Origin: Nonomuraea rubra
GTDB lineage: Bacteria > Actinomycetota > Actinomycetes > Streptosporangiales > Streptosporangiaceae
NCBI RefSeq assembly: GCF_014207985.1
Contig: NZ_JACHMI010000001.1
Span: 6,493,001-6,557,000 of the forward strand
Reading direction: 5' to 3'
DNA: 64,000 nucleotides
A program made the position numbers and the translations under genes. Shown piece by piece: positions 1-64,000 of this stretch; within the stretch, counting starts at the first letter, position 1, and each line of letters starts with the position of its first letter. Under the pieces are notes generated by a model, which saw only the letters and a program-made list of their open reading frames with translations, searched no databases and was not told where the DNA came from.

Positions 1-1350
1 CTCCGGCAGCCCGTAGGCGATGTTCTCCCTGATGGTGCCCTCGAACAGCACGGACTCCTGCGGCACGACCGAGACGAAGCGGCGGACGGTACGCAGGTCG
101 AGCTCCTGGATGTCGGCGCCGTCGAGCAGGATGCGGCCACCGGTCGGCCGTACGAAGCCGAGCACCAGGTTGAGCAGCGTCGACTTGCCCGAGCCCGACG
201 AGCCGACGAACGCGACGGTCGTGCCCGAGGGGATGTCGAGGTCGATGCCGTGCAGGGCGTCCTCGTCCGCTCCCGGGTAGCGGTGCGACGCGCGTTCCAG
301 CCGGATCGCGCCGTCCACGGCGGCGACGACCCGCTTGCCCTCGTTCTGCTCGAGGTCCGGCTCCTGGATGACCTCGGCGATCGACCGGATCGACTCCACG
401 CCGCGCGCGCCGACCGGGATCAGCAGCAGCAACTGGGTGAGCCCCTGCGTGAGCAGCGCGAAGTAGCTCGACAGCAGCACCACCTCGCCCGCGGTGATCG
501 GCAGCAGGCCGGTCAGGGAGAACATCGCGGCCAGCACCAGGCAGCCGACCCCCAGGAGCTGCATCGTCACCCAGGACAGGGAGGCGACGTGCCCGTTGAG
601 CATGTCCAGGTGCAGGCCGGCCCTGCGGACGCCGTCGGCGCCGTAGGCGACGCGCGTGACCGCGGTCTCCTCCAGCCCATGCGCGCGGGTGACGGGGATC
701 AGGGACGCCATCTCGCCGACCCGGGCGGCGAGCCCCTCCATCTCGCGCCGCAGCGCCTCGTTGCGGCGCCGTGACCGCCGGCCGAGCGCGGTGCGCAGCA
801 CGAGCGCGATCGGGACGGTGAGCGCGTAGACGGGCAGGAACTGCGGCACGGCGATCGCGGTCATGGAGATCGCGCCGATGAGCACCATGGTGGCCGACAG
901 CAGCGGATGGGTCACCTGCTGGAGCATGAGCTCCACGTTCTCGACGTCGCGCACCACCTTGTTCTGCACGATCGACGAGCTCACGCGGGTGTGGTAGCCG
1001 ATCGACAGGCTCTGCAGCCGCGCGGCCAGCGCGTTGCGCAGGTCGGCGCCGATGTCGCGGACGACCGTCATGAAGCTGCGCGTGTACAGGATGTGGTTCG
1101 GATAGTTCTGCAGCAGCAGGACGCCCGCGAGCGCGAACCACCACAGGACGGCGGCCAGGGACCCGCGATCGGCGACGACGTCGATGATCGCGGCGGTGAT
1201 GACCGGGAGGAACCAGAGCGGGATCTCCTTGAACGCGAACGCCAGCAACGCCAGCGACATGCGGCCGGGCCGGCGGGCGAGCAGCCGGGCGACGGACCGG
1301 GCCGGGTGGGCGCCGTCGATCAGAGCGGAGACGTGGGAGGGGGGTTTCAC
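1..1350 (-). CDS. ABC transporter, fused permease/ATPase (partial at window edge)
   Basis: Half-transporter of the multidrug/lipid exporter type (MsbA/MdlB-like): about five membrane segments are readable between residues 30 and 300, then an ATP-binding domain with Walker A (FVGSSGSGKST) near residue 370 and a Q-loop region (VVPQESVLFEGTI). The signature motif and Walker B lie beyond the left edge, so the 3' end is missing. I start it at GTG 1350, which has GAAAGGA about 10 bases upstream; an in-frame ATG at 1404 is the alternative. Exporters of this type work as homo- or heterodimers in the cell membrane. Substrate cannot be read from sequence. Confidence 0.9.
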   Translation of the reverse strand, partial: MKPPSHVSALIDGAHPARSVARLLARRPGRMSLALLAFAFKEIPLWFLPVITAAIIDVVADRGSLAAVLWWFALAGVLLLQNYPNHILYTRSFMTVVRDIGADLRNALAARLQSLSIGYHTRVSSSIVQNKVVRDVENVELMLQQVTHPLLSATMVLIGAISMTAIAVPQFLPVYALTVPIALVLRTALGRRSRRRNEALRREMEGLAARVGEMASLIPVTRAHGLEETAVTRVAYGADGVRRAGLHLDMLNGHVASLSWVTMQLLGVGCLVLAAMFSLTGLLPITAGEVVLLSSYFALLTQGLTQLLLLIPVGARGVESIRSIAEVIQEPDLEQNEGKRVVAAVDGAIRLERASHRYPGADEDALHGIDLDIPSGTTVAFVGSSGSGKSTLLNLVLGFVRPTGGRILLDGADIQELDLRTVRRFVSVVPQESVLFEGTIRENIAYGLPE

Positions 1351-1493
1351 TGCGAGGGTGTCCTTTCCTGCCGTCACGATCGGCGGCGTGACGGCGTGGA
1401 TCATGCAACCACACGCTCGCCCGCCCGCCCGCGCTGGGTCGGCCCCTCAGCTGGCGGTGTGGGGACGAACCGCTGCCATCCCTGGCGGCGTGC

Positions 1494-2309
1494 TCACGAG
1501 AGCTCCGCCGGAGGCGCGAGGGAGGGCATGGCCGGGATGACGGCCGCCAGCCACCCGTCCGGCTGCGCGGTGAAGTGCGGCGCCGCCTCGGACGTCCAGC
1601 GCGACCGCACGGCCCGTGCCGTCGTCGGCCGGCCGGTCCGCTGCTCCGTCCAGGTGACGTCGCGTTCCTCGGTGTGGCGGACGCACACCCGGCCGCGCTT
1701 GGCTCCGCCGGGGTAGTCGTTCCAGTTGACGCCGTACTGGGACCACAACATCTCCTGCATGTCGCCGGTGGACTTGCCGCGTAACTCCTGGTGGGAGAAC
1801 TTCGTCTGCGCCGCCATGGTGATGGAGTTGCGGACGCAGTCCCGCTGTCTCCACAGGTAGTAGTTCGCGACCTCGACCACGTCGGGGATGGTGAAGACGC
1901 GGGCGTCGAACGTCGCGTGCCCTCCGGCCTCGGCCGGCTCGGAGGGCACGCCGTACGAGCGGTTGAAGGCCACCGTCGCCGTCGAGGCGGCGACGGAGAC
2001 GACCTTCTGGACGACGCCGCCGAACCACGGCTGTGTCCCGGCCGAGTCGAAGTCCGTCAGCAGGACGCTGCACTCGTCCGACTGGGTGAAGGCGAAGACG
2101 CTCCCGGACATTTCCGCGCACAGGGCCTCCGCCACGGCGTCCATGGCGCGCATCACCGCGTCGTCGAAGGGCCGGGCGGCGTGCCTGAGGTAGCGGTGGA
2201 ACGCCCGGCCGTCGACGCGCACCACGGCGTACGTGCGGCGCGGCAGCAGCGTGCGCGTGACCGCCTCGTAGCCCTTCATGCGGTCGCCCAGGCCGGTCTT
2301 GTCGCTCAC
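1494..2309 (-). CDS. tRNA-His guanylyltransferase-like protein (Thg1/TLP family)
   Basis: About 271 residues. The N-terminal part carries the Thg1 palm motifs: VVRVDGRAFHRY with a metal-binding Asp near residue 30, and FTQSDECSVLL with a second acidic pair near residue 75, followed by the family stretch around YYLWRQRDCVRNSI. Thg1-like proteins add nucleotides 3'-to-5' to tRNA ends; bacterial members are usually thought to repair truncated tRNAs rather than to add G-1. The GTG start at 2309 has AGGAGG four bases away, better than an in-frame codon 50 bases upstream. It follows the Rsm22-like gene on the same strand, so the two RNA enzymes may share a transcript. Confidence 0.88.
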   Translation of the reverse strand: MSDKTGLGDRMKGYEAVTRTLLPRRTYAVVRVDGRAFHRYLRHAARPFDDAVMRAMDAVAEALCAEMSGSVFAFTQSDECSVLLTDFDSAGTQPWFGGVVQKVVSVAASTATVAFNRSYGVPSEPAEAGGHATFDARVFTIPDVVEVANYYLWRQRDCVRNSITMAAQTKFSHQELRGKSTGDMQEMLWSQYGVNWNDYPGGAKRGRVCVRHTEERDVTWTEQRTGRPTTARAVRSRWTSEAAPHFTAQPDGWLAAVIPAMPSLAPPAELS

Positions 2310-2423
2310 GATGCCTCCTGGCCGTGGTGGTGGGTGCTCGGGTCGGGCCCACACCAGCATGGCGGACCGGCCCGCCCGGTTCCGCTCGATTTCTTCCGGC
2401 GGGCCGGTAGCCTCCCTCCGCCT

Positions 2424-3401
2424 TCAGCCTGCGGGTGGCCAGGCATCGCCCCAGTCCACGTCGCGGGCCTGGCGGTAGAGGTCTCCCTGCCGCTTGGAGA
2501 CGATCACGTCGCGGAGGCCGTCGCCGTCCGTGCACAGGCGCAGGGAGACCACGCCCTTGCGTTTCTGCGGGTGGCGCAGGACGCGGGCGGCGGGGCGCGG
2601 CCAGCTGCCGGTGGCGGCGGCCACGTACGAGAACTTCTCGTCCTCGAAGCTGAGCGTGCCGGCCTTGATCCGGCGGTGCAGGGACGTCCGGGGCAGGCGC
2701 ACCGAGAAGTGGCACCAGTCGCGCCCCGGCTGGATCGGGCAGGCACCGTCGTGCGGGCACGGGGCGACGATCGTGCGGCCCTGGGCGGCGAGGACGTCGC
2801 GGGCCGCGGCGACGGTGGCGTGGCCGGCCGGGGTGCCCGGTTCGATGATGATCACCATGGCGGCCTGCTCGGCGAGCCACTTGACGACGCCCGCGCGGTC
2901 GGGCTCGGGGAGCTCGCCCAGGGCGTACGACATGGTGACCAGGTCGGCGGCGGGCCGGTCGAGCCCCGCACCGATGGACGCCCGGCGCCAGGTCGTGCCG
3001 CGCAGCGGCTCGGGGCCGCCGCGGGCCAGGCGGCGGCCCAGGTCGATGATGTCCGCGTCGTGCTCGACGACGGTGATGCGTTCGATGGACGGCCAGATGC
3101 CGGCCGCGGCCCAGATCGCCGCGCCGGTGCCGCCACCGGCGTCGAGGTGGCTGCGGGGCTCGAAGCCGGGGGTCAGCGTCGCCGCCTGGTGCATGGCGGT
3201 GGATGCGGCGGCGTACGTGGCGGGCATGCGGTAGGCCGCGTAGGCGGCGATGTCGGCGGGCGAGCGCAGGTGGTTGCCGCCGGTGGAGACGCCGGCGACG
3301 CGGTAGCGCTCGGTGAGCCGGGTCACCGCGTCCGACAGCTCCTGCGGGGAGAAGCGGGCCACGGCCTGGTCGAGGGCGGTTCTGAGGTCATCGGGGAGCA
3401 T
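2424..3401 (-). CDS. Rsm22-like small-subunit rRNA methyltransferase
   Basis: About 325 residues. A methyltransferase fold is visible with the SAM loop DAGGGTGAAIW near residue 90, a TMSYALGELPEP segment typical of Rsm22, and a cysteine-rich stretch APCPHDGACPI...DWCHF near residue 215 that in this family may hold an Fe-S cluster or zinc. Eukaryotic Rsm22 is needed for mitochondrial ribosome assembly; bacterial members are annotated as small ribosomal subunit methyltransferases without a proven target. ATG 3401 is preferred because CAGGTG lies nine bases upstream; an in-frame GTG at 3413 overlaps that site. It is immediately upstream of the Thg1-like gene. Confidence 0.85.
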   Translation of the reverse strand: MLPDDLRTALDQAVARFSPQELSDAVTRLTERYRVAGVSTGGNHLRSPADIAAYAAYRMPATYAAASTAMHQAATLTPGFEPRSHLDAGGGTGAAIWAAAGIWPSIERITVVEHDADIIDLGRRLARGGPEPLRGTTWRRASIGAGLDRPAADLVTMSYALGELPEPDRAGVVKWLAEQAAMVIIIEPGTPAGHATVAAARDVLAAQGRTIVAPCPHDGACPIQPGRDWCHFSVRLPRTSLHRRIKAGTLSFEDEKFSYVAAATGSWPRPAARVLRHPQKRKGVVSLRLCTDGDGLRDVIVSKRQGDLYRQARDVDWGDAWPPAG

Positions 3402-3552
3402 GGCTGGGTTCACCTGAAGCGCGGGGGTCGGACATGGTCGGGAGAGGTTCGCGCCGGACGCGCGGGCATGAAGGCATGCGGAAGGGCTCCTCGTGGGGAG
3501 GGAAACGGCCGGTTACGCGAGCGACCGCTGCAGGCGAGGAGCCTTCGCCCGC

Positions 3553-3668
3553 CGGTACGAACCCGCCGGCCTCAGCCCGCCGTCACGCGCGCCCAGCGGC
3601 ACGAATTCCGGCGGCCTGAGCCTGCCGTCACGCGCGCCCGGCGGCGCCAACTCGGCGGCATGATCCCG
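3553..3668. repeat. 45-bp tandem repeat, about 2.5 copies, in a gene-free spacer
   Basis: The spacer 3402-3811 has no convincing gene. Within it, units starting at 3553, 3598 and 3643 share the core CCGTCACGCGCGCCC and GGCGGC ends with a 45-base period; the third unit is partial. Function unknown. Confidence 0.7.
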
Positions 3669-3811
3669 GTGGTGACCGGCCGACCGGCTAGAGCGTGGGG
3701 CACTCTCGCCTCGAAGCAGCGGCACAAACCTTGGCGAGGCGCATACGAACCCCCATCAATCGCGCGAAGACAACCGTGGACATTATCGGCCATGCCGCAC
3801 GGTGCGCGCGA

Positions 3812-4240
3812 TCAGGAGACGGCCGGCGGCTTTCCGAGCCCGGCCAGCCGTACCAGGACGGCGAAGCCGTCGTCGGTGCCGGGCCAGTGCCGGCGCACCG
3901 CCTGGAGCCCGGCGCGGTGCACCACCGAGCGGAGCACGGCGACCACGATGATGGCGTCGTCGGCGTAGCCCAGGACCGGGATGAAATCGGGCACCAGATC
4001 GATCGGGAGGGCCAGATAGGCCACCAGCAGCGCGAGCCGCACGCGTACCCCGCGCGGCAGCTCGGGATCGGCGGCCAGGCGGCGCACCAGGCGCAGCACG
4101 TCGGGCAGCAGCCGCAGCGCCTCGCGCAGCAACCCGCCGCGGGGCCGGACGATCGCCAGCGTCGCGATCAGCACCAGCCACGCGACCAGCAGCGCGACGA
4201 CGAGCCCGATCAGCAGGTCCCAGCCCCGGACCCCGGTCAT
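3812..4240 (-). CDS. DUF1232 (YkvA-like) membrane protein
   Basis: 142 residues. One hydrophobic N-terminal segment (residues 7-32) is followed by an amphipathic stretch and the DUF1232 signature YLALPIDLVPDFIPVLGYADDA (residues 75-96), which marks YkvA-like inner-membrane proteins of unknown role. Its ATG overlaps the stop of the ChrB-like gene by four bases (ATGA), so the two are translationally coupled. Function cannot be assigned beyond family. Confidence 0.9.
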   Translation of the reverse strand: MTGVRGWDLLIGLVVALLVAWLVLIATLAIVRPRGGLLREALRLLPDVLRLVRRLAADPELPRGVRVRLALLVAYLALPIDLVPDFIPVLGYADDAIIVVAVLRSVVHRAGLQAVRRHWPGTDDGFAVLVRLAGLGKPPAVS

Positions 4241-4821
4241 CGCCGGGTTCCTTCCTGCTCGCCGAGCTCCTCGGCAGGGCTTTCGGCCGCGAGCGCGGCC
4301 TGCTCGAAGGCGGCCAGGTCGGCGGCCGCGTCCTCGACGGCGGCCCGTGCCGCGGCCCCGGCCGGAGCGCCGAAGTAGTCCCGTGCCGCGATCTTGGCCA
4401 TCCAGGAGCGGAAGCGTTCCAGGTCGGCTTCGGACTCCTCGACCTCGGCGTAGGTCGCCCGGCCCCGGGCCCGCTCGGCCGCCAGTTCCTGCCGGAAGGC
4501 GGGCAGCCGCTCCAGCACCTCGGCGTACTCGGCGTCGCGGGCGGCGTTGAACTCGCCGACGATCTGCCGCTCCTCGCCCGCGTCCGTGAGGGTCAGCCGC
4601 AGCATCCGGCCGTTGCCGCCCTGCTGGTGCACCCGGTCCAGCAGCCGGCGCAACTGCCGCACGGTCTGCTCGCGTTCGGGCAGCAGGCACACCGACTGCT
4701 GCAGGTACAGCGCGCCCAGCGAGCGGAGCTTGCGCCACACCTGCACGCGCAGGGTCGGCGCGGCGCCGGCGGTGGACACGCTGACCAGCAACCAGCCCGG
4801 ACCTTCCGTATCGCCCGTCAC
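4237..4821 (-). CDS. ChrB N-terminal-domain protein
   Basis: 194 residues resembling the N-terminal domain of ChrB, the chromate-sensing partner of the ChrA exporter: an opening WLLVSVSTAGAAPTLRVQVWRKLRSLGA-type strand-helix, then QQSVCLLP and RLTLTDAGEERQIVGEFNAARDAEY. The C-terminal chromate-binding domain of full ChrB is absent and no chrA is nearby, so chromate resistance should not be assumed; stand-alone domains of this type are common in actinobacteria. The C-terminal half is Ala/Glu-rich helix. It is coupled to the downstream DUF1232 gene. Confidence 0.82.
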   Translation of the reverse strand: MTGDTEGPGWLLVSVSTAGAAPTLRVQVWRKLRSLGALYLQQSVCLLPEREQTVRQLRRLLDRVHQQGGNGRMLRLTLTDAGEERQIVGEFNAARDAEYAEVLERLPAFRQELAAERARGRATYAEVEESEADLERFRSWMAKIAARDYFGAPAGAAARAAVEDAAADLAAFEQAALAAESPAEELGEQEGTRR

Positions 4822-4851
4822 ATAGCGATGTTACATCCGTAACAGTCGGCG

Positions 4852-5439
4852 TCACCCAGCGGCCTGGCAGCCCGTACGGAAGAGCCGCCAGAACGCCAGC
4901 GCCGCCTCCTCGGCGGGTCCGCCCTCCGCGACCCAGTGCGCGATCACCCCGACGAGAGCGCCGGAAAGGTAGGCGGCGTGCATGTCCACCGGCACGTCGT
5001 CCCATCCCAGGGGACGGCTGCCATCGGCGAAGCGCTGGGCGAGCTCGGCCGTCAGCCGTTCGCGCATCCGGGCGCCGAAGCGGGCACTGCCGTGGGGCCC
5101 GAGCATGCGGCGGTAGAGCCCCGCGTTGACGGCCACGTGCTCGAACAGCTCCACCAGCGGGCCGGGCGCCCGGTCGCGGGGGTCGTCGAGCGGGCACAGG
5201 GCGGCGGCCCTGGCGACGGCCGCGACCGCGTCCTCCATGGCGTCGGTGACCAGCGCGTCGACGTCGGCGTAGTGCAGGTAGACCGTCGCCCGGTTCACCT
5301 CGGCGCGCTTGGCCAGCGCGGACATCGTGATGCTGGCGAGCTCCTGCTGCAGGGCCAGCTCCAGGACGGCCGCCTTGAGGCGGGCGCGGGTGCGCTGGGC
5401 GCGCGGATCATGCGGGTTCACACCTCCACTATACGACAT
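4852..5439 (-). CDS. TetR/AcrR family regulator
   Basis: About 195 residues. The N-terminal helix-turn-helix (TMSALAKRAEVNRATVYLHYADVDALV) is a clear TetR DNA-binding domain; the C-terminal half is a helical ligand/dimer domain. It is divergent from the FrnE-like gene at 5496, and two inverted repeats lie between them, so autoregulation and control of that gene are likely. Start choice is uncertain: ATG 5439 is used; GTG 5421 has GGAGG only one base away, and an ATG at 5457 is also in frame. Confidence 0.88.
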   Translation of the reverse strand: MSYSGGVNPHDPRAQRTRARLKAAVLELALQQELASITMSALAKRAEVNRATVYLHYADVDALVTDAMEDAVAAVARAAALCPLDDPRDRAPGPLVELFEHVAVNAGLYRRMLGPHGSARFGARMRERLTAELAQRFADGSRPLGWDDVPVDMHAAYLSGALVGVIAHWVAEGGPAEEAALAFWRLFRTGCQAAG

Positions 5440-5442
5440 CCA

Positions 5443-5489
5443 TCGCTTAAGCGACATGTGTTGACTATTCAACATTTGTCGCATACATT
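5443..5489. promoter_or_regulatory. Divergent promoter/operator: two inverted repeats and a leaderless promoter
   Basis: TCGCTTAAGCGA (5443-5454) is a perfect 12-base palindrome. TGTTGACTATTCAACA (5459-5474) has 6-base arms around CTAT and overlaps a good -35 (TTGACT, 5461-5466). A matching -10, TACATT (5484-5489), lies 17 bases on and only six bases before ATG 5496, so the plus-strand gene is probably read from a leaderless transcript. The repeats are likely TetR operators. Confidence 0.65.
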
Positions 5490-5495
5490 GGCGGC

Positions 5496-6494
5496 ATGAG
5501 AGTGGAGATTTGGGCGGATGTCGTCTGCGGATGGGCTCACATCGGGAAGCGCCGGCTGGAGAAGGCGCTGGCCTCCTGGGAGGGGGAGCCGGTCGAGGTG
5601 GTCTGGCGGCCGTACCAGATCGATCCGTCGGCGCCGGCGCGCGCCGTCCCCATGGCGGACCTGCTGCGGGACCCGATGGCCGACGAGGCGCTGCGCGCGT
5701 GCGCGCCCGGGCTGTCGCCCATGGAGAACCGGGCGCGGGTGGCCGAGGTGGCCGCCGCCGAGGGGCTCGGCGAGCAGTGGGGCTCCGGGTGGCGGGCCGG
5801 CACGCTGGAGGCGCATCGGCTGATCGCGCTCGCGTACGAGCGGGGCGGGGCCGAGCTGCAGGACCGCGTGGTGGAGCGGGTGCTGCGGGCGCACTTCGTG
5901 GACGTCCAGGACATCAGCGACCTCGCCGTACTGACCGCCATCGCCACCGAGGCGGGGCTGGCCGAGGAGGCCGGCTACACCGGCGAGCCCTCCCTGGAGA
6001 CCCTCCCGGGGGCCGAGCTGGTGCGCGAGCTGCTGCTCGTCGGCAAGGCCAAGGGCGTGCGCACGTCGCCCACGATCGTGGCGAACGGGCTCGCGCTGGA
6101 GGGCGCGCAGCCGCCGGAGGCGCTGCGGGAGTTCCTGGAGGACGCCGCCCGGCACACGCCCCGGCACCTGCCCGCCGAGGTGGAGCGGCTGCGGTACGCG
6201 GAGTCGCTGCTCGACCAGCGCGACCCGCTCGGGGCGCTGACGTTGCTGCGGCCCCTGATGGAGGAGCACGGCGGCGACCGGGGCGTGCGGCTGCTGGCGG
6301 CGCGGGCGTACTTCGCCTCGGCCCAGCTCAACCGGGCGCGCACGGCACTGGAGTCCCTGGTGTCCGAGTCGCCGGACGACTCCTACGCTCGTCACCTGCT
6401 GGGCCGTACCCTCCAGCGCCAGGGCCGGCACGAGGAGGCCGCCTCCCACCTCACCCTGGCCGCCGTCATGACCCCGGACTACGCGACCGGCTGA
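5496..6494 (+). CDS. FrnE/DsbA-family protein with changed active site and C-terminal TPR
   Basis: 332 residues. Residues 1-210 follow the DsbA-like FrnE fold (polyketide/2-hydroxychromene isomerase group): opening strand VEIWADVVC, WRPYQIDP, and the late SPTIVANG segment with cis-Pro. The usual CPWC redox motif reads CGWA here, so the second cysteine is missing and normal dithiol exchange is unlikely. Residues 230-330 form two to three TPR-like helical repeats (LLAARAYFASAQLNRARTAL), a thioredoxin-like plus TPR arrangement. Probably expressed from a leaderless promoter and controlled by the divergent TetR protein. A perfect long palindrome follows the gene. Confidence 0.85.
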   Translation: MRVEIWADVVCGWAHIGKRRLEKALASWEGEPVEVVWRPYQIDPSAPARAVPMADLLRDPMADEALRACAPGLSPMENRARVAEVAAAEGLGEQWGSGWRAGTLEAHRLIALAYERGGAELQDRVVERVLRAHFVDVQDISDLAVLTAIATEAGLAEEAGYTGEPSLETLPGAELVRELLLVGKAKGVRTSPTIVANGLALEGAQPPEALREFLEDAARHTPRHLPAEVERLRYAESLLDQRDPLGALTLLRPLMEEHGGDRGVRLLAARAYFASAQLNRARTALESLVSESPDDSYARHLLGRTLQRQGRHEEAASHLTLAAVMTPDYATG

Positions 6495-6541
6495 CCCTCA
6501 CCACCTCCCACGCCCGCCGCGCCTCAGGGGGACGGTGCGGC

Positions 6542-6575
6542 CGCGACGGCAGGCGATCGATCGCCTGCCGTCGCG
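6542..6575. terminator. Perfect 34-base palindrome, likely bidirectional terminator
   Basis: Two 17-base halves (centre GATC/GATC, arms CGCGACGGCAGGCGATC) are exact reverse complements with no loop. It lies between the convergent ends of the FrnE-like and DUF3995 genes. There is no T-tract, as is usual for high-GC actinobacterial terminators. Confidence 0.65.
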
Positions 6576-6595
6576 CCCGACAGTCATGCCTGGCG

Positions 6596-6730
6596 GGGTC
6601 GCCGACGTCCGAACACAGCGCACGGCCAGTGCGGTCGCCGACGTTCAGGCGCACAGGCAGCACAGGCAGCACAGGGCAGGGCAGCCGGCCAGTGCAGTCA
6701 CCGACGTTCAGATGCGCGCAGGGTGGCCGG
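6596..6730. repeat. Degenerate direct repeats in the convergent spacer
   Basis: A core GTCGCCGACGTTCAG occurs at 6599 (variant), 6634 and 6697 (variant), the last two preceded by GGCCAGTGC. Short CACAGGCAG repeats lie between. The spacer 6576-6782 holds no gene that I can support. Confidence 0.55.
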
Positions 6731-6782
6731 CGCCGCTGCCGCTGATCAGGCGCTGCGGATCGCCGTCCGCCGCTCCCGGTGA

Positions 6783-7217
6783 TCAGACGCGGCGCGGCGC
6801 GGCCAGCCGGTGACGTTGCCGCAGGTCGCGGGTGGCAAGGAGCAGCAGGGCGGCCCACACGGCGCAGTACCCGCCGAAGAGCGCGCCTCCCCGGTCGGTG
6901 AGCAGCGCGCCGCCGAGCATGCCCGCCCCACCGGCCGCCGCCACCGCGGCGCAGAGCCCGTGCGCGCCCAGCAGCATCCCGTACGCCCACCGCCCGCCGA
7001 CACGGAAGCGTCCGGCGAGCAGGACCACCATGACCAGCGCTCCGGCCCCCGCATTCCCCCACTGGGCCAGCGCCACCTCACCCGCCCCGTACGCGAGGTA
7101 GCTCTCCGGCGACACCACGGGCCCGCCGGTCACCCCCAGCCGCCCCTCCAAGGCGTAAACGACCTTGGAGGCCACGTACAACCCGCTCCACCCGATGCCC
7201 AGATACGCAAATTTCAC
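6783..7217 (-). CDS. DUF3995-like small membrane protein
   Basis: About 144 residues with four hydrophobic segments (roughly residues 3-22, 50-72, 75-100 and 115-135), fitting the DUF3995 family of four-helix membrane proteins of unknown function. Charged, Arg-rich C-terminus. The GTG at 7217 (VKFAYLGIGWSG) is chosen because family members begin just before the first helix; an in-frame GTG at 7238 has a Shine-Dalgarno sequence almost touching it. It is divergent from the hydrolase at 7337. Confidence 0.7.
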   Translation of the reverse strand: MKFAYLGIGWSGLYVASKVVYALEGRLGVTGGPVVSPESYLAYGAGEVALAQWGNAGAGALVMVVLLAGRFRVGGRWAYGMLLGAHGLCAAVAAAGGAGMLGGALLTDRGGALFGGYCAVWAALLLLATRDLRQRHRLAAPRRV

Positions 7218-7336
7218 GACCTCGACTCTTCCGCCCACCCCTCCGCCCGGGCTCCCCCACAGGGGGGATCCCCCTCCCCCGCGCGAGCTGTGCCCGTGGC
7301 GAACATCCGCCCGGCACCCCCGCCACCCCCGCTAAC

Positions 7337-8200
7337 GTGCACCTCGTGGACGATCTCGACCTCGCATACGAGGAGGCCGGCCCTCCGGCGCCGGCGGGCA
7401 CGGTCGTGCTGGTGCACGCGGGCGTGGCCGACATGCGCATGTGGGAGCACCAGTTCGCCGCCCTGGCCGAGCGTTACCGCGTGATCCGCTACGACTGGCG
7501 CGGCCACGGCCGTTCCGGCGACGCCGCCGGCGAGGTCTGCCACCACGAGGACCTGCTCGCCCTCATGGACGCCCTGGACGTGGGCCGGGCCGCGCTGGTG
7601 GGCTGCTCGATGGGCGGCGCGTACGCGGTCGAGGCCGCCCTGGCCGCGCCCGGCCGGGTCGCCGCGCTGGCCCTGATCTGCTCCGGTCTGTCCGGTCACC
7701 AGTGGCCGCCCGCGATGCTGGAGCAGGCCGCCGAACGGGTGCACTCCTCGGTGCCGCCCGACCGCCTGGCCCGCTACCGCGCCGGGACCGCCGACCACGT
7801 GGACCCCGCCGACGTGCTGGCGATGGCGGAGGCGCACACGCTCTGGCAGGTCGCCGGGCCCGATCGCAGCCGTGACGCGCTGTCGGCGCCGGTGTGGGAC
7901 GCGGCCGTGGAGATGTGCCGGCTGGTGTTCGAACGCTCCTGGTCCGGCCCCAGATCCACCGAGCGGCACCTCGTCCCGCCCGCCGCCACCCGCCTGCCCG
8001 AGGTGACCGCTCCCACGCTGGTGATCAACGGGCTCTCGGACGTTCCGGGCATCCAGGAGGTGTCGGCGCTGCTGTCGGAGGGCATCCCGGGCGCGCGCCG
8101 CCTCGACCTCCCGGAAACCGGCCACCTGCCGCCCCTGGAGCGCCCGCGCGAGGTGACCGACGCCCTGACGACCTTCCTCCGGGAGGTCCTCGCCACCTGA
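7337..8200 (+). CDS. Alpha/beta-fold hydrolase
   Basis: 287 residues. Typical fold landmarks: VVLVHAGVADMRMWEHQF (oxyanion strand), RYDWRGHGRSG, nucleophile elbow GCSMGG with Ser near residue 93, a late acidic position in NGLSDVPG, and TGHLPPLERP with the catalytic His near residue 265. Substrate unknown. Starts at GTG 7337, with GTG 7346 as an alternative. Directly downstream is a second, truncated hydrolase gene. Confidence 0.85.
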   Translation: MHLVDDLDLAYEEAGPPAPAGTVVLVHAGVADMRMWEHQFAALAERYRVIRYDWRGHGRSGDAAGEVCHHEDLLALMDALDVGRAALVGCSMGGAYAVEAALAAPGRVAALALICSGLSGHQWPPAMLEQAAERVHSSVPPDRLARYRAGTADHVDPADVLAMAEAHTLWQVAGPDRSRDALSAPVWDAAVEMCRLVFERSWSGPRSTERHLVPPAATRLPEVTAPTLVINGLSDVPGIQEVSALLSEGIPGARRLDLPETGHLPPLERPREVTDALTTFLREVLAT

Positions 8201-8220
8201 CCAGCCACCAGCACGGGGTC

Positions 8221-8805
8221 CAGGCGGGGGTCCAGGCGGAGGTCACGGCCGAGGTCGGCGATCTTGCCGCGCTGGTCGAGCAGGCCGGCGGCAGCGCGTA
8301 CGTGTTCGGCCACTCCTCCGGCGCGTTCCTCGCGCTGGAGGCGAGCCTGCGGGGTGTGGGCGTGGCCGGGCTGGCGCTGTTCGAGCCGCCGCCGGCCGGT
8401 GGCGAGGAGGGTGCGGAGCTGCTGGAGCGGCTGCGGAAGCTGGTGTGCGAGGGGCGCCGGGGCGAGGCGGTGGAGGCGTTCCAGGCGGCGGTGGGGCTGC
8501 CGCAGGAGATGATCTCCGGGATGCGGGAATCGCCGTTCCGGCCGGTGCTGGAGGCGATCGCGCCGACCCTGGTGTACGACGCCGCGGTGACGAACGCGGC
8601 CGATCTTGCACGGTACGCCGCCGTCACCGTGCCGGCCCTCGTTGTCGACAGCCTGGCCAGTCCGGACCGCCTGCGTACGGCGTCCAGGCAGGTGGCGCAG
8701 GCGGTGCCGGGGGCGGCGCGGCGCAGCCTGCCCGGCGGGTTCCACGACGTCGAGGCGGGGGTGCTGGCGCCGGAGCTGATCGGGTTCTTCGGCCGGGCGG
8801 GGTGA
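8221..8805 (+). pseudogene. 5'-truncated alpha/beta hydrolase
   Basis: The reading frame begins abruptly at about DLAALVEQAGGSAYVFGHSSGA, which is the nucleophile elbow region normally found some 80-100 residues into this family, and continues to the catalytic His region (PGGFHDVEAG). No ATG or GTG with a ribosome site precedes the elbow, and the first third (oxyanion strand, RGxGxS loop) is missing. It looks like the remnant of a gene whose front was removed when it came to abut the hydrolase that ends at 8200. Confidence 0.7.
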
Positions 8806-8924
8806 CACCCGGGCTCGGGTTTCGGCGGACTATTGAGCGAAAACCCGGTGTGGCGCTGCTGGAAGCTTCAAGATCGCTACGTATAGTGATGGCCGATGGC
8901 ACTCCGTGATTACAGGGGGAGATC

Positions 8925-9245
8925 ATGAGAAAGAGCCTCACCGCCACCGGCGGGGCGCTGCTCGCCGCGGCCGTACTGTTCGGCGCGGCCGGCTCCGCGG
9001 TCGCCGACGACGGCAAGGACTACGCCTGGGCCGAGGACTGGGTCAAGCACCCGCAGCACTGCGGCCTGGGCATGAACGACGACTCGACCTACCAGCACGT
9101 CACCAAGCACGGCGTCTTCGCCGGCACCCGCGACGCCGACGTCTGCAAGAAGTTCGAGTCCAAGGACTACCGGGAACACTGGGCGGGCGATGACGACGGC
9201 GGCGACGACGGCGGCGACGACGCCGACGACCTCGCTGGCGACTGA
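8925..9245 (+). CDS. Small secreted protein with acidic tail
   Basis: 106 residues. A Sec signal peptide (RK then LLAAAVLFGAAGSAVADD, predicted cleavage after AVA near residue 27) is followed by a mature part of about 80 residues with two cysteines (HCGLGMND and DVCKKFE) that could form a disulfide, and a run of Asp/Gly repeats at the end that may bind cations. GGGGGAG lies six bases before the ATG, and a TATAGT -10-like element sits near 8883. I recognise no family; secreted single-copy proteins of this style are common in actinomycetes. Confidence 0.75.
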   Translation: MRKSLTATGGALLAAAVLFGAAGSAVADDGKDYAWAEDWVKHPQHCGLGMNDDSTYQHVTKHGVFAGTRDADVCKKFESKDYREHWAGDDDGGDDGGDDADDLAGD

Positions 9246-9268
9246 CGAGAGCTGAGCTTTCGGCGTAC

Positions 9269-9308
9269 GGCTGTCCCGGTACCCGCCCTGCGCGGGGCCG
9301 GGACAGCC
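9269..9308 (+). terminator. Stem-loop terminator
   Basis: GGCTGTCCCGG (9269-9279) pairs perfectly with CCGGGACAGCC (9298-9308) around an 18-base loop, 23 bases after the stop of the secreted-protein gene. Confidence 0.7.
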
Positions 9309-9396
9309 GCCGTTCGGGCTCCTCAGCCGGCCCTCCCCGGTTCCATCGAGTACTCTCTGGACGACTCGGCCCATCGCATGATCGGCACGGCTGATA

Positions 9397-9413
9397 TCCT
9401 TATGGCGTAAGGA
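9397..9413. promoter_or_regulatory. Putative TetR operator
   Basis: TCCTTA-TGGCG-TAAGGA, a perfect 6-base inverted repeat 25 bases upstream of the TetR gene start, well placed for autoregulation. Confidence 0.5.
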
Positions 9414-9437
9414 ATTGTCCGCCCCGGGAGTTCCGCG

Positions 9438-10208
9438 TTGGTCGTCTTCGCAGGTCAGGGTGATGCGCGGCGGTCGATGGCGCTGTTGTGGCGCAGCGGC
9501 GGGGAGCCGGACGAGGTGCGGCCGGGCCCCAAGCCGGGGCTGAGCGTGGACGTGATCATCGAGGCCGCGATCGAGGTGGCCGACAGCGAGGGCATGGCGG
9601 CGCTGTCCATGCGCAAGGTCGGCGAACGGCTGGGCCGCACGGGCATGGCGCTGTACACGTACGTGCCGAACAAGGGCGAGCTGGTCGACCTGATGTACGA
9701 CCGCGTGCTGGCCGAACTGCCCACCGCGTACGACGCGCGCGCGGGCTGGCGCCCGGCCGTGGCCTCGTGGGCGGAGCACACGCTGGCCTTCTACCTGCGC
9801 CATCCCTGGGTGCTGCAGGTGTCGCAGGCCCGGCCGGTGCTGGGGCCGAACGAGTTCGCGACGCTGGAGAGCGTGGTGTCGATCCTGCGCGCCACGGGGC
9901 TGGGGCCGCGTGACACGCGCGGGGTGGTGTCGCTGCTGTTCGACTTCGTACGGGGTGCGGCCAGGACGGTCACCGAGTCGCGGCTGGCGCCCTCGGCGAC
10001 CGGGGTGTCGGACGAGGAGTGGTGGCGAACCCGCTCGCACCTGCTGGAGGAGGTGGCGCCGGGCTTCACCGACCAGTACCCGATGGTGGCGTGGGTGGAG
10101 TCCGAGGACGGCGGCGAGCCCGGCGCGGGCGACACGTTCGCGATCGGCCTGAACGTGCTGCTCGACGGCATCGAAGCGACCGTGGCGAAGGCACAGCCAC
10201 CCGGCTGA
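9438..10208 (+). CDS. TetR/AcrR family regulator
   Basis: 256 residues. HTH near residues 55-80 (LSMRKVGERLGRTGMALYTYVPNKGELVDLM) and a C-terminal domain of the tetracycline-repressor-like class. A TTG at 9438 with GGGAG eight bases before it is used; ATG 9477 is in frame but lacks a site. A palindrome at 9397-9413 is the likely operator. No obvious target gene adjoins on the same side; the next genes are on the other strand. Confidence 0.85.
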   Translation: MVVFAGQGDARRSMALLWRSGGEPDEVRPGPKPGLSVDVIIEAAIEVADSEGMAALSMRKVGERLGRTGMALYTYVPNKGELVDLMYDRVLAELPTAYDARAGWRPAVASWAEHTLAFYLRHPWVLQVSQARPVLGPNEFATLESVVSILRATGLGPRDTRGVVSLLFDFVRGAARTVTESRLAPSATGVSDEEWWRTRSHLLEEVAPGFTDQYPMVAWVESEDGGEPGAGDTFAIGLNVLLDGIEATVAKAQPPG

Positions 10209-10278
10209 CCCGCCGTGACGAAGGCACGGCCACCCGCCGGCCGTCACAAGAAGGGCGCGCGTCCGTCCGGCCCGCCCG

Positions 10279-10623
10279 CTAAGGGACGCGGCCTGACAGG
10301 CGGGCCGCCAGTTCGGCCTCGTCGCGGACGAACCAGAGGTGCTCCCCCCGGTTCGCCTCGGCGATCCAGGCGCGCACCGCGTTGCTGGCGGCGGCGTGCC
10401 CGCCGGCGTCACCCACGATGGCCAGCCCCAGCCGGTAGTTGGCGAACTTCTGCGTGATCTCGCCCGCCACGCCGCTGCTCAGCGTGAAGAAGTCCGCGGG
10501 CAGCCGCTCGATGGGCACGGCCACCCAGGTGACCTCGCGTCCCCAGGTCTCCGCGATGAGGTCGAGCACGTCGGCGGTCCCGTTCAGGGGCGCGCCGTCC
10601 GCGTAGTGGTAGCCGTCGGGCAT
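10279..10623 (-). CDS. DUF4180 protein
   Basis: 114 residues. The segment SGVAGEITQKFANYRLGLAIVGD followed by AWIAEANRGEHLWFV matches the DUF4180 family, a small alpha/beta domain seen beside transcription regulators. No catalytic residues are known. It is 48 bases downstream of the excisionase-type HTH gene on the same strand and probably co-transcribed with it. Confidence 0.8.
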   Translation of the reverse strand: MPDGYHYADGAPLNGTADVLDLIAETWGREVTWVAVPIERLPADFFTLSSGVAGEITQKFANYRLGLAIVGDAGGHAAASNAVRAWIAEANRGEHLWFVRDEAELAARLSGRVP

Positions 10624-10671
10624 GGTTGATCTCCAGGATGTCGATGACGTGTCGAAAGCGGGGGCGGCCGT

Positions 10672-11073
10672 TCAGTCCCGTACCAGGGCGTCGATGATGC
10701 GCAGCACCTGCGCGCTCTCCTCCAGCCCGCCCAGGACGACGATCTTGAGGTGCTCGCGCTCCTCGTCGTAGACGAACTGCACGCGCACGCCGTTCGGCCG
10801 GCCCGACAGGGAGCCCATGACCATGGTGCTGACGCGGTCCAGGTCGCGCCTGCCGAGGCCGTCGATCTGCACGATCGCGGACACCTCGGCGTGACGCGGC
10901 CTGGCGGCCGCGACGGCGGGCAGGCCGGTGAACGCCGCGAGGTCCTCCCTGGCGATGCGGTACTGCCTGCCGATGCGCACGGCGGGCAGCCGCCCGTCCC
11001 GTACGTAGTTACGGACGGTCTTGACGTGCAGGCCCAGGAGGTCCGCCACCTGCTCCACGGTGTATTGCTCCAT
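10672..11073 (-). CDS. Excisionase-type (MerR-like) HTH DNA-binding protein
   Basis: 133 residues. The first 55 residues form a helix-turn-helix of the excisionase/HTH_17 type (YTVEQVADLLGLHVKTVRNYVRDGRLPAVRIGRQYRI); the remaining 75 residues are an uncharacterised sensing or dimerisation domain. Despite the family name no integrase is adjacent, so a regulatory role is more likely than excision. ATG 11073 lies just downstream of CCTATC...GATAGG arms (11080-11110), possibly an operator. Confidence 0.8.
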   Translation of the reverse strand: MEQYTVEQVADLLGLHVKTVRNYVRDGRLPAVRIGRQYRIAREDLAAFTGLPAVAAARPRHAEVSAIVQIDGLGRRDLDRVSTMVMGSLSGRPNGVRVQFVYDEEREHLKIVVLGGLEESAQVLRIIDALVRD

Positions 11074-11117
11074 ATCGCTCCCTATCTTGCCAGACTTAAG
11101 GGAGTGATAGGGAAGGA

Positions 11118-12236
11118 TCAGGCGTGCGCCCCGACGGTGACGGGGCCGATCGTGAGGCGCGGGCGGCCCTCCATCACCTCGCCCATCCGCAGCACCTGCT
11201 CCTGGAGCTCCCCCAGCTGGCCCGGCGTGAGGTCGCGCAGCGGCTCGACCGTGACGTCGATCCGGCTGCCCGAGCGCCGCTGGTGCCAGACGCCGGCCAC
11301 GTTCCCGTCCACGAGCAGCACGGGGAAGTTGCCCGCCTGGCCGCCGTTCAGCGCCCGCCGGGCCGCGGCCCCGGCGTACAGCAGCTCGCGGGGCCGGCCC
11401 GCGACCACGTACGCGTCGAAGTACGGCAGCAGCCGCACGCCGCGGGGCGGCTCGCCGGGCACGGCGGTGTCGCCCGCGAGCACCCAGGCCGGCCGTCCCT
11501 CCAGCCGCACCTCCTCCAGCTCCACCCCCGCGAACGCCGCCTTCGCCCACCCCACGGAGCCGCCGGCCCACTGGGCGAACTCCGCGGGCGTGGCGGGCCC
11601 GTACGCCCGCAGGTAGGCCCCGGCCAGCCAGGCGGGCCCGTCCGTCGCCGGCGGGGCCTCCGGCGCGGCGGTGTAGGTGACCTTGCGGCCGCGTCCGGCG
11701 CCGAAGACGAACGCGCCCCGGTGCGCCGCCAGGTGCATGACCTGCCGCCAGCGCGGCCAGTAGGTCTGGAACGCGGGCATGACCAGGTCGCCCGCCCACG
11801 GCCCGGTGGCCGCGACGACCGCCTCGCTCAGCTCGTCCATCGTCAGCTCGGCGCCCTGGAGCGCGTCGCGGATGGCCGCCACCACCTGGTCGCTCTGCTC
11901 GTCCGTCATCCGGATGGACGCCGGGGCGGGCGTGGCGGGCAGCGTGGACAGGGCGGCGACCCATCTGGGCAGGTCGCGGGCGGGCAGCAGGTGAACGGTG
12001 CCGCGCGGGCCGTGCGTCTTGACCAGGCTTCGCTCCTTCCACAGCGCCTCGCGCACGTGGACGCGGGTGACGCCGTCGAGCCGCAGCCCGACGGACAGCT
12101 CGGCGGCGGCCATGACCTGGGCGTGCGCGCCGCACATGGCGGCCACCGTCTCCTCAGGGCCGCCAGGTGCGGCGCTGACGAGCCCGGCGCGCTCCAGCCG
12201 TCTCGCGCTGACCTGCGGCCACGACAGTTCGATCAC
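11118..12236 (-). CDS. Winged-helix DNA-binding domain protein (HTH_42/AlkZ-like)
   Basis: 372 residues of the HTH_42 family, which includes the AlkZ interstrand-crosslink glycosylases and many uncharacterised actinobacterial relatives. Family landmarks: N-terminal ARRLERAGL, HGPRGTVHLLPARDLPRW, and C-terminal RLLPYFDAYVVAGR...FPVLLVDGNVAGVWHQRR. AlkZ proper has a QxQ catalytic motif; I cannot place one with confidence, so glycosylase activity is unproven. GTG 12236 is preceded by GAGAGGG. A second family member is at 42921-43973. Confidence 0.82.
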   Translation of the reverse strand: MIELSWPQVSARRLERAGLVSAAPGGPEETVAAMCGAHAQVMAAAELSVGLRLDGVTRVHVREALWKERSLVKTHGPRGTVHLLPARDLPRWVAALSTLPATPAPASIRMTDEQSDQVVAAIRDALQGAELTMDELSEAVVAATGPWAGDLVMPAFQTYWPRWRQVMHLAAHRGAFVFGAGRGRKVTYTAAPEAPPATDGPAWLAGAYLRAYGPATPAEFAQWAGGSVGWAKAAFAGVELEEVRLEGRPAWVLAGDTAVPGEPPRGVRLLPYFDAYVVAGRPRELLYAGAAARRALNGGQAGNFPVLLVDGNVAGVWHQRRSGSRIDVTVEPLRDLTPGQLGELQEQVLRMGEVMEGRPRLTIGPVTVGAHA

Positions 12237-12370
12237 GGGAATGTGCCCTCTCTTCCGTCCGACGGCACCCACAGTACGAGGCAATGCGGAAAGGTTCCTT
12301 CCGCAAGGGCGAAAGCGTTGAAAGTGGACGACAAGTGATCTTCCAGTCGATCCCATTAGTCTCACGGGTC

Positions 12371-13909
12371 ATGATCCGCCTCAGTCCCGCCCTCGGGCCG
12401 CTCACCCCCCGTCAGCGCTGGCGCAGGGCCCGGCTCCAGGCCTACTCCTGGACCCTGACCGGCGCGTACCGGCTGGGCACCCTGAACCCCGCGATCTGGC
12501 GCATGGTCGCCCGCGGCTACCACCCCGCGCTCGACTGGGTCGCGGCCCGCCACGCCAGGGTGGCCTGCCAGTTCGCGGCCGTGGACGTGCCCGCCTACCG
12601 CCACTTCCTGAACACGCGCGACGCCGGGCGGGCCCGCCTGCTGGCCGACTTCCCGGAGACGACCAAGCAGAACTACGCCGGCGCGTACGACGAGGCCAGC
12701 CGCTGCCAGGAGGGCAGGCTGCACCGGCCCGGCGTGATCGTGGACGAGTCGTCGGGGTCCAGCGGCAAGCCGTACAACTGGGTACGCGGGCCGCGCGAGC
12801 TGCAGGGCATCTACCGCAACGCCGCCGGGTACATCGGGCTGGTCTTCCCCGGCAGGCGGCTGTTCGTGATCAACGCGTACTCGATGGGCGCCTGGGCCAC
12901 CGGCACCACCACCGGGGCCGCCATGGCGCGCATCGCGATGGTCAAGAACACCGGCCCCGACCTGGAGAAGATCGCCGACACGCTGGAGCACTTCGGCCCC
13001 GGCTACGACTACGTGGTGGCGGCGTACCCGCCGTTCCTCAAGCACCTGCGCGACCGCCTCGACGAGGCGGGCTTCCCGTGGGAGGACTACCGCATCCGCG
13101 GCATGGTCGGCGGCGAGGGCATGACGGAGGCGCTGCGCGACTACCTGGAGGAGCGCTTCGAGGAGGTGCGCTCCGGCTACGGCGCCAGTGACCTGACGAT
13201 CGGCATGGGCGCGGAGAGCGGCTTCAGCGTACGGCTGCGCAAGCGCCTGGCCACCGACCAGCGGCTGCGCGACGCCCTGCTCGGCCCCGGCGAGCAGCGG
13301 CTGCCGATGATCTTCCACTACAACCCGCTGGAGACGTTCCTGGAGGTGAACGCCGACGGCGAGCTGCTGTGCACGATCAACACCAAGAGCTGCCTGCAGC
13401 CCAAGCTGCGCTACAACGTCGGCGACGAGGCCAGGCTGCACCCGCTCGCCGAGGTCCGGCGGGCGCTGGGCGAGGACGACTACGCGGCCATGTGGACCGA
13501 CGAGCGGATGAACCTGCCGCTGCTGTTCCTGTTCGGCCGCAAGGACTCGACGATCTCGTACATGGGGGCCAACCTCTACCCGCAGGACGTCGAGTACGGC
13601 CTCTACCAGGGCAACCCGTACGCCGCCGCGATCAACCGGTTCTGCCTGTCGCTGGAGGAGCTGCCCGGCCTGGAGTACCGCCCGGTGATCAACCTGGAGG
13701 TGCGCGGCGAGGTCGATCATGGGGTGCTGGCGGAGATCTGCCGCAAGGGGGTCGTGGCGCACCTGAGCGCGGTCTCCCGCGACTTCGCCGAGTCGCTGAA
13801 GGAGGACCCGACGGCCGCCGATCTGCGGATCAAGGTGTTCGGGCTGGGCGAGGGGCCGTTCGCGCGGCTGACGAAGATGAAGAATGTCTATCTGGTGAAG
13901 GACGCATGA
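12371..13909 (+). CDS. CapK/PaaK-like acyl-adenylating enzyme
   Basis: 512 residues of the ANL (AMP-forming ligase) superfamily, closest in style to CapK/phenylacetate-CoA ligase-like proteins. The phosphate loop SSGSSGKP is at residues 127-134; VGGEGMTEALRDYLEE and SGYGASDLTIGMGAE form the adenine-binding part, and RYNVGDEARL the hinge approach. It should activate a carboxylic acid as an adenylate. First gene of a four-gene operon in which every junction is a four-base overlap. ATG 12371 is chosen since the residues coded upstream do not look like protein. The acyl substrate is unknown. Confidence 0.8.
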   Translation: MIRLSPALGPLTPRQRWRRARLQAYSWTLTGAYRLGTLNPAIWRMVARGYHPALDWVAARHARVACQFAAVDVPAYRHFLNTRDAGRARLLADFPETTKQNYAGAYDEASRCQEGRLHRPGVIVDESSGSSGKPYNWVRGPRELQGIYRNAAGYIGLVFPGRRLFVINAYSMGAWATGTTTGAAMARIAMVKNTGPDLEKIADTLEHFGPGYDYVVAAYPPFLKHLRDRLDEAGFPWEDYRIRGMVGGEGMTEALRDYLEERFEEVRSGYGASDLTIGMGAESGFSVRLRKRLATDQRLRDALLGPGEQRLPMIFHYNPLETFLEVNADGELLCTINTKSCLQPKLRYNVGDEARLHPLAEVRRALGEDDYAAMWTDERMNLPLLFLFGRKDSTISYMGANLYPQDVEYGLYQGNPYAAAINRFCLSLEELPGLEYRPVINLEVRGEVDHGVLAEICRKGVVAHLSAVSRDFAESLKEDPTAADLRIKVFGLGEGPFARLTKMKNVYLVKDA

Positions 13910-14352
13910 GGACCACCGATTTCAGCAGGACGCCGCCCCAGGGGCAGGCGGCGGCGATGTTCGTCGGGGCGACCCGTTACCGGGGGCCGCTGTCGATCCT
14001 GACGCTCACGCTGACGTGGTTCCGGATGGTGCGCGACATGAAGCGTATGCGCGGCTACCGCTGGCACAAGATCTACTGGGAGTTCCCGTACACGCTGGGC
14101 ACCCTGGCCTTCTTCGAGGACCGCGACGCGCTGCTGCGCTTCGCCCGCAGCCGCCACCACCGCAAGCTCATGCAGTGGGTGACGGACGGCACGAAGAACG
14201 CCACCGGCGGCTACATCCGGCTCTACAACGCCGAGCCCGAGGGGTACAGCAACGGGATCTGGCGGGCCGAGGGCGGGGAGATGGCGCACATCGAGACGTT
14301 CACGCCGCTGTCCACCGAGACCGGCGACGGCCCGGCGGTGAGAAGGGCATGA
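13906..14352 (+). CDS. Small dimeric alpha/beta-barrel protein (DUF4188/ABM-like)
   Basis: 148 residues. The pattern FVGATRYRGP...WHKIYWEFPYTLGTLAFFEDRDALLRFARSRHHRKLMQW...NATGGYIRLYNAEP resembles the ferredoxin-like barrels of the DUF4188 and antibiotic-biosynthesis-monooxygenase group; several His residues (RSRHH) could bind haem or a metal. Its ATG overlaps the preceding stop (ATGA), and its own stop overlaps the next ATG, so its product is made stoichiometrically with the adenylating enzyme. Reaction unknown. Confidence 0.65.
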   Translation: MRTTDFSRTPPQGQAAAMFVGATRYRGPLSILTLTLTWFRMVRDMKRMRGYRWHKIYWEFPYTLGTLAFFEDRDALLRFARSRHHRKLMQWVTDGTKNATGGYIRLYNAEPEGYSNGIWRAEGGEMAHIETFTPLSTETGDGPAVRRA

Positions 14353-15416
14353 TCCCCGTCGAGTCCCGCCGCGACCTGCGCGACTTCCTCACCTTCACCG
14401 ACGACCTGTACGCGGGCGAGGAACGGTTCGTGCCGCCGCTGCACGCCACGGTCCGCGGGTGGCACCGGCGGGGCGTGCGGCTGTTCCTGCTGCGGCGCGG
14501 CGGCCGGGTCGTCGCGCGCACGACGCTGCACACCGACGCCGCGCTGGACGCCAAACTGGGGCGGGAGACCCAGCTGTTCGGGCTGACGGAGTTCGCCGAG
14601 GAGGCGGCCGAGGAGCTGTTCGAGGCGATCTGCGCGGCCGGGCTCGCGGCGGGCAGGAAGGCGGCGTTCGGGCCCGTGTCGCTGCTGCCCAACCAGGCGG
14701 GCGGGGTGATCACGTCCGGGTTCGGGGAGCGCGGGTTCATCGACAGCGCCTGGAACCGGCCGTACTATCCGGCCGCCTACGAGGCGTACGGGTTCAGCCG
14801 GCGCTTCGAGTCCGACACCTGGATCTGCCCGGTGCCGGAGGAGCCGGTGTTCGCCTTCGACGACGCCCGGATCCGCGCCGAGGAGCTGCGGGTGCACCGC
14901 GGGGACCGGCGGCGGGTGCGCGAGCAGCTCCCCATCCTGCGGGAGATGCTGAACACCAGCTTCGCGCAGCTCGGCTACTACACCGAGATCTCCGCCGAGC
15001 AGCTCGCCGAGCAGACGGACGGGCTGGCGTACCTGCTGGACGAGGCGCTGCTGCTGTACCTGACGAAGGCGGGGCGGCCGATCGCGTTCGTGCTGTGCCT
15101 GCCCGACATCTCCAGCCTCGTCGCGGAGATCCGCGGCAACCTGCACCTCCTCCACCAGCTCCGGCTGCTCGCCACCCGCTCCCGCTACCGCCGCGAGGCC
15201 GTGCTCATCATCAAGGGCACGATCCCGGACGAGCAGGGGCACGGCTACATGCGGCTGCTGTCGCGGGAGCTGCACGACGGGCTGCGCCGGGGCGGCTACC
15301 ACACGCTGCGCAGCACGTACGTGGAGCGCGACAACCCCGGCTCGGCCGCCCAGTTCGCCGCGATGGGCGGGCGTCCGCTGCACGGCTACACCTTCTACGA
15401 CAAGGAGCTCGCGTGA
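14349..15416 (+). CDS. Long GNAT-like N-acyltransferase
   Basis: 355 residues. The protein shows two GNAT-like halves: an N-terminal part (RDLRDFLTFTDDLYAGEERFVPPL, then LFLLRRGGRVVARTTLH) common in long GNAT-like proteins of biosynthetic loci, and a C-terminal part ending in GYMRLLSRELHDGL and HTLRSTYVERDNPGSAAQFAAMGGRPLHGYTFYDKEL. It probably transfers an acyl group, perhaps the one activated by the neighbouring adenylating enzyme. Start ATG 14349 overlaps the upstream stop. Confidence 0.7.
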   Translation: MIPVESRRDLRDFLTFTDDLYAGEERFVPPLHATVRGWHRRGVRLFLLRRGGRVVARTTLHTDAALDAKLGRETQLFGLTEFAEEAAEELFEAICAAGLAAGRKAAFGPVSLLPNQAGGVITSGFGERGFIDSAWNRPYYPAAYEAYGFSRRFESDTWICPVPEEPVFAFDDARIRAEELRVHRGDRRRVREQLPILREMLNTSFAQLGYYTEISAEQLAEQTDGLAYLLDEALLLYLTKAGRPIAFVLCLPDISSLVAEIRGNLHLLHQLRLLATRSRYRREAVLIIKGTIPDEQGHGYMRLLSRELHDGLRRGGYHTLRSTYVERDNPGSAAQFAAMGGRPLHGYTFYDKELA

Positions 15417-16333
15417 GACAGCTCCGGGCGCTGGAGCCCGACTTCTGGCGGGCGCCCAGCGCGCACAACACGCAGCCGTGGACGCTCACCTACGCCGACG
15501 GCCAGGCGGCCGTCGGCTGGGACCCGGCCAGGGCGCTGCCCATCAGCGACCCCACGGGGCGTGACCTGCGGCTGAGCCTGGGGGCGTTCGTCGAGTGCTG
15601 CCTGATCGTGTGCGCGGACGCGGGCCTGTCCGTCGCCTACCGGCCCGATCCCGGGCCGCTGCGGGTGGGCTTCCTGTACGGGGCCGAGAAGCCGTACGGG
15701 ACGCCGTTCACGACGGCGGACGTGCGCGCCCGGGGCGCCAACCGCGGCGAGTACCACGCGGGGCGGCTCCCGGACGAGGTGGCCGGCGCGCTGGAGGGGA
15801 CGCGCCGGCTGCCCTGCCGCGACCTGGCGGACCTGCTGCACGCCGCGGACCTGCACCAGTTCGGCGACCGGGAGGTGACGCGGGAGCTGCGGGCCTGGCT
15901 GCGGCTGACCCGGCGGCACCGCCGCTACTTCCTCGACGGCCTCAGCGACCGCGCGCTCGCGCTGACCAAGATGGAGGCGCTCGGGCTGCGGGCCTCGCTC
16001 GCCCTCTACCCGGCGCTGCGGCGGCTCGGGCTGCCCCGGGTGCTGGCCGGGGCGTCGCGGGGACTGCTGGACTACGACGGGGACGTGCTCGTGCTCGTCG
16101 GACCGGTGGACGCCGAGGTCGAGGCGGGGCGGCTGCTGATGCGGCACTGGCTGACGCTGTCGGGGCTCGGGTACACGACGCACCCGCTGAGCCAGCTCAT
16201 CGACTGCGAGGCGACCCGGCGGGAGCTGGCGCGGCGCCTCGGCGTGGCGGATCCCCGCACGTTGCTGCACGTCGCGCGGGTGGGACGGCCCCGCACGCCC
16301 GCCACTCCGTCCGCCCGGCTCCTCATGGCCTGA
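15413..16333 (+). CDS. Nitroreductase-fold protein
   Basis: 306 residues. An opening FWRAPSAHNTQPWTL matches the flavin-binding start of the Acg/nitroreductase-like fold, and RDLRLSLGAFVECCLIVCADAGL is the next conserved helix; the C-terminal half (LLMRHWLTLSGLGYTTHPLSQLID) also fits. Such proteins bind FMN and oxidise or reduce small molecules, or bind flavin only. GTG 15413 overlaps the previous stop (GTGA), completing a four-gene coupled operon. Substrate unknown. Confidence 0.75.
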   Translation: MRQLRALEPDFWRAPSAHNTQPWTLTYADGQAAVGWDPARALPISDPTGRDLRLSLGAFVECCLIVCADAGLSVAYRPDPGPLRVGFLYGAEKPYGTPFTTADVRARGANRGEYHAGRLPDEVAGALEGTRRLPCRDLADLLHAADLHQFGDREVTRELRAWLRLTRRHRRYFLDGLSDRALALTKMEALGLRASLALYPALRRLGLPRVLAGASRGLLDYDGDVLVLVGPVDAEVEAGRLLMRHWLTLSGLGYTTHPLSQLIDCEATRRELARRLGVADPRTLLHVARVGRPRTPATPSARLLMA

Positions 16334-16351
16334 CAGCGGGGCCCTGGCTGC

Positions 16352-17185
16352 TCACACGGGCACGCTCATGGAGACGGGCTCGGCGCGGGCCGCCCAGCGG
16401 CCGTCGTCGCTGCGGACCAGGCGTACCGGATGGTCGAAGCAGGCGCTGACCAGCTCGCTGGTCAGCACGCCCGCGACCGGCCCGCCGGCCAGGCAGCGGC
16501 CGTCGCGCAGCAGCATGGCGTGCGTGGTGGTGGCGGGCAGCTCCTCCAGGTGGTGCGTGACCAGCACGGTGGCCAGCGAGGGGTGCTGGGCGCGCAGCGC
16601 GTCGACGCCGGCCAGCAGCTGCTCGCGGGCGGCCAGGTCGAGGCCGGTCGCCGGCTCGTCGAGCAGCAGCAGCCGGGGCTGCGGCATGAGCCCCCTGGCG
16701 ATGAGCGCGCGGCCACGCTCGCCCTGGGACAGGGTGGCCCAGGTGTCCTGCGCCCGGTGGCTCATGCCGAGCATGGCGATCAGCTGGTCGGCCCGCTCGC
16801 TCTCCTGCCGGGTGGGCGTCCAGCGGGGCACGGACGCGGCGGTGCCGGTCAGCCCGGTCAGCACCACGTCCCGGACCCGCAGCGGCCCGTCAGGGGTGTG
16901 GCGCGGGTTGACGTGCCCCAGGTACGAGCGCAGCTCCCGCACGTCCACCCGGCCCATGGTGCGCCCCAGCACCTGGACCACGCCGCGGCTGGGATGGGTC
17001 ACGGCGCCCAGCAGGCCGAGCAGGGTGCTCTTGCCGGCGCCGTTCGCGCCCAGCAGTGCCCAGTGCTCGCCGGGGTTCACGGTGAGCGAGATGTCGCGCA
17101 GGAGGTGGCGTCCGTCGCGGACGAGCTCCACGGCGTCGGCCCGCAACACGGGGCCGCTGTCGGCTGGACGCGAGACCACGGTCAT
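16352..17185 (-). CDS. ABC transporter ATP-binding protein
   Basis: 277 residues. Walker A GANGAGKST near residue 50, signature LSQGERGRALIARG near residue 155, Walker B RLLLLDEPATGLD and switch His in VTHHLEELP. Closest in pattern to the iron-chelate/ModF-like ATPases. No permease gene adjoins, so it is an orphan ATPase; such proteins may serve a distant transporter or act in translation-associated roles. ATG 17185 is used; a TTG three codons earlier is possible. Faces the nitroreductase-like gene convergently. Confidence 0.85.
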   Translation of the reverse strand: MTVVSRPADSGPVLRADAVELVRDGRHLLRDISLTVNPGEHWALLGANGAGKSTLLGLLGAVTHPSRGVVQVLGRTMGRVDVRELRSYLGHVNPRHTPDGPLRVRDVVLTGLTGTAASVPRWTPTRQESERADQLIAMLGMSHRAQDTWATLSQGERGRALIARGLMPQPRLLLLDEPATGLDLAAREQLLAGVDALRAQHPSLATVLVTHHLEELPATTTHAMLLRDGRCLAGGPVAGVLTSELVSACFDHPVRLVRSDDGRWAARAEPVSMSVPV

Positions 17186-17245
17186 GCGGCCCAATTTATC
17201 AGGTCCTCAGACATCTGATGTTTACCCACCACCTTCCCGCAGGCT

Positions 17246-18064
17246 TCAGGCGCCGCACGCGGAGCGGACGCCGGCGATCAACTCGGCCGCCGCGTCGATG
17301 GTGCGGGTGATCTCCTCCGGAGTGCTCCCGACGCTCGCGAGCAGCGCCTGCGCCCGCTCCGCGAACCCGTCCGGCGCCGACGGCAGCCGACCGGCGGCGG
17401 CGACCATGCCCTTCTCGTTGATCAGCCAGGCCCCGTCGGCCGCGTGCAGCGCCTGGCAGGCCACGCCGATCGCGCGGAACAGCGCCCCCGCCGCGTACAC
17501 CGGATCCCGCCCGGCGGCGCCGTACCGGGCCGTCGTCAACGCGAAGTCGCACTCCCACAGCCCCGCGATCAGCGCCTTCCGCAGGGCGGGCGGGTACTGC
17601 GCGGCCTCCTCCCGCAGCGCGGCGAGCTCGCCGGCCGGGTCGGCGAGCACCTGGCAGAGCGCCACCTCCCCGGCGTAGGCGTGGGAGTAGAAGCCCAGCG
17701 GGTGCCCGGCCTGGACGCCGATCTCGTAGCGGCCGTCCCGGCAGTCGCGCCAGATCCGGTGCACGCGGTCGAGGTCGCGGTAGATCCAGTCGACCCGCAG
17801 GCCGTCCACGGTGAGCCAGCCGCCGCCGTCCACCCACGGGCCCCAGCCGCCGGGCTCGGTCACGTCGGTGTCCTCGCCCGTCACCTCCCGGGCGAGCACC
17901 CGCAGGGCGGCCACGTCGAGCCGGCCGCGGTAGTAGAGGCCGAGGTCGATGTCGCTGTCGGGCCGGTGCGTGCCGCGGGCGCGGCTGCCGCCGAGAGCGA
18001 CGGCCACCACGCCGGGCACGGCGATGAGCCGGTCGGCGATGGCATGCAGATCAGGGTTTCGCAC
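17246..18064 (-). CDS. Nucleotidyltransferase-domain protein
   Basis: 272 residues. The Pol-beta-type motif GGSRARGTHRPDSDIDLG (residues 25-42) with paired Asp residues identifies an MNT-like nucleotidyltransferase; a third Asp may lie in GLRVDWIY. The C-terminal half is helical (KNTase/HEPN-like role not evident). Proteins like this are often annotated as DNA polymerase subunit beta or aminoglycoside adenylyltransferase-like; no HEPN toxin partner adjoins. Begins with GTG 18064 and is divergent from the sigma factor gene. Confidence 0.82.
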   Translation of the reverse strand: MRNPDLHAIADRLIAVPGVVAVALGGSRARGTHRPDSDIDLGLYYRGRLDVAALRVLAREVTGEDTDVTEPGGWGPWVDGGGWLTVDGLRVDWIYRDLDRVHRIWRDCRDGRYEIGVQAGHPLGFYSHAYAGEVALCQVLADPAGELAALREEAAQYPPALRKALIAGLWECDFALTTARYGAAGRDPVYAAGALFRAIGVACQALHAADGAWLINEKGMVAAAGRLPSAPDGFAERAQALLASVGSTPEEITRTIDAAAELIAGVRSACGA

Positions 18065-18163
18065 GGCACGAGCCTAGGGTGTCCCGGTGTCTGTCGCCGG
18101 GGCGGCCCGCTGAGCTGGTATTTCCCTGATGTCCGGATGGTGGAGCCCTCTAGGATGTGGGAG

Positions 18164-18208
18164 GTGACGTACATGCTGGTGGTCTACACCGACGGGGTGG
18201 CGGGCTGA
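18164..18208 (+). pseudogene. 14-codon remnant/leader resembling the start of a YCII (DGPF) gene
   Basis: GTG 18164 opens a 14-residue frame, VTYMLVVYTDGVAG, whose stop TGA shares its A with the sigma factor ATG (TGATG). A good ribosome site (GGGAG) precedes it. YCII/DGPF proteins, the usual partners of ECF42 sigma factors, begin with a very similar strand (M-Y-MLLIYGD), so this is probably the stump of a deleted partner gene that now serves as a coupled leader. Confidence 0.5.
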
Positions 18209-19443
18209 TGGCGGTCGCCGTCGAGGGGTTGCTGCGGGAGCTGGCGCCGCAGGTGCTCGGCACGCTCGTACGGCGCTACGAGCAGTTCGACCTGTGCGAG
18301 GACGCCGTGCAGGAGGCGCTGCTCGACGCGTCCGTGCAGTGGCCGAGGGACGGGGTGCCTGACAACCCGCGCGGCTGGCTGGTGACCGTGGCCGCGCGCC
18401 GGGTCATCGACCAGGTACGCAGCGAGCACGCCCGCCGGCGCCGCGAGGAGAGCGTGGCGGTCAGCGTGGCGGCCGACGAGTTCGTGGCTCCGGCGCCGGG
18501 CGAGGAGCGGGCGGGGGACCGGGACGACACGCTGACGCTGCTGTTCCTGTGCTGCCATCCGGCGTTGTCGGAGGCCTCGCAGCTCGCGCTGACGCTGCGG
18601 GCCGTGGGCGGGCTGACGACGGCGCAGATCGCCGGCGCGTTCCTGGTGCCCGAGGCAACGATGGGGCAGCGCATCAGCCGGGCCAAGCAGCGGATCAAGG
18701 CCACCGGGGCGGAGTTCAGGATGCCGCCGGAGGACGAGCGGGACGACCGGCTGCGGGTGGTGCTGCACGTGCTGTACCTGATCTTCAACGAGGGTTACAC
18801 CACCACCTCGGGGCCCGAGCTGCACAGGGCGGAGCTGACGGGTGAGGCGATCCGGCTGACCAGGGCGGTGCTGCGGCTGCTGCCCGGCGACGGGGAGATC
18901 ATGGGGCTGCTGGCGCTCATGCTGCTGACCGAGGCCCGCCGCCCCGCGCGTACGGACGCGGACGGCCGGCTGATCCCGCTGGCCGAGCAGGACAGGAGCC
19001 TGTGGGACCGGCGGCTGATCGCGGAGGGCGTGGAGCTGGTCACCAAGGCCCTGTCCACGACGGCGCTCGGGCCGTACCAGGTTCAGGCGGCCATCGCGGC
19101 CGTGCACGACGAGGCGGCCACCGCCGGGGAGACGGACTGGCCGCAGATCCTGGCCCTGTACGGCGTGCTGGCGGGCATCGAGGACAACCCGGTGGTCAGG
19201 CTCAACCAGGCGGTGGCCACGGCCATGGTGAAGGGGCCGCGCGCCGGGCTCGGCCTGCTCGGCGAGCTGGCCGCAGACGACCGGATGGCCGGGCACCACC
19301 GGCTGGCGGCCGTGCGGGCTCACCTGCTGGAGATGGACGGCGACGCGGAGGGGGCCGTGGCCGCGTACCGGGAGGCGGCGAGGCTGACCACGAGCCTGCC
19401 CGAGCAGCGCTACCTGGAGGACCGGGCGGCCCGCCTGTCTTGA
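18208..19443 (+). CDS. ECF sigma factor, ECF42 (SigJ-like, DUF6596) type
   Basis: 411 residues, much longer than a classic ECF sigma. Sigma-2 region near residues 20-80 (LVRRYEQFDLCEDAVQEALLDA, GWLVTVAARRVIDQVRSE), sigma-4 near 115-165 (CCHPALSEASQLALTLRAVGGLTTAQIAGAFLVPEATMGQRISRAKQRIK), then a 240-residue TPR-like C-terminal extension (DVLYLIFNEGYT...QAAIAAVHDEA) typical of ECF42. This class has no anti-sigma factor and is controlled through the extension and a DGPF-domain partner; here the partner seems reduced to a 14-codon stub just upstream. Confidence 0.9.
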   Translation: MAVAVEGLLRELAPQVLGTLVRRYEQFDLCEDAVQEALLDASVQWPRDGVPDNPRGWLVTVAARRVIDQVRSEHARRRREESVAVSVAADEFVAPAPGEERAGDRDDTLTLLFLCCHPALSEASQLALTLRAVGGLTTAQIAGAFLVPEATMGQRISRAKQRIKATGAEFRMPPEDERDDRLRVVLHVLYLIFNEGYTTTSGPELHRAELTGEAIRLTRAVLRLLPGDGEIMGLLALMLLTEARRPARTDADGRLIPLAEQDRSLWDRRLIAEGVELVTKALSTTALGPYQVQAAIAAVHDEAATAGETDWPQILALYGVLAGIEDNPVVRLNQAVATAMVKGPRAGLGLLGELAADDRMAGHHRLAAVRAHLLEMDGDAEGAVAAYREAARLTTSLPEQRYLEDRAARLS

Positions 19444-19457
19444 CAATGATTTTTGTC
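19440..19457 (+). promoter_or_regulatory. Promoter/operator before the ArsR-family gene
   Basis: TTGACA (19440-19445) overlaps the sigma gene stop and an inverted repeat GACAA-N6-TTGTC (19442-19457) covers it, 18 bases upstream of the ArsR-family ATG; a likely autoregulatory site. Confidence 0.45.
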
Positions 19458-19474
19458 GGTGCCATCGTTCAGCC

Positions 19475-20068
19475 ATGGACGAAGTGGCGGTGATCGAGGA
19501 CGCCGCGGCCGCCGAGGCGTCGCTCGACCCCATGCGGTCGAGGCTGCTGGCCGAGCTGGTGGAGCCGGGCTCGGCGACCTCGCTGGCGGCCAAGGTGGGC
19601 CTGGCCAGGCAGAAGGTGAACTACCACCTGCGCACGCTGGAGCGGCACGGGTTGGTGGAGCTGGTCGAGGAGCGCAGGAAGGGCAACGTCACCGAGCGCG
19701 TGATGCAGGCCGCGGCGGCCTCGTTCGTGATCTCCCCCACCGCGCTGTCCGCCGTGCAGCCCGACCCCGCCAGGTCGCCCGACCGGCTGTCGGCTCGCTG
19801 GTTGCTGGCGCTGGCGGCGCAGCTCGTACGGGACGTCGGCACCCTGATCACCGGGGCGGCGAAGGCGCAGAAGCGGGTGGCGACGTTCGCCATCGACGGC
19901 GAGGTGCGCTTCGCGTCGGCGGCGGACCGGGCGGCCTTCGCCGAGGAGCTGGCCCAGTGCGTGACCTCCCTGGTCAGCAAATATCATGACGAATCCGCCG
20001 AGGGTGGGCGCGATCACCGGCTGGTCGTGGCGGTCCACCCCTCCGTGAACGCCAAGAGGGAGGGCTGA
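19475..20068 (+). CDS. ArsR-family winged-helix regulator
   Basis: 197 residues. An N-terminal winged helix (DPMRSRLLAELVEPGSATSLAAKVGLARQKVNYHLRTLERHGLVELVEERRKGNVTERVM, residues 18-76) is followed by a helical C-terminal domain. No metal-binding CxC motif is present, so metal sensing is unlikely. It ends two bases before the SRPBCC gene; ArsR-SRPBCC pairs are a frequent regulator/ligand-binding module. The inverted repeat upstream suggests autorepression. Confidence 0.85.
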   Translation: MDEVAVIEDAAAAEASLDPMRSRLLAELVEPGSATSLAAKVGLARQKVNYHLRTLERHGLVELVEERRKGNVTERVMQAAAASFVISPTALSAVQPDPARSPDRLSARWLLALAAQLVRDVGTLITGAAKAQKRVATFAIDGEVRFASAADRAAFAEELAQCVTSLVSKYHDESAEGGRDHRLVVAVHPSVNAKREG

Positions 20069-20069
20069 G

Positions 20070-20783
20070 GTGGGCCGCGACTTCGAGCTGCCGCTGGAGG
20101 CCACGGTCGAGGCCACCCCGGAGCAGGTCTGGGAGGCCATCTCGACGGGGCCGGGCATCGACTCGTGGTTCATGGGCCGCACCGAGGTGGCCGAGGGGGT
20201 CGTGCGGACGGCGTTCGGCGGGTTCGAGCTGCCGCCGTCCGCCGTCACGGCCGCCGAGCCGCTCCAGCGCTTCGCCCACTCCAGCGACAAGGCCGGCGAC
20301 GGCAGGTTCGTGGCCTACGAGTTCATGATCGAGGGGCGGGAGCGGAGCAGCACGGTCGTCCGGATGGTGACCAGCGGGTTCCTGCCGGGCGACGACTGGC
20401 AGGACGAGTTCGAGGCCATGTCCAGGGGCCTGGAGATGTACTTCGCGACGCTGGCGGAGTACCTCGGCCACTTCGCCGGGCGGGTGGCGACGCCGCTCAC
20501 GGAGTTCGGCCCGCCGGTCACGGACTGGGCGGACGCGTGGAAGCGGTTGTACGCCGCGCTCGGCGGGATGCCGGAGGCCGGCGATCGGGTCCGGGCGGGA
20601 GGGGTCGAGGGGGTCGTGTACTACCGCAACTCCCAGACGCTCGGCCTCCGCACGGGTGATGGCATGTACCGGTTCCTGCAGGGGTTCGGCGGGTCCATGA
20701 TCGCCTCGCATCTGCTGTTCGAGGGCGGGGAGGATCAGGGGCCGCGGTGGCGGGCGTGGCTGGAGGAGCTGCACGCCGGGTGA
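20070..20783 (+). CDS. SRPBCC (START/AHSA1-like) domain protein
   Basis: 237 residues. Residues 1-140 form an AHSA1-type START-like domain (FELPLEATVEATPEQVWEAISTGPGIDSWFMGRTEV, later WQDEFEAMSRGLEMYFATLAEYL), which binds hydrophobic ligands; the last 90 residues are an extra domain. GTG 20070 follows the ArsR stop by one base, so both are co-translated. A role as the target or effector of the ArsR regulator is inferred from position only. Confidence 0.83.
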   Translation: MGRDFELPLEATVEATPEQVWEAISTGPGIDSWFMGRTEVAEGVVRTAFGGFELPPSAVTAAEPLQRFAHSSDKAGDGRFVAYEFMIEGRERSSTVVRMVTSGFLPGDDWQDEFEAMSRGLEMYFATLAEYLGHFAGRVATPLTEFGPPVTDWADAWKRLYAALGGMPEAGDRVRAGGVEGVVYYRNSQTLGLRTGDGMYRFLQGFGGSMIASHLLFEGGEDQGPRWRAWLEELHAG

Positions 20784-20807
20784 TCGGCGCGGTCTATCCT
20801 GCTGGGC

Positions 20808-21236
20808 ATGCCCCGCCTGTCGCCGCGCCTCGCCGCGATCGTGGACGCCCTCCCCCTGGAGCCGCACCTCCGCGTCCTGGAGATCGGATGCGGTCCGGGG
20901 GCCGCCGCCCGGGCGGTGGCGGCCCGGCTCGGCACCGGGCACGTCCTGGCCATCGACAGGTCCGCCGCCGCGATCGAGCAGGCGCGGGCGGCGGCGGCCG
21001 GTGAGATCGCGGCCGGCCGCATGAGCGTCCGGCAGGTCGCGGGCGAGGACTTCGTCCTGCTGCCCGGCGAGGAGCCGTACGACCTGGTGTTCGCCGTCCG
21101 CGTCGGCGCGCTCGACGGCCGGCATCCCGAGGCCGGGCGGCTCCTGCTCCGGCGCCTCGCCCTGGCGACCAGGCCGGGAGCCAGGCTGTTCATCGACGGG
21201 GGCGATCCGCTGCGGGAGGTGCCGATCCCGAGGTGA
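20808..21236 (+). CDS. Short SAM-dependent methyltransferase
   Basis: 142 residues, short for a class I methyltransferase: the SAM loop LEIGCGPGAAAR and acidic strand VLAIDRSAAAI are intact, then EPYDLVFAVRVGAL. The C-terminal strands 6-7 and substrate part appear missing, but many actinobacterial homologues are equally short. It starts 25 bases after the SRPBCC gene and overlaps or abuts the phosphoesterase gene, so is probably in the same transcript. Confidence 0.78.
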   Translation: MPRLSPRLAAIVDALPLEPHLRVLEIGCGPGAAARAVAARLGTGHVLAIDRSAAAIEQARAAAAGEIAAGRMSVRQVAGEDFVLLPGEEPYDLVFAVRVGALDGRHPEAGRLLLRRLALATRPGARLFIDGGDPLREVPIPR

Positions 21237-21253
21237 GGGGCATGGAGGATGGG

Positions 21254-21739
21254 GTGAAGGTCGTCGCGATCTCCGACACGCACGCGCCCAGGCGCTGGCG
21301 CGCGTGCCCGCCCCGGGTGGCCGAGCACCTGCGCGGCGCGGACGTCATCCTGCACGCCGGGGACGTCTGCGTGCCCTCGGTGCTGGCCGAGCTGGCCGCG
21401 TACGCGCCGGTCCACGTCGTGAAGGGCAACAACGACGGCCCCGACGTGGTGGCCCCGGAGACGCTGGAGCTGACCCTCGACGGGCTGCGGATCGGCATGA
21501 TCCACGACAGCGGCCCGGCCAAGGGGCGGCTGGCCCGCATGCGGCGCCGGTTCCCGCACGCGGACCTGGTGGTCTTCGGTCACTCGCACATCCCGCTCGA
21601 CGAGTCGGGCGGCGGCCTGCGGATCTTCAACCCGGGCTCCCCCACCGACCGCCGCCGCCAGCCGCACGGCACGCTGGGGCTGCTCACGATCGAAGACGGC
21701 GCTCTGACCAGGGCGGAGATCGTGCCCGTCACTCCTTGA
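21254..21739 (+). CDS. YfcE-like metallophosphoesterase
   Basis: 161 residues with all metallophosphoesterase motifs: VAISDTHA, GDVC, GNND, VFGHSHIPL. Members hydrolyse phosphodiesters or phosphomonoesters with Mn or similar metals. I place the start at GTG 21254 because GGAGG lies five bases before it and family members begin just before VAISDTH; GTG 21233 and ATG 21242 are in frame upstream. Convergent with the binding-protein gene, overlapping its end by 11 bases. Confidence 0.85.
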   Translation: MKVVAISDTHAPRRWRACPPRVAEHLRGADVILHAGDVCVPSVLAELAAYAPVHVVKGNNDGPDVVAPETLELTLDGLRIGMIHDSGPAKGRLARMRRRFPHADLVVFGHSHIPLDESGGGLRIFNPGSPTDRRRQPHGTLGLLTIEDGALTRAEIVPVTP

Positions 21740-22769
21740 CGACGTCGTCGCGCGCCTTGTCCAGGTTGGTCTTGAGCTCCTCCATGACCTTGGCGTAGCC
21801 GAGGTAGCTGTAGCGCTCGGCCGCGTGCCAGGGGTAGAGCTGGCCGGCCTGGACGGCGGGCAGCTTGGCCCAGGTGGGCTTCTTGGCCATCTCCTCGATC
21901 TTCATGGACTGGGAGCGGGCGTCCACGAGGATCACGTCGGCCTGGTACTTGTCGGCGTTCTCCCAGCTCAGCACCTCCCAGAAGCCGCCCTCGCTCTCCG
22001 TCGGCCTCTCGGGGTAGACGATCTTGAGTCCGAGGTCCTCGCCCCAGTACTTGAGGTCGGGGTGGTCCGGCAGGTACGCCACGTACAGCGACTCGGGCGT
22101 GCCCGTGACGATCATGACGCTGAGTTCCGGCCTGCCGGCGGCGAGCTGCTTCAGCGCGGCACTGGCGTCCTCGAACCGCTTCTTGGCCTCGGCCACGGGC
22201 GCCGCGTTCGGGTCGGCGCCGAGGGCGGCGGCGAGCCGGCCGTACTTCTCGATGATCTGCACCAGGGGCGTGCCGCTGAGCTGCACGCCGACGGTCGGGG
22301 CGATCTGGTCGACGGCCGCGACGGACTGCTCGGGGACGTACCAGAGCACGTCCTTCTGGTACATGCCCGCCACCAGCAGCTCCGGCTGGAGCGAGGCGTA
22401 CTTCTCGACGTTGAACTCGCCCCACACGTTCCCGATGGACTCCACCTTGGTGATGTCCACCTCGCCCACCTCCGGGTCGCGCCCGCCGTCCTTCAGCTTG
22501 TGCGGGCCGAACACGCCGACCGGCCGCACGCCGAAGTCCCACAGCGCGGCGGCGGCCGCCGACTGGGCCACGACGCGCTGGGGGCGCTGCGGCAGGGAGA
22601 CGTTCTTGCCGCGGTCGTCGGTCCAGGTCCACGGGCCCTGCGAGGCCGCCTGCGAGGACGTCTGCGACGGCTGAGCGGCGGGCGGGGAGGCGGTCCCGCC
22701 ACAGGCATTGACGCCGAGCAGGGCGGCGGCGCCGAGTGCCGCGAGGGCACGTCGCGGGACAGTGGCCAT
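21729..22769 (-). CDS. Siderophore/iron-complex ABC transporter substrate-binding lipoprotein
   Basis: 346 residues. Lipobox LLGVNACG near residue 23 predicts lipid anchoring. The rest is a FhuD/FepB-type binding protein: RPQRVVAQSAAAAALWDFGVRPVGVFG, a long connecting helix, and a C-terminal lobe ending in HAAERYSYLGYAKVMEEL. ATG 22769 has GAGGAGA before it. A near-consensus iron-regulator box lies 44 bases upstream, so expression should rise under iron limitation. No permease or ATPase is adjacent; the orphan ATPase at 16352 is not obviously linked. Confidence 0.88.
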   Translation of the reverse strand: MATVPRRALAALGAAALLGVNACGGTASPPAAQPSQTSSQAASQGPWTWTDDRGKNVSLPQRPQRVVAQSAAAAALWDFGVRPVGVFGPHKLKDGGRDPEVGEVDITKVESIGNVWGEFNVEKYASLQPELLVAGMYQKDVLWYVPEQSVAAVDQIAPTVGVQLSGTPLVQIIEKYGRLAAALGADPNAAPVAEAKKRFEDASAALKQLAAGRPELSVMIVTGTPESLYVAYLPDHPDLKYWGEDLGLKIVYPERPTESEGGFWEVLSWENADKYQADVILVDARSQSMKIEEMAKKPTWAKLPAVQAGQLYPWHAAERYSYLGYAKVMEELKTNLDKARDDVVKE

Positions 22770-22812
22770 GGATTCTCCTCGTGGGACAAACTTTACGCTT
22801 ATGGTCGGCATA

Positions 22813-22831
22813 TTAGATTAGCCTTACCTAA
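22813..22831. promoter_or_regulatory. IdeR/DmdR-type iron box
   Basis: TTAGATTAGCCTTACCTAA (plus strand) matches the actinobacterial DtxR-family operator TTAGGTTAGGCTAACCTAA at most positions and keeps its 19-base dyad. Placed just upstream of the lipoprotein gene. Confidence 0.8.
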
Positions 22832-23014
22832 CCGAAAAGTCCCCTTGGTGGAGTACGACCCTCGCCCCGTACGACCGGCGGCGTAGCCGGGGCGGCGACG
22901 GCCGGCCGATGTGCGGGCGGCCCGGCGGCAAGATCCTGGAGACCTTAAGGGCGGCGGTAAGGCGACGGGAACGCGACCGTAAGCGCCCTCCAGCACTCTG
23001 ATCTCAGATCACGA

Positions 23015-23039
23015 AGAGCAGAGCAGAGCAGAGCAGAGA
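23015..23039. repeat. AGAGC pentanucleotide tandem repeat
   Basis: Four exact AGAGC units and a partial fifth, ending 13 bases before the ATG of the FAD oxidase, overlapping its ribosome-site region. Slippage here could change spacing or strength of translation. The rest of the divergent spacer 22832-23014 shows no gene. Confidence 0.75.
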
Positions 23040-23051
23040 AGGGCCAGAGAG

Positions 23052-24347
23052 ATGAGCCAGCCGTACAGCATCCAGGACGAGATCCGCCTCCCCGGCTTCA
23101 CCGGGACCGTGTACCTGCCGGGCGAGGCCGGCTACGACGAGGCCCGCCGCTCGCTGAACCCGGCCGTGGACTCCCGCCCGGCGCTGATCGCCGAGGCGCA
23201 GAGCGTCGCCGACGTCCGGGTCGCGCTGATGGCGGCCCGCGCCCACGGGGTCCCGTTCGCGGTCCAGGCCACCGGGCACGGCACGCACGCCCCGTGCGAC
23301 GGTGGCATCCTCGTCAAGACCACCTCGATGGCGTCGGTGCTGGTGGATCCCGAGCGCCGGATCGCCCGCGTCGGGCCGGGGGCGCGCTGGAGCGAGGTGA
23401 TCGCCGCCGCCGCGCCGTTCGGCCTGGCGCCGCTGTCGGGCTCGGCGCCGTCCGTCGGCGTCACCGGCTACACGCTCGGCGGCGGGCTCGGCTGGCTGGC
23501 CCGCAAGCACGGATTCGCGGCCGACAGCGTGCTGCGGGCCGAGGTGCTGCTGGCGGACGGCCGGCACGTGACCGCGAGCCCCGACAGCCACCCCGAGCTG
23601 TTCTGGGCGCTGCGCGGCGGCGGTGGCGGGTTCGGCGTGGTGACCTCGCTGGAGTTCCGGCTCTACCCGGTCCCGGAGGTGTTCGCCGGGTTCGTGTACT
23701 TCCCGATCGAGGCGGCGGCGCGGACGCTGGAGGCGTACCGGACCTGGATCGACGACGCCCCTGACGAGATCAGCACCGCGGTCGTGCTCAAGCGCATGCC
23801 CGATGACGAGCAGGTGCCCGCCGCGGTGCGCGGCAGGCACGTGGTGCTGCTGAAGGTCCTGCACGCCGGGACGGCCGAGGAGGCCGGGGAACTGCTCGCG
23901 CCGCTGTTCCGGGCGGCCGGGCCGGCGCTGCTGGACGAGACGCGGACCACCACGTACGGCGCCGCGGCCATGGGCGGCACGCCGAACCGGCACATGGACA
24001 TGTTCGACACCGTGCCCGGCGAGGTCGTGGACGCGCTGGTGCGCGCCTCGGAGCAGGCGCAGACGATCGAGATCAGGCACTGGGGCGGCGCGATCCGCCG
24101 GCCGGGCCCGGACGCGGGGCCGGTGAGCCACCGCGCCACCAGGCTCTCGGTGATCGTGGACACCGTGGTGCCGGGGCTGGCGGAGGAGCTGCGGCCGTAC
24201 GCGAACGGCGGGACGTTCCTGAACTTCCTGGCGGACCCGTCGCGGACGGCGGCGGCGTACACGGAGGCGGACTACGCGCGGCTGCGCGAGGTCAAGCGCG
24301 CCTACGACCCCGACGGCTTCTTCCGCGTCGGCCACGTCACCATCTGA
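23052..24347 (+). CDS. FAD-binding (BBE-like) oxidoreductase
   Basis: 431 residues of the PCMH/berberine-bridge-enzyme type. N-terminal FAD domain with VQATGHGTHAPC (the His region that anchors FAD, residues 75-86), then PSVGVTGYTLGGGLGWLARKHG and LFWALRGGGGGFGVVTSLEF; C-terminal BBE motif YDPDGFFRVGHVTI. The cysteine used for the second covalent bond in bicovalent members is not at its usual place before PSVGVTG, so attachment is probably through His only. Oxidises small alcohols, sugars or natural products; substrate unknown. Confidence 0.88.
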   Translation: MSQPYSIQDEIRLPGFTGTVYLPGEAGYDEARRSLNPAVDSRPALIAEAQSVADVRVALMAARAHGVPFAVQATGHGTHAPCDGGILVKTTSMASVLVDPERRIARVGPGARWSEVIAAAAPFGLAPLSGSAPSVGVTGYTLGGGLGWLARKHGFAADSVLRAEVLLADGRHVTASPDSHPELFWALRGGGGGFGVVTSLEFRLYPVPEVFAGFVYFPIEAAARTLEAYRTWIDDAPDEISTAVVLKRMPDDEQVPAAVRGRHVVLLKVLHAGTAEEAGELLAPLFRAAGPALLDETRTTTYGAAAMGGTPNRHMDMFDTVPGEVVDALVRASEQAQTIEIRHWGGAIRRPGPDAGPVSHRATRLSVIVDTVVPGLAEELRPYANGGTFLNFLADPSRTAAAYTEADYARLREVKRAYDPDGFFRVGHVTI

Positions 24348-24367
24348 TGTCCCGGCGGCCCGGGATG

Positions 24368-25456
24368 CTAACGGTAGAAGTTGGGCGACACGACGGCCGG
24401 GTCGTAGGAGTCGTGGAAGACCGGCGTGGTCGAGGCCGCCGTGGGCGGGATGATCCAGCTCCAGTCGGCGTGCACCTCCTCCCCCGCCCGGCGCCGCGCC
24501 TGCACGTACCGGTGGAAGTGGCCGGCGATCGTGTGGTGGTCGAGCATCCGCACCCCGGCCCGCTCGTACGAGGTGAGCACCGCGACGTTCAGCTCCGTCA
24601 GCGCCCGGTCCTTCCACAGCGTGCGGTCGTCGCCCGTGTCGAGCCCCAGCCGCCGCGCGATCTCCGGGAGCAGGTCGTAGCGGTCGCGGTCGGCGAAGTT
24701 CCTGGTGCCGACCTCGGTGCCGACGTACCAGCCGGTGAACGGGGCCGCGGGATAGGTGACGCCGCCGATCTCGAGCCGCATGTCCGACACCGTGGGGCAG
24801 GAGTACCAGCGCAGTCCCAGCTCGGCGAACCACGGGTGGACGGGGTGGGTGATGGGCACGTCCGGGCAGGCGTCGCGGGGCAGGTCGTGCCGGGTCAGGC
24901 GGCCGCGCGAGTCGCGGATCAGCACCGGCAGGCGGTCGAAGTCGCCGCCCTCGCCGCGCCAGCCCAGCTCGCGGGCCAGCCGGGTGAGCCCGGTGTTGGC
25001 GGGGTCGCCGCGGCGGGTGCCGTCCGGGTGCTCGTGGCCGGCGTAGCGGACGAGCTGGGGGCTGACGATCCGCGGGCCGGGGACGGCGGGCGTGTCGGGC
25101 GGGAACACGGTGATGATGGGCCGGATGGCGCCGCCGTTGTGCGCGCGTACCAGGTGGGTGGTGAGGGCGGCGGCGATCGTGTCCGGGTGGTGCAGCCTGC
25201 GGCAGTCGCGCACCACCAGCGTCTTCCAGTACAGCTTGCCGATGCACCGGGTGTGGTTGCGCCAGGCGAGTTTCGCACCGAGCACCAGCTCGGCGGGCGT
25301 GTGCCGGTAGGTGCCCGTCCGGGCCAGCTCGTCCAGGACGGCCGCGCGGCGGCGCTCGTGCCGCTCCCGGTCCCAGCCCAGCCCCTCGGCGCACAGGCGC
25401 AGGAACGACTCCGCCTCCTGGCTGACAGTGGCGGCCGGCGCGATGCTGACGCTCAT
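24368..25456 (-). CDS. nos: Nitric oxide synthase oxygenase
   Basis: 362 residues, the length of bacterial NOS oxygenase domains. The haem-thiolate Cys71 lies in WRNHTRCIGK, and the arginine-binding Glu248 in GWYVGTEVGTRN; the FADRDRYDLLPEIARRLGLD and SWIIPPTAASTTPVFH segments are also family-typical. It converts L-arginine to citrulline and NO using an outside reductase and a pterin. Last gene of the peptide-pathway operon; its ATG overlaps the MFS stop (ATGA). In thaxtomin clusters a NOS supplies NO for nitration of an aromatic ring, so a similar tailoring use is plausible here, but no TxtE-like P450 is in the window. Confidence 0.93.
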   Translation of the reverse strand: MSVSIAPAATVSQEAESFLRLCAEGLGWDRERHERRRAAVLDELARTGTYRHTPAELVLGAKLAWRNHTRCIGKLYWKTLVVRDCRRLHHPDTIAAALTTHLVRAHNGGAIRPIITVFPPDTPAVPGPRIVSPQLVRYAGHEHPDGTRRGDPANTGLTRLARELGWRGEGGDFDRLPVLIRDSRGRLTRHDLPRDACPDVPITHPVHPWFAELGLRWYSCPTVSDMRLEIGGVTYPAAPFTGWYVGTEVGTRNFADRDRYDLLPEIARRLGLDTGDDRTLWKDRALTELNVAVLTSYERAGVRMLDHHTIAGHFHRYVQARRRAGEEVHADWSWIIPPTAASTTPVFHDSYDPAVVSPNFYR

Positions 25457-26727
25457 GAATCCCCCGAGGTGGTGGCCGCGGGCGCGGCCTGGTGAATGTC
25501 CCGCAGTGGTGACAGGGCGGTGCCGACGGCGACCGCCGCCTGCACCAGGGCCGCGCACAGGAACAACATCCGCCCGGGCCCGCCCCAGGCGGCCAGGGCC
25601 CCGCCGACCACCGCCCCGCCGGCCAGCGCGCCGGCCGGGATGGTCGCGTACGCCGCCGCCCTGCTCACCGAGGTGACACGCCCGATGGCGTCGGCGGGCA
25701 CGACGGTCTGGCGGGCGGTGAACCAGGAGACCACGATGACCGACGTGGCCACCCCCTCCACGGCCCAGGCGGCCGCGATCACCCAGACGGCGGGCAGCGC
25801 CACGGGCAGGGCCATGGCCAGCGCGGACAGCGCCATCCCGGCGACGAGCAGCCTGCCCGTCGGGTGGCGGTCGATGAGCCGGGGCGCCGCCAGCGCGCCG
25901 AGCACCGCGCCGAGCCCCTGCGCCCCGAACACCACGCCCAAGGCCACGGCGGGCAGGCGTTCGACCTCCAGGATGAGGTAGACGAGGTTGCCTTCGACGA
26001 CGAACCCGGCGAAGTTCGCGGCGGCCATCAGCAGCGTGCCCCACCAGATCGGCCTGATCGAGCGGAGGATGCGCAGGCCCCGCACGAAGTCCCTGGCCAC
26101 GCCGGACAGCTCGGCGCGCACGCCGCCCGCGGGCGCCACCTGCTTGTGCACGTGGGCGATCTGGAAGATGAGCAGCGCCGAGATCGCGAACGTCAGCGCG
26201 TTGACCAGCGTCGCCAGCGGCACGCCGAGGGCCGCGATGAACGCGGTGCCGACGACGGGCCCGACGAAGGCGAGCGAGCTGTCGACGGTCTGCGTCCAGG
26301 CGTTGATCCTGGACAGCCGCTCCTGCGGCACGGTGTCGACGATGAAACCCTGGAAGGCGGGGAAGTAGAAGGGCCGCACGGCGGCCAGCAGGAAGGCGCA
26401 CAGGTAGAGCAGCGCCACCGAGGGCCGGTCGGCCGCGGCCACGAACACGATCACCAGCGCGATCGCGAAGGACAGGCAGTCGCATGCGATGAGGATCCTG
26501 CGGCGGTCCCACCGGTCGGCTATCACGCCCGCGACCAGCCCGACCACGATGTACGGGATGAACTCCAGCACGTACGCCAGCGCCGCCGACAGCGCGGAGC
26601 CGGTGATCTGCAGGATCAGCGTGGGAGCGGCGAACCGGTAGATCCAGTCGCCCACCGTCGAGACGAGGAACGCGCTCCGCAGCCGGACGCCTCCCGGGCC
26701 GGAGGGCGTACGCGACGCTACCCGCAT
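25453..26727 (-). CDS. MFS transporter (exporter-like)
   Basis: 424 residues, about 12 membrane helices, with the MFS loop motif ADRWDRRRILIACD after helix 2. Pattern fits the enterobactin-exporter/MFS_3 group. It lies between the MccB-like and NOS genes and overlaps the NOS start, so it likely exports the pathway product or protects the producer. ATG 26727 has no ribosome site of its own; it sits inside a 12-codon frame (26718-26756) that does, suggesting coupled initiation. Confidence 0.87.
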   Translation of the reverse strand: MRVASRTPSGPGGVRLRSAFLVSTVGDWIYRFAAPTLILQITGSALSAALAYVLEFIPYIVVGLVAGVIADRWDRRRILIACDCLSFAIALVIVFVAAADRPSVALLYLCAFLLAAVRPFYFPAFQGFIVDTVPQERLSRINAWTQTVDSSLAFVGPVVGTAFIAALGVPLATLVNALTFAISALLIFQIAHVHKQVAPAGGVRAELSGVARDFVRGLRILRSIRPIWWGTLLMAAANFAGFVVEGNLVYLILEVERLPAVALGVVFGAQGLGAVLGALAAPRLIDRHPTGRLLVAGMALSALAMALPVALPAVWVIAAAWAVEGVATSVIVVSWFTARQTVVPADAIGRVTSVSRAAAYATIPAGALAGGAVVGGALAAWGGPGRMLFLCAALVQAAVAVGTALSPLRDIHQAAPAATTSGDS

Positions 26728-26756
26728 CGGCCCGGGTCAGGAACGCTGTGTGCCAT
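26718..26756 (-). CDS. 12-residue leader peptide or second mini-peptide before the MFS gene
   Basis: ATG 26756, with GGGAGG eight bases upstream, opens MAHSVPDPGRCG and stops at 26718, nine codons' worth into the overlap with the MFS start. Either a translational-coupling leader for the MFS gene, or a second tiny peptide of the pathway (it has one Cys and ends in Gly). A single-base sequencing error that would fuse it to the MFS frame is the third possibility. Confidence 0.35.
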   Translation of the reverse strand: MAHSVPDPGRCG

Positions 26757-26828
26757 GGCAGGGTCCTCCCAACGGACAGACAGGGGTTCCACAGGGACGG
26801 TAACCGCGCGGGCCCGTCCCGGCGAGAG

Positions 26829-26855
26829 GGTGGGGCGCCGCGGGAACGCCCCACC
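26829..26855 (-). terminator. Stem-loop between MccB-like and MFS genes
   Basis: GGTGGGGCG (26829-26837) pairs with CGCCCCACC (26847-26855) around a nine-base loop; likely a partial terminator or mRNA-stabilising hairpin inside the operon. Confidence 0.5.
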
Positions 26856-26868
26856 TGGTGGCGGAGCC

Positions 26869-26923
26869 GGAGTGGTGCAGTCGGAGTGGTGCAGTCGGAG
26901 TGGTGCAGTCAGAGTGGTAGAGG
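26869..26923. repeat. 14-bp tandem repeat at the 3' end of the MccB-like gene
   Basis: GGAGTGGTGCAGTC occurs three times exactly from 26869 with a degenerate fourth copy from 26911. The stop codon of the MccB-like gene (26909-26911) lies at the last junction, so the array has grown into, or set, the end of that gene. Confidence 0.75.
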
Positions 26924-28066
26924 CCCGAGGTCGCCGGCGAGCCACTCCAGGCTCGGCTTCGGCCGGGCGTCGCCGCACGTCGCGCAGCGCGGGTCGCGCT
27001 TCCACGTCTCGGCCTCGCGCAGGCGGGGGTCGTGGAAGGTCATCTCCAGCATCCGGCCCACCGACAGCGGCGGGCAGACCCGGCTGGCGATGCGCACCAT
27101 CTCGGCGACCAGGAACCCCGCGCCGAACAGCACCAGGCCGTTGAACGCGGCGGTGTCCTCGCCGAACGTCCCGCCCTCCCTGTCGATCTCGTCCAGCACG
27201 TCCATGACGGCCAGCGAGGTGGGGTCGTTGCTGCGGACCTGGTCGTACCAGCACTCGACACAGCCGGACACCCCGGGCACGATCGTGTAGTGCAGGGCGC
27301 GCTGGGTGTCCACGCCGCCCATGATGAGTGCCGTGCCGGCCCGTACGCAGCCCTCGTTCAGCCAATGGGCGATGTGCACCTTGGGGCGGTCCACCACGGA
27401 GATCACGATGTCGCGGTCGCGGACGACCTCGTACACGTCGTCGCCGGACATCAGCTTGCGCTGCACCGGGTCGATCCGCACGGCGCTGTTGAGCGCGCGC
27501 GCCCGCTCGGCGGCCACCTCGACCTTCACCCGGCCCACGTACGGCTCGCCGTAGAGGATCTGCCGGTTGAAGTTCGACAGCTCGATCCGGTCGAAGTCGA
27601 CGATCCTGATGTCCTCGAAACCGATGGCGACCAGGTCGATCAGCGCATGGCTGCCGATGCCGCCGACACCGAGCACGGCGACGCGGGCGTCGCGGATGCG
27701 GCGCTGGAACTCGTACTTGGAGGCGCTCATGGAGGCGTAGGTCTCGAAGAAGCCGAGGTTGTTCGACCAGCGCTCGCGGGCCGGGCGGTCGAAGTCCGCG
27801 CCGGCGTCGTCCGCGCTCTGGATCAGCCGGAGCGCGTCGAGCTCGCCGATCGCGTCGCGGACGTCGTCCGCCGTCACGTCGGGGTGCACGGCGTGCAGGT
27901 CGCGGTGCACCTCCTCCACGGTGCGCGTGCCGTCCAGCAGGGACAGCAGCCTGCTGACCCGGCCGTCGGCATCCTCCAGCGAGGTCAGCTCGCCGCCCAG
28001 CCTGAAGTGCACCGACCCGTCGGCGATGAAATAGGGGATGCTCGTCTTGAGCACGGGATGTGTCAT
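26909..28066 (-). CDS. MccB-like ThiF/E1 adenylating enzyme with N-terminal peptide-clamp (RRE-like) domain
   Basis: 385 residues. Residues 1-85 look like a PqqD/RRE-type winged helix (VHFRLGGELTSLED...VEEVHRDL), the peptide clamp of MccB. Residues 95-385 are an E1 domain: GVGGIG ATP loop at 133-138, VDFDRIELSNFNRQILY, SVVDRP, and a four-Cys zinc site (269, 272, 361, 364). Order and motifs track MccB of the microcin C7 pathway closely (RWSNNLGFFETY, GVSGCVEC, PRCATCGD). MccB adenylates the C-terminal carboxylate of a tiny peptide. ATG 28066 has GGAAGGA upstream and lies just after the 18-residue peptide gene and a hairpin. Confidence 0.88.
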   Translation of the reverse strand: MTHPVLKTSIPYFIADGSVHFRLGGELTSLEDADGRVSRLLSLLDGTRTVEEVHRDLHAVHPDVTADDVRDAIGELDALRLIQSADDAGADFDRPARERWSNNLGFFETYASMSASKYEFQRRIRDARVAVLGVGGIGSHALIDLVAIGFEDIRIVDFDRIELSNFNRQILYGEPYVGRVKVEVAAERARALNSAVRIDPVQRKLMSGDDVYEVVRDRDIVISVVDRPKVHIAHWLNEGCVRAGTALIMGGVDTQRALHYTIVPGVSGCVECWYDQVRSNDPTSLAVMDVLDEIDREGGTFGEDTAAFNGLVLFGAGFLVAEMVRIASRVCPPLSVGRMLEMTFHDPRLREAETWKRDPRCATCGDARPKPSLEWLAGDLGPLPL

Positions 28067-28084
28067 GGCAATCCTTCCAAGGGG

Positions 28085-28112
28085 GGTGGGGCGCCCCTGA
28101 GGGCGCCCCACC
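28085..28112 (-). terminator. 12-bp perfect hairpin between peptide and MccB-like genes
   Basis: GGTGGGGCGCCC (28085-28096) pairs exactly with GGGCGCCCCACC (28101-28112) around a four-base loop, 10 bases after the peptide stop. Without a T-tract it is likely an attenuator or an RNA-protecting stem that lets the short upstream peptide be made in excess of the enzyme, a common layout for peptide-precursor genes. Confidence 0.65.
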
Positions 28113-28122
28113 TTCAACGGAA

Positions 28123-28179
28123 TCAGCCCTTCTGGGCACCACCGGCGACGCTGTACCGCTTGGTCGACTTCTTGATCAT
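28123..28179 (-). CDS. 18-residue peptide, candidate precursor of the MccB-like pathway
   Basis: MIKKSTKRYSVAGGAQKG. The ATG at 28179 has GAGGAGGTG eight bases before it, the strongest ribosome site in the operon, and overlaps the stop of the peptidase gene by four bases (ATGA). An in-frame stop lies three codons upstream, so the frame is no longer than this. Position directly before an MccB-like enzyme is that of mccA (a heptapeptide) and paaP. Unlike MccA it ends in Gly, not Asn; a C-terminal Gly is what ThiS/MoaD-type E1 partners present. Basic first half (KK, KR), one Tyr, small hydrophobic/Gly second half. No homologue is known to me; product structure is inference. Confidence 0.75.
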   Translation of the reverse strand: MIKKSTKRYSVAGGAQKG

Positions 28180-30332
28180 GGAAGTTCACCTCCTCTCGGT
28201 TCCGTCGGGGTGATGCTCGCGAGGCCCAGCTCGTGGGCGAAGAACGCGAGCACGTCTGCGAAGTAGGACAACCGGCCGGTGCGTCCCCGCTCGCCGTGCC
28301 CCGCGCCCGCCTCGTGGCGCAGCAGCACCGGGCGGGACGAGCCGGAGGCGAACTGCAGCGCGGCGGCCATCTTCCGCGCGTGCAGCGGGTCGACGCGGGT
28401 GTCCTCGCCGAACGCCGACAGCAGGACGGCCGGGTACGGGATGCCGGGCACCACCCGGTGGTAGGGCGAGTAGCCGAGCAGCCAGCCGAGCTCCTCCGGG
28501 TCCTCCCGGCTGCCGAACTCCTCCCGCCAGTGCTCGCCGAGCCCGGTCAGCTCGTAGCGGGCCATGTCGAGGAGCGGCGCCGTGCAGGCGACGGCGGCGA
28601 ACAGCTCGGGGCGCTGCGTCATCGCGGCGCCCGCGAGCAGGCCGCCCGCGCTGGCGCCGAACGCGCCCAGGCGGTCGTGGGTGGTGTGCCCGGTCTCGAC
28701 CAGGTGGCCGGCCGCGGCGATGAAGTCGTCGATGCCGCGCTGCTTGTGCTCGCGGCGTCCCGCGTGGTGCCACGCCTCGCCGCCCTCGCCGCCGCCGCGC
28801 ACGCAGGCGACCGCGAACAGGCCGCCCCGCCCTGCCCAGGCCAGGGCCGCCGCGTAGTAGTCGGCGATGCGCGGCTCCCCGAAGGCGCCGTAGCCCTCCA
28901 GGATCGTGGGCAGCGGTCCCGCCCGGTGCCAGGACGGGGCGAGCAGGAGGATCCGTACGGGGGTGCCGTCCGGGGAGACGCAGACCGTCTCGGACGCCCG
29001 CACCGGCGGCGTGACCGGGGCCGGGTGGCGGCGCCACGGCGTGCTGGAGCCGGTGCCGGCCTCGTAGCGGTAGACGGTCTCCGGGGTGACGCGGTCGGAG
29101 TACTCGTACCAGGCCTCGCCGCCGGGCACGCCGGGGACCAGGTCGGTGACGAGGCCGGGGCCGGGCAGCTCGACCTGGCCCAGGAGGCGGCCGGTGGCCG
29201 GGTCGTGGCGGGTCACGGCGCCGTGGCCGGCGACCGTCCAGTGGGCCAGCAGCAGGCCGTCGAGCACCGCGAACCCGTCCAGCACCGCTTCCGGGTCCTC
29301 GGGGATCAGCGTGCGCGGGCCGGCCGCGGCCTCCGACGGGTCGTCGTGCGGCGGCAGGTCGTGTGGCAGGTCGTTTTGTGACTGCAGGTCGTTTTGTGGC
29401 AGGTCGGTGACGAGGAGGCGGCCGCGGGGGGCGCCGGCGTCGGTCAGCAGGTACAGGCGGCCGCCGGGGGCCGGCCAGGCGGAGGTCCAGCCGTCCTCGG
29501 GCAGCGGCAGCCGGCGCAGGGCGGGCCGCTCGATCGAGCCGTCGCGCAGGTCGGCCACCCACACCTCGTTGGTCGCCGACAGCCCGGAGGCCACCTGGAC
29601 GACCAGCAGCCGCCCGTCCGCCCCCACCAGCGCGTCCAGCTCGGCCGTACGGTCGGAGCCCGCGCCGGACACCACCGCGTCGGCTGCGGCGGGCTCCCCC
29701 ACCCGGTGCAGGCAGACCCGCGGGCCGGAGCGCTCGTCGTGCCGCGTGTAGTAGAACGCGTCCCGCCCAGGCAGCCAGGCGACCGACGAGTAGCGGCAGC
29801 CGGCGATGGGCTCGTCCACGTCCCCCCCGGTCTCCACGTCGAGCACGCGCAGCGTGAACCGTTCGGATCCGCCCACGGCCGTCTGGTAGGCCATCAAGCG
29901 GCCGTCGGTGGAGGCGGACCAGTAGCCCAGCACCGTGCGCCGCTCCGGATCGGCGGCGTCCGGCTCGAACAGGGCGCGGTCGCCGTGCGAGTCGCGGACC
30001 ATGAGCGCGTGGTGCTCCGCCCCGGGCCGCAGGCAGGTGTAGAAGGCCCGCCCGGCGCGGAACTGCGGCACCGACAGCCGCTCGAACGAGGTCAGGTGCC
30101 GCAGCTCGCGGAACCATCCGCCGACCGGCCAGCCGTCCCGCGCCCTGGCGAACAGGCGGGCCTGCGCCGCCAGCCAGTCGCGGGTCTCCGGCGAGTCCGG
30201 GTCCTCCAGCCATCGGTACGGGTCGGCCACCTCGCGCCCGCCGAGCAGTTCCCGTACGTCGTCCCGCCGTGCCACCGGTGCCGGCGCGAGGTGCGTGTCC
30301 ATGACTCCCGGAGAACTCGTGACCTCGGACAC
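28176..30332 (-). CDS. Prolyl oligopeptidase family (S9A) serine peptidase
   Basis: 718 residues. N-terminal seven-bladed propeller (from YRWLEDPDSPETRDWLAAQ to about residue 440), then a hydrolase domain with catalytic Ser561 in GASAGG, Asp648 in TRVDPLH and His679 in GAGHGERG; S9A enzymes usually show GGSNGG at the Ser. Such enzymes cut or macrocyclise short peptides, and some RiPP pathways use them as leader proteases or cyclases; a role in maturation or self-protection is inferred. GTG 30332 has GGGAG seven bases upstream; ATG 30302 is an alternative. First gene of the operon, coupled to the peptide gene. One Asp/His-rich inserted loop is seen near residue 325. Confidence 0.88.
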   Translation of the reverse strand: MSEVTSSPGVMDTHLAPAPVARRDDVRELLGGREVADPYRWLEDPDSPETRDWLAAQARLFARARDGWPVGGWFRELRHLTSFERLSVPQFRAGRAFYTCLRPGAEHHALMVRDSHGDRALFEPDAADPERRTVLGYWSASTDGRLMAYQTAVGGSERFTLRVLDVETGGDVDEPIAGCRYSSVAWLPGRDAFYYTRHDERSGPRVCLHRVGEPAAADAVVSGAGSDRTAELDALVGADGRLLVVQVASGLSATNEVWVADLRDGSIERPALRRLPLPEDGWTSAWPAPGGRLYLLTDAGAPRGRLLVTDLPQNDLQSQNDLPHDLPPHDDPSEAAAGPRTLIPEDPEAVLDGFAVLDGLLLAHWTVAGHGAVTRHDPATGRLLGQVELPGPGLVTDLVPGVPGGEAWYEYSDRVTPETVYRYEAGTGSSTPWRRHPAPVTPPVRASETVCVSPDGTPVRILLLAPSWHRAGPLPTILEGYGAFGEPRIADYYAAALAWAGRGGLFAVACVRGGGEGGEAWHHAGRREHKQRGIDDFIAAAGHLVETGHTTHDRLGAFGASAGGLLAGAAMTQRPELFAAVACTAPLLDMARYELTGLGEHWREEFGSREDPEELGWLLGYSPYHRVVPGIPYPAVLLSAFGEDTRVDPLHARKMAAALQFASGSSRPVLLRHEAGAGHGERGRTGRLSYFADVLAFFAHELGLASITPTEPRGGELP

Positions 30333-30400
30333 TGTCCGGCTCCCTCCGTCGTCGTGCTGGCTGGGTCCGTTCCGCTGCCACCGAAGCTTCGTCCCGGGGT

Positions 30401-30640
30401 CTGGACGGGGCGCTGGACCCGCCGCTGGACCCGCCGCTGGACCCGCCGCTGGACCCGCCGCTGGACCCGCCGCTGGACCCGCCGCTGGACAGGGCACTGG
30501 CCGTCGCCCTGGAGAGCGTTGTGGACCTGGCGCTGGACGGTGCCCTGGGCGCATCGTTGGACGGGGCACTGGCGGAACCGCTGGACGGTAACCGGGGAAC
30601 CGCTGGACGGGGTACTGGTGGGACCCCTGGAACGGATCCC
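30401..30640. repeat. 12-bp tandem array and degenerate CTGGAC repeats in the regulator/operon spacer
   Basis: CGCTGGACCCGC repeats with an exact 12-base period from about 30411 to 30490 (six to seven units), followed by decayed copies carrying CTGGAC to about 30640. It fills much of the 468-base divergent spacer (30333-30800) between the peptidase operon and the SARP gene. It may be a spacer, a multi-site operator, or slippage product. Frames read through it give only AAGP repeats, not a protein. Confidence 0.75.
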
Positions 30641-30800
30641 GCACACGGATATTTCCGGATTTGTCATGAACTCGGACCTGTGCGCGTCATCCCCACCCGG
30701 CCGGACGACGAATGAGGGGGCGTCCCCGGCGGATCAAGACCGGGGCGGTCCGGCCACACCTCGCGGACAGCAACACTCGTGTTACTTCTGAGGAGGCGGG

Positions 30801-33368
30801 ATGTCCGAAGGGCATGGAGAGGATGTCCGATTCGAGGTACTGGGGCCGCTGCGCGCGTGGCGTGCGCGGACCGGCCTGGCCCTGGGTTCCGGCCGGCGGC
30901 GGACCCTGCTGGCGGTCCTGCTGCTGCACGCCAACCGCCCGGTGAGCCGCGACAGGCTCATCGACGAGCTGTGGGGCGGGAACGTGCCCGCGTACGCCGT
31001 GAACCTGCTGCAGAAGCACATGTCCAGCCTGCGGGCGGGCCTGGAGCCGGGGCGGCGCGGGCGCGGGCCTTCCGGCGCGCTGGCCTGGACGGAGGCCGGG
31101 TACGTGCTGCGCGTGCCCCCGGGAGGGCTGGACCTGGAGGTGTTCGAGCAGGAGGTCAGGCGCGCCAGGGAGGCGCACGCCGCCGGTGACCTGACGGGCG
31201 CCTCCGGGGCGTACCACGCGGCGCTGCGGCTGTGGCGGGGGCCGGTCTGCGACGGCCTGTGCAGCCCGTTCCTCGACATGATGCGGGATCAGGTCGCCGA
31301 GCGGCGGATCGGCGCGATCGAGGAGTGCATGGAGGTGGACCTGGCGCTGGGCGGGCAGGCCGACCTCGTCGCCGAGCTGCGCTGGCTGGTGGCGCACCAT
31401 CCGCTGCGCGAGCGGCTGCACGGCCTCCTCATGCTGGCCCTGTACCGGTCCGGTCGCCAGGCGGAGGCGCTGGCCGCCTTCCGGGACGCCCGGCGGCGGC
31501 TGCGCGAGGAGCTGGGCGTCGAGCCGACGGCCCTGCTGCAGACCCTCCACCAGCGCATCCTCGCCGCCGACCCCGACCTCATCCCCCTCCCCTCCCACCG
31601 CCCTCCGCCGGCCTCTCTCCCCACCGTCCCGCCCCCAGCACCGAACGCCACTCCCCCGCACGACCCGCCACCGCACCCCGCGCCGCAGAACGCCGCGCCA
31701 CCGCACGGCTCGCCACCGCACGACTCGCCACCGCACGACTCGCCACCGCACGACAAGGCCCCGCATGACATGACCCCGTCCCGCGCCAGCACGCGCGGCT
31801 CGACGACAGACGGCTCAGCGCGAGGCCGCACCGCGGGGACCGGCACGGCGGCCTCGCATGGCTCGGGCACGCGGGGCCGGGCGGGCGGTCCGGCCTCGTC
31901 CGGACAGGGGCGGCGGGCGGCGGCGCGCACCCCGCGCCACTGGCCGACGCCCGCGCAACTCCCCCACGGGGTGCCCCAGTTCGTCGGCCGGAAGGCGGAG
32001 CTGGAGCGGCTCGACGCGCTACTGACCGGCGACCCGGGCCGGAGCCGGGCCGTGGTCCTCACCGGCATGGCGGGCGTGGGCAAGACGGCCCTGGCGATCC
32101 ACTGGGCGCACCGGATCCGGCACCGGTTCCCCGACGGCCAGCTCTACGTGAACCTGCGAGGCTTCGACCCCACGGGGACCCCGATGGAGCCGACGGAGGC
32201 GATCCAGGGTTTCCTGGACACGTTCGCGATCAAACCGGACCAGCTCCCCAGCGGCCTGCACGCCCGCGCCGCGCTCTTCCGCAGCCTGCTCGCGGGCCGC
32301 CGGATGCTGATCGTGCTCGACAACGCCAGGGACGCCGAGCAGGTCCGCCCCTTGCTGCCCGGCGCGCCCGGCTGTCTCGTCGTGGTGACCAGCCGGGATC
32401 AGCTCACCGGCCTGGTGGCGGCCGAGGGCGCGCACGCGTTCGTGGTGGACCTGCTCCCGAAGGAGGAGGCGCGCCTGCTGCTCACCCGCCGCTCGGGTTC
32501 CCGCCTGCCCGGAACGTTCCAGAGCGGCCTGCTCCAGCCCGCCGCCCGGTGCCCGGCCGCGACACTGGACGACCCCGCGAACGGGGACGAGCACCGATTA
32601 GCCGGCGAGGCCGCGGCCGTGGACGAGATCGTCGCGTACTGCGGCCGCCTGCCGCTCGCCCTGTCCATCACCATCGCCCGCGCCGTCACCAACCCGAGCC
32701 TGCCGTTCGCCGCCCTGGCCGCGGAGCTGCGCGGCGCGCGGGCGCGCCTGGACCCGTTCGACGGCGGCGAGCAGGCCACGAACGTGCGGGCGGCGTTCTC
32801 CTGGTCCTACGGCCGGCTCACCCCGCCGGCCGCCCGCCTGTTCCGGCTGCTGGGGCTGCACCCGGGCCCGGACTTCAGCCCGGCCGCCGCCGCCAGCCTG
32901 GCCGGGCTGCCCCTGCAGGACGTCCGGCCGCTGGTGGCCGAGCTGGCCAGGACGAACATGCTGAGCGAGCGCGTCCCCGGCCGGTTCGCCTTCCACGGCC
33001 TGCTCCGCGCGTACGCGTGCGAGCTGAGCGACACGCAGGACACCCGCGACGAGCGAAGGACGACCCTGCACCGCCTGCTCGACCACTACCTGCACAGCGC
33101 CCACCAGGCCGGCCGCGTCCTGAGGCCGGGCCAGAGCCCGGACGCCGGCCTCGCCCCCGCCCTGCCGCTGGTGACACCGGAGGCGCCGGCCGGCAGGAGC
33201 GAGGCCAGGACGTGGTTCACCGCCGAGCACCTGGTGCTGCTCGCGGCGGCCCGGCGGGCGGCGGAGGCCGGCTTCCCCGCGCATGCCAGGCACCTGTCCT
33301 GGTCCCTGGCCTCCTTCCTCGGCCACCGCGGGACCTGGCGCGTGAAGGTCGCCCCCACCTCCCGCTGA
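30801..33368 (+). CDS. SARP/AfsR-like regulator (BTAD plus NB-ARC)
   Basis: 855 residues. OmpR-like DNA-binding domain (residues 8-100: GRRRTLLAVLLLHANRPVSRDRLIDELWG), bacterial transcriptional activator domain (100-255), a low-complexity Pro/His linker with SPPHD repeats (270-320), then an NB-ARC ATPase with Walker A GMAGVGKTALA near residue 418 and VVVTSRDQ. It ends soon after the ARC helices, so the TPR sensor region of AfsR is absent or truncated. AGGAGG is four bases from the ATG. SARP proteins activate nearby natural-product operons; the divergent peptide operon is the obvious target. Confidence 0.88.
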   Translation: MSEGHGEDVRFEVLGPLRAWRARTGLALGSGRRRTLLAVLLLHANRPVSRDRLIDELWGGNVPAYAVNLLQKHMSSLRAGLEPGRRGRGPSGALAWTEAGYVLRVPPGGLDLEVFEQEVRRAREAHAAGDLTGASGAYHAALRLWRGPVCDGLCSPFLDMMRDQVAERRIGAIEECMEVDLALGGQADLVAELRWLVAHHPLRERLHGLLMLALYRSGRQAEALAAFRDARRRLREELGVEPTALLQTLHQRILAADPDLIPLPSHRPPPASLPTVPPPAPNATPPHDPPPHPAPQNAAPPHGSPPHDSPPHDSPPHDKAPHDMTPSRASTRGSTTDGSARGRTAGTGTAASHGSGTRGRAGGPASSGQGRRAAARTPRHWPTPAQLPHGVPQFVGRKAELERLDALLTGDPGRSRAVVLTGMAGVGKTALAIHWAHRIRHRFPDGQLYVNLRGFDPTGTPMEPTEAIQGFLDTFAIKPDQLPSGLHARAALFRSLLAGRRMLIVLDNARDAEQVRPLLPGAPGCLVVVTSRDQLTGLVAAEGAHAFVVDLLPKEEARLLLTRRSGSRLPGTFQSGLLQPAARCPAATLDDPANGDEHRLAGEAAAVDEIVAYCGRLPLALSITIARAVTNPSLPFAALAAELRGARARLDPFDGGEQATNVRAAFSWSYGRLTPPAARLFRLLGLHPGPDFSPAAAASLAGLPLQDVRPLVAELARTNMLSERVPGRFAFHGLLRAYACELSDTQDTRDERRTTLHRLLDHYLHSAHQAGRVLRPGQSPDAGLAPALPLVTPEAPAGRSEARTWFTAEHLVLLAAARRAAEAGFPAHARHLSWSLASFLGHRGTWRVKVAPTSR

Positions 33369-33383
33369 GCCCGCGGCCGGTCC

Positions 33384-34562
33384 TCAGCTCACGACGCCGC
33401 TGAGCTCGTTCGGCGGCTGCGGCAGGGAGGTGCTCCTGGTGACCTCGCCGGAGGCGAAGTCCACCGCGTGCAGCCGCTTGCCCTCCGGGTCGCTGACGTA
33501 GACGACCTGGTCACGGACGAAGAGGTTCGGCCTGGGGCGCTGCCACTCCAGGGGCTCCTTCCACTCGCCGAGCACCTTGATGGTCCTGACGACCTTGCCC
33601 GCCGCCGGGTCGATGACGTGGACGGCGCCGTCGGTGCCGAGGACGAGGGCCTCGCCTCCCGGGCCGCGCGCCAGTGACCGGAAGGTGTAGCTCGTGCCGA
33701 GGTCCACCAGTTTCAGCGTGCCGGTCGTGGTGTCGATGAGGGAGACCTGGGTGGGCCGTTCCAGCTCGGCGTCCGGGTCCTTCTTGTAGTCGCCGAGGAC
33801 GATCGGGGACAGGTCGGAGCCGGACTGGTTGCCGATCCTGCCGTACTCGTCGGGGCTGTCGATCTTGCTGATCCTGCCGTCCTTGTACAGCAGGACGCCG
33901 TCCTCGCAGCCGAGCACGACGGCCTCGTCCTGGGCGGTGGCCTCGCCGTGCACGCCGGGGCAGTCCTCGCTGCGGGTGATCTCCTTGCGCTGCGCGTCCA
34001 GGACGGCGATGCCGGTGCGCTTCTCCTCGGTGCCGAGGGTGACGACCAGCTCGCCGTTCTCCAGCGCGATCGCGACGCCGTGGTGGGCGGTCGCGGACTT
34101 GTACACCTCGCCCTTGGGCAGGCCGGCGGACAGCTCTGCCGGGTCGAACAGGGTGACCTCGCCGGTGCCGTCGGCGAACAGGACGGTCGTGCCGGCGTGC
34201 CGTACCACGTGTCCCGGCTTGGCGCCCTTGAACTCGTCGTCCTTCAGCGTCGCCGAGGCGGCGTCGAGCACCCGGAAGCCGGTCGAGGTGGAGACGAGCA
34301 CGTGCCTGGCGTCCCCGGCGGGGTTGACGCGGTTGTATCCGGCGAGGGGGATGTCCTTGACCAGCTCCAGGCTCCGACCGTCGAGGACGTACAGGCCGCC
34401 GTCGTACGTCAGCACGACGGGGTCGGTCACGGCCGGCCCGGCGGCCGAGGCCGGCGGCTGGGTGGCGGCGGCGGCCTTCGTCGCGGGTTCCTGCGCGGTC
34501 CCGCAGGCGGTGAGCAGGAGGGCTCCGGCGAGCAGCGCCGCCGGGGCGGCGGTCCGGGTCAT
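33384..34562 (-). CDS. AztD-like zinc metallochaperone lipoprotein
   Basis: 392 residues. Lipobox LLLTACG near residue 20, a short Ala/Pro linker, then a beta-propeller-like fold (repeated strands such as YDGGLYVLDGRSLELVKDIPL and ATLKDDEFKGAKPGHVVRHAGTTVLFADGTGEV) that matches AztD, the chaperone that hands zinc to AztC. Metal-binding His residues appear in TAHHGVAI and PGVHGEA. Last gene of the Zur-box operon, 30 bases after the binding protein; outside-of-membrane location. Confidence 0.82.
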   Translation of the reverse strand: MTRTAAPAALLAGALLLTACGTAQEPATKAAAATQPPASAAGPAVTDPVVLTYDGGLYVLDGRSLELVKDIPLAGYNRVNPAGDARHVLVSTSTGFRVLDAASATLKDDEFKGAKPGHVVRHAGTTVLFADGTGEVTLFDPAELSAGLPKGEVYKSATAHHGVAIALENGELVVTLGTEEKRTGIAVLDAQRKEITRSEDCPGVHGEATAQDEAVVLGCEDGVLLYKDGRISKIDSPDEYGRIGNQSGSDLSPIVLGDYKKDPDAELERPTQVSLIDTTTGTLKLVDLGTSYTFRSLARGPGGEALVLGTDGAVHVIDPAAGKVVRTIKVLGEWKEPLEWQRPRPNLFVRDQVVYVSDPEGKRLHAVDFASGEVTRSTSLPQPPNELSGVVS

Positions 34563-34592
34563 GGGTGGGTGCGCCTTTCTGTTGGAGGGGTG

Positions 34593-35507
34593 TCAGCGGC
34601 CGTTGAGGCCGTCGACGATGGCTTTCGTGTTGCTGCGGACCATTTCGAGGTACGTGGCCGCGCCCGGCGTCCTGCGGCTCAGCGACTCCGAGAACAGGGG
34701 GACGACCTGGACGTCCACGCCCGCCTCGGAGGCGAGCACCTGGGCGAGCCGGTCGGGCTGCGAGGAGTCGGCGAAGATCGCCTTGACGCCGGTGCGCCGG
34801 ATCGTGTCCCTGAGCGACTTCAGGTCCGAGGCGCTCGGTGAGGCCAGCGTGGTGCCGCTGGGGATCACCGCGCCGACCACCTCGAAGCCGTAGCGCCGGG
34901 CGAAGTAGCCGAGGACGTGGTGGTTGGTCACCAGGCGGCGGGCCTGGTCCGGGATGGTGGCGACCTGCTGCCCGACCCAGGTGTCCAGCTGCTCGACCTG
35001 CCCCCGGTACGCCGCCGCGGCGGCCCTGACGGCGGCGGCGTCCACGCCGTCCACGTGCGCCACGACCTGCTCGGCGATGAGGTCCACGGCCCTGGCCATG
35101 CGCGCCGGGTCCGTCCAGAAGTGCGGGTCGGGCTGCCCCGCCGTCTCGTCGGCGGTGAACGTGATCGGCTCGGCCCGCTCCGCCACGGCCAGCGCGGGCA
35201 CCCCGGCCCGCCGGGCGGCCTCGACGTTGCGCAGCACGCCCTCCTCCAGGCCGAGCCCGTTGTAGACGATCAGGTCGGCGGCCTCGATCCGCGCGGCCTC
35301 CTGGGCGGAGACGCCGAACGAGTGCGGGTCGGAGTCCGGTTTCATCAGCACGGTCACCTGGGCCTCGCCGCCGGCCACGGCCCGGGTGACGTCGCCGAGG
35401 ATGTCGGTGGTGACCACGACGCTCGGGACGGACCCGCCGGCGTCCGAGCAGCCCGCCGCCGCCGTCGCGAGCACGAGCGCCGCCAGGATCCTGAACAGCG
35501 CGCTCAC
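34593..35507 (-). CDS. AztC/ZnuA-like zinc-binding lipoprotein
   Basis: 304 residues. Lipobox TAAAGCS at residue 20. Cluster A-I metal-binding protein with ligands visible in KPDSDPHSFG, PDPHFWTDP and TNHHVLGYF, and an acidic ligand in FADSSQPD. The His-rich loop of ZnuA is short, as in AztC, which receives zinc from AztD. GTG 35507 overlaps the preceding stop (GTGA). Delivers zinc to the AztB permease at 36784. Confidence 0.88.
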   Translation of the reverse strand: MSALFRILAALVLATAAAGCSDAGGSVPSVVVTTDILGDVTRAVAGGEAQVTVLMKPDSDPHSFGVSAQEAARIEAADLIVYNGLGLEEGVLRNVEAARRAGVPALAVAERAEPITFTADETAGQPDPHFWTDPARMARAVDLIAEQVVAHVDGVDAAAVRAAAAAYRGQVEQLDTWVGQQVATIPDQARRLVTNHHVLGYFARRYGFEVVGAVIPSGTTLASPSASDLKSLRDTIRRTGVKAIFADSSQPDRLAQVLASEAGVDVQVVPLFSESLSRRTPGAATYLEMVRSNTKAIVDGLNGR

Positions 35508-36787
35508 CGTCCGGTCTCCGTCATGTACGCGGGCGCGAGGCCCGGCCGGAGCGTCCTGGCGCGCCGGAGGTCGTCGTTGTAGTCGATCTCGTGGACGGCC
35601 TTGCCCGCCGGGTCGTTGACGTAGGCGCGGGCGGTGTCCACCTGGATGCGCACCGCCCCGGCCGGCGGGCCGGCCAGCAGCCTGGCCTTCGCGGTCTCCT
35701 TGCCGGTGACCGGGTCGTACGCGTGCAGGACGCCGTCCCCGGTGACGGCCAGGACCGGCGTGCCGTCGCCGGTGGCGTTCACCGCCACGGCCGGGCCGGT
35801 CTTCAGCAGCCGCCACGTCCTGGCGGTCACGTCCAGCACCCAGATCCCGCGCTCGCCCGCCTCGGCGGCCAGCGTCGAGCTGCCGGGACGGTGCAGGAAC
35901 GTCCGCGCACGCTCACCCTCCCTTGTCCCGCGCGGGTAGCGGATCTTCACGCCCTCGAACTCGCCGTCCTTCCCGGTGACCAGGAGCGCGCCGTCGGCAC
36001 AGCCGAACACCGCGCCGCGCCGCGTGACCGCCGTTCCCGCGGCGTCCGCGCAGCTCCCGACGGTGGTGCCGGGCTCGCCGGTCCTGGTCCTGGCCTGTAC
36101 GGCACCGTCGTGCGCGACCAGCAGCCGCTCCCCGTACGGCACGACGGCGTCGGCCGCCAGCCGGCCCGTCTCGGCGAGCTCGCCCTGGTCCATGCGGGCG
36201 CGGTCGAACAGCCTCACCGTGCCGTCACCCGACCGCACGGCGGTGATCGCCGCATCGCCTGTCACGTCGTACGGCGGGCTGCCGGCGATCGTGCCGAGGT
36301 CGCGGGTGGCGGCCCGGTAGTAGTGCACGTGGTCACCGTGATCGACGGTCCAGCCGCCGCTGTCGATCACCCGCAGCGTGCCCGAGCCCGTGGTGAGGTA
36401 GGCGTAACGGCCGTCACTCGTGATCTCCCGCACGCTCTCGGCCGTGCCACTCGAACCCGGCGCCGCCGGGCTTTCCGCCACGCCGGCCGGCGGCGTGCTC
36501 TCGCCTGCTGCTGCGGCGGTAGCCGTGCTCTCGCCTGCTGCTGCGGCCGTGACCTCGGCGGTCTGGGCGGTGAGCAGGTCGAGCACGTGCGCCTTGCCCG
36601 TCTCCCCGTCGGACAGGACGAGCCGGAGCTGCGGCTCGGCCATCTCCTCCGCGCCTTCGACATACCCGTGCGGCACCTGTTCCGACGCGCCCGGTTCCGT
36701 ACTGCCCGAGGTCGGTGCGCCTCCTTCCGAAGCGCAGCCCGCGAGCAGAACGCCTGCCGCGAGAATCGCGACGATCGCCCTGTTCAA
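35504..36787 (-). CDS. Second AztD-like propeller lipoprotein
   Basis: 427 residues. Lipobox LLAGCAS at residue 18, a region near residues 80-110 with two copies of an AAAAGEST unit coded by a direct DNA repeat, then a propeller-like domain parallel to the AztD-like protein downstream (DHGDHVHYYRAATRDLGTI is a His-rich candidate zinc site; ending RAYVNDPAGKAVHEIDYNDDLR). Its ATG overlaps the permease stop. Two AztD-like proteins in one operon is unusual; division of labour unknown. Confidence 0.8.
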   Translation of the reverse strand: MNRAIVAILAAGVLLAGCASEGGAPTSGSTEPGASEQVPHGYVEGAEEMAEPQLRLVLSDGETGKAHVLDLLTAQTAEVTAAAAGESTATAAAAGESTPPAGVAESPAAPGSSGTAESVREITSDGRYAYLTTGSGTLRVIDSGGWTVDHGDHVHYYRAATRDLGTIAGSPPYDVTGDAAITAVRSGDGTVRLFDRARMDQGELAETGRLAADAVVPYGERLLVAHDGAVQARTRTGEPGTTVGSCADAAGTAVTRRGAVFGCADGALLVTGKDGEFEGVKIRYPRGTREGERARTFLHRPGSSTLAAEAGERGIWVLDVTARTWRLLKTGPAVAVNATGDGTPVLAVTGDGVLHAYDPVTGKETAKARLLAGPPAGAVRIQVDTARAYVNDPAGKAVHEIDYNDDLRRARTLRPGLAPAYMTETGR

Positions 36788-37626
36788 CTCGCCGCCCCCA
36801 CCGCCCGCGCGGGCCGGCGCCGCAGGACGTCACCCAGCGCCGCCACGAAGAACAGCCCCACGGCCACGGCCGCGATGGTGGCCCCGGCCGCCGTGGCCGC
36901 GTGCCAGGACACGACCAGCCCCGCCACGGTCGAGACGATCCCGATCAGCGCCGCCCCGAGCATGATCGTCGGGATCCGTCGGGCCCACAGCGCGGCGGCG
37001 GCCGGCGGCCCGATCAGCAGCCCGAACACCAGCAACGTCCCGACGATGTGGAACGACGCCACGATCGCCACCGTGACCAGCCCGAGCAGCAGGACGTGCG
37101 CCGCCCGGGGCCGCATGCCCAGCGTGTGGGCCTTGCGCGGATCGAAGGCGAGCGCGACGAACAGCCGGTGCCCGAGCACCGCCACCGCGGCCGTGACCGC
37201 CAGCGCCGCCCCCAGCCCCGCCAGGTCCTGCCCGGTGACCGCGAGCACGTCCCCGAACAGGAACGCGGTCAGGTCCACCGCGAAGGACCGCGAGTGCGAG
37301 ACCACGATCACGCCCAGGGACAACATCCCAGCGAAGAGCAGCCCGATGCTGGTGTCCTGCGACAACCGGGCGGACCGGCTCAGCACGCTCACCCCGTACG
37401 CCATGCCGCCCGCACTGAGCAGCGCCCCGATCAGGACGTTCACCCCGGCCATCGAGGCGAGCGCCACTCCGAGGAGCATCCCGTGCGACATCGCGTCGCC
37501 CAGGAAGGCCATGCCGCGCAGCACCACCCACGTCCCGGCGACCGCGCAGAGCATCGACACGAGGACGCCCGCCCATAGCGCTTGCCGGACAAACGACACC
37601 TGAAAGGGATCAAACAACCAATCCAT
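36784..37626 (-). CDS. Zinc ABC transporter permease (AztB/ZnuB-like)
   Basis: 280 residues with about eight membrane helices. Family markers: VVLRGMAFLGDAMSHGMLLGVALA (coupling region) and the VASFHIVGTLLVFGLLIGPPAAA helix. Start ATG 37626 gives the family N-terminus MDWLFDPF; the -10-like TATAGT lies only ten bases before it, so the mRNA may be leaderless. First gene of the operon, under a Zur-type box. The ATPase subunit (AztA/ZnuC) that should accompany it is not in the window. Confidence 0.9.
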   Translation of the reverse strand: MDWLFDPFQVSFVRQALWAGVLVSMLCAVAGTWVVLRGMAFLGDAMSHGMLLGVALASMAGVNVLIGALLSAGGMAYGVSVLSRSARLSQDTSIGLLFAGMLSLGVIVVSHSRSFAVDLTAFLFGDVLAVTGQDLAGLGAALAVTAAVAVLGHRLFVALAFDPRKAHTLGMRPRAAHVLLLGLVTVAIVASFHIVGTLLVFGLLIGPPAAAALWARRIPTIMLGAALIGIVSTVAGLVVSWHAATAAGATIAAVAVGLFFVAALGDVLRRRPARAVGAAS

Positions 37627-37642
37627 ATCCAGGACACTATAA

Positions 37643-37663
37643 TGAAAACCGTTGTCGTTTCCA
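37643..37663. promoter_or_regulatory. Zur box
   Basis: TGAAAAC-N7-GTTTCCA, a 21-base imperfect dyad matching the actinobacterial Zur operator pattern, overlaps the promoter 17 bases before the permease ATG. It predicts derepression in zinc-poor cells. Confidence 0.75.
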
Positions 37664-37996
37664 ATCGAGCCGCATGATGGGCAACGCCACAGCCGCACCC
37701 AGGAAGGTCACGGCCACCAAACCTGCCCTGAGCAGGCCATCGATCCGGTCCCGCTCGGACCTCACCCACCGTCGTCAGCCGAACGGGCCAGAGCACGTCG
37801 ACGCCGAACCATGCCGAATGGTGTCCCCATGCACGCGCTAAGCCGGGGATGTTCACGTCGTCCGGTCTCCCTCCGGTCTCCCCCGTCCGACCGATCCCCG
37901 CTGCATAGGCCGGTTTCTCCGACCGCCCCAACCAGCCCCAACATCCTGGTTCATCTGCAGGTCCCGAACCGCACACAGAAGGAAGTGACCAACGAG
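37664..37996. other. Gene-free spacer at the island boundary
   Basis: About 330 bases without a credible gene on either strand, between the zinc operon and the first island gene. I looked for a remnant of an ABC ATPase (Walker motifs) here and saw none. Confidence 0.6.
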
Positions 37997-38407
37997 ATGG
38001 AGCCCTCCACTTCCGGCAAGCGCCACCGACGCGTCGTGGAAACCGAGGAGTACGTCGCCATGCTGCACCGCATGGTGGACGCACTCGCCAAGCGCCTCTC
38101 CGACGACCCGGTTGGCCTGGTCCATGTAGAGCCCTTGCGCAAGCACCTGGGAGACGCCATGAACATCGCCGTCGCGATCAACCAGGAAAAGCCGCACGGC
38201 TACTCGTTCGGAGAACTGGCGAAGATCCTCAACATACGCCGAGAGTCCGTCTTCGAACGGGCGGCCAAGGGTCGCATGCTCCTCGCCAATATGCGCGCTC
38301 GCCTGGGCGTGAGCAGCCTGCGCCGGCATCGCGAAGCACGTCTCCAACGAGCGGTGCTCCCGGACCACAACCCAGCAGGAGGACGTCACCGGGCAAGCTC
38401 CAGCTGA
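37997..38407 (+). CDS. Hypothetical protein with HTH-like segment
   Basis: 136 residues. The middle (GYSFGELAKILNIRRESVFERAAKGRMLL, residues 65-95) looks like a helix-turn-helix; the first half is helical (EEYVAMLHRMVDALAKRLSDDPVGLVHVEPLRKHLGDAMNIAV), the end is Arg-rich. I know no family name; small proteins like this accompany mobile DNA in actinobacteria. ATG 37997 has GGAAG 12 bases upstream; GTG 37985 is possible. Confidence 0.6.
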   Translation: MEPSTSGKRHRRVVETEEYVAMLHRMVDALAKRLSDDPVGLVHVEPLRKHLGDAMNIAVAINQEKPHGYSFGELAKILNIRRESVFERAAKGRMLLANMRARLGVSSLRRHREARLQRAVLPDHNPAGGRHRASSS

Positions 38408-38599
38408 CCGGAAGCTGTGCACCGCTCCCACCGCAACCACCCTGATCGGGAGCTCTCCAAGACAACGGACTGCCCTTCAGCGCGTTGCGGCATGCCTCTC
38501 GACCGTGATCTCGGTTGAGGCCTCAAGCTGGCTGGCATGCCCCGGCGTGTCCCACTCTGGATCGGTTAGGGGTTGCCGCGACCGCCGGGCTTGCCTCGC

Positions 38600-39328
38600 T
38601 GCCACATTCACCCAGCCGACGTCTTGGCCCAGGTCATAGACGCCATACGGGATCGCGACCGGGGTATCAGCGAAGGTGAAGTCGTGATCGGGGGCCGTGA
38701 TCGGCCGCTTCTTGGGCCGGCAGGTGCGGCCAGCTCGGGCGAAGTCACCGATCGGTTCCTTCTTCTTGGCGTCCACGCTCACCACCGGCGAACCGTCGGC
38801 GAGGAACTGTTCGACCGTGGTGTTGATGTGCTGGAACTGGGCGTCACGGTCGGGGACCTGGCTGCCGGCACGCCGCTTGGCCATGCCCTGGAGACTGAAC
38901 CCCGCCGCACGCAGCAGATCGCCCACTGCCGGAGCACTGATCGGGTGCCCTGCCGCGGTTACGGGCCAGGTCCCGCAACGAGGCCGTGGTCCAGCGCAGC
39001 GGAGAAACCGGATCGCCGATCTCCCGCGGCTCGATCAACGCCTCAAGCGCTGGCACCAAGCCCGGGCCACGCTCAGCAGCCGGCTTGCGTCCGCCACCGG
39101 GACGGCGCACCCGGCCAGAACCGGTGCGCCACTCGCGAGTTCGAGGCGTCCCCGCGTGATGGTCGACTCCGACACCCCTGCCAGCCTGGCCACCACCACG
39201 ATCCCGCCATGCCCGAGCGCATCAGCCTCAGCCGCCAGATACAAGCGGCGCTGCCGCTCGTCCAGATGCGGCAGCACGGCTGCGAACTTTACATCCAGGA
39301 GCGCCAGGTCCGTCTCAGATATCGCCAT
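38600..39328 (-). pseudogene. Eroded ISAzo13-family transposase fragment
   Basis: Pieces in different frames match the intact ISAzo13 transposase at 49657: AVLPHLDERQRRLYLAAEADALGHGGI (39328 end), GGGRKPAAERGPGLVPALEALIEP...PVSPLRWTTASLRDLA, then DRDAQFQHINTTVEQFLADGSPVVSVDAKKKEPIGDF to GWVNVAARQ near 38605. At least two frameshifts and loss of the C-terminal half including the later catalytic acids. Confidence 0.85.
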
Positions 39329-39400
39329 GGAAGGCCATTTAGCACGCGACTCACCGAAGTTGCATTGAAACTAGCAGTAATTGTCTTACGGATCCTCACC

Positions 39401-40738
39401 ATTTGTAAGGTCGGCCCGGAGCGCGGTGCCGGTCTTGCGACCGGTCCGTTTCTCCGGACCGCCTTCCGAACCCGGCAGGCGATCGACGGCATCGCCGCCC
39501 TGTACGTGGAGCAGGACCTGGCGCCGCCCGCGCTCAACTCCGCCATGCTGTGCCGGTGGGAACACGGCACCATCGCGGTCGGGCCCGAGTACGCGGCACT
39601 GCTGTGCACCCTGTACGGGACAACAGCGGACAAGCTGGGACTGCCGAAGAAGCGGACTTCGGTGATGCACCCGCAACCCGGCGCCGGATCGGGGTACCGT
39701 GCCTCGCATTGGAGGCACGCGATGACCGATGACCAGTCCGCCGCCCTGACCGCCGTGCGCGAATCCGTCCAGCTCGCGATGGAAACCGATGGGCCAGCGG
39801 GCGGCCCGGCCACCCGCGACGCGTTCGACGCTGCGGTGCACTACTACGCGTTGCGCTACTCTTCCTTCCCTCCCGCGATGCTCGCCGCCGAAGTGCACCG
39901 CACCCGCACGCTGGTCACCCAGATGCTGCGTCGGCCGCAGTCCGACGCTGACCGTGCCGAGCTGCGCCGCCTGGCCGGCTGGCTGTCCGCGCTCGTCGGC
40001 AACACGGCCTTCCACGTGGCCGACTACGCGGCCGCGCAAATTCACTTCGCCACCGCAGCACGCCTGGGCGCGACGGTTGATGATCATCACCTGATCTGCT
40101 GGACACTCGGCGCGCACGCCATGACTGCTTACACCCAAGACCGTTTCCAGGCCGCGCTGGACCTGGCCGGCGAAGCGTTCGAGTACGCCACCACGCCGTT
40201 GCGCCGCGCCCAGATCATCGCGTGGGGCCAGCTCCGCGCGACCGCCGCGCTCGGCCCGTCCCGCCGCTCGGATGCCGCCGCCCTGGCGGGCCGTGCGCAG
40301 GACGAAATGGCCGCCGACCCGCACGGGGACATGCCGGGCCGGTTCGGGTTCGACACCGCCGAACTGCTGCTGCATCTCGGGGAGGCGGCCCTGCTCGTCG
40401 GCGACCACGCCCAGGCCCTCGCGCACGCCCGCGCTTCGCAGGACCACATCCCGCATGGCCGGCCCGGATGGGCGGCGGCTGTCCTGCTTGAAGCGCGCGG
40501 CGAAGCCGCCCGGCGCCGCTGGGCCGACGCCGCCGCCCTGGCGGGCGCGGTGCTCGACACCATCCCGGCGCAGTCCCTGCGGGAAACGGCCCGAGTACGG
40601 TTGCGCACCCTCGATCGCGAGCTCACCGCGGCAGGCGATCCCGGCGTTGAAGCCCGCGCCCTGCACGACCGGATCGCCGAACTGCCGGCACTCACGGGAA
40701 TCAGCCAGACGAGCGACGAACCCAACGGCCTCGCGTAG
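39401..40738 (+). CDS. XRE-type regulator with TPR-like domain, 5' end damaged
   Basis: The readable protein runs from about 39446 (GPFLRTAFRTRQAIDG...LNSAMLCRWEHGTIAVGPEYAALLCTLYG, an XRE helix-turn-helix) into a helical TPR-like C-terminal half (DYAAAQIHFATAARLGA...AQALAHARASQDHIP). No ATG or GTG lies before the HTH; the next ATG (39544) would remove half of it. The coordinate used is an in-frame ATT at 39401. The start was probably lost when the neighbouring ISAzo13 copy inserted. It is followed 11 bases on by a GNAT gene, so the pair was likely an operon of the common regulator-acetyltransferase type. Confidence 0.6.
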   Translation: MCKVGPERGAGLATGPFLRTAFRTRQAIDGIAALYVEQDLAPPALNSAMLCRWEHGTIAVGPEYAALLCTLYGTTADKLGLPKKRTSVMHPQPGAGSGYRASHWRHAMTDDQSAALTAVRESVQLAMETDGPAGGPATRDAFDAAVHYYALRYSSFPPAMLAAEVHRTRTLVTQMLRRPQSDADRAELRRLAGWLSALVGNTAFHVADYAAAQIHFATAARLGATVDDHHLICWTLGAHAMTAYTQDRFQAALDLAGEAFEYATTPLRRAQIIAWGQLRATAALGPSRRSDAAALAGRAQDEMAADPHGDMPGRFGFDTAELLLHLGEAALLVGDHAQALAHARASQDHIPHGRPGWAAAVLLEARGEAARRRWADAAALAGAVLDTIPAQSLRETARVRLRTLDRELTAAGDPGVEARALHDRIAELPALTGISQTSDEPNGLA

Positions 40739-40749
40739 GGAGCCGCCGC

Positions 40750-41418
40750 ATGAGTGACGGCTTGGCCAGCCTGTGGCCGCTGCTCGCGCTCCGTATCACC
40801 ACCCGGCGCCTTGTGCTGGCTATCCCCGACACGCCGGACCTGCTCAACCTGGCCGAAGCCTCCGGCGACCTCCAACCCGCCGGCCAGCCCCGCTACCAGC
40901 AGGCCTACCTGTACGAGCCGTCACCGCAGCGGGAGCGGCATCTGCTGCAGCGGCACTGGCGGGTCCTGGCCCACTGGCGGCCGGAAAGCTGGAACCTCCA
41001 GCTCGCCATCCGCGTCGACGGCCTCGCGGTCGGTTTGCAGAACATGTGGGCGGCCGACTTCGCGGCTGTCCGCACGGTCGAGACCGGCTCGTGGATCACC
41101 CGGACCCGCCAGGGCCACGGGTACGGGACCGAGGCCCGCGCTGCCGTCCTGGAACTGGCCTTCGCGCACCTGGGCGCGGTGGAGGCGCATACCTCCTACG
41201 TGGACGGCAACACGGCCTCCGAGCGGGTGTCGCGCAAGCTCGGCTACGCCGCCAATGGGCGCCGCGCCTACGCCGAGGACGGGAGAAGGGTCGTCGAGCA
41301 TCGCATGCTGCTCGACGCGGTCGCGTGGGCGAACCACCGGATGCCCGGCATCACGGTCGACGGCGCGAGTGAGTGCTTGGCGCTGTTCGGGCTACGGGCT
41401 GAAGCACGCGACTCGTGA
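40750..41418 (+). CDS. GNAT family N-acetyltransferase
   Basis: 222 residues of the RimJ/RimL-like group: LRITTRRLVLAIPDTPDLLNL opening, ITRTRQGHGYGTEARAAVLELAF as the acetyl-CoA loop (near residue 120), and VEAHTSYVDGNTASERVSRKLGYAANGR. Probably acetylates an amine or protein N-terminus. Twelve bases after the XRE-type regulator. Confidence 0.83.
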   Translation: MSDGLASLWPLLALRITTRRLVLAIPDTPDLLNLAEASGDLQPAGQPRYQQAYLYEPSPQRERHLLQRHWRVLAHWRPESWNLQLAIRVDGLAVGLQNMWAADFAAVRTVETGSWITRTRQGHGYGTEARAAVLELAFAHLGAVEAHTSYVDGNTASERVSRKLGYAANGRRAYAEDGRRVVEHRMLLDAVAWANHRMPGITVDGASECLALFGLRAEARDS

Positions 41419-41720
41419 CTCCCCAGGTCGTGTTCTACGCGCCTGGTCGCTTGCCGCTCCTGCGGCTTGCCTCGGCTCGCAGCTGCTCTAGCTCGGCGCG
41501 GGCCTCTGTGAGCTGCCTGTCCAGGTCGGCCCGCGTCGTGCTCTCCTCCTGTGAAATAACCCCTGTGTTCGTTGAGGGGTTGAGCGTGGCCGTAGCCGCA
41601 GGACCTGGGCTTACTTCCTGAGATCCCTGGTTCTTTCGAGATTGATGTGATTTCAGGAATCCTGAAGGTCTATCGTCCTCGTCGTTCGTCTTGCAGGGAT
41701 GGCGAAGACGAGGAGGCCAG
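41419..41720. other. Spacer with a possible coiled-coil gene remnant on the minus strand
   Basis: On the minus strand 41435-41550 reads ADLDRQLTEARAELEQLRAEA, a coiled-coil end with a stop at 41435, but the frame upstream of it has no protein character. It may be the tail of a lost TnpC-like gene. Otherwise empty. Confidence 0.3.
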
Positions 41721-42722
41721 TTGGCGCTGGCGGTGGTGCGTGATCTTCGCGTGGCGCGAGCCCCAGCGACTCCGGACGATCTGGACGCGTTGGAGACCGA
41801 CGTGCTGGCCGGGTTCGTACTCGCCCGCGCCGCGGCGGGCCTGTCGGATGGGACGATCAGCTCGGATGTGATGCATCTGGAGCAGGTGCGGGCCTGGTTC
41901 GGACGGCCGCTGTGGGACATGGACCCGGCCGATGCCGATACGTACTTCGGCAAGGTACTGCGGGCCACGGCCAAGGGCACCCGCCTGGCCCTGGCGCAGG
42001 CGCTCAAGACCTATTTCCTGTTCCTCGAACTACGGCACAAGGTGGAGATCCACCAGGCCACCGGACGGGTCGTCGAGTGCCCGATCGACGAGATGAACCG
42101 CCCCCGTGGCGGCCAGCAGCCCAGGCTGCGGATTCCGCCCACCGCCGATCAGGTCAGCCGGTTGTTCGCTGGCTGGCGAGAAGAGCTCTCGACCTGCCGC
42201 AAGTCCGCCCAGAGCGTCCGCACCCTCCTCGACCGGCTCATCATCGCCCTGGCCGCCATCCACGCCGCCCGCCCAAAGGCGATCCGCGAATTTCAACTCG
42301 ACGACGTCGACCTAGGCAACCGCGGACTCACCATCGCCGGCCGCACCCGCCCGCTGGACGAACTCACCCGGCAGATCATCCTGCAATGGCTCGGCTACCG
42401 GAATCACCGCTGGCCCAGCACCGCCAACCAGCACTTGCTGATCAACAAGCAATCCGCCATGGAGACCGGCCCGGTCAGCAAGGTCTGGATGACCGAGTCC
42501 TTCCGCGGCCAGGCCGCAACCCTGGAACGGCTACGCGTCCACCGCCAACTCGACGAAGCCCTCGTCACCGGCGCAGACCCCCTGCACCTCGCGACGGTCT
42601 TCGGCCTCGACCCCAAGACCGCGATCCGCTACGCCGACAGCGCCCGGAAGCTATTGATCACCCTGGCCGAAGAACAAGACCCACCTAGTTCCGACGAACC
42701 CAAGGGTCAGAACCACCCATAG
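41721..42722 (+). CDS. Tyrosine-recombinase-like integrase
   Basis: 333 residues. N-terminal SAM-like core-binding domain (LAGFVLARAAAGLSDGTISSDVMHLEQVRAWFG...TYFGKVL), then a C-terminal domain with a first Arg in AIHAARPKAIREFQLDDVDL, second basic box ATLERLRVHRQLDEAL and a candidate nucleophile Tyr in KTAIRYADSARKLL. The HxxR box is altered compared with typical integrases. TTG 41721 is chosen because AGGAGG lies four bases before it. No paired tnpA/tnpB/tnpC genes adjoin, though TnpC-like DUF6262 remnants occur at 48862 and 58365. Confidence 0.75.
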   Translation: MALAVVRDLRVARAPATPDDLDALETDVLAGFVLARAAAGLSDGTISSDVMHLEQVRAWFGRPLWDMDPADADTYFGKVLRATAKGTRLALAQALKTYFLFLELRHKVEIHQATGRVVECPIDEMNRPRGGQQPRLRIPPTADQVSRLFAGWREELSTCRKSAQSVRTLLDRLIIALAAIHAARPKAIREFQLDDVDLGNRGLTIAGRTRPLDELTRQIILQWLGYRNHRWPSTANQHLLINKQSAMETGPVSKVWMTESFRGQAATLERLRVHRQLDEALVTGADPLHLATVFGLDPKTAIRYADSARKLLITLAEEQDPPSSDEPKGQNHP

Positions 42723-42920
42723 CCCCTGAACATTCTTGGGTTCAGCTTGAAGGACCTTCAGTTCGCGTGAACTCTGGGAGATCCCGGCCCTCCACTCCCG
42801 AACATGTCCCCAGCCGCCAGGTAGGGCTTGATCGCGCTGTACGACCCGCGGATGTCGGCGGGTCCGGCACGGCCGTGGCCGCAGTCTGTCCGGCGGCGTT
42901 CTGGAGGTTGATCGTGATGC

Positions 42921-43973
42921 TCAGCGGTGCGTCACGAACGGCAGCAGCCGACTGATCTCGTGGTCGACTGCCTCCTGTTGGGCTGGCGACAGCGGCCGGA
43001 ACGGGGTGAGCCGTACCTTGCCTGCGGTGAAAGACCAGGTGCCGTGGACGTAGCCGTCGATGAGCACGGTGGGCAGCACTCTGGCCTGGCCGGGGGTGAC
43101 GTGCTTGCGGTCGGCGTCGGCGATGATGCGGCTGCGGTCGGCGTGGCCCAGGAGGGCGTTGTCGTAGGCGGGCAGTAGCCGCACCGGGGCGGGGGTATCG
43201 GGGTCGGGGAGCGGGGCGTCGGGCAGGTCGAGCAGGCGTTGGCCGTCGGGACCGGTGTAATGGCGCAGACCGGCTCCCATCTCCGAGATGATCTGGTCCA
43301 GCCGGGTCAACCCGCACCACGCCTGGACGTCCGCCACGGTGGCGGGGCCGAAGGCGGCCAGATAGCGGCGAATCAGGTCGCGGAGGGCGGCGGGGTGAGA
43401 GGCGTCGATCGGGGCGGCGCTGACGGTGACCGATGAGCGGGTACCCCAGCCGCCCCACGACGCGGTGGCCGGATCGTGGATGAGCGGGGTACGTAGTTCG
43501 ATCTCTCCGGCCAGGATCCGGCCGTCGCGGTCCGGGTGCAGGCTCGCCAGGTGCCTGGCGAGATCCTTTCTGGGCAGCGGCCCGGTCCGCAGCAGGGCGT
43601 CTCCCTGGGCCACCAGCGTTTCGGGGTCGAGCCCGGCGTTGTTGCGCCGGAAGTACGCCGAGCCGGCGGTGCGATTCAGGACGGGCTGCAGCACCGGCCG
43701 CAGTCGGCGGAAGTCGTCGGCTGCGGCAAGGTGCATCGTGCTGCGCAGGAAGCCGGAGCGTACCACCTGCCCCTGCGCGAGCAGGGTGGTGAGGTCGGCG
43801 TGCGCGAAGGTGCGGATCCGGGTCCACAGGCCGACGTAGGGCCAGTTCGGCTCCTGCGCCTGCATGGCGACCAGGTGGCCGATCATCTCCAGGGCCGTCA
43901 GGTCGGCCCGCTCCAGCAGGAACTGCCGCTGGAGCAGTGCCCGGTTGAGTACCCGGCGGGACAGGGCGGTCAT
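42921..43973 (-). CDS. Winged-helix DNA-binding domain protein (HTH_42/AlkZ-like)
   Basis: 350 residues, second member of the family in this window. It keeps the HTH_42 start SRRVLNRALLQRQFLLERADLTALEMIGHLVAMQAQEPNWPYVGLWTRI, which includes the MQAQEP segment with the Q-x-Q pattern associated with AlkZ-type DNA glycosylases, plus RLLPAYDNALLGHADR and TVLIDGYVHGTWSF near the end. This makes it a better glycosylase candidate than the copy at 11118. Overlaps the stop of the upstream oxidoreductase by four bases. Confidence 0.83.
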   Translation of the reverse strand: MTALSRRVLNRALLQRQFLLERADLTALEMIGHLVAMQAQEPNWPYVGLWTRIRTFAHADLTTLLAQGQVVRSGFLRSTMHLAAADDFRRLRPVLQPVLNRTAGSAYFRRNNAGLDPETLVAQGDALLRTGPLPRKDLARHLASLHPDRDGRILAGEIELRTPLIHDPATASWGGWGTRSSVTVSAAPIDASHPAALRDLIRRYLAAFGPATVADVQAWCGLTRLDQIISEMGAGLRHYTGPDGQRLLDLPDAPLPDPDTPAPVRLLPAYDNALLGHADRSRIIADADRKHVTPGQARVLPTVLIDGYVHGTWSFTAGKVRLTPFRPLSPAQQEAVDHEISRLLPFVTHR

Positions 43974-44956
43974 GCCAGCCGTACCGAGACGTTGCCTCGG
44001 TACTCGCCCCGCAGCATGGCCAGGAACGCGCCGGGCACGCCGTCGATGCCGGTCTCGACCACGGTGCGCGGGTAGACGAAGCGGCCCTGGCCGAGCGCGG
44101 TGCTGAAGTGCTGGTGCCAGGCGGCGATCTGGTCGGGGGTGTGATGGCAGGAGAACGGCAGCAGTTCGACCCCTCTGGCCTGGGCAGCCTCGCGGTCGGG
44201 CTCGGGGAAGCGGTCGGCGGCGTCGCCCAGCTGAGTGGACAACGACCCGCACAGCGCGAACCTGGCACCTGGCGCGGCGACTTCGAGTGCGGCGTCGTAC
44301 AGGGCGCCGCCCACGGTGTCGAAGAAGACGGTGATGCCCTCCGGGGCGAGCTCCTTGAGCGCGGCGATCGGGTCGTGGTGGTAGTCGAAGGCGGCGTCGA
44401 AGCCGAGTTCGTTCACGAGGTAGTCGGTCTTGGCCTGGCTGCCCGCACTGCCGATCACCTTCTTGGCGCCTAGGTTGCGGGCGATCTGCCCGGCCAGCGA
44501 GCCGACGCCGCCGGCCGCGCCGGAGACGAACACGACGTCGCCCTGGCCGACCTTGGCCACGTCCGCCATGCCGTAGTAGGCGGTCGGGCCCTGGCCCAGG
44601 TAGTAGCTCGGGTCGGGGTAGGCGTCCTTGTCCAGCTTGACGTAGGAGGCCGCCGGTCCCGCCGAGTGCGTGCTCCAGCCGCTCATCGACTGGACCAGGT
44701 CGCCCTCCCGCAGGTCGGGGCTGGTTGAGCTCAACACGGTGCCGATCGCCATGACGCCCACCCGCTGGCCGGGCTGCCAGGCCGGGATCGGCAGGTGGCA
44801 GTCGGCGCGCATGAGCTCGAGGTAGGTGGCGGCCAACCCCAGGTAGTCGGTGCGGACCACGACCTCGCCCTCGACATCGGCCTGGACGACGGTGAAGTGC
44901 TCGGGACCGGGGACGGCGGCGATCTGGGCGGTCAACTGGATCTCGTTGTTCTTCAT
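43970..44956 (-). CDS. NADP-dependent medium-chain oxidoreductase (CurA/PTGR-like)
   Basis: 328 residues. Nucleotide-binding VFVSGAAGGVGSLAGQIARNLGA near residue 150 and the family segments LGQGPTAYYGMADVAKV and GITVFFDTVGGALYDAAL place it among zinc-free MDR reductases acting on alpha,beta-unsaturated ketones or related reactive carbonyls. Divergent from the WYL regulator with a perfect operator between them, so probably induced by a reactive substrate; coupled to the AlkZ-like gene, suggesting a detoxification/repair unit (inference). ATG 44956. Confidence 0.87.
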   Translation of the reverse strand: MKNNEIQLTAQIAAVPGPEHFTVVQADVEGEVVVRTDYLGLAATYLELMRADCHLPIPAWQPGQRVGVMAIGTVLSSTSPDLREGDLVQSMSGWSTHSAGPAASYVKLDKDAYPDPSYYLGQGPTAYYGMADVAKVGQGDVVFVSGAAGGVGSLAGQIARNLGAKKVIGSAGSQAKTDYLVNELGFDAAFDYHHDPIAALKELAPEGITVFFDTVGGALYDAALEVAAPGARFALCGSLSTQLGDAADRFPEPDREAAQARGVELLPFSCHHTPDQIAAWHQHFSTALGQGRFVYPRTVVETGIDGVPGAFLAMLRGEYRGNVSVRLA

Positions 44957-44975
44957 GGTGACCACGCTAACGAGA

Positions 44976-45000
44976 CTTCCGGTCAGTTTTTGACCGGAAG
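44976..45000. promoter_or_regulatory. Perfect operator palindrome between oxidoreductase and WYL regulator
   Basis: CTTCCGGTCA-GTTTT-TGACCGGAAG: 10-base perfect arms with a five-base spacer, centred in the 62-base divergent spacer. Very likely the binding site of the WYL protein. Confidence 0.75.
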
Positions 45001-45018
45001 CTGGGGGATCATAGTGAT

Positions 45019-46026
45019 ATGGCCAACACGAGTTCCCGCACGCTCACTCTGCTGTCGTTGCTCCAGACGCACCGCCACTGGCCGGGCGCGGATCTGGCGG
45101 ATCGCCTCGGCGTATCGGATCGCACGCTGCGCCGCGATGTCGATCGACTGCGTGAGCTGGGCTATCCGGTACGTGCCTCACGGGGCACCGACGGCGGCTA
45201 CCAACTGGAGCCGGGGGCGGTCCTGCCGCCGCTCCTGCTGGATGACGAGGAAGGCGTCGCGCTCGCAGTCGGCATGGGAGACGCGGCGCAGAGCGGGATC
45301 GTCGGGCTGGACGAGGCTGCCGTGCGCGCGCTGACCAAGGTGGTGCAGGTCCTGCCACCCCGCCTGCGGGCCAGAGTGAACGCCCTGCGCGCGATGACCG
45401 TCTCGGCGGCGCCCGCCGGGCCGGTCATCCCGGCGGAGACGCTGACGATGATCGCCCAGTCGTGCCGGGACCGGGAACGGCTGCGCTTCCACTACACCGC
45501 GCGCGGCGGCGCGCCGACGGAACGCGAGGTGGAACCCCATCGCCTTGTCGCGCTCGGGGGTCGCTGGTATCTGGTGGCCTACGACCTGACCAGGCACGAC
45601 TGGCGTAGCTTCCGTCTCGACCGGCTCGCGCAGCCGCGCAACACCGGCGTCCACTTCCTGCCGCGGCCGTTGCCCGGCGGGGACGTCGCCGCCTTCGTCC
45701 GCACCGCGGCCCAGGTCCCCACCACCCGCACCGTGGTCGCGCTGGTCCACGCACCCGCGGAACACGTGCGCGGGAAGGTCGGTCAATGGGGCGAGATCGA
45801 GGCGATCGACCGCGATCGCTGCCGGCTCACTATGACCTCCACCAGCCTTGACTGGCCCACGCAGGCGCTCGGCAACGTCGGAGCCGAATTCGAGGTGCTC
45901 GAACCGGCGGACTTCGTCGAGCACCTGCGAGATTGGGGCACCCGCTTTCTCAACGCCGTTGCCAGATCGGCGGATCCCCGCCGGTCCTGCACTCCCGGAC
46001 GTGCCCCCGGCCCCGGCGTAGGTTGA
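45019..46026 (+). CDS. WYL-domain transcriptional regulator (YafY type)
   Basis: 335 residues. N-terminal HTH (LTLLSLLQTHRHWPGADLADRLGVSDRTLRRDVDRLRELGYPV, residues 9-50), a WYL domain near residues 150-230 (LRFHYTARGGAPTEREVEPHRLVALGGRWYLVAYDLTRHDWRSFRLDRL) and a WCX C-terminal extension. It senses a ligand through the WYL domain and should control the divergent oxidoreductase/AlkZ-like operon through the palindrome at 44976. Confidence 0.88.
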   Translation: MANTSSRTLTLLSLLQTHRHWPGADLADRLGVSDRTLRRDVDRLRELGYPVRASRGTDGGYQLEPGAVLPPLLLDDEEGVALAVGMGDAAQSGIVGLDEAAVRALTKVVQVLPPRLRARVNALRAMTVSAAPAGPVIPAETLTMIAQSCRDRERLRFHYTARGGAPTEREVEPHRLVALGGRWYLVAYDLTRHDWRSFRLDRLAQPRNTGVHFLPRPLPGGDVAAFVRTAAQVPTTRTVVALVHAPAEHVRGKVGQWGEIEAIDRDRCRLTMTSTSLDWPTQALGNVGAEFEVLEPADFVEHLRDWGTRFLNAVARSADPRRSCTPGRAPGPGVG

Positions 46027-46183
46027 TCTAGCCCCTCGCGGAGTGGCGGAATTACAAGATTTAGCGACACCCCAGCCACAGTCACCGCTCCGAGACGATC
46101 AAGAATCGCAATCGTGATGTCTCACTCCGCTACCTGGCGGCTGGGGGCATGTTCGGGAGCGGAGGGCCTGAAGGGGACGTGAC

Positions 46184-46473
46184 GTGCGGCCCGCCTACGA
46201 CCTGACCAACCCATACGACGCCCGCCGCTTCCTGATCGAGGAGAGCCCGAACACGCGCTTCGTGCCCTCGGGGCACGCCACGCACGACGCCGGGAAGATC
46301 ACCAACGTTCACAACCTGACCGACCCGGGCCGGTTCGACGACGCCCGGCCTTCCGGCGATGAGGCCCTGGCCGCCTTGACCCTTCTTGCCGACCTGCGCG
46401 GCTGGCTGGCCGATGTCGAGCCCGACCTGATCGCCGCGGCCCGCGACGCCGGCGTCACCTGGGACGCGCGTCC
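46184..46473 (+). pseudogene. Truncated 5' part of an actinobacterial HTH-type protein
   Basis: Reads AYDLTNPYDARRFLIEESPNTRF...ALAALTLLADLRGWLADVEPDLIAAARDAGVTWD, then loses similarity at about 46470 exactly where family members continue with their HTH (ALGVxSRQAAERRYLR). The open frame runs on to 46645 as junk. A break of the gene by a rearrangement is the simplest reading. Confidence 0.6.
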
Positions 46474-46791
46474 ACCTCGATCACGCCGTCCGGGCCTTGC
46501 AGGCACCACTCGCCGTCCTCGCGCCACAGGCACAGGTCGTCGTTCAATCAGGCGGAGCGCGCCGAACTGTAAGCGGTGCGGGCCTCGCGCAGGGCGCCCA
46601 GCAGGGTACGACCGGTGGGTTGGGCATCTGCAGGACACCTCATGATTCGCCAACCCGGACATAGTTGCCCTCCTGTGACATAACCGGACCAACTTAGCCG
46701 ATACCATCCCATTCGCCACTGATCTACGATCAAATGCCTTATTGATCTTTATGCCTGGAGGTTGGGTGCGAATCCCCCATAAGGGACGCCT
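46474..46791. other. Junction region with gene debris
   Basis: About 320 bases without an intact gene. On the minus strand 46475-46545 reads DDLCLWREDGEWCLQGPDGVIEV, a fragment that looks truly coding; another minus-strand tail near 46550-46620 reads GRTLLGALREARTAYSS. These are scraps of at least two lost genes. Confidence 0.45.
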
Positions 46792-47031
46792 TTGCATGCC
46801 CAAAAAGGGTCAGCAGGATACCGGGCAACCGCGGTAACCGGTCTTTTGACGGCGTTACTCCTGTCCACCAGCCCCGCAGCTGAGGCAGCCATCCCCTTAT
46901 CCGCAGCCCTCACGCCAAGTTCGGCGGCCGAACCGCAACCCGTAGCCGAACGGCCCGATCGCGTCTCTGCAGCCCTGACCGCGCGTCTACAGGGCAGCCG
47001 CGTCCTGGTCACAACCGAGACCACCGAGGGT
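46792..47031 (+). pseudogene. N-terminal stump of a large secreted protein, cut by the IS30 element
   Basis: Signal-peptide-like VTGLLTALLLSTSPAAEAA, then VSAALTARLQGSRVLVTTETTE, a start typical of the long secreted RHS/LamG-type proteins of actinomycetes whose next residues would be a W/FANPDGT motif. The frame runs straight into the left terminal repeat of the IS30 element at 47032; the rest of the gene is not on the other side. Confidence 0.55.
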
Positions 47032-48483
47032 GGATTCAATCGGTGCTCGCAACACCTCGTCGTTGGAGGTGTTGGTGCATGGGCGTGGGCAAGAAGCAGC
47101 AGGCCGTCCGGTTGTATCGCGGGCAGATCCCCTCGCCGGGACGGCCGACTGTTGCCTGGAGGCAGGATCGCGTGCGGTTCTGGCACGCGATCGCACGAGG
47201 GGTGAGTTCGGAGGACGCCGCGGTGGGGATCGGCGTGTCGCCTGCGGTGGGGACGCGCTGGTTTCGCCAGGCTGGTGGGGTGGGACCGTGCCTTGCCCCG
47301 ACGGTGTCGGGTCGTTACCTGTCGTTCGCGGAGCGGGAAGAAATCGCCTTATGCCGTGCCCAGAAGCTCGGCGTGCGCGAGATCGCGCGGCGCCTGGGGC
47401 GCTCACCCTCGACGATCTCGCGCGAGCTGCGGCGCAATGCCTCGACGCGGACGTATGACGTGGATTATCGGGCGACGGTCGCGCAATGGCACGCCGAACG
47501 TCGGGCTCGTCGGCCGAAGACCGCCAAACTAGCGGACAACCAGCAGCTGCGCGAGTATGTGCAGCAGCGGCTGGCGGGACAGGTTCGCCGGCCGGACGGC
47601 ACGCCGGTGGCGGGGCCGCAGACAGCGCCCTGGAAGGGACGCAACAAACCTCACCGTCAGGACCGCCGCTGGGCGACGTCGTGGAGCCCGGAACAGATCT
47701 CCCACCGGCTGAAGGTCGATTTCCCCGAGGACGACACCATGCGGATCTCACACGAGGCGATCTATCAGGCCCTGTTCATTCAGGGGCGTGGCGCGCTCAA
47801 GCGGGAGCTGGTCGCGTGCCTGCGCACCGGGCGTGCGCTGCGGGTGCCGCGGGCCCGCGCCCGGAAGAAGGCCGGCGGCCACGTGACCTCTGAGGTGCTG
47901 ATCAGCGAGCGGCCCGCCGAGGCCGGGGACCGCGCGGTTCCCGGCCATTGGGAGGGCGACCTCATCATCGGCACCGGCCGGTCGGCGATCGGCACGCTGG
48001 TGGAGCGCACGACGCGGTTCACCCTGCTGTTGCACCTGCCTCGGATGGAGGGCTTCGGCACGCAGGAACGGGTGAAGAACGGCCCGGCGCTGGCCGGCCG
48101 CGACGCCGAGGCCGTGCGAGATGCGATCACCAAAGAGATCACCGGGTTACCCGAGCAGCTACGTCGCTCACTGACCTGGGACCGGGGAACGGAGCTGGCC
48201 CAGCATGCTCAGCTGCATATCGACACCGGCTTGCCGGTCTACTTCGCCGACCCTCATAGCCCTTGGCAGCGTGGCACCAACGAGAACACCAACGGCCTGC
48301 TGCGGCAGTACTTTCCCAAGGGCACCGACCTGTCACGCTGGGATGCCGAGGAGTTGGCGGCTGTTGCGTTCGCGCTCAACACCAGGCCGAGAAAGACCCT
48401 CGGATGGAGAACCCCCGCAGAAGCCTTCAGCGAGCACCTAGACTCGGTGCTGAACAGCAGTGTTGCGACGACTAATTGAATCC
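47032..48483 (+). mobile_element. IS30-family insertion sequence
   Basis: 1452 bases bounded by imperfect inverted repeats: left GGATTCAATCGGTGCTCGCA (47032 on), right the reverse complement of GGATTCAATTAGTCGTCGCA (ending 48483). One intact transposase fills it; the stop codon lies inside the right repeat. No target duplication is seen because the flanks belong to different genes. Confidence 0.85.
47079..48479 (+). CDS. IS30-family transposase
   Basis: About 466 residues, intact. N-terminal HTH domains (FAEREEIALCRAQKLGVREIARRLGRSPSTISRELRRNAS) and the DDE core: GHWEGDLIIG (D), TWDRGTELAQH (D) and QRGTNENTNGLLRQYFPKGTDLS (E with the IS30 signature). A GTG/ATG choice remains; ATG 47079 is used. 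The element is probably still active in structure. Confidence 0.92.
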   Translation: MGVGKKQQAVRLYRGQIPSPGRPTVAWRQDRVRFWHAIARGVSSEDAAVGIGVSPAVGTRWFRQAGGVGPCLAPTVSGRYLSFAEREEIALCRAQKLGVREIARRLGRSPSTISRELRRNASTRTYDVDYRATVAQWHAERRARRPKTAKLADNQQLREYVQQRLAGQVRRPDGTPVAGPQTAPWKGRNKPHRQDRRWATSWSPEQISHRLKVDFPEDDTMRISHEAIYQALFIQGRGALKRELVACLRTGRALRVPRARARKKAGGHVTSEVLISERPAEAGDRAVPGHWEGDLIIGTGRSAIGTLVERTTRFTLLLHLPRMEGFGTQERVKNGPALAGRDAEAVRDAITKEITGLPEQLRRSLTWDRGTELAQHAQLHIDTGLPVYFADPHSPWQRGTNENTNGLLRQYFPKGTDLSRWDAEELAAVAFALNTRPRKTLGWRTPAEAFSEHLDSVLNSSVATTN

Positions 48484-48774
48484 GAGAACTACACCAGCGA
48501 AGAGTTCGGCCGCGTCCTGACCGGCCTGGGCATCCGCCGCTCGGTCGGCCGCACCGGGGTCTGCTGGGACAACGCGATGGCCGAGTCGTTCTTCTCCGCG
48601 CTCAAGAACGAGTGGCTGCACCGCTTCGTCTTCACCACCCGCGCCAAGGCGAAACGGCAGGTCATCCGCTATATCGAAGGGTTCTACAACCACCGGCGCC
48701 TGCACTCGGCGCTCGGCTACCGGCCTCCTTTGGAGGTACTCAACGAGTTCCTTTCAACCCAAACAGCCGCATAG
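48484..48774 (+). pseudogene. 3' fragment of an IS3-family transposase (orfB)
   Basis: Reads YTSEEFGRVLTGLGIRRSVGRTGVCWDNAMAESFFSALKNEW...FYNHRRLHSALGYRPPLEVLN, the last third of an IS3 integrase with the final catalytic Glu. The left part is missing: the frame begins at the IS30 right end, so an IS30-mediated deletion or recombination probably removed it. Confidence 0.88.
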
Positions 48775-48861
48775 GCTACGCCCATAAGACGGCTGTCCGG
48801 AATCTCCGTGGCCCCTCACCGTCGGGCGCCAGGAGCTTATCCGCCCGTTGCGACACTGTCG

Positions 48862-49095
48862 CTAGTGCTCATCAGGCCGTAGGGGACCGACATTGGCCGC
48901 GGGCATCTCCAGGAGGTCGCGCAGCTCGGCGTTCTCGGCGGTGAGCAGGCTGACGGCACGGACCAGCGCGGGGACGTCTTCCTTGATCTGGGAGAGTTCC
49001 TTGTTCTTGTTCGCAACGGTCTTCTTCAGCTTCGCGATCTGCTCGCGCAGCCGGACCTCGACGTCCGGTGCGGCCACGTCCACGGACGTGGTGTA
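48862..49095 (-). pseudogene. C-terminal part of a DUF6262 (TnpC-like) protein
   Basis: Coiled-coil tail VEVRLREQIAKLKKTVANKNKELSQIKEDVPALVRAVSLLTAENAELRDLL. The front of the gene is cut by the IS256 element starting at about 49100. Such proteins accompany tyrosine recombinases of Tn554-like units; compare the fuller copy at 58365. Confidence 0.6.
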
Positions 49096-49602
49096 TGAAT
49101 CGATCTTCGCGTGATCCTGTTTCTGCAGGTTAAGCGGTAAGTGTGTGCGGAAGTGGATTTGGGGTCGGTGTGTCGCCGGTGATCAGCCGGACGCGGGCTT
49201 TGGCGAGGATGTCCAGGCCCATGTAGCGGCGGGCTTCGGTCCATTCGTCGGTCTGTTCGGCCAGCACCGCGCCGACCAGCCGGATGATCGAGGGCCGGTC
49301 GGGGAAGATGCCCACCACGTCGGTGCGGCGGCGGATCTCTTTGTTCAACCGTTCCTGCGGATTGTTCGACCAGATCTGCCGCCAGGTCTCACGCGGGAAG
49401 GCAGCGAAGGCGAGCAGGTCCTCGCGGGCGGCGTCCAGATGTTCACATGCGGCCGGATACTTCGCCTCCAGGGCGTCGATGACCCAGGCGTGCTGGGCGC
49501 GAACTTGCTCGGCGGCAGGCTGGTCGAAGATGGTGCGCACCAGGGTGGCCACCCACGGCTGGGCCGACTTGGGCACGGTGGTGAGCAGATTGCGCAGGTA
49601 GT

Positions 49603-51770
49603 GGAGCCGTCAAGAAATAAGGCGTTGCTTTTCGATCTTGAACTCGTTGGCCTGGTATGGGCATACCGGACGAAGTCCGCGATCAGCTTTCCTTGCGGTT
49701 CAGGGTGCTGTTTCCGCATTTGAACGAGCGGCAGCGGCGTCTGGTGATGGGCCAGGAGGCTCGGCTGCTCGGACATGGTGGGGTGCGGGCGGTGGCGGCA
49801 GTGGCCAGAGTGTCCGAAACGACGGTCCGTGCCGGCGTGTTCGAGCTGGAGGCCGGTGAGGATCCGCTGCCGGATGGCCGTGTCCGTCGTCGTGGTGGCG
49901 GTCGCAAGACGGCTGAAGCTCAGGACCCGGATCTGGTGCTGGCACTGCTGGCGCTGGTGGAGCCGGATGAGCGCGGGGATCCGGCCTCGCCGCTGCGCTG
50001 GACTACCAGGTCGCTGCGTGATCTGGCCCAGGAACTGACCCGGCAGGGCCGTCCGGTCTCGGCTCCGACGGTGGGCCGGCTGTTGAAGGACCAAGGCTTC
50101 AGTTTGCAGGCCAATGCCAAGACGCTGGAAGGCAAGCAGCATCCGGACCGGGACGCGCAATTTCGTTACATCAACGAGCAGGTCAAGGCTCATCAGGCGG
50201 ACGGTGAGCCGGTGATCAGCGTGGACACGAAGAAGAAGGAGTATCTGGGCGATCTGCCGAACCCCGGCCGACAATGGAGGCCCAAGGGCGACCCGGTCCG
50301 GGTTGAGGACCACAGCTTCTTCTTCACCGGTCCGCACGTGCCGCACGCGATCCCGTACGGAATCTACGACATGGCCCGCAACACGGGCTGGGTGAACGTC
50401 GGGATCGACCACGACACCTCGGCGTTCGCGGTGGAATCGATCCGGCGCTGGTGGCGCGGCCGCGGCAGCCTGGACTACCCGAACGCGAACCGGCTGCTCA
50501 TCACGGCGGACTGCGGAGGCTCCAACAGCTATCGCTTCCGGTTATGGAAGGCCGAGCTGGCTGGCTTCGCCGCCGAGACCGGGCTGACGGTGACCGTCTG
50601 CCACTTCCCGCCGAGCACCAGCAAGTGGAACAAGATAGAGCACCGGCTGTTCTCGCACATCACCATGAACTGGCGCGGCAGGCCGCTGACCAGCCACGAG
50701 GTCGTGGTCAACAGCATCGCCGCGACCCGCACCCACACCGGGCTGACCGTCACGGCCGAACTGGACACCAACGCCTACCCGCTGGGCGTGTCGGTGTCGG
50801 CCGAGCGGATGAGCATGCTGCCCATCGTCCCGCATACCGAGCGCGGCGCCTGGAACTACACAATCAGCCCGGCAGACGGCCACCCGCCCCTGTCCCCATG
50901 CGATGACCAGGCGCGCATCCGGTCCGAAAGCCTGCATGCTCTGGCCGATCCCCGGCTGACTGGGATGAGCCGCCAGGAGCTGAACGAGCTGGCCGCATGC
51001 CTGGCTCCGGGTCAGGCGGCCCTGGCCGAGCAGCGCAACTTCGAAATCCGTGGTGGCCCACGCCGGCAGGCCAAGGCTAACCACGGACGCCCCCTGCTCA
51101 CCGACGCCGACAAGACCCTGATCGCCATTGTCTATCTCCGCCAGATCTGCTCCCAGCGCGTCCTGTCGGAGATGCTCGAGATCAGCCAGCCGCCGATCGG
51201 TCAGGCGATCACCGAGACCGGCAAGCTCCTGGCCGCCCGCAAACTCACGATCAAGCCCACCGTGCTGCGCTTCACCAGCGCCGGTGCGCTGCGCGACTTC
51301 CTGGACAGCAACACCGTCCCGGCACGGCCGAACCGGCTGGCGCTGCTCGCCGATCCGGCACTGACCGGGATGAGCCGCCCGGAACTGGCCGCGCTGACCG
51401 AGCGCCTGTCGCTGCGGCAGGCCGCCGAGGCCGAGCAGCGCAAGCATCGCCAGCGCGGCGGTGACCGGCAGGCCAGCGCTCGTGGAGGCATCTTCCAGGA
51501 GAAGATCACCGACGCCGAGCGCGTCCTGGCGGTCATCCTTGGCATGCGCAAGGTCTGCACCTGGCAAGTCGTGGCCGAGCTGTTTCAGGTGAGCCGGCGA
51601 ACCATCGGAAACGCGCAGATCTGGGTCCGCCCGCTGCTGGAGGAGACCGACTACACCGTCACCCGAGCCGCAACCCGCTACTCCAGCGCCGACGCGCTCC
51701 TGAACGCCCTCACACCACACGACGACAACCCAGCAGTCACAGAATCGACACCTTGATTTTTTACGGCTCC
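49603..51770 (+). mobile_element. Intact ISAzo13-family insertion inside the IS256 transposase
   Basis: 2168 bases. Inverted ends GGAGCCGTCAAGAAAT (left) and GGAGCCGTAAAAAATC (right, reverse complement). Flanked by the direct repeat AGT (49600-49602 and 51771-51773); deleting the element and one AGT rebuilds the IS256 codons for CRTHYLR. Confidence 0.88.
49657..51756 (+). CDS. ISAzo13-family transposase with duplicated C-terminal HTH extension
   Basis: 699 residues. N-terminal HTH regions, then the DDE core: VISVDTKKKE (D), LLITADCGGSNSYRFRLWK (D), NKIEHRLFSHI (E). Residues 1-410 are the family's usual length; the remaining 290 residues hold two related copies of a helical module (residues 425-530 and 560-670: LADPxLTGMSRxEL, AEQRxxxxRGG, DADKTLIAIVYLRQICSQRVLSEMLEIS versus DAERVLAVILGMRKVCTWQVVAELFQVS). 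The eroded copy at 38600 confirms the family has been in this genome for longer. Confidence 0.9.
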   Translation: MGIPDEVRDQLSLRFRVLFPHLNERQRRLVMGQEARLLGHGGVRAVAAVARVSETTVRAGVFELEAGEDPLPDGRVRRRGGGRKTAEAQDPDLVLALLALVEPDERGDPASPLRWTTRSLRDLAQELTRQGRPVSAPTVGRLLKDQGFSLQANAKTLEGKQHPDRDAQFRYINEQVKAHQADGEPVISVDTKKKEYLGDLPNPGRQWRPKGDPVRVEDHSFFFTGPHVPHAIPYGIYDMARNTGWVNVGIDHDTSAFAVESIRRWWRGRGSLDYPNANRLLITADCGGSNSYRFRLWKAELAGFAAETGLTVTVCHFPPSTSKWNKIEHRLFSHITMNWRGRPLTSHEVVVNSIAATRTHTGLTVTAELDTNAYPLGVSVSAERMSMLPIVPHTERGAWNYTISPADGHPPLSPCDDQARIRSESLHALADPRLTGMSRQELNELAACLAPGQAALAEQRNFEIRGGPRRQAKANHGRPLLTDADKTLIAIVYLRQICSQRVLSEMLEISQPPIGQAITETGKLLAARKLTIKPTVLRFTSAGALRDFLDSNTVPARPNRLALLADPALTGMSRPELAALTERLSLRQAAEAEQRKHRQRGGDRQASARGGIFQEKITDAERVLAVILGMRKVCTWQVVAELFQVSRRTIGNAQIWVRPLLEETDYTVTRAATRYSSADALLNALTPHDDNPAVTESTP

Positions 51771-52462
51771 AGTGGGTGCGGCAGCGCTGCCAGCACGCGC
51801 CCGGCAGGGCGGCGCCGATCGCCTCGACCAGGCCGCGGTGCGCGTCGGAGATGACCAGCTGCACCCCGGACAGGCCGCGGGCGACCAGGCCGCGCAGGAA
51901 CGCCAGCCAACCGGCGCCGTCCTCGGCCGAGGTGACCTCCAGGCCGAGCACCTCGCGCTGGCCGTTGGCGTTGACGCCGGTGGCCACCAGCGCGTGCACG
52001 TTGATCGTGCGGCCGCCCTCACGCACCTTCTGGGTCAAGGCGTCGATCCAGACGAAGGTGTACGGGCCGGCGTCCAGGGCGCGTGTGCGGAAGGCTTCGA
52101 CCTGCTCATCCAGCACCTTGGCCATCTGCGAGACCTGGCTCTTGGAGATGTGCTTGATGCCGAGCTGCTCGACCAGCTTGTCCACCCGCCGGGTGGAGAC
52201 GCCGAGCAGGTAGCTGGTGGCCACCACGCTGATCAGCGCCTGCTCGGCCCGCCGCCGTCGCTCCAGCAGCCAGTCCGGGTAGTACGAGCCCGAGCGCAGC
52301 TTCGGAATCGCCAGCTCGATCGTGCCCGCCCGGGTGTCCCACTCGCGCGCCCGGTAGCCGTTACGGGAGTTGGTCCGCTCGTCGCTGCGCTGCCCGTAGG
52401 CGGCCCCGCACAGGCTGTCGGCCTCGGCCGACATCAACGTCTCGGCCATGGTCTTCACCATG

Positions 52463-53376
52463 GAGGCTTTTCCAACCTGATCGCGCTGGTCAGCGGGGGC
52501 GGCGCGAGGACGGGTTGGCATGAGAAGAGGCTCTCGGTAAGACAGCAGTCGACCAAGATCCGATGCCTCTACCGGAGAGCCTCGTTGCTGTCTTACCCTG
52601 CCGCGATTCCGCTGTCCAATCACACCCTGATCCGGCTGGCCGAACTGATCCGCGCCCGGCGTGCCGAGCGCCGCTGCCGGTGGCGGCGCCTGGACCCATC
52701 CCGGCAAGCCCTGCTCGTGCTCGCCCATCTGCGCAACGGCGACACCTACGCGCGTCTGGCCTCGGGCTTCGCCATCGGCACCAGCACCGCCTGGCGCTAC
52801 GTCCGTGAGGCGACCGACCTGCTCGCCATGCTCGCCGACGATGTGCACGCCGCCGCCTTACGCGCCGGCCGGCTGGCCTACGCCATCCTGGACGGCACCC
52901 TGATCCCGATCGACCGGCTGGCCGACGAACGGCCGTACTACTCCGGCAAACACCGATGCCACGGCGTGAACGTGCAGGTCCTGGCCGATCCGGCCGGCCG
53001 CCTCGTCTGGGCCTCACCTGCGATGCCCGGCGCCACGCATGACTTGACCGCGGCACGCGCCACCGGCCTGATCGACGCGCTGACCACCACAGGCGTACAG
53101 ACCTTCGCCGACAAGGGATACCAAGGCGCAGGCGGCAGCATCCGCACGCCGTTCAAAGGCCATCGACTGCGGCCACCGCTGTCACGCCATCAGCGCTCGG
53201 TCAACCGCGCACACGCCCGCATCCGCGCCTGCGGCGAACGCGCCGTCGCCACCTTGAAGACCTGGAAAGTCCTGACCCGCCTGCGCTGCTGCCCGCACCG
53301 CGCCACCACCATCGTGCAGGCCATCCTCGTCCTGCAACTCATCGAAGAGGGCCGCTACGCAGGATGAAAAGCGCTC
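52463..53376 (+). mobile_element. IS5-family (IS1647/IS112-like) insertion inside the IS256 transposase
   Basis: 914 bases with imperfect ends GAGGCTTTTCCAACCTG and GAGCGCTTTTCATCCTG (12 of 17 equal) and the direct repeat ATG at 52460-52462 and 53377-53379. Removing it rejoins the IS256 codons for LLRSMVKT. Opposite orientation to the IS256 gene. Confidence 0.82.
52585..53367 (+). CDS. IS5-family transposase (DDE_4 type)
   Basis: 260 residues. N-terminal HTH (ALLVLAHLRNGDTYARLASGFAIGTSTAWRYVREATDLL) and DDE residues in AYAILDGTLIPID, FADKGYQGAG and the late Glu in RACGERAVATLKTWKVL. TTG 52585 has GGAGAG before it and gives the family start LLSYPAAIPLS. Appears intact. Confidence 0.88.
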   Translation: MLSYPAAIPLSNHTLIRLAELIRARRAERRCRWRRLDPSRQALLVLAHLRNGDTYARLASGFAIGTSTAWRYVREATDLLAMLADDVHAAALRAGRLAYAILDGTLIPIDRLADERPYYSGKHRCHGVNVQVLADPAGRLVWASPAMPGATHDLTAARATGLIDALTTTGVQTFADKGYQGAGGSIRTPFKGHRLRPPLSRHQRSVNRAHARIRACGERAVATLKTWKVLTRLRCCPHRATTIVQAILVLQLIEEGRYAG

Positions 53377-53512
53377 ATGGATCGCAACAGATCCGGGTCA
53401 CCGGTCTCGATCTGCTGCGCCAGCCACCGCTCAGGCGACACACTGTTGTCCGCGGTCATCGCCGTTCTCCTTCTTGGAATCGTTGCTACGAAGGATCACG
53501 CGATGACCGTTC

Positions 53513-53665
53513 TCATTTCACGACGCCACACCTGCTGACCAGGTCAAACTCGTACACCACTTCCGCGGACGCAACCTCCGGTGCCGCTCCGCGCTCTTTC
53601 ACTCTCTCGTAGAACTCGTTGCGCAGGTCAGTGTGGGGATGTTCTCCACGATCCGCATGTCTCAT
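53513..53665 (-). CDS. Short hypothetical protein, possibly truncated
   Basis: 50 residues, MRHADRGEHPHTDLRNEFYE then a charged helix and a strand ending FDLVSRCGVVK. The residue pattern looks coding, but no ribosome site precedes the ATG and the stop sits seven bases from the IS256 end, so this may be the remainder of a longer gene interrupted by that element. Family unknown. The sequence between it and the terminator at 53811 holds nothing I can name. Confidence 0.35.
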   Translation of the reverse strand: MRHADRGEHPHTDLRNEFYERVKERGAAPEVASAEVVYEFDLVSRCGVVK

Positions 53666-53810
53666 GAGACATCAAGACCACATGAAGCCTGTGAAATCTC
53701 TATGCGAGAGCCGACCTCGATCACACCTTGGCGAGACACTCCGTATCCCCTCGTCGGCCCTTAAGGAGATGCGGCGAGGTGAGCTTGGTGAAGATACTTA
53801 TGAGTAAACG

Positions 53811-53850
53811 CCTCTGGGGTCACCCGCGCGAACGCGGGTGACCCCAGAGG
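53811..53850. terminator. 18-bp perfect stem-loop
   Basis: Arms CCTCTGGGGTCACCCGCG (53811-53828) and its exact complement (53833-53850) around CGAA, 24 bases after the stop of the XRE gene on the minus strand. No T-tract. Confidence 0.75.
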
Positions 53851-53874
53851 TTGCGGGCGTCTGCGACGCCGCGC

Positions 53875-54384
53875 TCAGCTTGTCTTACTGCGGCGGAGAA
53901 GCCCGAGCCCAGTTCTGTGTTGCCCGTCTATGACGCGCAACGGTGTGGCGTGGGCCTGGTTTTGTTCCTCCATGGCAGCGTGCCATTCCCGATGCCGCGC
54001 GGCGTTGATGACCAGCGAGCCGCAGTCCTCGCACTCCACAGCGTCTTGCGTGGGCACGAGGCCTGGGCGAAAGTCTGGACGATCAGCGGAGGCGGGTCCA
54101 AGGGGTCTGAGAAGATCCGAGACCGCTATCCAGCGCTCCTTCCACCAGGTCTCGACATCTTCTTCGTCAACGTCGAGAGCGAGCAGGATTGCGCGAAGAA
54201 CCTCCCACGAGGGGAAGATCTGGCTGGACATCACCCGAGAGATGGTCGACTTGGAGATGTTGGACTTCTTCTCCAGCGTGCGCTGGGTGGGCTGGCCGAC
54301 GCGGCGGTGTCGATGGAGCAGGTCCCGTACGAGCTGCTCATGGTCGTAGTGGTCGATGGCTCCGAATTGGCGCTGTCTGTCCAT
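53875..54384 (-). CDS. XRE-type regulator with small zinc-finger-like tail
   Basis: 169 residues. HTH near residues 30-75 (QRTLEKKSNISKSTISRVMSSQIFPSWEVLRAILLALDVDEEDVETWW), then a C-terminal CEDCG...HREWH pattern that could bind zinc. Proteins of this shape are common single regulators in streptomycete-type islands. Transcribed after the small membrane protein gene on the same strand, 54 bases apart, and ended by the strong stem-loop. Confidence 0.75.
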   Translation of the reverse strand: MDRQRQFGAIDHYDHEQLVRDLLHRHRRVGQPTQRTLEKKSNISKSTISRVMSSQIFPSWEVLRAILLALDVDEEDVETWWKERWIAVSDLLRPLGPASADRPDFRPGLVPTQDAVECEDCGSLVINAARHREWHAAMEEQNQAHATPLRVIDGQHRTGLGLLRRSKTS

Positions 54385-54437
54385 GTTGTGCTCCTGCGCT
54401 GCTCCGGGAGGGACAGATCCCTCCCGGAGCAGCCCGG

Positions 54438-54734
54438 TTAGGCGGTGTTGGGCCCCGGCTCGGGGGGCGACGGCGGCAGTTGCGGCAGCTCAGGGAGCTG
54501 TGGCGGCTGGGGGTCCTGTGGCAGCTGGGGGGGCTGAGTGCTCAGCCCCCCCAGCAACCTCGCAGTGATCTCCGCGGAGACCAACCCAACGGCGCCGGCC
54601 GCGACGATCGCGGTCCACAGGTCGTAGCCCAGCACCAGCAGGGTGACGACGAAGAGAAGCACGAACAGCAGGATCAGCAAGGTTGCCTTGATCCGCAAGT
54701 TGACGTGCGGCGGAGGATTGCCGGACAGCATCAT
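54438..54734 (-). CDS. Small membrane protein with proline-rich tail
   Basis: 98 residues: two hydrophobic segments (residues 15-37 and 40-62) and a Pro/Gln/Leu-rich tail (residues 68-98, repeats of QPPQLP). No family known. Likely co-transcribed with the XRE-type gene; a two-helix membrane partner with a flexible cytoplasmic tail is all that can be said. Confidence 0.6.
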   Translation of the reverse strand: MMLSGNPPPHVNLRIKATLLILLFVLLFVVTLLVLGYDLWTAIVAAGAVGLVSAEITARLLGGLSTQPPQLPQDPQPPQLPELPQLPPSPPEPGPNTA

Positions 54735-54927
54735 CCGATTCCACCTTGTCTTCCGTGTTGAATTTTAATGGTGTGGACGGGGACTTCAGGAGAAGTCGTC
54801 CGGGAGCACGGTTGTGACCCCCATACCGGAGCCTTGCGTGGAGGCGCGGCCGCCGGCATAGCCGAATCATGGCGCACGCCGTATGAATTGCGCAAGCGGA
54901 CCTAGTTCACACCCCGGACGAGGAAAC

Positions 54928-55113
54928 GTGAATAAGGTTCAACAATTTCCACAGTGGGCCTCAGGCGGGACAATCTGGCCCAAAATGAGACCCCAGGTGC
55001 GAGACAAGGCTTCTCGCAGGCGAAAATTCCTCAAGGAAATAATTGGTGAAACAAAATCCGTAGATGATATTTCCGAAGATTCTCCGCCGCCAATTACAGA
55101 GAAGACATCATAG
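54928..55113 (+). CDS. Small basic hypothetical protein
   Basis: 61 residues from GTG 54928, which has GAGG six bases upstream: VNKVQQFPQWASGG, a basic stretch (RDKASRRRKFLKEIIGE) and an acidic/Pro end. The local base composition is clearly lower in GC than the flanks, with codons such as AAA and ATA rare elsewhere here, which fits recent transfer. No family recognised; could also be non-coding. Confidence 0.4.
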   Translation: MNKVQQFPQWASGGTIWPKMRPQVRDKASRRRKFLKEIIGETKSVDDISEDSPPPITEKTS

Positions 55114-55127
55114 TAGTGCATAAAAAA

Positions 55128-55157
55128 GGCGGTCTCCCGCTCCACCGGGAGACCGCC
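55128..55157 (-). terminator. Rho-independent terminator for minus-strand transcription
   Basis: GGCGGTCTCCCG and CGGGAGACCGCC pair around six bases; on the minus strand the stem is followed by six T residues. It probably ends transcription of the tubulin-like gene. Confidence 0.8.
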
Positions 55158-55458
55158 GATTCCCGATGCCCCGTCCACACCATTAGACAAGGTGGCCTCG
55201 GGAGGCCTACTTATGTGACTACTTTGCCCTAGGGCCCAAATTGGTGCGCTGCCCGCTATCTGAGACAAGTTCCGGATCGTACCGAACGAGCGGTACGTCC
55301 CAGCGCCGTAGGCCCATTCCTTCGCGCGTTCCCTACCTGGCGATACCCGTGAAGTTGTGAACCTCGCGGCCAACGTTCGGCGGACCAGCCTCTCGGCTGT
55401 CCATCCGTCCTGTGCCTGGCGTGAGCGGCGAAAGCGAGAGCACCTCTATACCGCGTCT

Positions 55459-57642
55459 TCACTGATCACACGTCCTCAGTCGAGGACTGATCTTAGCCGG
55501 AGCTCCTCTAGTCAAGCCATGCCGCCGGTCTTCCCGGTGGCAGCGTCGTCGTTGGCAGTGCTCCAGGTGGCAGTGCGAGCTAGAGCCACCAGATCCGGTC
55601 AAGGTTGTACTTGGCTGCAGCTCCGGTGCCGGCTGGTGCCAGCCCTCTGTGCGTGGCCACCTGCCGCGGCCGCCATCACCAACACGCTCACACGATCTGT
55701 CAGCGCCCATCGGGACGGGTGTTCGGCCATCACATGAGCCAACAAACAGAGCGCCAGGCGATACAGCCTGGCGCCACCTTCGCTGCTCGCAGGGACTCTG
55801 GAACGACGTGCTGTTCTCTCTAGATGCCAGAAGGGCGTTCTGGGTGCCAATCGCAGCGTACTGAGGAACACGGCTCGGATCGGAGACCAGGACCTTTAGC
55901 TCGCCCAGGCCGTCCGGCGCGTTAAGCTCGTCCACCAGCCGGAACAGGTCCAGCAGGGTTGTGCCCGTGTGCACCCTGGCCTGACGGCCGCCGCGCTTGC
56001 TCCCGGCAGAAGCCGACGGCATGACCCCCAGCGGGCGGATCCGCGCCCTGACGTGGTTGCGCGCGAATGCGTCGCCGATCAGGCGCAGGTAGTCGTAGAA
56101 AATGCCTCTGCCGGTGCCGCCCGCCACCGAGAATGCCACGAACACATTGCAACTGCGCCGCAACGGAGCGCCCAGCACGGCCAGTTCGCTACCCAAGTTG
56201 TCGATCATGCCGAATACGTCGTCGATGCCCTGAGCCACTGGGCTGCCTGGTCTGTGTCGCATCCGCTCGAACAGCCCCGCACTGCCCACCGAATGAAGTT
56301 GCCTCGCACGCCGCATCAGCGGCTCCTGCTCGCGCGGCGGCAGCCAGTCCTTGACCTGGTCGCCTCTCAGCCGCACCAGGCTGCGGACAGCCTCGTCGCC
56401 CAGCCAGGCACACAGGCTGCGTGCCGCGTCCGGGTAGATGTCGAGCTTGGACACCACGTCGTAGTTCGGCTGCGCGGTTCGGGCAGCCGCGAAGGACTCC
56501 CGCTCGGCCGGCACGACCCAACGGCGGTTCCGGACCAGTTCGGCCTCGCTAAGGTCGTCCCCATAGACGAACTTCAGGCGGGAAGGTAGCTCGTAGGGCT
56601 GGTAGTTCTGCGAGCTGAATTTCCTGATCAGGTCCACGCTGTCTCGGCCGTGCTGCTCGTCACGCAACCACCGCTCCGGTTCCACGCCTACCCGGCGGCC
56701 GGTGCCACTCAGCCCCACGAAGAAGAGCGGCCCCAGGATCCTCATCCTCATCGCAGGTCGTCTCCCGGCATCGGTCGTCGCTGGCTTCTGGTGTCCTGCG
56801 TGAGGAACAGCCCGCCCGGCAGTGGGACCATCCGCCCGGGCCGCAGGGGTCGGCACGGCGCGCAGAGATCCACGACCGAGAGGCGCAAGACTCGCCAGGT
56901 CAACAGACACAGGTCCCCCTGCCTCTAGGGCAGTCCGTAGGCACATCTCGATGAGATGGGTGCTGCCTCTGCCGGACCAGCTTGCATTCGCAAGATCCAG
57001 AGGCGGCATGTCAACCTGCAACGACAGGCTGTACCCACGAACATGACGCAGCCACTTGAGAGCGAGCGCATGCACGCCAGCCGACGCAATCCGCCTAGGC
57101 AACTGCTCGTAGGCGCCAAATAGCCGTGGCTCTATAGCCAGAATCGTCGCCAGGACCTGCTCCGTCGTCGTCGATATGCGCGGGTTTGACGGTGTGAAAG
57201 CACTCGTGAACCTTCCGCCCGTCTCTGCTGTTGAGAGAACTTGCAACGTTCCGCCAGGGAGGTCTACCACCTTCAGGTGCTCTGACGGCGTCGGCCATGC
57301 GCTCAAGTCTTCCACCATCACCCGCGGGCGTGCTGCTAGCACCTTCAAGAGGCCTTCCATCAAGGTCCCCAGCCTCTGTCGGGAACCGCAGGCACCATCC
57401 ACATCATCCCCTGACAGCCGTCGATCCATGTGCGAGGGGTATGAGGCGACGGGCCGGGAAGTCGGCGCCATGCCTTCGCCCATGCTGATGCGGCGAATCG
57501 CGCCCACAAGCGCACAGAGCCTCTCACGCCTCGACATGAGAATGGACTCAGACTCATCGAACGCAAACAAAGAGTAGGAGTCAGTGGCATAGGAGCTGAT
57601 GTCGACGAGGCAAAGCATCGTAGCAATACCTCTTGAAGTCAT
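55459..57642 (-). CDS. Tubulin-like (Tubulin_2, PF13809 type) protein, probably frameshifted near its 3' end
   Basis: Open frame of 727 residues. From about residue 297 the pattern is that of bacterial tubulin-like proteins: LGPLFFVGLSGTGRRVGVEPERWLRDE (first glycine loop), then CNVFVAFSVAGGTGRGIFYDYLRLIGDAF (the tubulin GTP-binding GGTG signature) and LLDLFRLVDELNAPDG. The first 295 residues are an unassigned domain in the same frame. After about 55800 this frame becomes Arg/Ser-rich noise while the next frame reads GGARLYRLALCLLAHVMAEHPS, so a frameshift there is likely. Start ATG 57642 has AGGAG five bases upstream. Function unknown; usually GTP-binding and paired with vWA genes, not seen here. 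Confidence 0.6.
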   Translation of the reverse strand: MTSRGIATMLCLVDISSYATDSYSLFAFDESESILMSRRERLCALVGAIRRISMGEGMAPTSRPVASYPSHMDRRLSGDDVDGACGSRQRLGTLMEGLLKVLAARPRVMVEDLSAWPTPSEHLKVVDLPGGTLQVLSTAETGGRFTSAFTPSNPRISTTTEQVLATILAIEPRLFGAYEQLPRRIASAGVHALALKWLRHVRGYSLSLQVDMPPLDLANASWSGRGSTHLIEMCLRTALEAGGPVSVDLASLAPLGRGSLRAVPTPAARADGPTAGRAVPHAGHQKPATTDAGRRPAMRMRILGPLFFVGLSGTGRRVGVEPERWLRDEQHGRDSVDLIRKFSSQNYQPYELPSRLKFVYGDDLSEAELVRNRRWVVPAERESFAAARTAQPNYDVVSKLDIYPDAARSLCAWLGDEAVRSLVRLRGDQVKDWLPPREQEPLMRRARQLHSVGSAGLFERMRHRPGSPVAQGIDDVFGMIDNLGSELAVLGAPLRRSCNVFVAFSVAGGTGRGIFYDYLRLIGDAFARNHVRARIRPLGVMPSASAGSKRGGRQARVHTGTTLLDLFRLVDELNAPDGLGELKVLVSDPSRVPQYAAIGTQNALLASRENSTSFQSPCEQRRWRQAVSPGALFVGSCDGRTPVPMGADRSCERVGDGGRGRWPRTEGWHQPAPELQPSTTLTGSGGSSSHCHLEHCQRRRCHREDRRHGLTRGAPAKISPRLRTCDQ

Positions 57643-58364
57643 CATGTCTCCTCGCTTCCTCGCAGCAATCCTGCTCTGCGCGCTGGCCGATGGGGACGAA
57701 GGCAGGGTTCTCCGATGTCTCCGCTGAGACTGTAGGAATGATGCTGGCTCTTGAGACCGAACGACGTCAAGCCCTAAGACACCTAGCAAGCACCTCTGGG
57801 ACAAATCGGAGCGAGATTGATCCCAGATCGGGACAACGTGAAACACGATGAGGCGGATTGAGACACGCAATCGCATCCGAAATCGGCTATCGCTGCTTGC
57901 ACGTGTGGTTAGATGCTGCGCGCTTCGACGGTGATGACCTTTCTCGCTTCGGCTAGAAATTAGCCAATGACCGAAACGTTTTGCCTCATGACGCCCACCG
58001 GAAATTTCATCAACACTCACCCCTCGCTTCCAATATTTATTCTCTTCTGCTTTGGGCGAGAGTTAGGTTTGTCGCTGAGGGCTTGCGTCCTCCTAGAATA
58101 ATTTCCGTGGCGGCACAACCAACATGGTGCCGTATTGTGCGCGCCCCCTGGAAGCGACTACGGAGCAACCTCTCGTTCGTGAAAGGCGCCGGAGTCTTGG
58201 CGCCTAAGGATACGGATTCGTCTCGCGTAGGGCAGGACGGAACGCCGCGCTGAGCGTGCAAGGGGTAGTGAGATGCATCCGTGAGGTAAGGCCGGTCTCC
58301 ACCCACGGGAGTCGGATGGTCATGTGAGCTGTTCCCCGCTCGCGTGTCCCGGCGTTGAAGGGGG
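57643..58364. other. Gene-free lower-GC spacer
   Basis: About 720 bases with stops in all useful frames or implausible composition. It includes stretches much richer in A and T than the flanks (around 57950-58100). I see no RNA gene, repeat array or clear promoter. Confidence 0.5.
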
Positions 58365-58790
58365 TCACACCTGGTCGTGTTCGTGGCCGCAAGAGCGGTG
58401 CAGGGGAATGACGGTGACTCCGTGGGCTGCCAGATCCTCACGCAGCAGGGTGTTGTCGTGGTGAAGAGCGGCGATGGCGGTGGCGGCCGCGTCCAGGCGG
58501 CGCTGGAGGGTGATGCTCTCGCGGGCCTTGTCTGCGAGCTTCCGTTTCAGGTCGGCGATTTCGTCGTCGCAGCGGGCCTCACCTCGTGTGGTGGTGCCGT
58601 GTTCGGCGACGTGGGCGTCCCATTCGGCCAGGATCGTCTGGGCACGGTTCATAGTGGCGCGGCTGACGCCGGCTTCCTGCCACAGGTTCTGCTTGGTCAG
58701 CCGCCCGTCGGTGCGTTGAGGCTGTCCGGCGAACAGCCGTTTCATCGCCGCGCGCAGGGCGGCGGACGTCTGGACGGCGCGGTGTTCCAC
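58365..58790 (-). CDS. DUF6262/TnpC-like coiled-coil protein
   Basis: Up to 141 residues: an HTH-like first half (TKQNLWQEAGVSRATMNRAQTILAEWDAHVAEHG) and a coiled coil (DEIADLKRKLADKARESITLQRRLDAAATAIAALHHDNTLLREDL). This is the shape of proteins that accompany Tn554-like tyrosine recombinases. The GTG at 58790 overlaps an IS3 fragment on the other strand, so the true start may have been lost. No recombinase gene is adjacent; the nearest is at 41721. Confidence 0.6.
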   Translation of the reverse strand: MEHRAVQTSAALRAAMKRLFAGQPQRTDGRLTKQNLWQEAGVSRATMNRAQTILAEWDAHVAEHGTTTRGEARCDDEIADLKRKLADKARESITLQRRLDAAATAIAALHHDNTLLREDLAAHGVTVIPLHRSCGHEHDQV

Positions 58791-59095
58791 AGCGACAACG
58801 GGGCGCAGTACTGCTCACGGGAGTTCGCCCGAGCCTGCCGCCGCTCGGGATCATCCGCTCGCGCGGCGCGGTCGGCACCAGCGCCGACAACGCGGCGGCC
58901 GAGTCCTTCAACACGAGTCTGAAACGCGAGACGCTGCAGGGCGCACACCACTGGCCCGACGCCCGCACCGCCCGCACCGCCGTCTTTCGCTGGATCACCC
59001 GCTACAACACGGTCCGGAGGCACTCCCGCCTCGGCCAACTCAGCCCGATCGACTACGAGCAGACGACAGATAGCCTGCCGCCTAAAATCGGTGTT
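58758..59095 (+). pseudogene. IS3-family transposase 3' fragment with frameshift
   Basis: VFHSDNGAQYCSREFARACRR (catalytic Asp region) in one frame, then from about 58845 in another frame GIIRSRGAVGTSADNAAAES and YNTVRRHSRLGQLSPIDYE. N-terminal half absent. A different IS3 subgroup from the fragment at 48484. Confidence 0.85.
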
Positions 59096-59201
59096 CACGC
59101 TCATAGGGGGAAGGCCCGACGCGCCACAACCGACACCGTACGGATTCAGCCGACGAATCCCAGGCGGATGACATCAGTGGACGAGATGTCAAGAAAGCGC
59201 A

Positions 59202-60509
59202 TCAGCCCAGGACTGTGCCCGAGTTCTCGGTGCCGCGGGGACGCTTGCGGGAGAACGCCGAAAGGTCTATAGCCAGGCCGGTGTGCTCGCCGACGAATCG
59301 TACCGGCCGTTCGTCGTGATCTACGCCGTTCTCGGTCTGTTCAATGATCGCGGCGAGGAACTTGCCGACGACCGGCGCGTTCTTGAACTGGTTGCCGCTC
59401 GTCCCCATGGCGACGTAGAACCCATCCAGCTCCGTACGGTCGTAAATCGGCGTCCAGTCGTCGGCGACGTCGTAGACTCCCGCGACCCCGCGAGCCCGAT
59501 TCGGTATCTCCAACGCCGGTAGCCGTCGCGCAGCCCTCGTCACCTGGGCCTCGAACACCGCCGTCGTCGGATGCGCGGTGACGGCATCCGGGTCGTCCAC
59601 CCACTGCAGCGGGTCGCATTCCGGTTCCGTACCACCCACCAGCAGTCCCCCGCCGGCCTCACCGCGCAGGTAGATACCCAGGTCCATGTCCGCGACGCAG
59701 ATCCCGGCGCGGTTGTCGGCGCCGAAACCCGCGGGGGCCGCGACGAGCGCGACCTCCTGCCGTAACGGCCGGCATCCCACGGTGAAGTCGGATCCGACCG
59801 AGGCCAGCTCGTTGATGCGGGTCGACCATGGGCCTGCGGCGTTGACCACCACGCCGCAGGGGATCCTGCTCCCGTCCGCGAGTATCACCGCGGTGACCCG
59901 GCCATGAGCCCGCTCGATCCCGCGCACCGACGTATGGAACCGGAACTCGGCACCGTGTGCCCGCGCGGCGGCGGCCAGATTCTGCGCCGCCAGTTGCGGA
60001 TCGTTCACGAACCCCGCATCAGGTGTGTACACGGCACCCAGCGTGGTTTCGGTCTCGGCCCAGAACTCGTCGTCGTCGATACGTTTCGGTGGCCAGTACC
60101 TGCCGACGTCGATACCCAGGATCCGCTCCGACAGGTCCGCACTCGTCCACTCCTCGAACGGGATACCCGCGTTCCGGAACAACGGCAGGTACACCGACCG
60201 AGGAGCCACGTCCACGTCCAGCATCGCCATCCCGCACCGTACGTACCGAGCCAACGGCCCGACGTCGCGGCCAAGGTGCTCCGCCCACGACCTCCAGCCG
60301 AAGTGCGCCTCCCAGGCGGTGGCGACGCCCGCGGCGGTGGAGAAGTTGAACCGCACCACCGCGCTGGACGCACTCGTGGAGCCGTGGCCGGCGCCCCCGG
60401 CCTTGTCGACCACCGTCACCTGCCGGCCACGGCGGGCGAGTTCCAAGGCGACCGACGCGCCGATCACCCCCGACCCGATCACCACGACATCCGTGCGCTT
60501 ACCGGGCAC
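59202..60509 (-). CDS. FAD-dependent amine/amino-acid oxidase (DAO family)
   Basis: 435 residues. ADP-binding fold VVVIGSGVIGASVALELARRGRQVTVVD at the N-terminus, RPLRQEVALVAAP and GVAGVYDVADDWTPIYDR...VAMGTSGNQFKNAPVVGK at the C-terminus mark the glycine/D-amino-acid/sarcosine oxidase group. It should oxidise a secondary or primary amine. GTG 60509 overlaps the end of the esterase gene by 11 bases. Third gene of a three-gene catabolic-looking operon. Confidence 0.88.
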   Translation of the reverse strand: MPGKRTDVVVIGSGVIGASVALELARRGRQVTVVDKAGGAGHGSTSASSAVVRFNFSTAAGVATAWEAHFGWRSWAEHLGRDVGPLARYVRCGMAMLDVDVAPRSVYLPLFRNAGIPFEEWTSADLSERILGIDVGRYWPPKRIDDDEFWAETETTLGAVYTPDAGFVNDPQLAAQNLAAAARAHGAEFRFHTSVRGIERAHGRVTAVILADGSRIPCGVVVNAAGPWSTRINELASVGSDFTVGCRPLRQEVALVAAPAGFGADNRAGICVADMDLGIYLRGEAGGGLLVGGTEPECDPLQWVDDPDAVTAHPTTAVFEAQVTRAARRLPALEIPNRARGVAGVYDVADDWTPIYDRTELDGFYVAMGTSGNQFKNAPVVGKFLAAIIEQTENGVDHDERPVRFVGEHTGLAIDLSAFSRKRPRGTENSGTVLG

Positions 60510-61353
60510 GGCAGGTCCTGAGATAACTGAGGAACGAGGCCTGCAGGCCGGTCACGTGCGTTTCGTGCATGAGTGCGCTGGTGACGGATCCGCTGCGTGA
60601 GGTGAGGCGGTGAAGGAACGTGGCCGCGTTCTTCGCGAGATTCTGGTAGACCGCCACGTCTCCGAGGATCTCTCGGTCGTTGAAGGTCACGTGAAGCTTG
60701 GTAGCAGGCAGGGTGTCACCCATCGCTTGAAGACGAGCGAAGACCTGACTGTCTGCACCGACAATGCCGGGGCTGCCCGCGCCGATGCTCTCGAAGAAGG
60801 TGCTATCGGTGAGCCAGGCGTAGAGACTGAAGAGTCCGCCGTAGGAATAGCCGAAGAGGCCGTGACCGCTCGGGGCTGTGCCGTAGTCGCGTTCGATCCG
60901 CGGGTGTAGGTCTTCGGTAAGGAAGTTCAGGAACATATCCCCGCGGCTGTCGCTCAATTCAGCGAGGTAGGCGTCGGCTTGCTCGCGAGTCATCGTGCCC
61001 GCTTCGACTCCCATCTCCACCGCATCGATGTACTCCTTCGCGATGGGTTCGCCGGGGGGCACGAGGTCGCGGTTGCGCAACCGCTCCCAGTGCTCTGCCT
61101 CCTCGCCTGCGTAACCCACGCTGACTTGGACATAGGGCTGAATCGACTGCATGGGGTCCAGTTGCGTGACGATGAGTGGGGCGGTCATGCCCACGGCCCA
61201 ATTGCCGTCGAGCACGTACACGACAGGCGCCTGCGCCGCGGCAGGGTCGTAGCGCGGTGGCGTGGTGACCCAGACGCCGTAGTCGTGCCCACCGCTGGAG
61301 CGCATCTCGAAGTAGTCGGTGTGGGCGAGGCAGCCCTGCCACATGGTGCTCAT
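60499..61353 (-). CDS. Alpha/beta-hydrolase esterase (Fes/IroE-like)
   Basis: 284 residues. Early VVYVLDGNWAVGMTAPL, nucleophile Ser in GYSYGGLFSLYAWL near residue 178, an acidic residue in HVTFNDREILGD and a His in LMHETHVTGLQASFL near residue 265 give a complete triad of the esterase-D/ferric-enterobactin-esterase-like group. ATG 61353 overlaps the amidohydrolase stop (ATGA). Confidence 0.82.
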   Translation of the reverse strand: MSTMWQGCLAHTDYFEMRSSGGHDYGVWVTTPPRYDPAAAQAPVVYVLDGNWAVGMTAPLIVTQLDPMQSIQPYVQVSVGYAGEEAEHWERLRNRDLVPPGEPIAKEYIDAVEMGVEAGTMTREQADAYLAELSDSRGDMFLNFLTEDLHPRIERDYGTAPSGHGLFGYSYGGLFSLYAWLTDSTFFESIGAGSPGIVGADSQVFARLQAMGDTLPATKLHVTFNDREILGDVAVYQNLAKNAATFLHRLTSRSGSVTSALMHETHVTGLQASFLSYLRTCRAR

Positions 61354-62579
61354 CTGAGGTCCTTTACGATTTGGCCAGCCTGGATTACGAGGACGGCGCT
61401 GGTGGGGTCGGAGAACAGTTCTGGGTCTTCGAGCGGGTTGCCGTTCCAAAGAACGAGGTCTGCCTGCGCGCCGGGAGTGATGACACCCACCTGGCCGGAC
61501 AGGCCGAGGATCTCGGCGTTGGTCTGGGTCGCCGCCACGAGCGCTTCCATCGGCGTCTCGAGGGCTGCGCGGAGGCTGAGTTCTTTGCCGCGACAGTCCT
61601 GAGCCGGACCGATGAGATCGGAACCCAGCCCGATCCGCACTCCGGCCTCCTTGGCGACAGCGAGCGCCTCGGTCATCCGCTCACGGACACCCAGCACACG
61701 ATCGCGGACCGGCTCGCCGAGGCCGGCTTCCGCGGGGTCGTGCAGCAGTCGCTCGACGACGGCGAACGTGGGCACAAGGGCGACCCCGCGCGTGGCCATC
61801 AAGGCGGCCGTGGGCTCATCGAGGTCGGTGCCGTGCTCGACACAGCGCGCCCCGGCCTCGACCGCGTTCCGAATGCCCTCATTGTTGTGGGCGTGAACCG
61901 TCACGTAAGTGCCCCGTGCCGCGGCTTCCTGCACAGCGACGGCGATCTCCTCCACGGTGAACTGGGTGTCGGTCAGCCGGTCGTGAGCGCTGACCACTCC
62001 CCCGGTCACACAGAGCTTCAGGAAGGAGGCTCCGCGGCGGAAGGCCTCACGTACGTTGCCTCGCAGCTCGTCCGCGTTGCCCGACATCATGGACAGGGCA
62101 CACAGACCCGGAAGGTGATGGCCGCTCCACAGCTCGGTGGGTTCCCAGTCGGCTCCGTAGTAGCCGTGCCCACCGATCTGGCACTGCACCGGTCCGCATG
62201 ACAGGACGCGCGGTCCCCTGACCTTGCCCTTCGCGATCGTGGTGACGACGCCACCGTCGATCCCGCCGGTGTCCCGGACGGTCGTGAAGCCGGCGTCGAG
62301 CGCTGCGCCGGCCGTGGCGAAGATGTCCGCCGCGATCTCGGCGGCACTGATCTGGAACGAGAACTGCGGCTGGATCGGGCTCGACAGGCCCAGGTGAACG
62401 TGCGCGTCGATCAGGCCGGGCGTCATCGTCAGTCCCCCGGCGTCGAGTCGCTCGCCAGGTTCGCCACCGGAGGCCCCGAGCTGGGTGATCCGCCCGTCTT
62501 CGACGGTGACGTCGACGTCTATGGGATCGCGCCCCGTCCCGTCGGCGACCACCGCGCCGACCACCTGCAAACGTCCCAC
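61350..62579 (-). CDS. Metal-dependent amidohydrolase
   Basis: 409 residues of the imidazolonepropionase/prolidase-like amidohydrolase group: first metal pair HVHLG near residue 60, bridging Lys in FLKLCVTGG, His in VHAHNNEG and CVEHGTDLD, and the last metal Asp in GLGSDLIG near residue 315. Members cleave N-acyl amino acids, dipeptides or cyclic amides. GTG 62579 has GGAGGG eight bases before it. First gene of the operon, divergent from a TetR-family regulator. Confidence 0.88.
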   Translation of the reverse strand: MGRLQVVGAVVADGTGRDPIDVDVTVEDGRITQLGASGGEPGERLDAGGLTMTPGLIDAHVHLGLSSPIQPQFSFQISAAEIAADIFATAGAALDAGFTTVRDTGGIDGGVVTTIAKGKVRGPRVLSCGPVQCQIGGHGYYGADWEPTELWSGHHLPGLCALSMMSGNADELRGNVREAFRRGASFLKLCVTGGVVSAHDRLTDTQFTVEEIAVAVQEAAARGTYVTVHAHNNEGIRNAVEAGARCVEHGTDLDEPTAALMATRGVALVPTFAVVERLLHDPAEAGLGEPVRDRVLGVRERMTEALAVAKEAGVRIGLGSDLIGPAQDCRGKELSLRAALETPMEALVAATQTNAEILGLSGQVGVITPGAQADLVLWNGNPLEDPELFSDPTSAVLVIQAGQIVKDLR

Positions 62580-62671
62580 GAGTCGTTCCCTCCGCCGTCG
62601 CGAGCTGACTGCGACCATGTACGAAGCAACACGGACCGCCAGAAATCTTTTCCAATGGATAAACTGTAGGA

Positions 62672-63325
62672 GTGATCCTGTCAACCACGGAACGCAAAGG
62701 CGACGCACGCGAGCGCCTCCTGGCCCGGCTCCTCGCCACCTTCGACGAGGCCCTTCCCTCACCGGAGGTGTCGCTCCGCGAGATCGCCGCCCGGACCGAG
62801 ACCAGCCACGCCCTCCTGCGATACCACTTCGGGTCACTCCCGGGCGTCCTGGCGGCCATGCTCAAGGCACAGCGATCTCGTGACAACGAGGCCCTTTTCG
62901 CAGCCGCCCAGCAGGGCACCTTCGCCAACCTCGTTGTGGCGATCTGGCGGACCTACACGCGCCCGGAGCAGTTGTCGCGTGTCCGCGGCTTCTTCCACGT
63001 CGTAGGACTGGCCGCGTACAGGCCGGAGGACTTCGGCGAGTTCATCGACTCGCTCGACGACCTGACCAAAATGCTGGCCTCACTCGCGGAACGCGAAGGG
63101 CACGACACCGGGGAAGCGCTGAACATGGCCACCGTCGCCGTTGCCGCGATCCGCGGCCTGCTCTTACAGGAAGTCCTGACTCCAGGAGTCCACTCGGAGG
63201 ACGCCGTCGACTTGATCCTGCGCATGCTCCCCGGCAACGCGGCCGGTGTTCACTCAGGCGATGGAGTACGCCCGCACCCTCAAGCAGGCCGTCCCGCACC
63301 GGCGCGTGATCGTCATGGTGCATGA
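62672..63325 (+). CDS. TetR-family regulator with an overwritten C-terminus
   Basis: 217 residues. HTH near residues 30-55 (SLREIAARTETSHALLRYHFGSLPGVLAAML) and a normal TetR helical domain to about residue 188 (AVDLILRML). The last 30 residues (VHSGDGVRPHPQAGRPAPAR...) are the out-of-frame reading of a resolvase remnant, so the native end has been replaced. GTG 62672 with TAGGA directly before it; a TAAACT -10-like element lies close, suggesting a leaderless or nearly leaderless mRNA. Likely controls the divergent amidohydrolase operon. Confidence 0.8.
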   Translation: MILSTTERKGDARERLLARLLATFDEALPSPEVSLREIAARTETSHALLRYHFGSLPGVLAAMLKAQRSRDNEALFAAAQQGTFANLVVAIWRTYTRPEQLSRVRGFFHVVGLAAYRPEDFGEFIDSLDDLTKMLASLAEREGHDTGEALNMATVAVAAIRGLLLQEVLTPGVHSEDAVDLILRMLPGNAAGVHSGDGVRPHPQAGRPAPARDRHGA

Positions 63326-63470
63326 GATGAAGCGAACTTCGATCTGGGCCCCAAAGAGGGCCAGTTCATGTTCGCGGTCCTGGCTGCGGCCGCGGACCAC
63401 GAACTGCAGCTGCGAGCCGAGCGCCAGTCCGAGGGCATGACCGCCGCCAAGCGCCGCGAGGCCACCGGTG
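63246..63470 (+). pseudogene. Serine recombinase (resolvase) remnant
   Basis: Two pieces in different frames match resolvases: EYARTLKQAVPHRRVIVMVHEMKR, and GPKEGQFMFAVLAAAADHEL followed by RAERQSEGMTAAKRREATGG. The N-terminal catalytic Ser and the C-terminal HTH are missing. Confidence 0.7.
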
Positions 63471-63477
63471 GAGCGCA

Positions 63478-64000
63478 GAGGGCGACGCCCACGCGCTGGC
63501 TGACATGGTCCGCACCCGCCGCCACCAGTTGCTGGAGGGGGCTGGGGACTCCGAGGTCGCCGATGCGGTCAAGGTCGTCACGCGGGCCCACCAGACGCTG
63601 TTGTGGGAACGCACCCGTCACCTGCTGCGGTTGCGGGTCGCCTTGCGCGATGACTTCCCCGCCGCGCTGGAGGCCTACAAGCCCCTTGGCCTCACCTCCG
63701 AGGCAGTGTTGCGGCTGCTGGTCAAGGCGCCTGCCCCCGCGACCGCGGCCAAGCTCACGATCAGTCAGATCGGCGCCGCGCTCAAGGGTCGCCGGGACAT
63801 CCCGGCCAAAGCCGAGGCCATCCAGAACGTGCTGCGCTCCGAGCAACTCGGCCAGGCCGACCTGGTCACCAACGCCTATGCCTCGACAGTCCGGGCCCTG
63901 GCCGCGGTCATCACCACCCTCAACGCCGAGATCAAGACACTCGAAGGCGAGGTCGAGGCGCATTTGGTCAGCACCCGGACGCCGAGGTCATCCTCAGCCA
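63478..64000 (+). pseudogene. IS110-family transposase fragment (runs off the window)
   Basis: Reads LADMVRTRRHQLLEGAGDSEVADAVKVVTRAHQTLLWERTRH..., AATAAKLTISQIGAALKGRR and LAAVITTLNAEIKTLEGEVEAH, the middle of an IS110 transposase with its coiled segment. The DEDD N-terminus is absent, and near 63962 one missing base shifts the frame (FGQHPDAEVILS continues in another frame). Confidence 0.82.

Follow-up and report, generated by a model that had tools for sequence, protein, structure and literature searches.

The described systems closest to the locus presented here are, on the one hand, E1-type (ThiF/MccB-like) enzymes that act on very small ribosomal peptides and, on the other hand, nitric oxide synthases (NOSs) of biosynthetic gene clusters. 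MccB of microcin C7 requires a C-terminal asparagine for the formation of a succinimide and an N–P bond (PMC12250964, section 2.3), and PaaA of pantocin A acts on two glutamates of its precursor PaaP (section 3.2 of the same source). In the passages of PMC12186263 compared, nitration in rufomycin biosynthesis is ascribed to the P450 RufO and the nitrated tyrosine then serves as building block for an NRPS. The role of FlsN1 in the pyrazolofluostatin cluster is only indicated in the part of PMC10831120 considered. The nitrating enzymes named in the literature passages compared are P450s.

In the portions of the literature searched no description of a NOS together with an E1-type (ThiF/MccB-like) RiPP enzyme was found. 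The initial annotation of the DNA analyzed here had stated that no described pathway is known to join the two. This statement stands for the E1 family but has to be narrowed, since rufomycin biosynthesis already couples the NOS RufN to a ribosomal pentapeptide via RufO (PMC12186263). Here, we describe a conserved and very small RiPP module of four genes that, owing to a precursor composition excluding most linkages reported for the enzyme family in the literature compared, possibly forms a new linkage.

Organization of the operon

The window, i.e., the whole stretch of 64 kb from Nonomuraea rubra that was analyzed, contains the following features:

24368..25456, minus strand: NOS gene (nitric oxide synthase oxygenase; the genome has another NOS copy besides this one; Pfam NO_synthase)
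25453..26727, minus strand: MFS exporter gene (Pfam MFS_1; kept in 10/10 loci)
26909..28066, minus strand: MccB-like E1 gene (putative RiPP ThiF-like adenylyltransferase with predicted N-terminal peptide clamp/RRE; Pfam ThiF)
28085..28112, minus strand: hairpin of 12 bp, candidate terminator/attenuator, 10 bases past the precursor stop
28123..28179, minus strand: gene of the 18-residue precursor, MIKKSTKRYSVAGGAQKG, known in 12 copies from 10 loci
28189..28193, minus strand: GGAGG ribosome-binding site of the precursor gene (GGAGG before ATG in 12/12 copies)
28176..30302, minus strand: S9 (prolyl-oligopeptidase family) peptidase gene, its stop overlapping the precursor ATG
30801..33368, plus strand: SARP/AfsR-type regulator gene, in the same insert as the operon
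24339..33383, no strand: inserted cassette (blastn against two operon-free Nonomuraea genomes)

Coordinates and Pfam matches (NO_synthase 445 bits, MFS_1 124 bits, ThiF 150 bits, Peptidase_S9_N plus Peptidase_S9 on the peptidase) confirm the proposed order of five minus-strand genes, namely S9 peptidase, 18-residue reading frame, MccB-like E1, MFS and NOS. Also the 4-base overlaps (ATGA) noticed at the S9/precursor and MFS/NOS junctions agree with the coordinates, and both were found again in the other three Nonomuraea loci. An apparent lack of the MFS/NOS overlap in N. gerenzanensis was rejected: the aligned MFS part stops early there, but the frame continues across a repeat of 15 bp and reaches 4 bases into NOS, which brings this junction to 4/4 Nonomuraea loci. 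The S9/precursor overlap is a trait of Nonomuraea, with gaps of 47 bases in Planosporangium and of 91–97 bases in five loci of a Kitasatospora-like genus (g180). The operon end had been placed at 30332; the ATG start of the S9 gene gives 30302 instead, whereas an in-frame upstream GTG near 30332 yields the originally suggested end.

Conservation and genomic insertion

The S9–peptide–E1–MFS module is present in 10/10 loci, which are distributed over Nonomuraea, Planosporangium and the Kitasatospora-like genus; N. gerenzanensis (L115, NZ_LT559118.1) is a public named genome among the carriers. The gene behind the MFS gene varies with the lineage, being NOS in Nonomuraea, DUF6058 in the Kitasatospora-like loci and a P450 in Planosporangium. 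It had been suggested to search the neighborhood of homologous MccB-like genes for a short peptide, an S9 peptidase and a NOS; peptide and S9 were found in all ten loci and NOS in four. A more distant relative (G730, E1 43%) has an M3 peptidase gene in place of S9, so a peptidase is retained while its family changes. No match was obtained for NOS and E1 in the family of G331 (35 genomes) or for E1 in that of G131 (22 genomes). Two of the genome scans scored four candidates per genome and may contain misses.

In the window the operon belongs to an insert of about 9.0 kb. Blastn homology to operon-free Nonomuraea genomes (L103, L106) ends at 24337–24338 and restarts at 33384–33396, and the insert is flanked by a FAD oxidase gene (23052–24347) and a lipoprotein gene (33384–34562). 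The SARP regulator, which like the hairpin past the precursor gene was not part of the initial annotation, lies within this same insert; it adjoins the operon in 4/4 Nonomuraea loci and was not matched in the DNA retrieved around the six loci outside this genus. The FAD oxidase (23052), a siderophore-type binding protein (21729) and the lipoprotein (33384) were rejected as pathway members because they co-occur without the operon. Of 54 genus genomes, 43 match the oxidase at E ≤ 1e-100, 28 of them with at least 73% identity, and in the six operon-free genomes fetched it adjoins the binding protein in four and the lipoprotein gene in two.

The precursor peptide gene

The 18-codon reading frame is more than a chance product, because the same peptide recurs by sequence and position in 10/10 orthologous loci of three genera, which upholds its earlier listing as a gene. 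Twelve copies are known from these loci, as two Nonomuraea genomes possess a second one between E1 and MFS. The front half is conserved and the back half variable: the first ten residues, MIKKSTKRYS, are identical in all copies with synonymous differences only (at codons 5, 6 and 8), followed by invariant A12 and K17, and residue 18 is Gly in ten copies and Ala in two. The first copy of N. gerenzanensis carries T15 where the peptide of the window has A15. Asn, Glu, Cys, Trp and Pro occur in none of the twelve. In the window GGAGG stands nine bases ahead of the ATG. The exact DNA pattern of the precursor start matched the window's own genome only (1/394 genomes), and five paralogue peptides lack a model in NCBIfam. 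Directly behind the first copy in L031, L035 and L036, tblastn gave weak 9-residue matches of the peptide, which were dropped as chance.

Past the precursor stop a hairpin of 12–18 pairs starts at +7 to +12 in 12/12 copies. Depending on the copy, 0–16 of 300 shuffles reach the observed stem length (9/300 for the copy of the window), and RNAfold z-scores over 75–90 bases around the hairpins range from −0.9 to −4.8 and are weak for some. As candidate terminator or attenuator it would yield surplus precursor. Such a GC-rich hairpin directly after a small reading frame could also suggest that the frame is a translated regulatory leader (attenuator) of the E1–MFS–NOS genes and no substrate. We regard this as extremely improbable, since the residues are retained across three genera with diverged flanks although some codons vary, extra copies are located downstream of E1, and the neighboring enzyme is from a peptide-modifying family with N-terminal clamp.

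The MccB-like E1 enzyme

Sequence and model both point to an MccB/PaaA fold of the E1. Its best PDB match is MccB (94 bits, query 98–366), followed by PaaA (68 bits, query 4–200, clamp included), and with the AlphaFold model (pLDDT 92.7) Foldseek ranks 24 MccB chains first, aligned over about 365–379 columns, and PaaA takes the next two places. R168, K181, D226 and four cysteines (269, 272, 361 and 364) are invariant in 57/57 aligned rows. By position and motif the first three probably correspond to Arg167, Lys180 and Asp225, the ATP/Mg residues given for EnfB in section 5.1 of PMC12250964. The protein thus appears to possess the ThiF/E1 domain, ATP/Mg residues and N-terminal clamp of a RiPP ThiF-like adenylyltransferase (TLAT, RRE–ThiF fusion), and a conserved short precursor gene adjoins it in 10/10 loci with its 12 copies.

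An MccB-like E1 acting on a small peptide, as the initial annotation had it, is therefore in line with the MccB/PaaA matches and the conserved module; its adenylated product of microcin C type is unlikely for want of an Asn end. That the E1 makes a peptide–nucleotide (a microcin C-like Trojan horse) and not a ring would fit MccB as nearest solved structure by sequence and fold as well as the hairpin past the precursor gene, which resembles that between mccA and mccB (PMC6495379, in the part compared). Nevertheless, we consider it very unlikely, as MccB needs a C-terminal asparagine (PMC12250964, section 2.3) and 0/12 copies end so. The microcin C type was rejected on the same grounds, with ten copies ending in Gly and two in Ala. 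A pantocin-type product, pantocin A having been mentioned in the initial annotation, is unlikely because 0/12 copies contain Glu, and this type was rejected as well; furthermore, the 2OG-Fe(II) oxygenase (PaaB) belonging to this two-Glu type has no Pfam match in the five larger proteins of the insert. The GRC type (Glu–Cys thiolactone, two radical SAM enzymes) was discarded since the copies contain neither Glu nor Cys and those five proteins show no radical SAM match, and the enterofaecin/Ind type ((V/I)RKA leader with WWIVI core, or C-terminal Trp–Ile ring) since Trp and (V/I)RK are absent from the 12 copies. Lacking Asn, Glu, Cys and Trp, the precursor rules out most linkages reported for the E1 family in the literature compared. 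An EnfB-like backbone imide would be compatible with its composition.

S9 peptidase and exporter

The sequence-based expectation that a short peptide, the predicted E1 substrate, comes with its own peptidase and exporter gains support from the S9–peptide–E1–MFS unit of 10/10 loci. The best PDB relatives of the S9 peptidase are prolyl endopeptidases (2bkl, 364 bits), whereas the precursor has no Pro. Its S1 region shows a Trp and then an acidic pair, kept in 10/10 loci, which we take to be a mix of prolyl-oligopeptidase and oligopeptidase-B traits that does not point to one cut site.

Peptide cyclase 1 (200 bits) and OphP are also among the PDB relatives, the S9 gene stands ahead of the precursor gene (overlapping it in Nonomuraea), and degrading peptidases are frequent in microcin C clusters according to section 2.4 of PMC12250964. 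The enzyme could therefore be a head-to-tail cyclase like plant PCY1, or an intracellular destroyer of the mature peptide serving self-protection, without trimming a leader. This is credible though unlikely: peptide cyclase 1 scores below 2bkl, no precursor contains Pro, and a conserved front with a variable back resembles a leader and core.

The nitric oxide synthase

PF02898 covers positions 4–355 of the 362 residues of the NOS, which aligns end to end with Bacillus subtilis NOS 1m7v (residues 13–361). By sequence it has the full-length domain of the NOS oxygenase family, including the motifs of the Cys presumed to bind heme and of the Glu presumed to bind the substrate arginine. A NOS match exists in 52/54 genomes of the genus, mostly outside the operon, and in 4/4 Nonomuraea loci the operon carries an additional NOS distinct from the other one. 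In the tree the operon NOSs share a clade with Kibdelosporangium and FlsN1 types (SH-aLRT 99), and the genus-wide NOS lies in a separate group (100). The idea that the genus NOS was relocated beside the operon was rejected, as the operon NOS has 52% identity to the other NOS of its genome and falls in a different clade. FlsN1, with 62% identity, is the nearest cluster-named NOS among the matches listed.

As a member of the operon the NOS holds for Nonomuraea, where it is a second copy overlapping MFS in 4/4 loci, and not for the conserved module. With NOS missing from 6/10 loci, the core chemistry does not require NO. Five of these six loci lie in genomes with NOS elsewhere, where a distant gene may thus be an NO source as well; the Planosporangium genome has no NOS match at all. 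A nitrating P450 nearby was rejected, since a heme-motif scan (L033 as positive control) and the Pfam search of the genome revealed none in the 64 kb window, the nearest matches being more than 150 kb away. The formerly suggested, possibly nitrated or nitrosated product has the dedicated second NOS inside the insert on its side, but no P450 able to use NO in the window. Of the rufomycin type, the NOS gene in the cluster is present; its nitrating P450 and Tyr-centred pentapeptide ending in His are not, the precursor having 18 residues and ending in KG.

A serious, if less probable, alternative is a real RiPP module whose peptide does not incorporate NO. The NOS would then be a signal under common regulation, a factor with redox or defence functions, or an antimicrobial partner for the peptide that is exported. 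The six loci with a NOS-free core module, an insert without P450 or other obvious NO-using enzyme, and the other uses of NO that the wide occurrence of NOS in the genus implies speak for it. Against it stand the position of the operon NOS inside the insert with its constant overlap, the clade shared with FlsN1 as a biosynthetic-cluster NOS, and the genus-wide NOS that would already cover signalling.

Proposed pathway

We give about even chances to the reading that the insert as a whole is a RiPP cassette with clamp-held precursor, E1 activation, ring closure, S9 trimming, MFS export and NO tailoring. The 18-residue precursor would be held by the predicted clamp of the MccB-like E1, which likely activates its C-terminal glycine as AMP ester. 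A nucleophile within the peptide (by sequence Ser10, Tyr9 or a Lys may qualify) would close the ring by intramolecular capture; activated carboxylate and capturing group are both putative. The S9 peptidase likely takes off the front half, presumably after K7-R8 or after A12, where a cut after R8 would leave YSVAGGAQKG as core, and the product would leave the cell through the MFS protein, with the direction of transport assigned by prediction. In Nonomuraea the added synthase would supply NO for nitration or nitrosation of the product, most likely at invariant Tyr9, and any role of NO at the operon is likewise conjectural.

More doubtful is the extended proposal of a new RiPP class in which the E1 activates the C-terminal Gly, a lactone or lactam forms via Ser10, Tyr9 or Lys, NO of the private NOS reaches Tyr9 by direct nitrosation without a P450, and the slot behind the exporter gene is a docking place for lineage tailoring genes (NOS, P450, DUF6058). 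The dedicated NOS of the Nonomuraea version allows NO tailoring of a ribosomal peptide in the absence of a neighboring P450 to be tested, and the predicted small ring-closed, possibly nitrated peptide would, if true, extend the chemistry described for gene-encoded peptides.

Comparison with described systems

With microcin C7 (MccB/MccA) the operon shares the fold including the modelled peptide clamp, the ATP-site residues, a tiny precursor and an exporter gene, the latter being presumably present in the microcin C cluster. A hairpin between precursor and E1 gene is a further common trait (PMC6495379, in the part compared). In contrast, the microcin precursor has 7 residues and ends in Asn, whereas here 18 residues end in Gly or Ala, the S9 peptidase and (in Nonomuraea) NOS are added, and the insert has no nucleotide-tailoring genes. 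PaaA of pantocin A is likewise a ThiF-like enzyme with clamp and the second-best match of the E1 in sequence (N-terminal part included) and fold, but the Glu pair used by PaaA (PMC12250964, section 3.2) is missing from the operon precursors.

Ind (IndA/IndF/IndP), GrcB and EnfB resemble the proposed pathway by ATP-driven carboxylate activation with intramolecular capture (PMC12150305; PMC12250964, sections 4.1 and 5.1), which is predicted here. The ind cluster, as far as described in the text compared (PMC12150305), even offers the same four functions, i.e., precursor, ThiF-like enzyme, peptidase and transporter, but its peptidase is M16 instead of S9. The Trp–Ile (Ind), Glu–Cys (GrcB) and (V/I)RKA leader with WWIVI core (EnfB) are absent from the operon precursors.

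Rufomycin (RufN/RufO) shares a NOS and a tiny ribosomal peptide, the pentapeptide MRYLH with an Arg–Tyr pair (PMC12186263); it differs by its P450, absent from the window, and ThiF has no occurrence in that paper. FlsN1 is of the same NOS clade (62% identity) but belongs to a polyketide cluster. Finally, the proposed activation of a C-terminal Gly by the E1 resembles that of ThiF and MoeB with their ubiquitin-like carriers.

Organization of the operon

The five genes of the initial annotation lie in the window, within a genome of 12.9 Mb, in the order and at the positions proposed there, and the four larger proteins have Pfam support.

Features of the operon (all on the minus strand)
28176-30302, minus, S9 peptidase (Pfam)
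28123-28179, minus, 18-codon ORF of the precursor peptide
26909-28066, minus, MccB-like E1 (Pfam)
25453-26727, minus, MFS exporter (Pfam)
24368-25456, minus, nitric oxide synthase, NOS (Pfam)

The two four-base overlaps are equally real: in each, ATGA closes one frame and opens the next (S9 to ORF, MFS to NOS), and both are kept in all three other Nonomuraea loci. We hold it to be highly probable that these genes represent a real and conserved E1-type RiPP module, with a precursor family of which we found no description. In the open-licence literature no description of an E1/precursor/S9/MFS module was found, with or without NOS, absence there being no proof that it is unpublished.

Two repeat features accompany the operon. 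The MFS protein of N. gerenzanensis has a C-terminal extension, encoded in part by a 15-bp repeat, that reaches the NOS start (locus L115, 9721-9804). Between the divergent SARP regulator and S9 genes there are arrays of 12- and 24-bp repeats (window 30411-30631, CGCTGGACCCGC; L115 4594-4724), with versions differing between the two genomes; they are possible regulator sites.

Distribution of the module

Orthologues of E1 with 93-100% identity were detected in four of 148 genomes searched (G000, the window's own, G015, G049 and G004), which amounts to four of the genus's 54 genomes. Scanning contigs gave three loci, from Nonomuraea sp. PA05 (L031), [Actinomadura] parvosata subsp. kistnae (L032) and Planosporangium thailandense (L033, 75%). 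The loci of N. gerenzanensis L115 and G049 are 99.9% identical and were therefore counted once. PLSDB lists the N. gerenzanensis sequence NZ_LT559118.1 (11.85 Mb, evidently a chromosome) among plasmids; its record has 10 annotated features overall.

Two wider searches each covered 394 genomes with four candidates per genome scored. The class-wide one returned a strong match in G000 only (658 bits) and four further genomes at 211-243 bits; that in the family of genome G109 returned six genomes at E <= 1e-90, five of them in genus g180 plus the more distant G730. Genus g180 is taken as Kitasatospora-like since its E1 proteins share their tree position with those of Kitasatospora sp. NPDC056327 (P0007) and Streptomyces sp. 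NRRL S-495 (P0008). Among the best 120 of 177 matches of a protein search, 106 (the window's own included) show at least 42% identity over 63-100% of the query, and many of the 120 are of metagenome origin.

The order S9 - peptide - E1 - MFS is found in all ten loci compared (window, L031, L032, L035, L033 and L080-L084). The S9 peptidase and short peptide that the initial annotation placed beside the MccB-like enzyme are constant neighbours in these ten, but the NOS it had added follows MFS in four loci only, every one from Nonomuraea. In Planosporangium a P450 gene (Pfam, 102 bits) stands behind MFS; it starts roughly 95-120 bases past it and the linkage is therefore one of position, and this genome gave no NOS match. 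In all five g180 loci (L080-L084) the slot of the Nonomuraea NOS is occupied by a DUF6058 gene, called by Pfam in two loci and elsewhere by tblastn against L084 (62-64%); NOS is located elsewhere in these five genomes, one of which has two. The G730 locus (L085) reads M3 peptidase, short ORF, E1 (43% identical) and MFS (36%), with the M3 gene in the place of S9, and may represent a second subclass with a different peptidase family. Its short ORF upstream of E1, read as MIHMSVAMTTRKASIAGQANEG with an uncertain start, was left out of the 12 precursor copies analyzed below, and no NOS match was obtained in this genome.

The stretch downstream of the Planosporangium operon (L033, 12224-15850) encodes an enzyme of the MNIO type (Pfam MbnB_TglH_ChrH), a 278-aa protein to which Pfam assigns no family and a B12-binding radical SAM protein, possibly as a further RiPP cluster.

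The inserted cassette and its site

In the operon-free genome G028 (L106) the lipoprotein and FAD oxidase genes adjoin, with a gap of ~164 bases between matches. The operon-free G024 (L103) has a different insert of ~2 kb at the same chromosomal site (between 6937 and 9006), whose longest frames, judged by eye, resemble a TetR-type regulator and an FAD monooxygenase. Homology of both genomes to the window stops at 24337-24338 and restarts at 33384 (G024) or 33396 (G028), and therefore SARP regulator, S9, peptide, E1, MFS and NOS constitute one insert of ~9.0 kb. This comparison comprises two of six operon-free genomes, as in the other four both flanks do not occur together in the stretch examined. 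The left flank is the FAD oxidase gene in all four operon loci and the right flank the lipoprotein gene in three; in L035 the 3.8 kb past the SARP gene showed no lipoprotein gene. G011 has, within about 1.5-5 kb of its copy of the FAD oxidase gene (L105, 4573-7929), a different E1, paralogous to the operon's (32%), together with a SARP-like regulator (38-39%), which may mean that E1-type clusters tend to settle at this site.

The precursor peptide and the S9 peptidase

The 12 precursor copies were tabulated by a DNA pattern made from the first ten codons, and the invariance of residues 1-10 is therefore partly built in. Searches by tblastn, free of this constraint, recovered the window's own copy and all 11 others; their further matches were short (9 residues) and were dropped. 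Across the 12 copies codons 5, 6 and 8 show synonymous changes, positions 11 and 13-16 differ in residue, A12 and K17 are invariant, and residue 18 is Gly in ten and Ala in two. A second copy is situated between E1 and MFS in L032 and L035 and is missing from the window and L031.

Every copy has GGAGG upstream of its ATG and, starting 7-12 bases past its stop, a hairpin of 12-18 pairs with a stem sequence that varies among genera; depending on the copy, 0 to 16 of 300 dinucleotide shuffles matched the stem. According to the available text of PMC6495379, mccA of E. coli is separated from mccB by a terminator hairpin that leads to surplus mccA RNA. By analogy, the hairpin here may serve surplus precursor RNA.

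The S9 peptidase is nearest to prolyl endopeptidases (2bkl, 364 bits) and its Ser (GxSAGG), Asp and His motifs are kept in all ten loci. As Pro is absent from all precursors, our guess is a cut after K7-R8 or A12. The S1 region carries WREEFG in the Nonomuraea and Planosporangium enzymes; those of the five g180 loci have WTDEFG or WTEEFG at this place.

Nitric oxide synthase and possible use of NO

Within the genus, 52 of 54 genomes have a NOS match, so NOS outside the operon is the rule. Two NOS occur in each of the four operon genomes and likewise in six others (G006, G033, G035, G039, G041 and G045); the one copy compared from each of the six matches the operon NOS at 49-51% identity, and no further gene of the operon lies around it (7-18 kb each). 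The operon NOS shares 52% identity with the other NOS of its genome and 62-66% with FlsN1 of Micromonospora rosaria and Kibdelosporangium proteins. In a tree of 52 rows (quick method, midpoint root) the operon NOSs group with the latter two (SH-aLRT 99) and are closest to one metagenome protein. A third type unites G035, G041 and G045. Among 16 NOS checked for a motif, PTVSDM is found in the window's and three of its clade, PAISDM/PAISNM in four from Streptomyces or Nonomuraea, and eight did not fit the pattern and are left unassigned; Val replacing Ile near the heme is associated with faster NO release.

NOS-guided mining has named the thaxtomin, rufomycin, azaguanine, lajollamycin and pyrazolofluostatin clusters, and ThiF, RiPP and ribosomal are terms absent from the main text of PMC10831120, as available. 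For rufomycin, RufN supplies the NO with which the P450 RufO nitrates Tyr in MRYLH, a ribosomal peptide (PMC12186263, available text). Here the 64-kb window contains no P450: scanning for the heme motif gave no match, L033 serving as positive control, and of 89 Pfam match rows in the genome none falls inside the window, the nearest being >150 kb away. A user of NO is therefore not recognisable in the insert. The g180 stretches show the heme motif once in L081, twice each in L082 and L083 and never in L080 and L084. NO may act by direct nitrosation, be used by a P450 located elsewhere or not be incorporated at all, and we consider incorporation into the product slightly the less probable outcome.

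The MccB-like E1 in comparison with known systems

By sequence the best PDB match of E1 is MccB (94 bits, query 98-366), followed by PaaA (68 bits, residues 4-200, N-terminal clamp included). Its AlphaFold model (pLDDT 92.7) retrieves MccB chains at Foldseek ranks 1-24 (TM 0.70-0.75 by query) and PaaA at ranks 25-26. Invariant in 57 rows are, among others, G133, G135, G136, G138, D157, D159, N165, N167, R168, Q169, K181, D226 and four Cys.

Paralogous MccB-like E1 genes, mostly of the same genus, adjoin short ORFs (e.g., MKIEVRKVEAVKATQFVT, MRIVIRRPEKIEATAWWIVA), and in many of these ORFs (V/I)R(K/R) is found, resembling the enterofaecin leader motif (V/I)RKA. The (V/I)R(K/R) motif occurs at 11 distinct of 32 partly overlapping loci scanned, a loose post hoc pattern with no chance control.

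Paralogue E1 loci of (V/I)R(K/R) type
L008-L011, L013, L017, L021, L026-L028, L030

ThiF and MoeB activate Gly-Gly ends, which the C-terminal Gly of the precursor recalls. We regard activation at the C-terminal carboxylate with intramolecular capture as rather probable. In ThiF-like RiPP enzymes carboxylate activation is followed by capture by differing nucleophiles, giving an Asn-derived N-P bond (MccB), a Glu pair (PaaA), Glu-Cys (GrcB) or a backbone imide (EnfB), all four in PMC12250964, or Trp-Ile (IndF; PMC12150305), as far as the available texts go. None of the 12 precursor copies contains Asn, Glu, Cys or Trp, and therefore side-chain linkages of the MccB, PaaA, GrcB and IndF types cannot form; an EnfB-type backbone imide would be compatible with the precursor composition. 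With the ind cluster, as presented in the available text of PMC12150305, the module has four functions in common, namely precursor, ThiF-like enzyme, peptidase and transporter.
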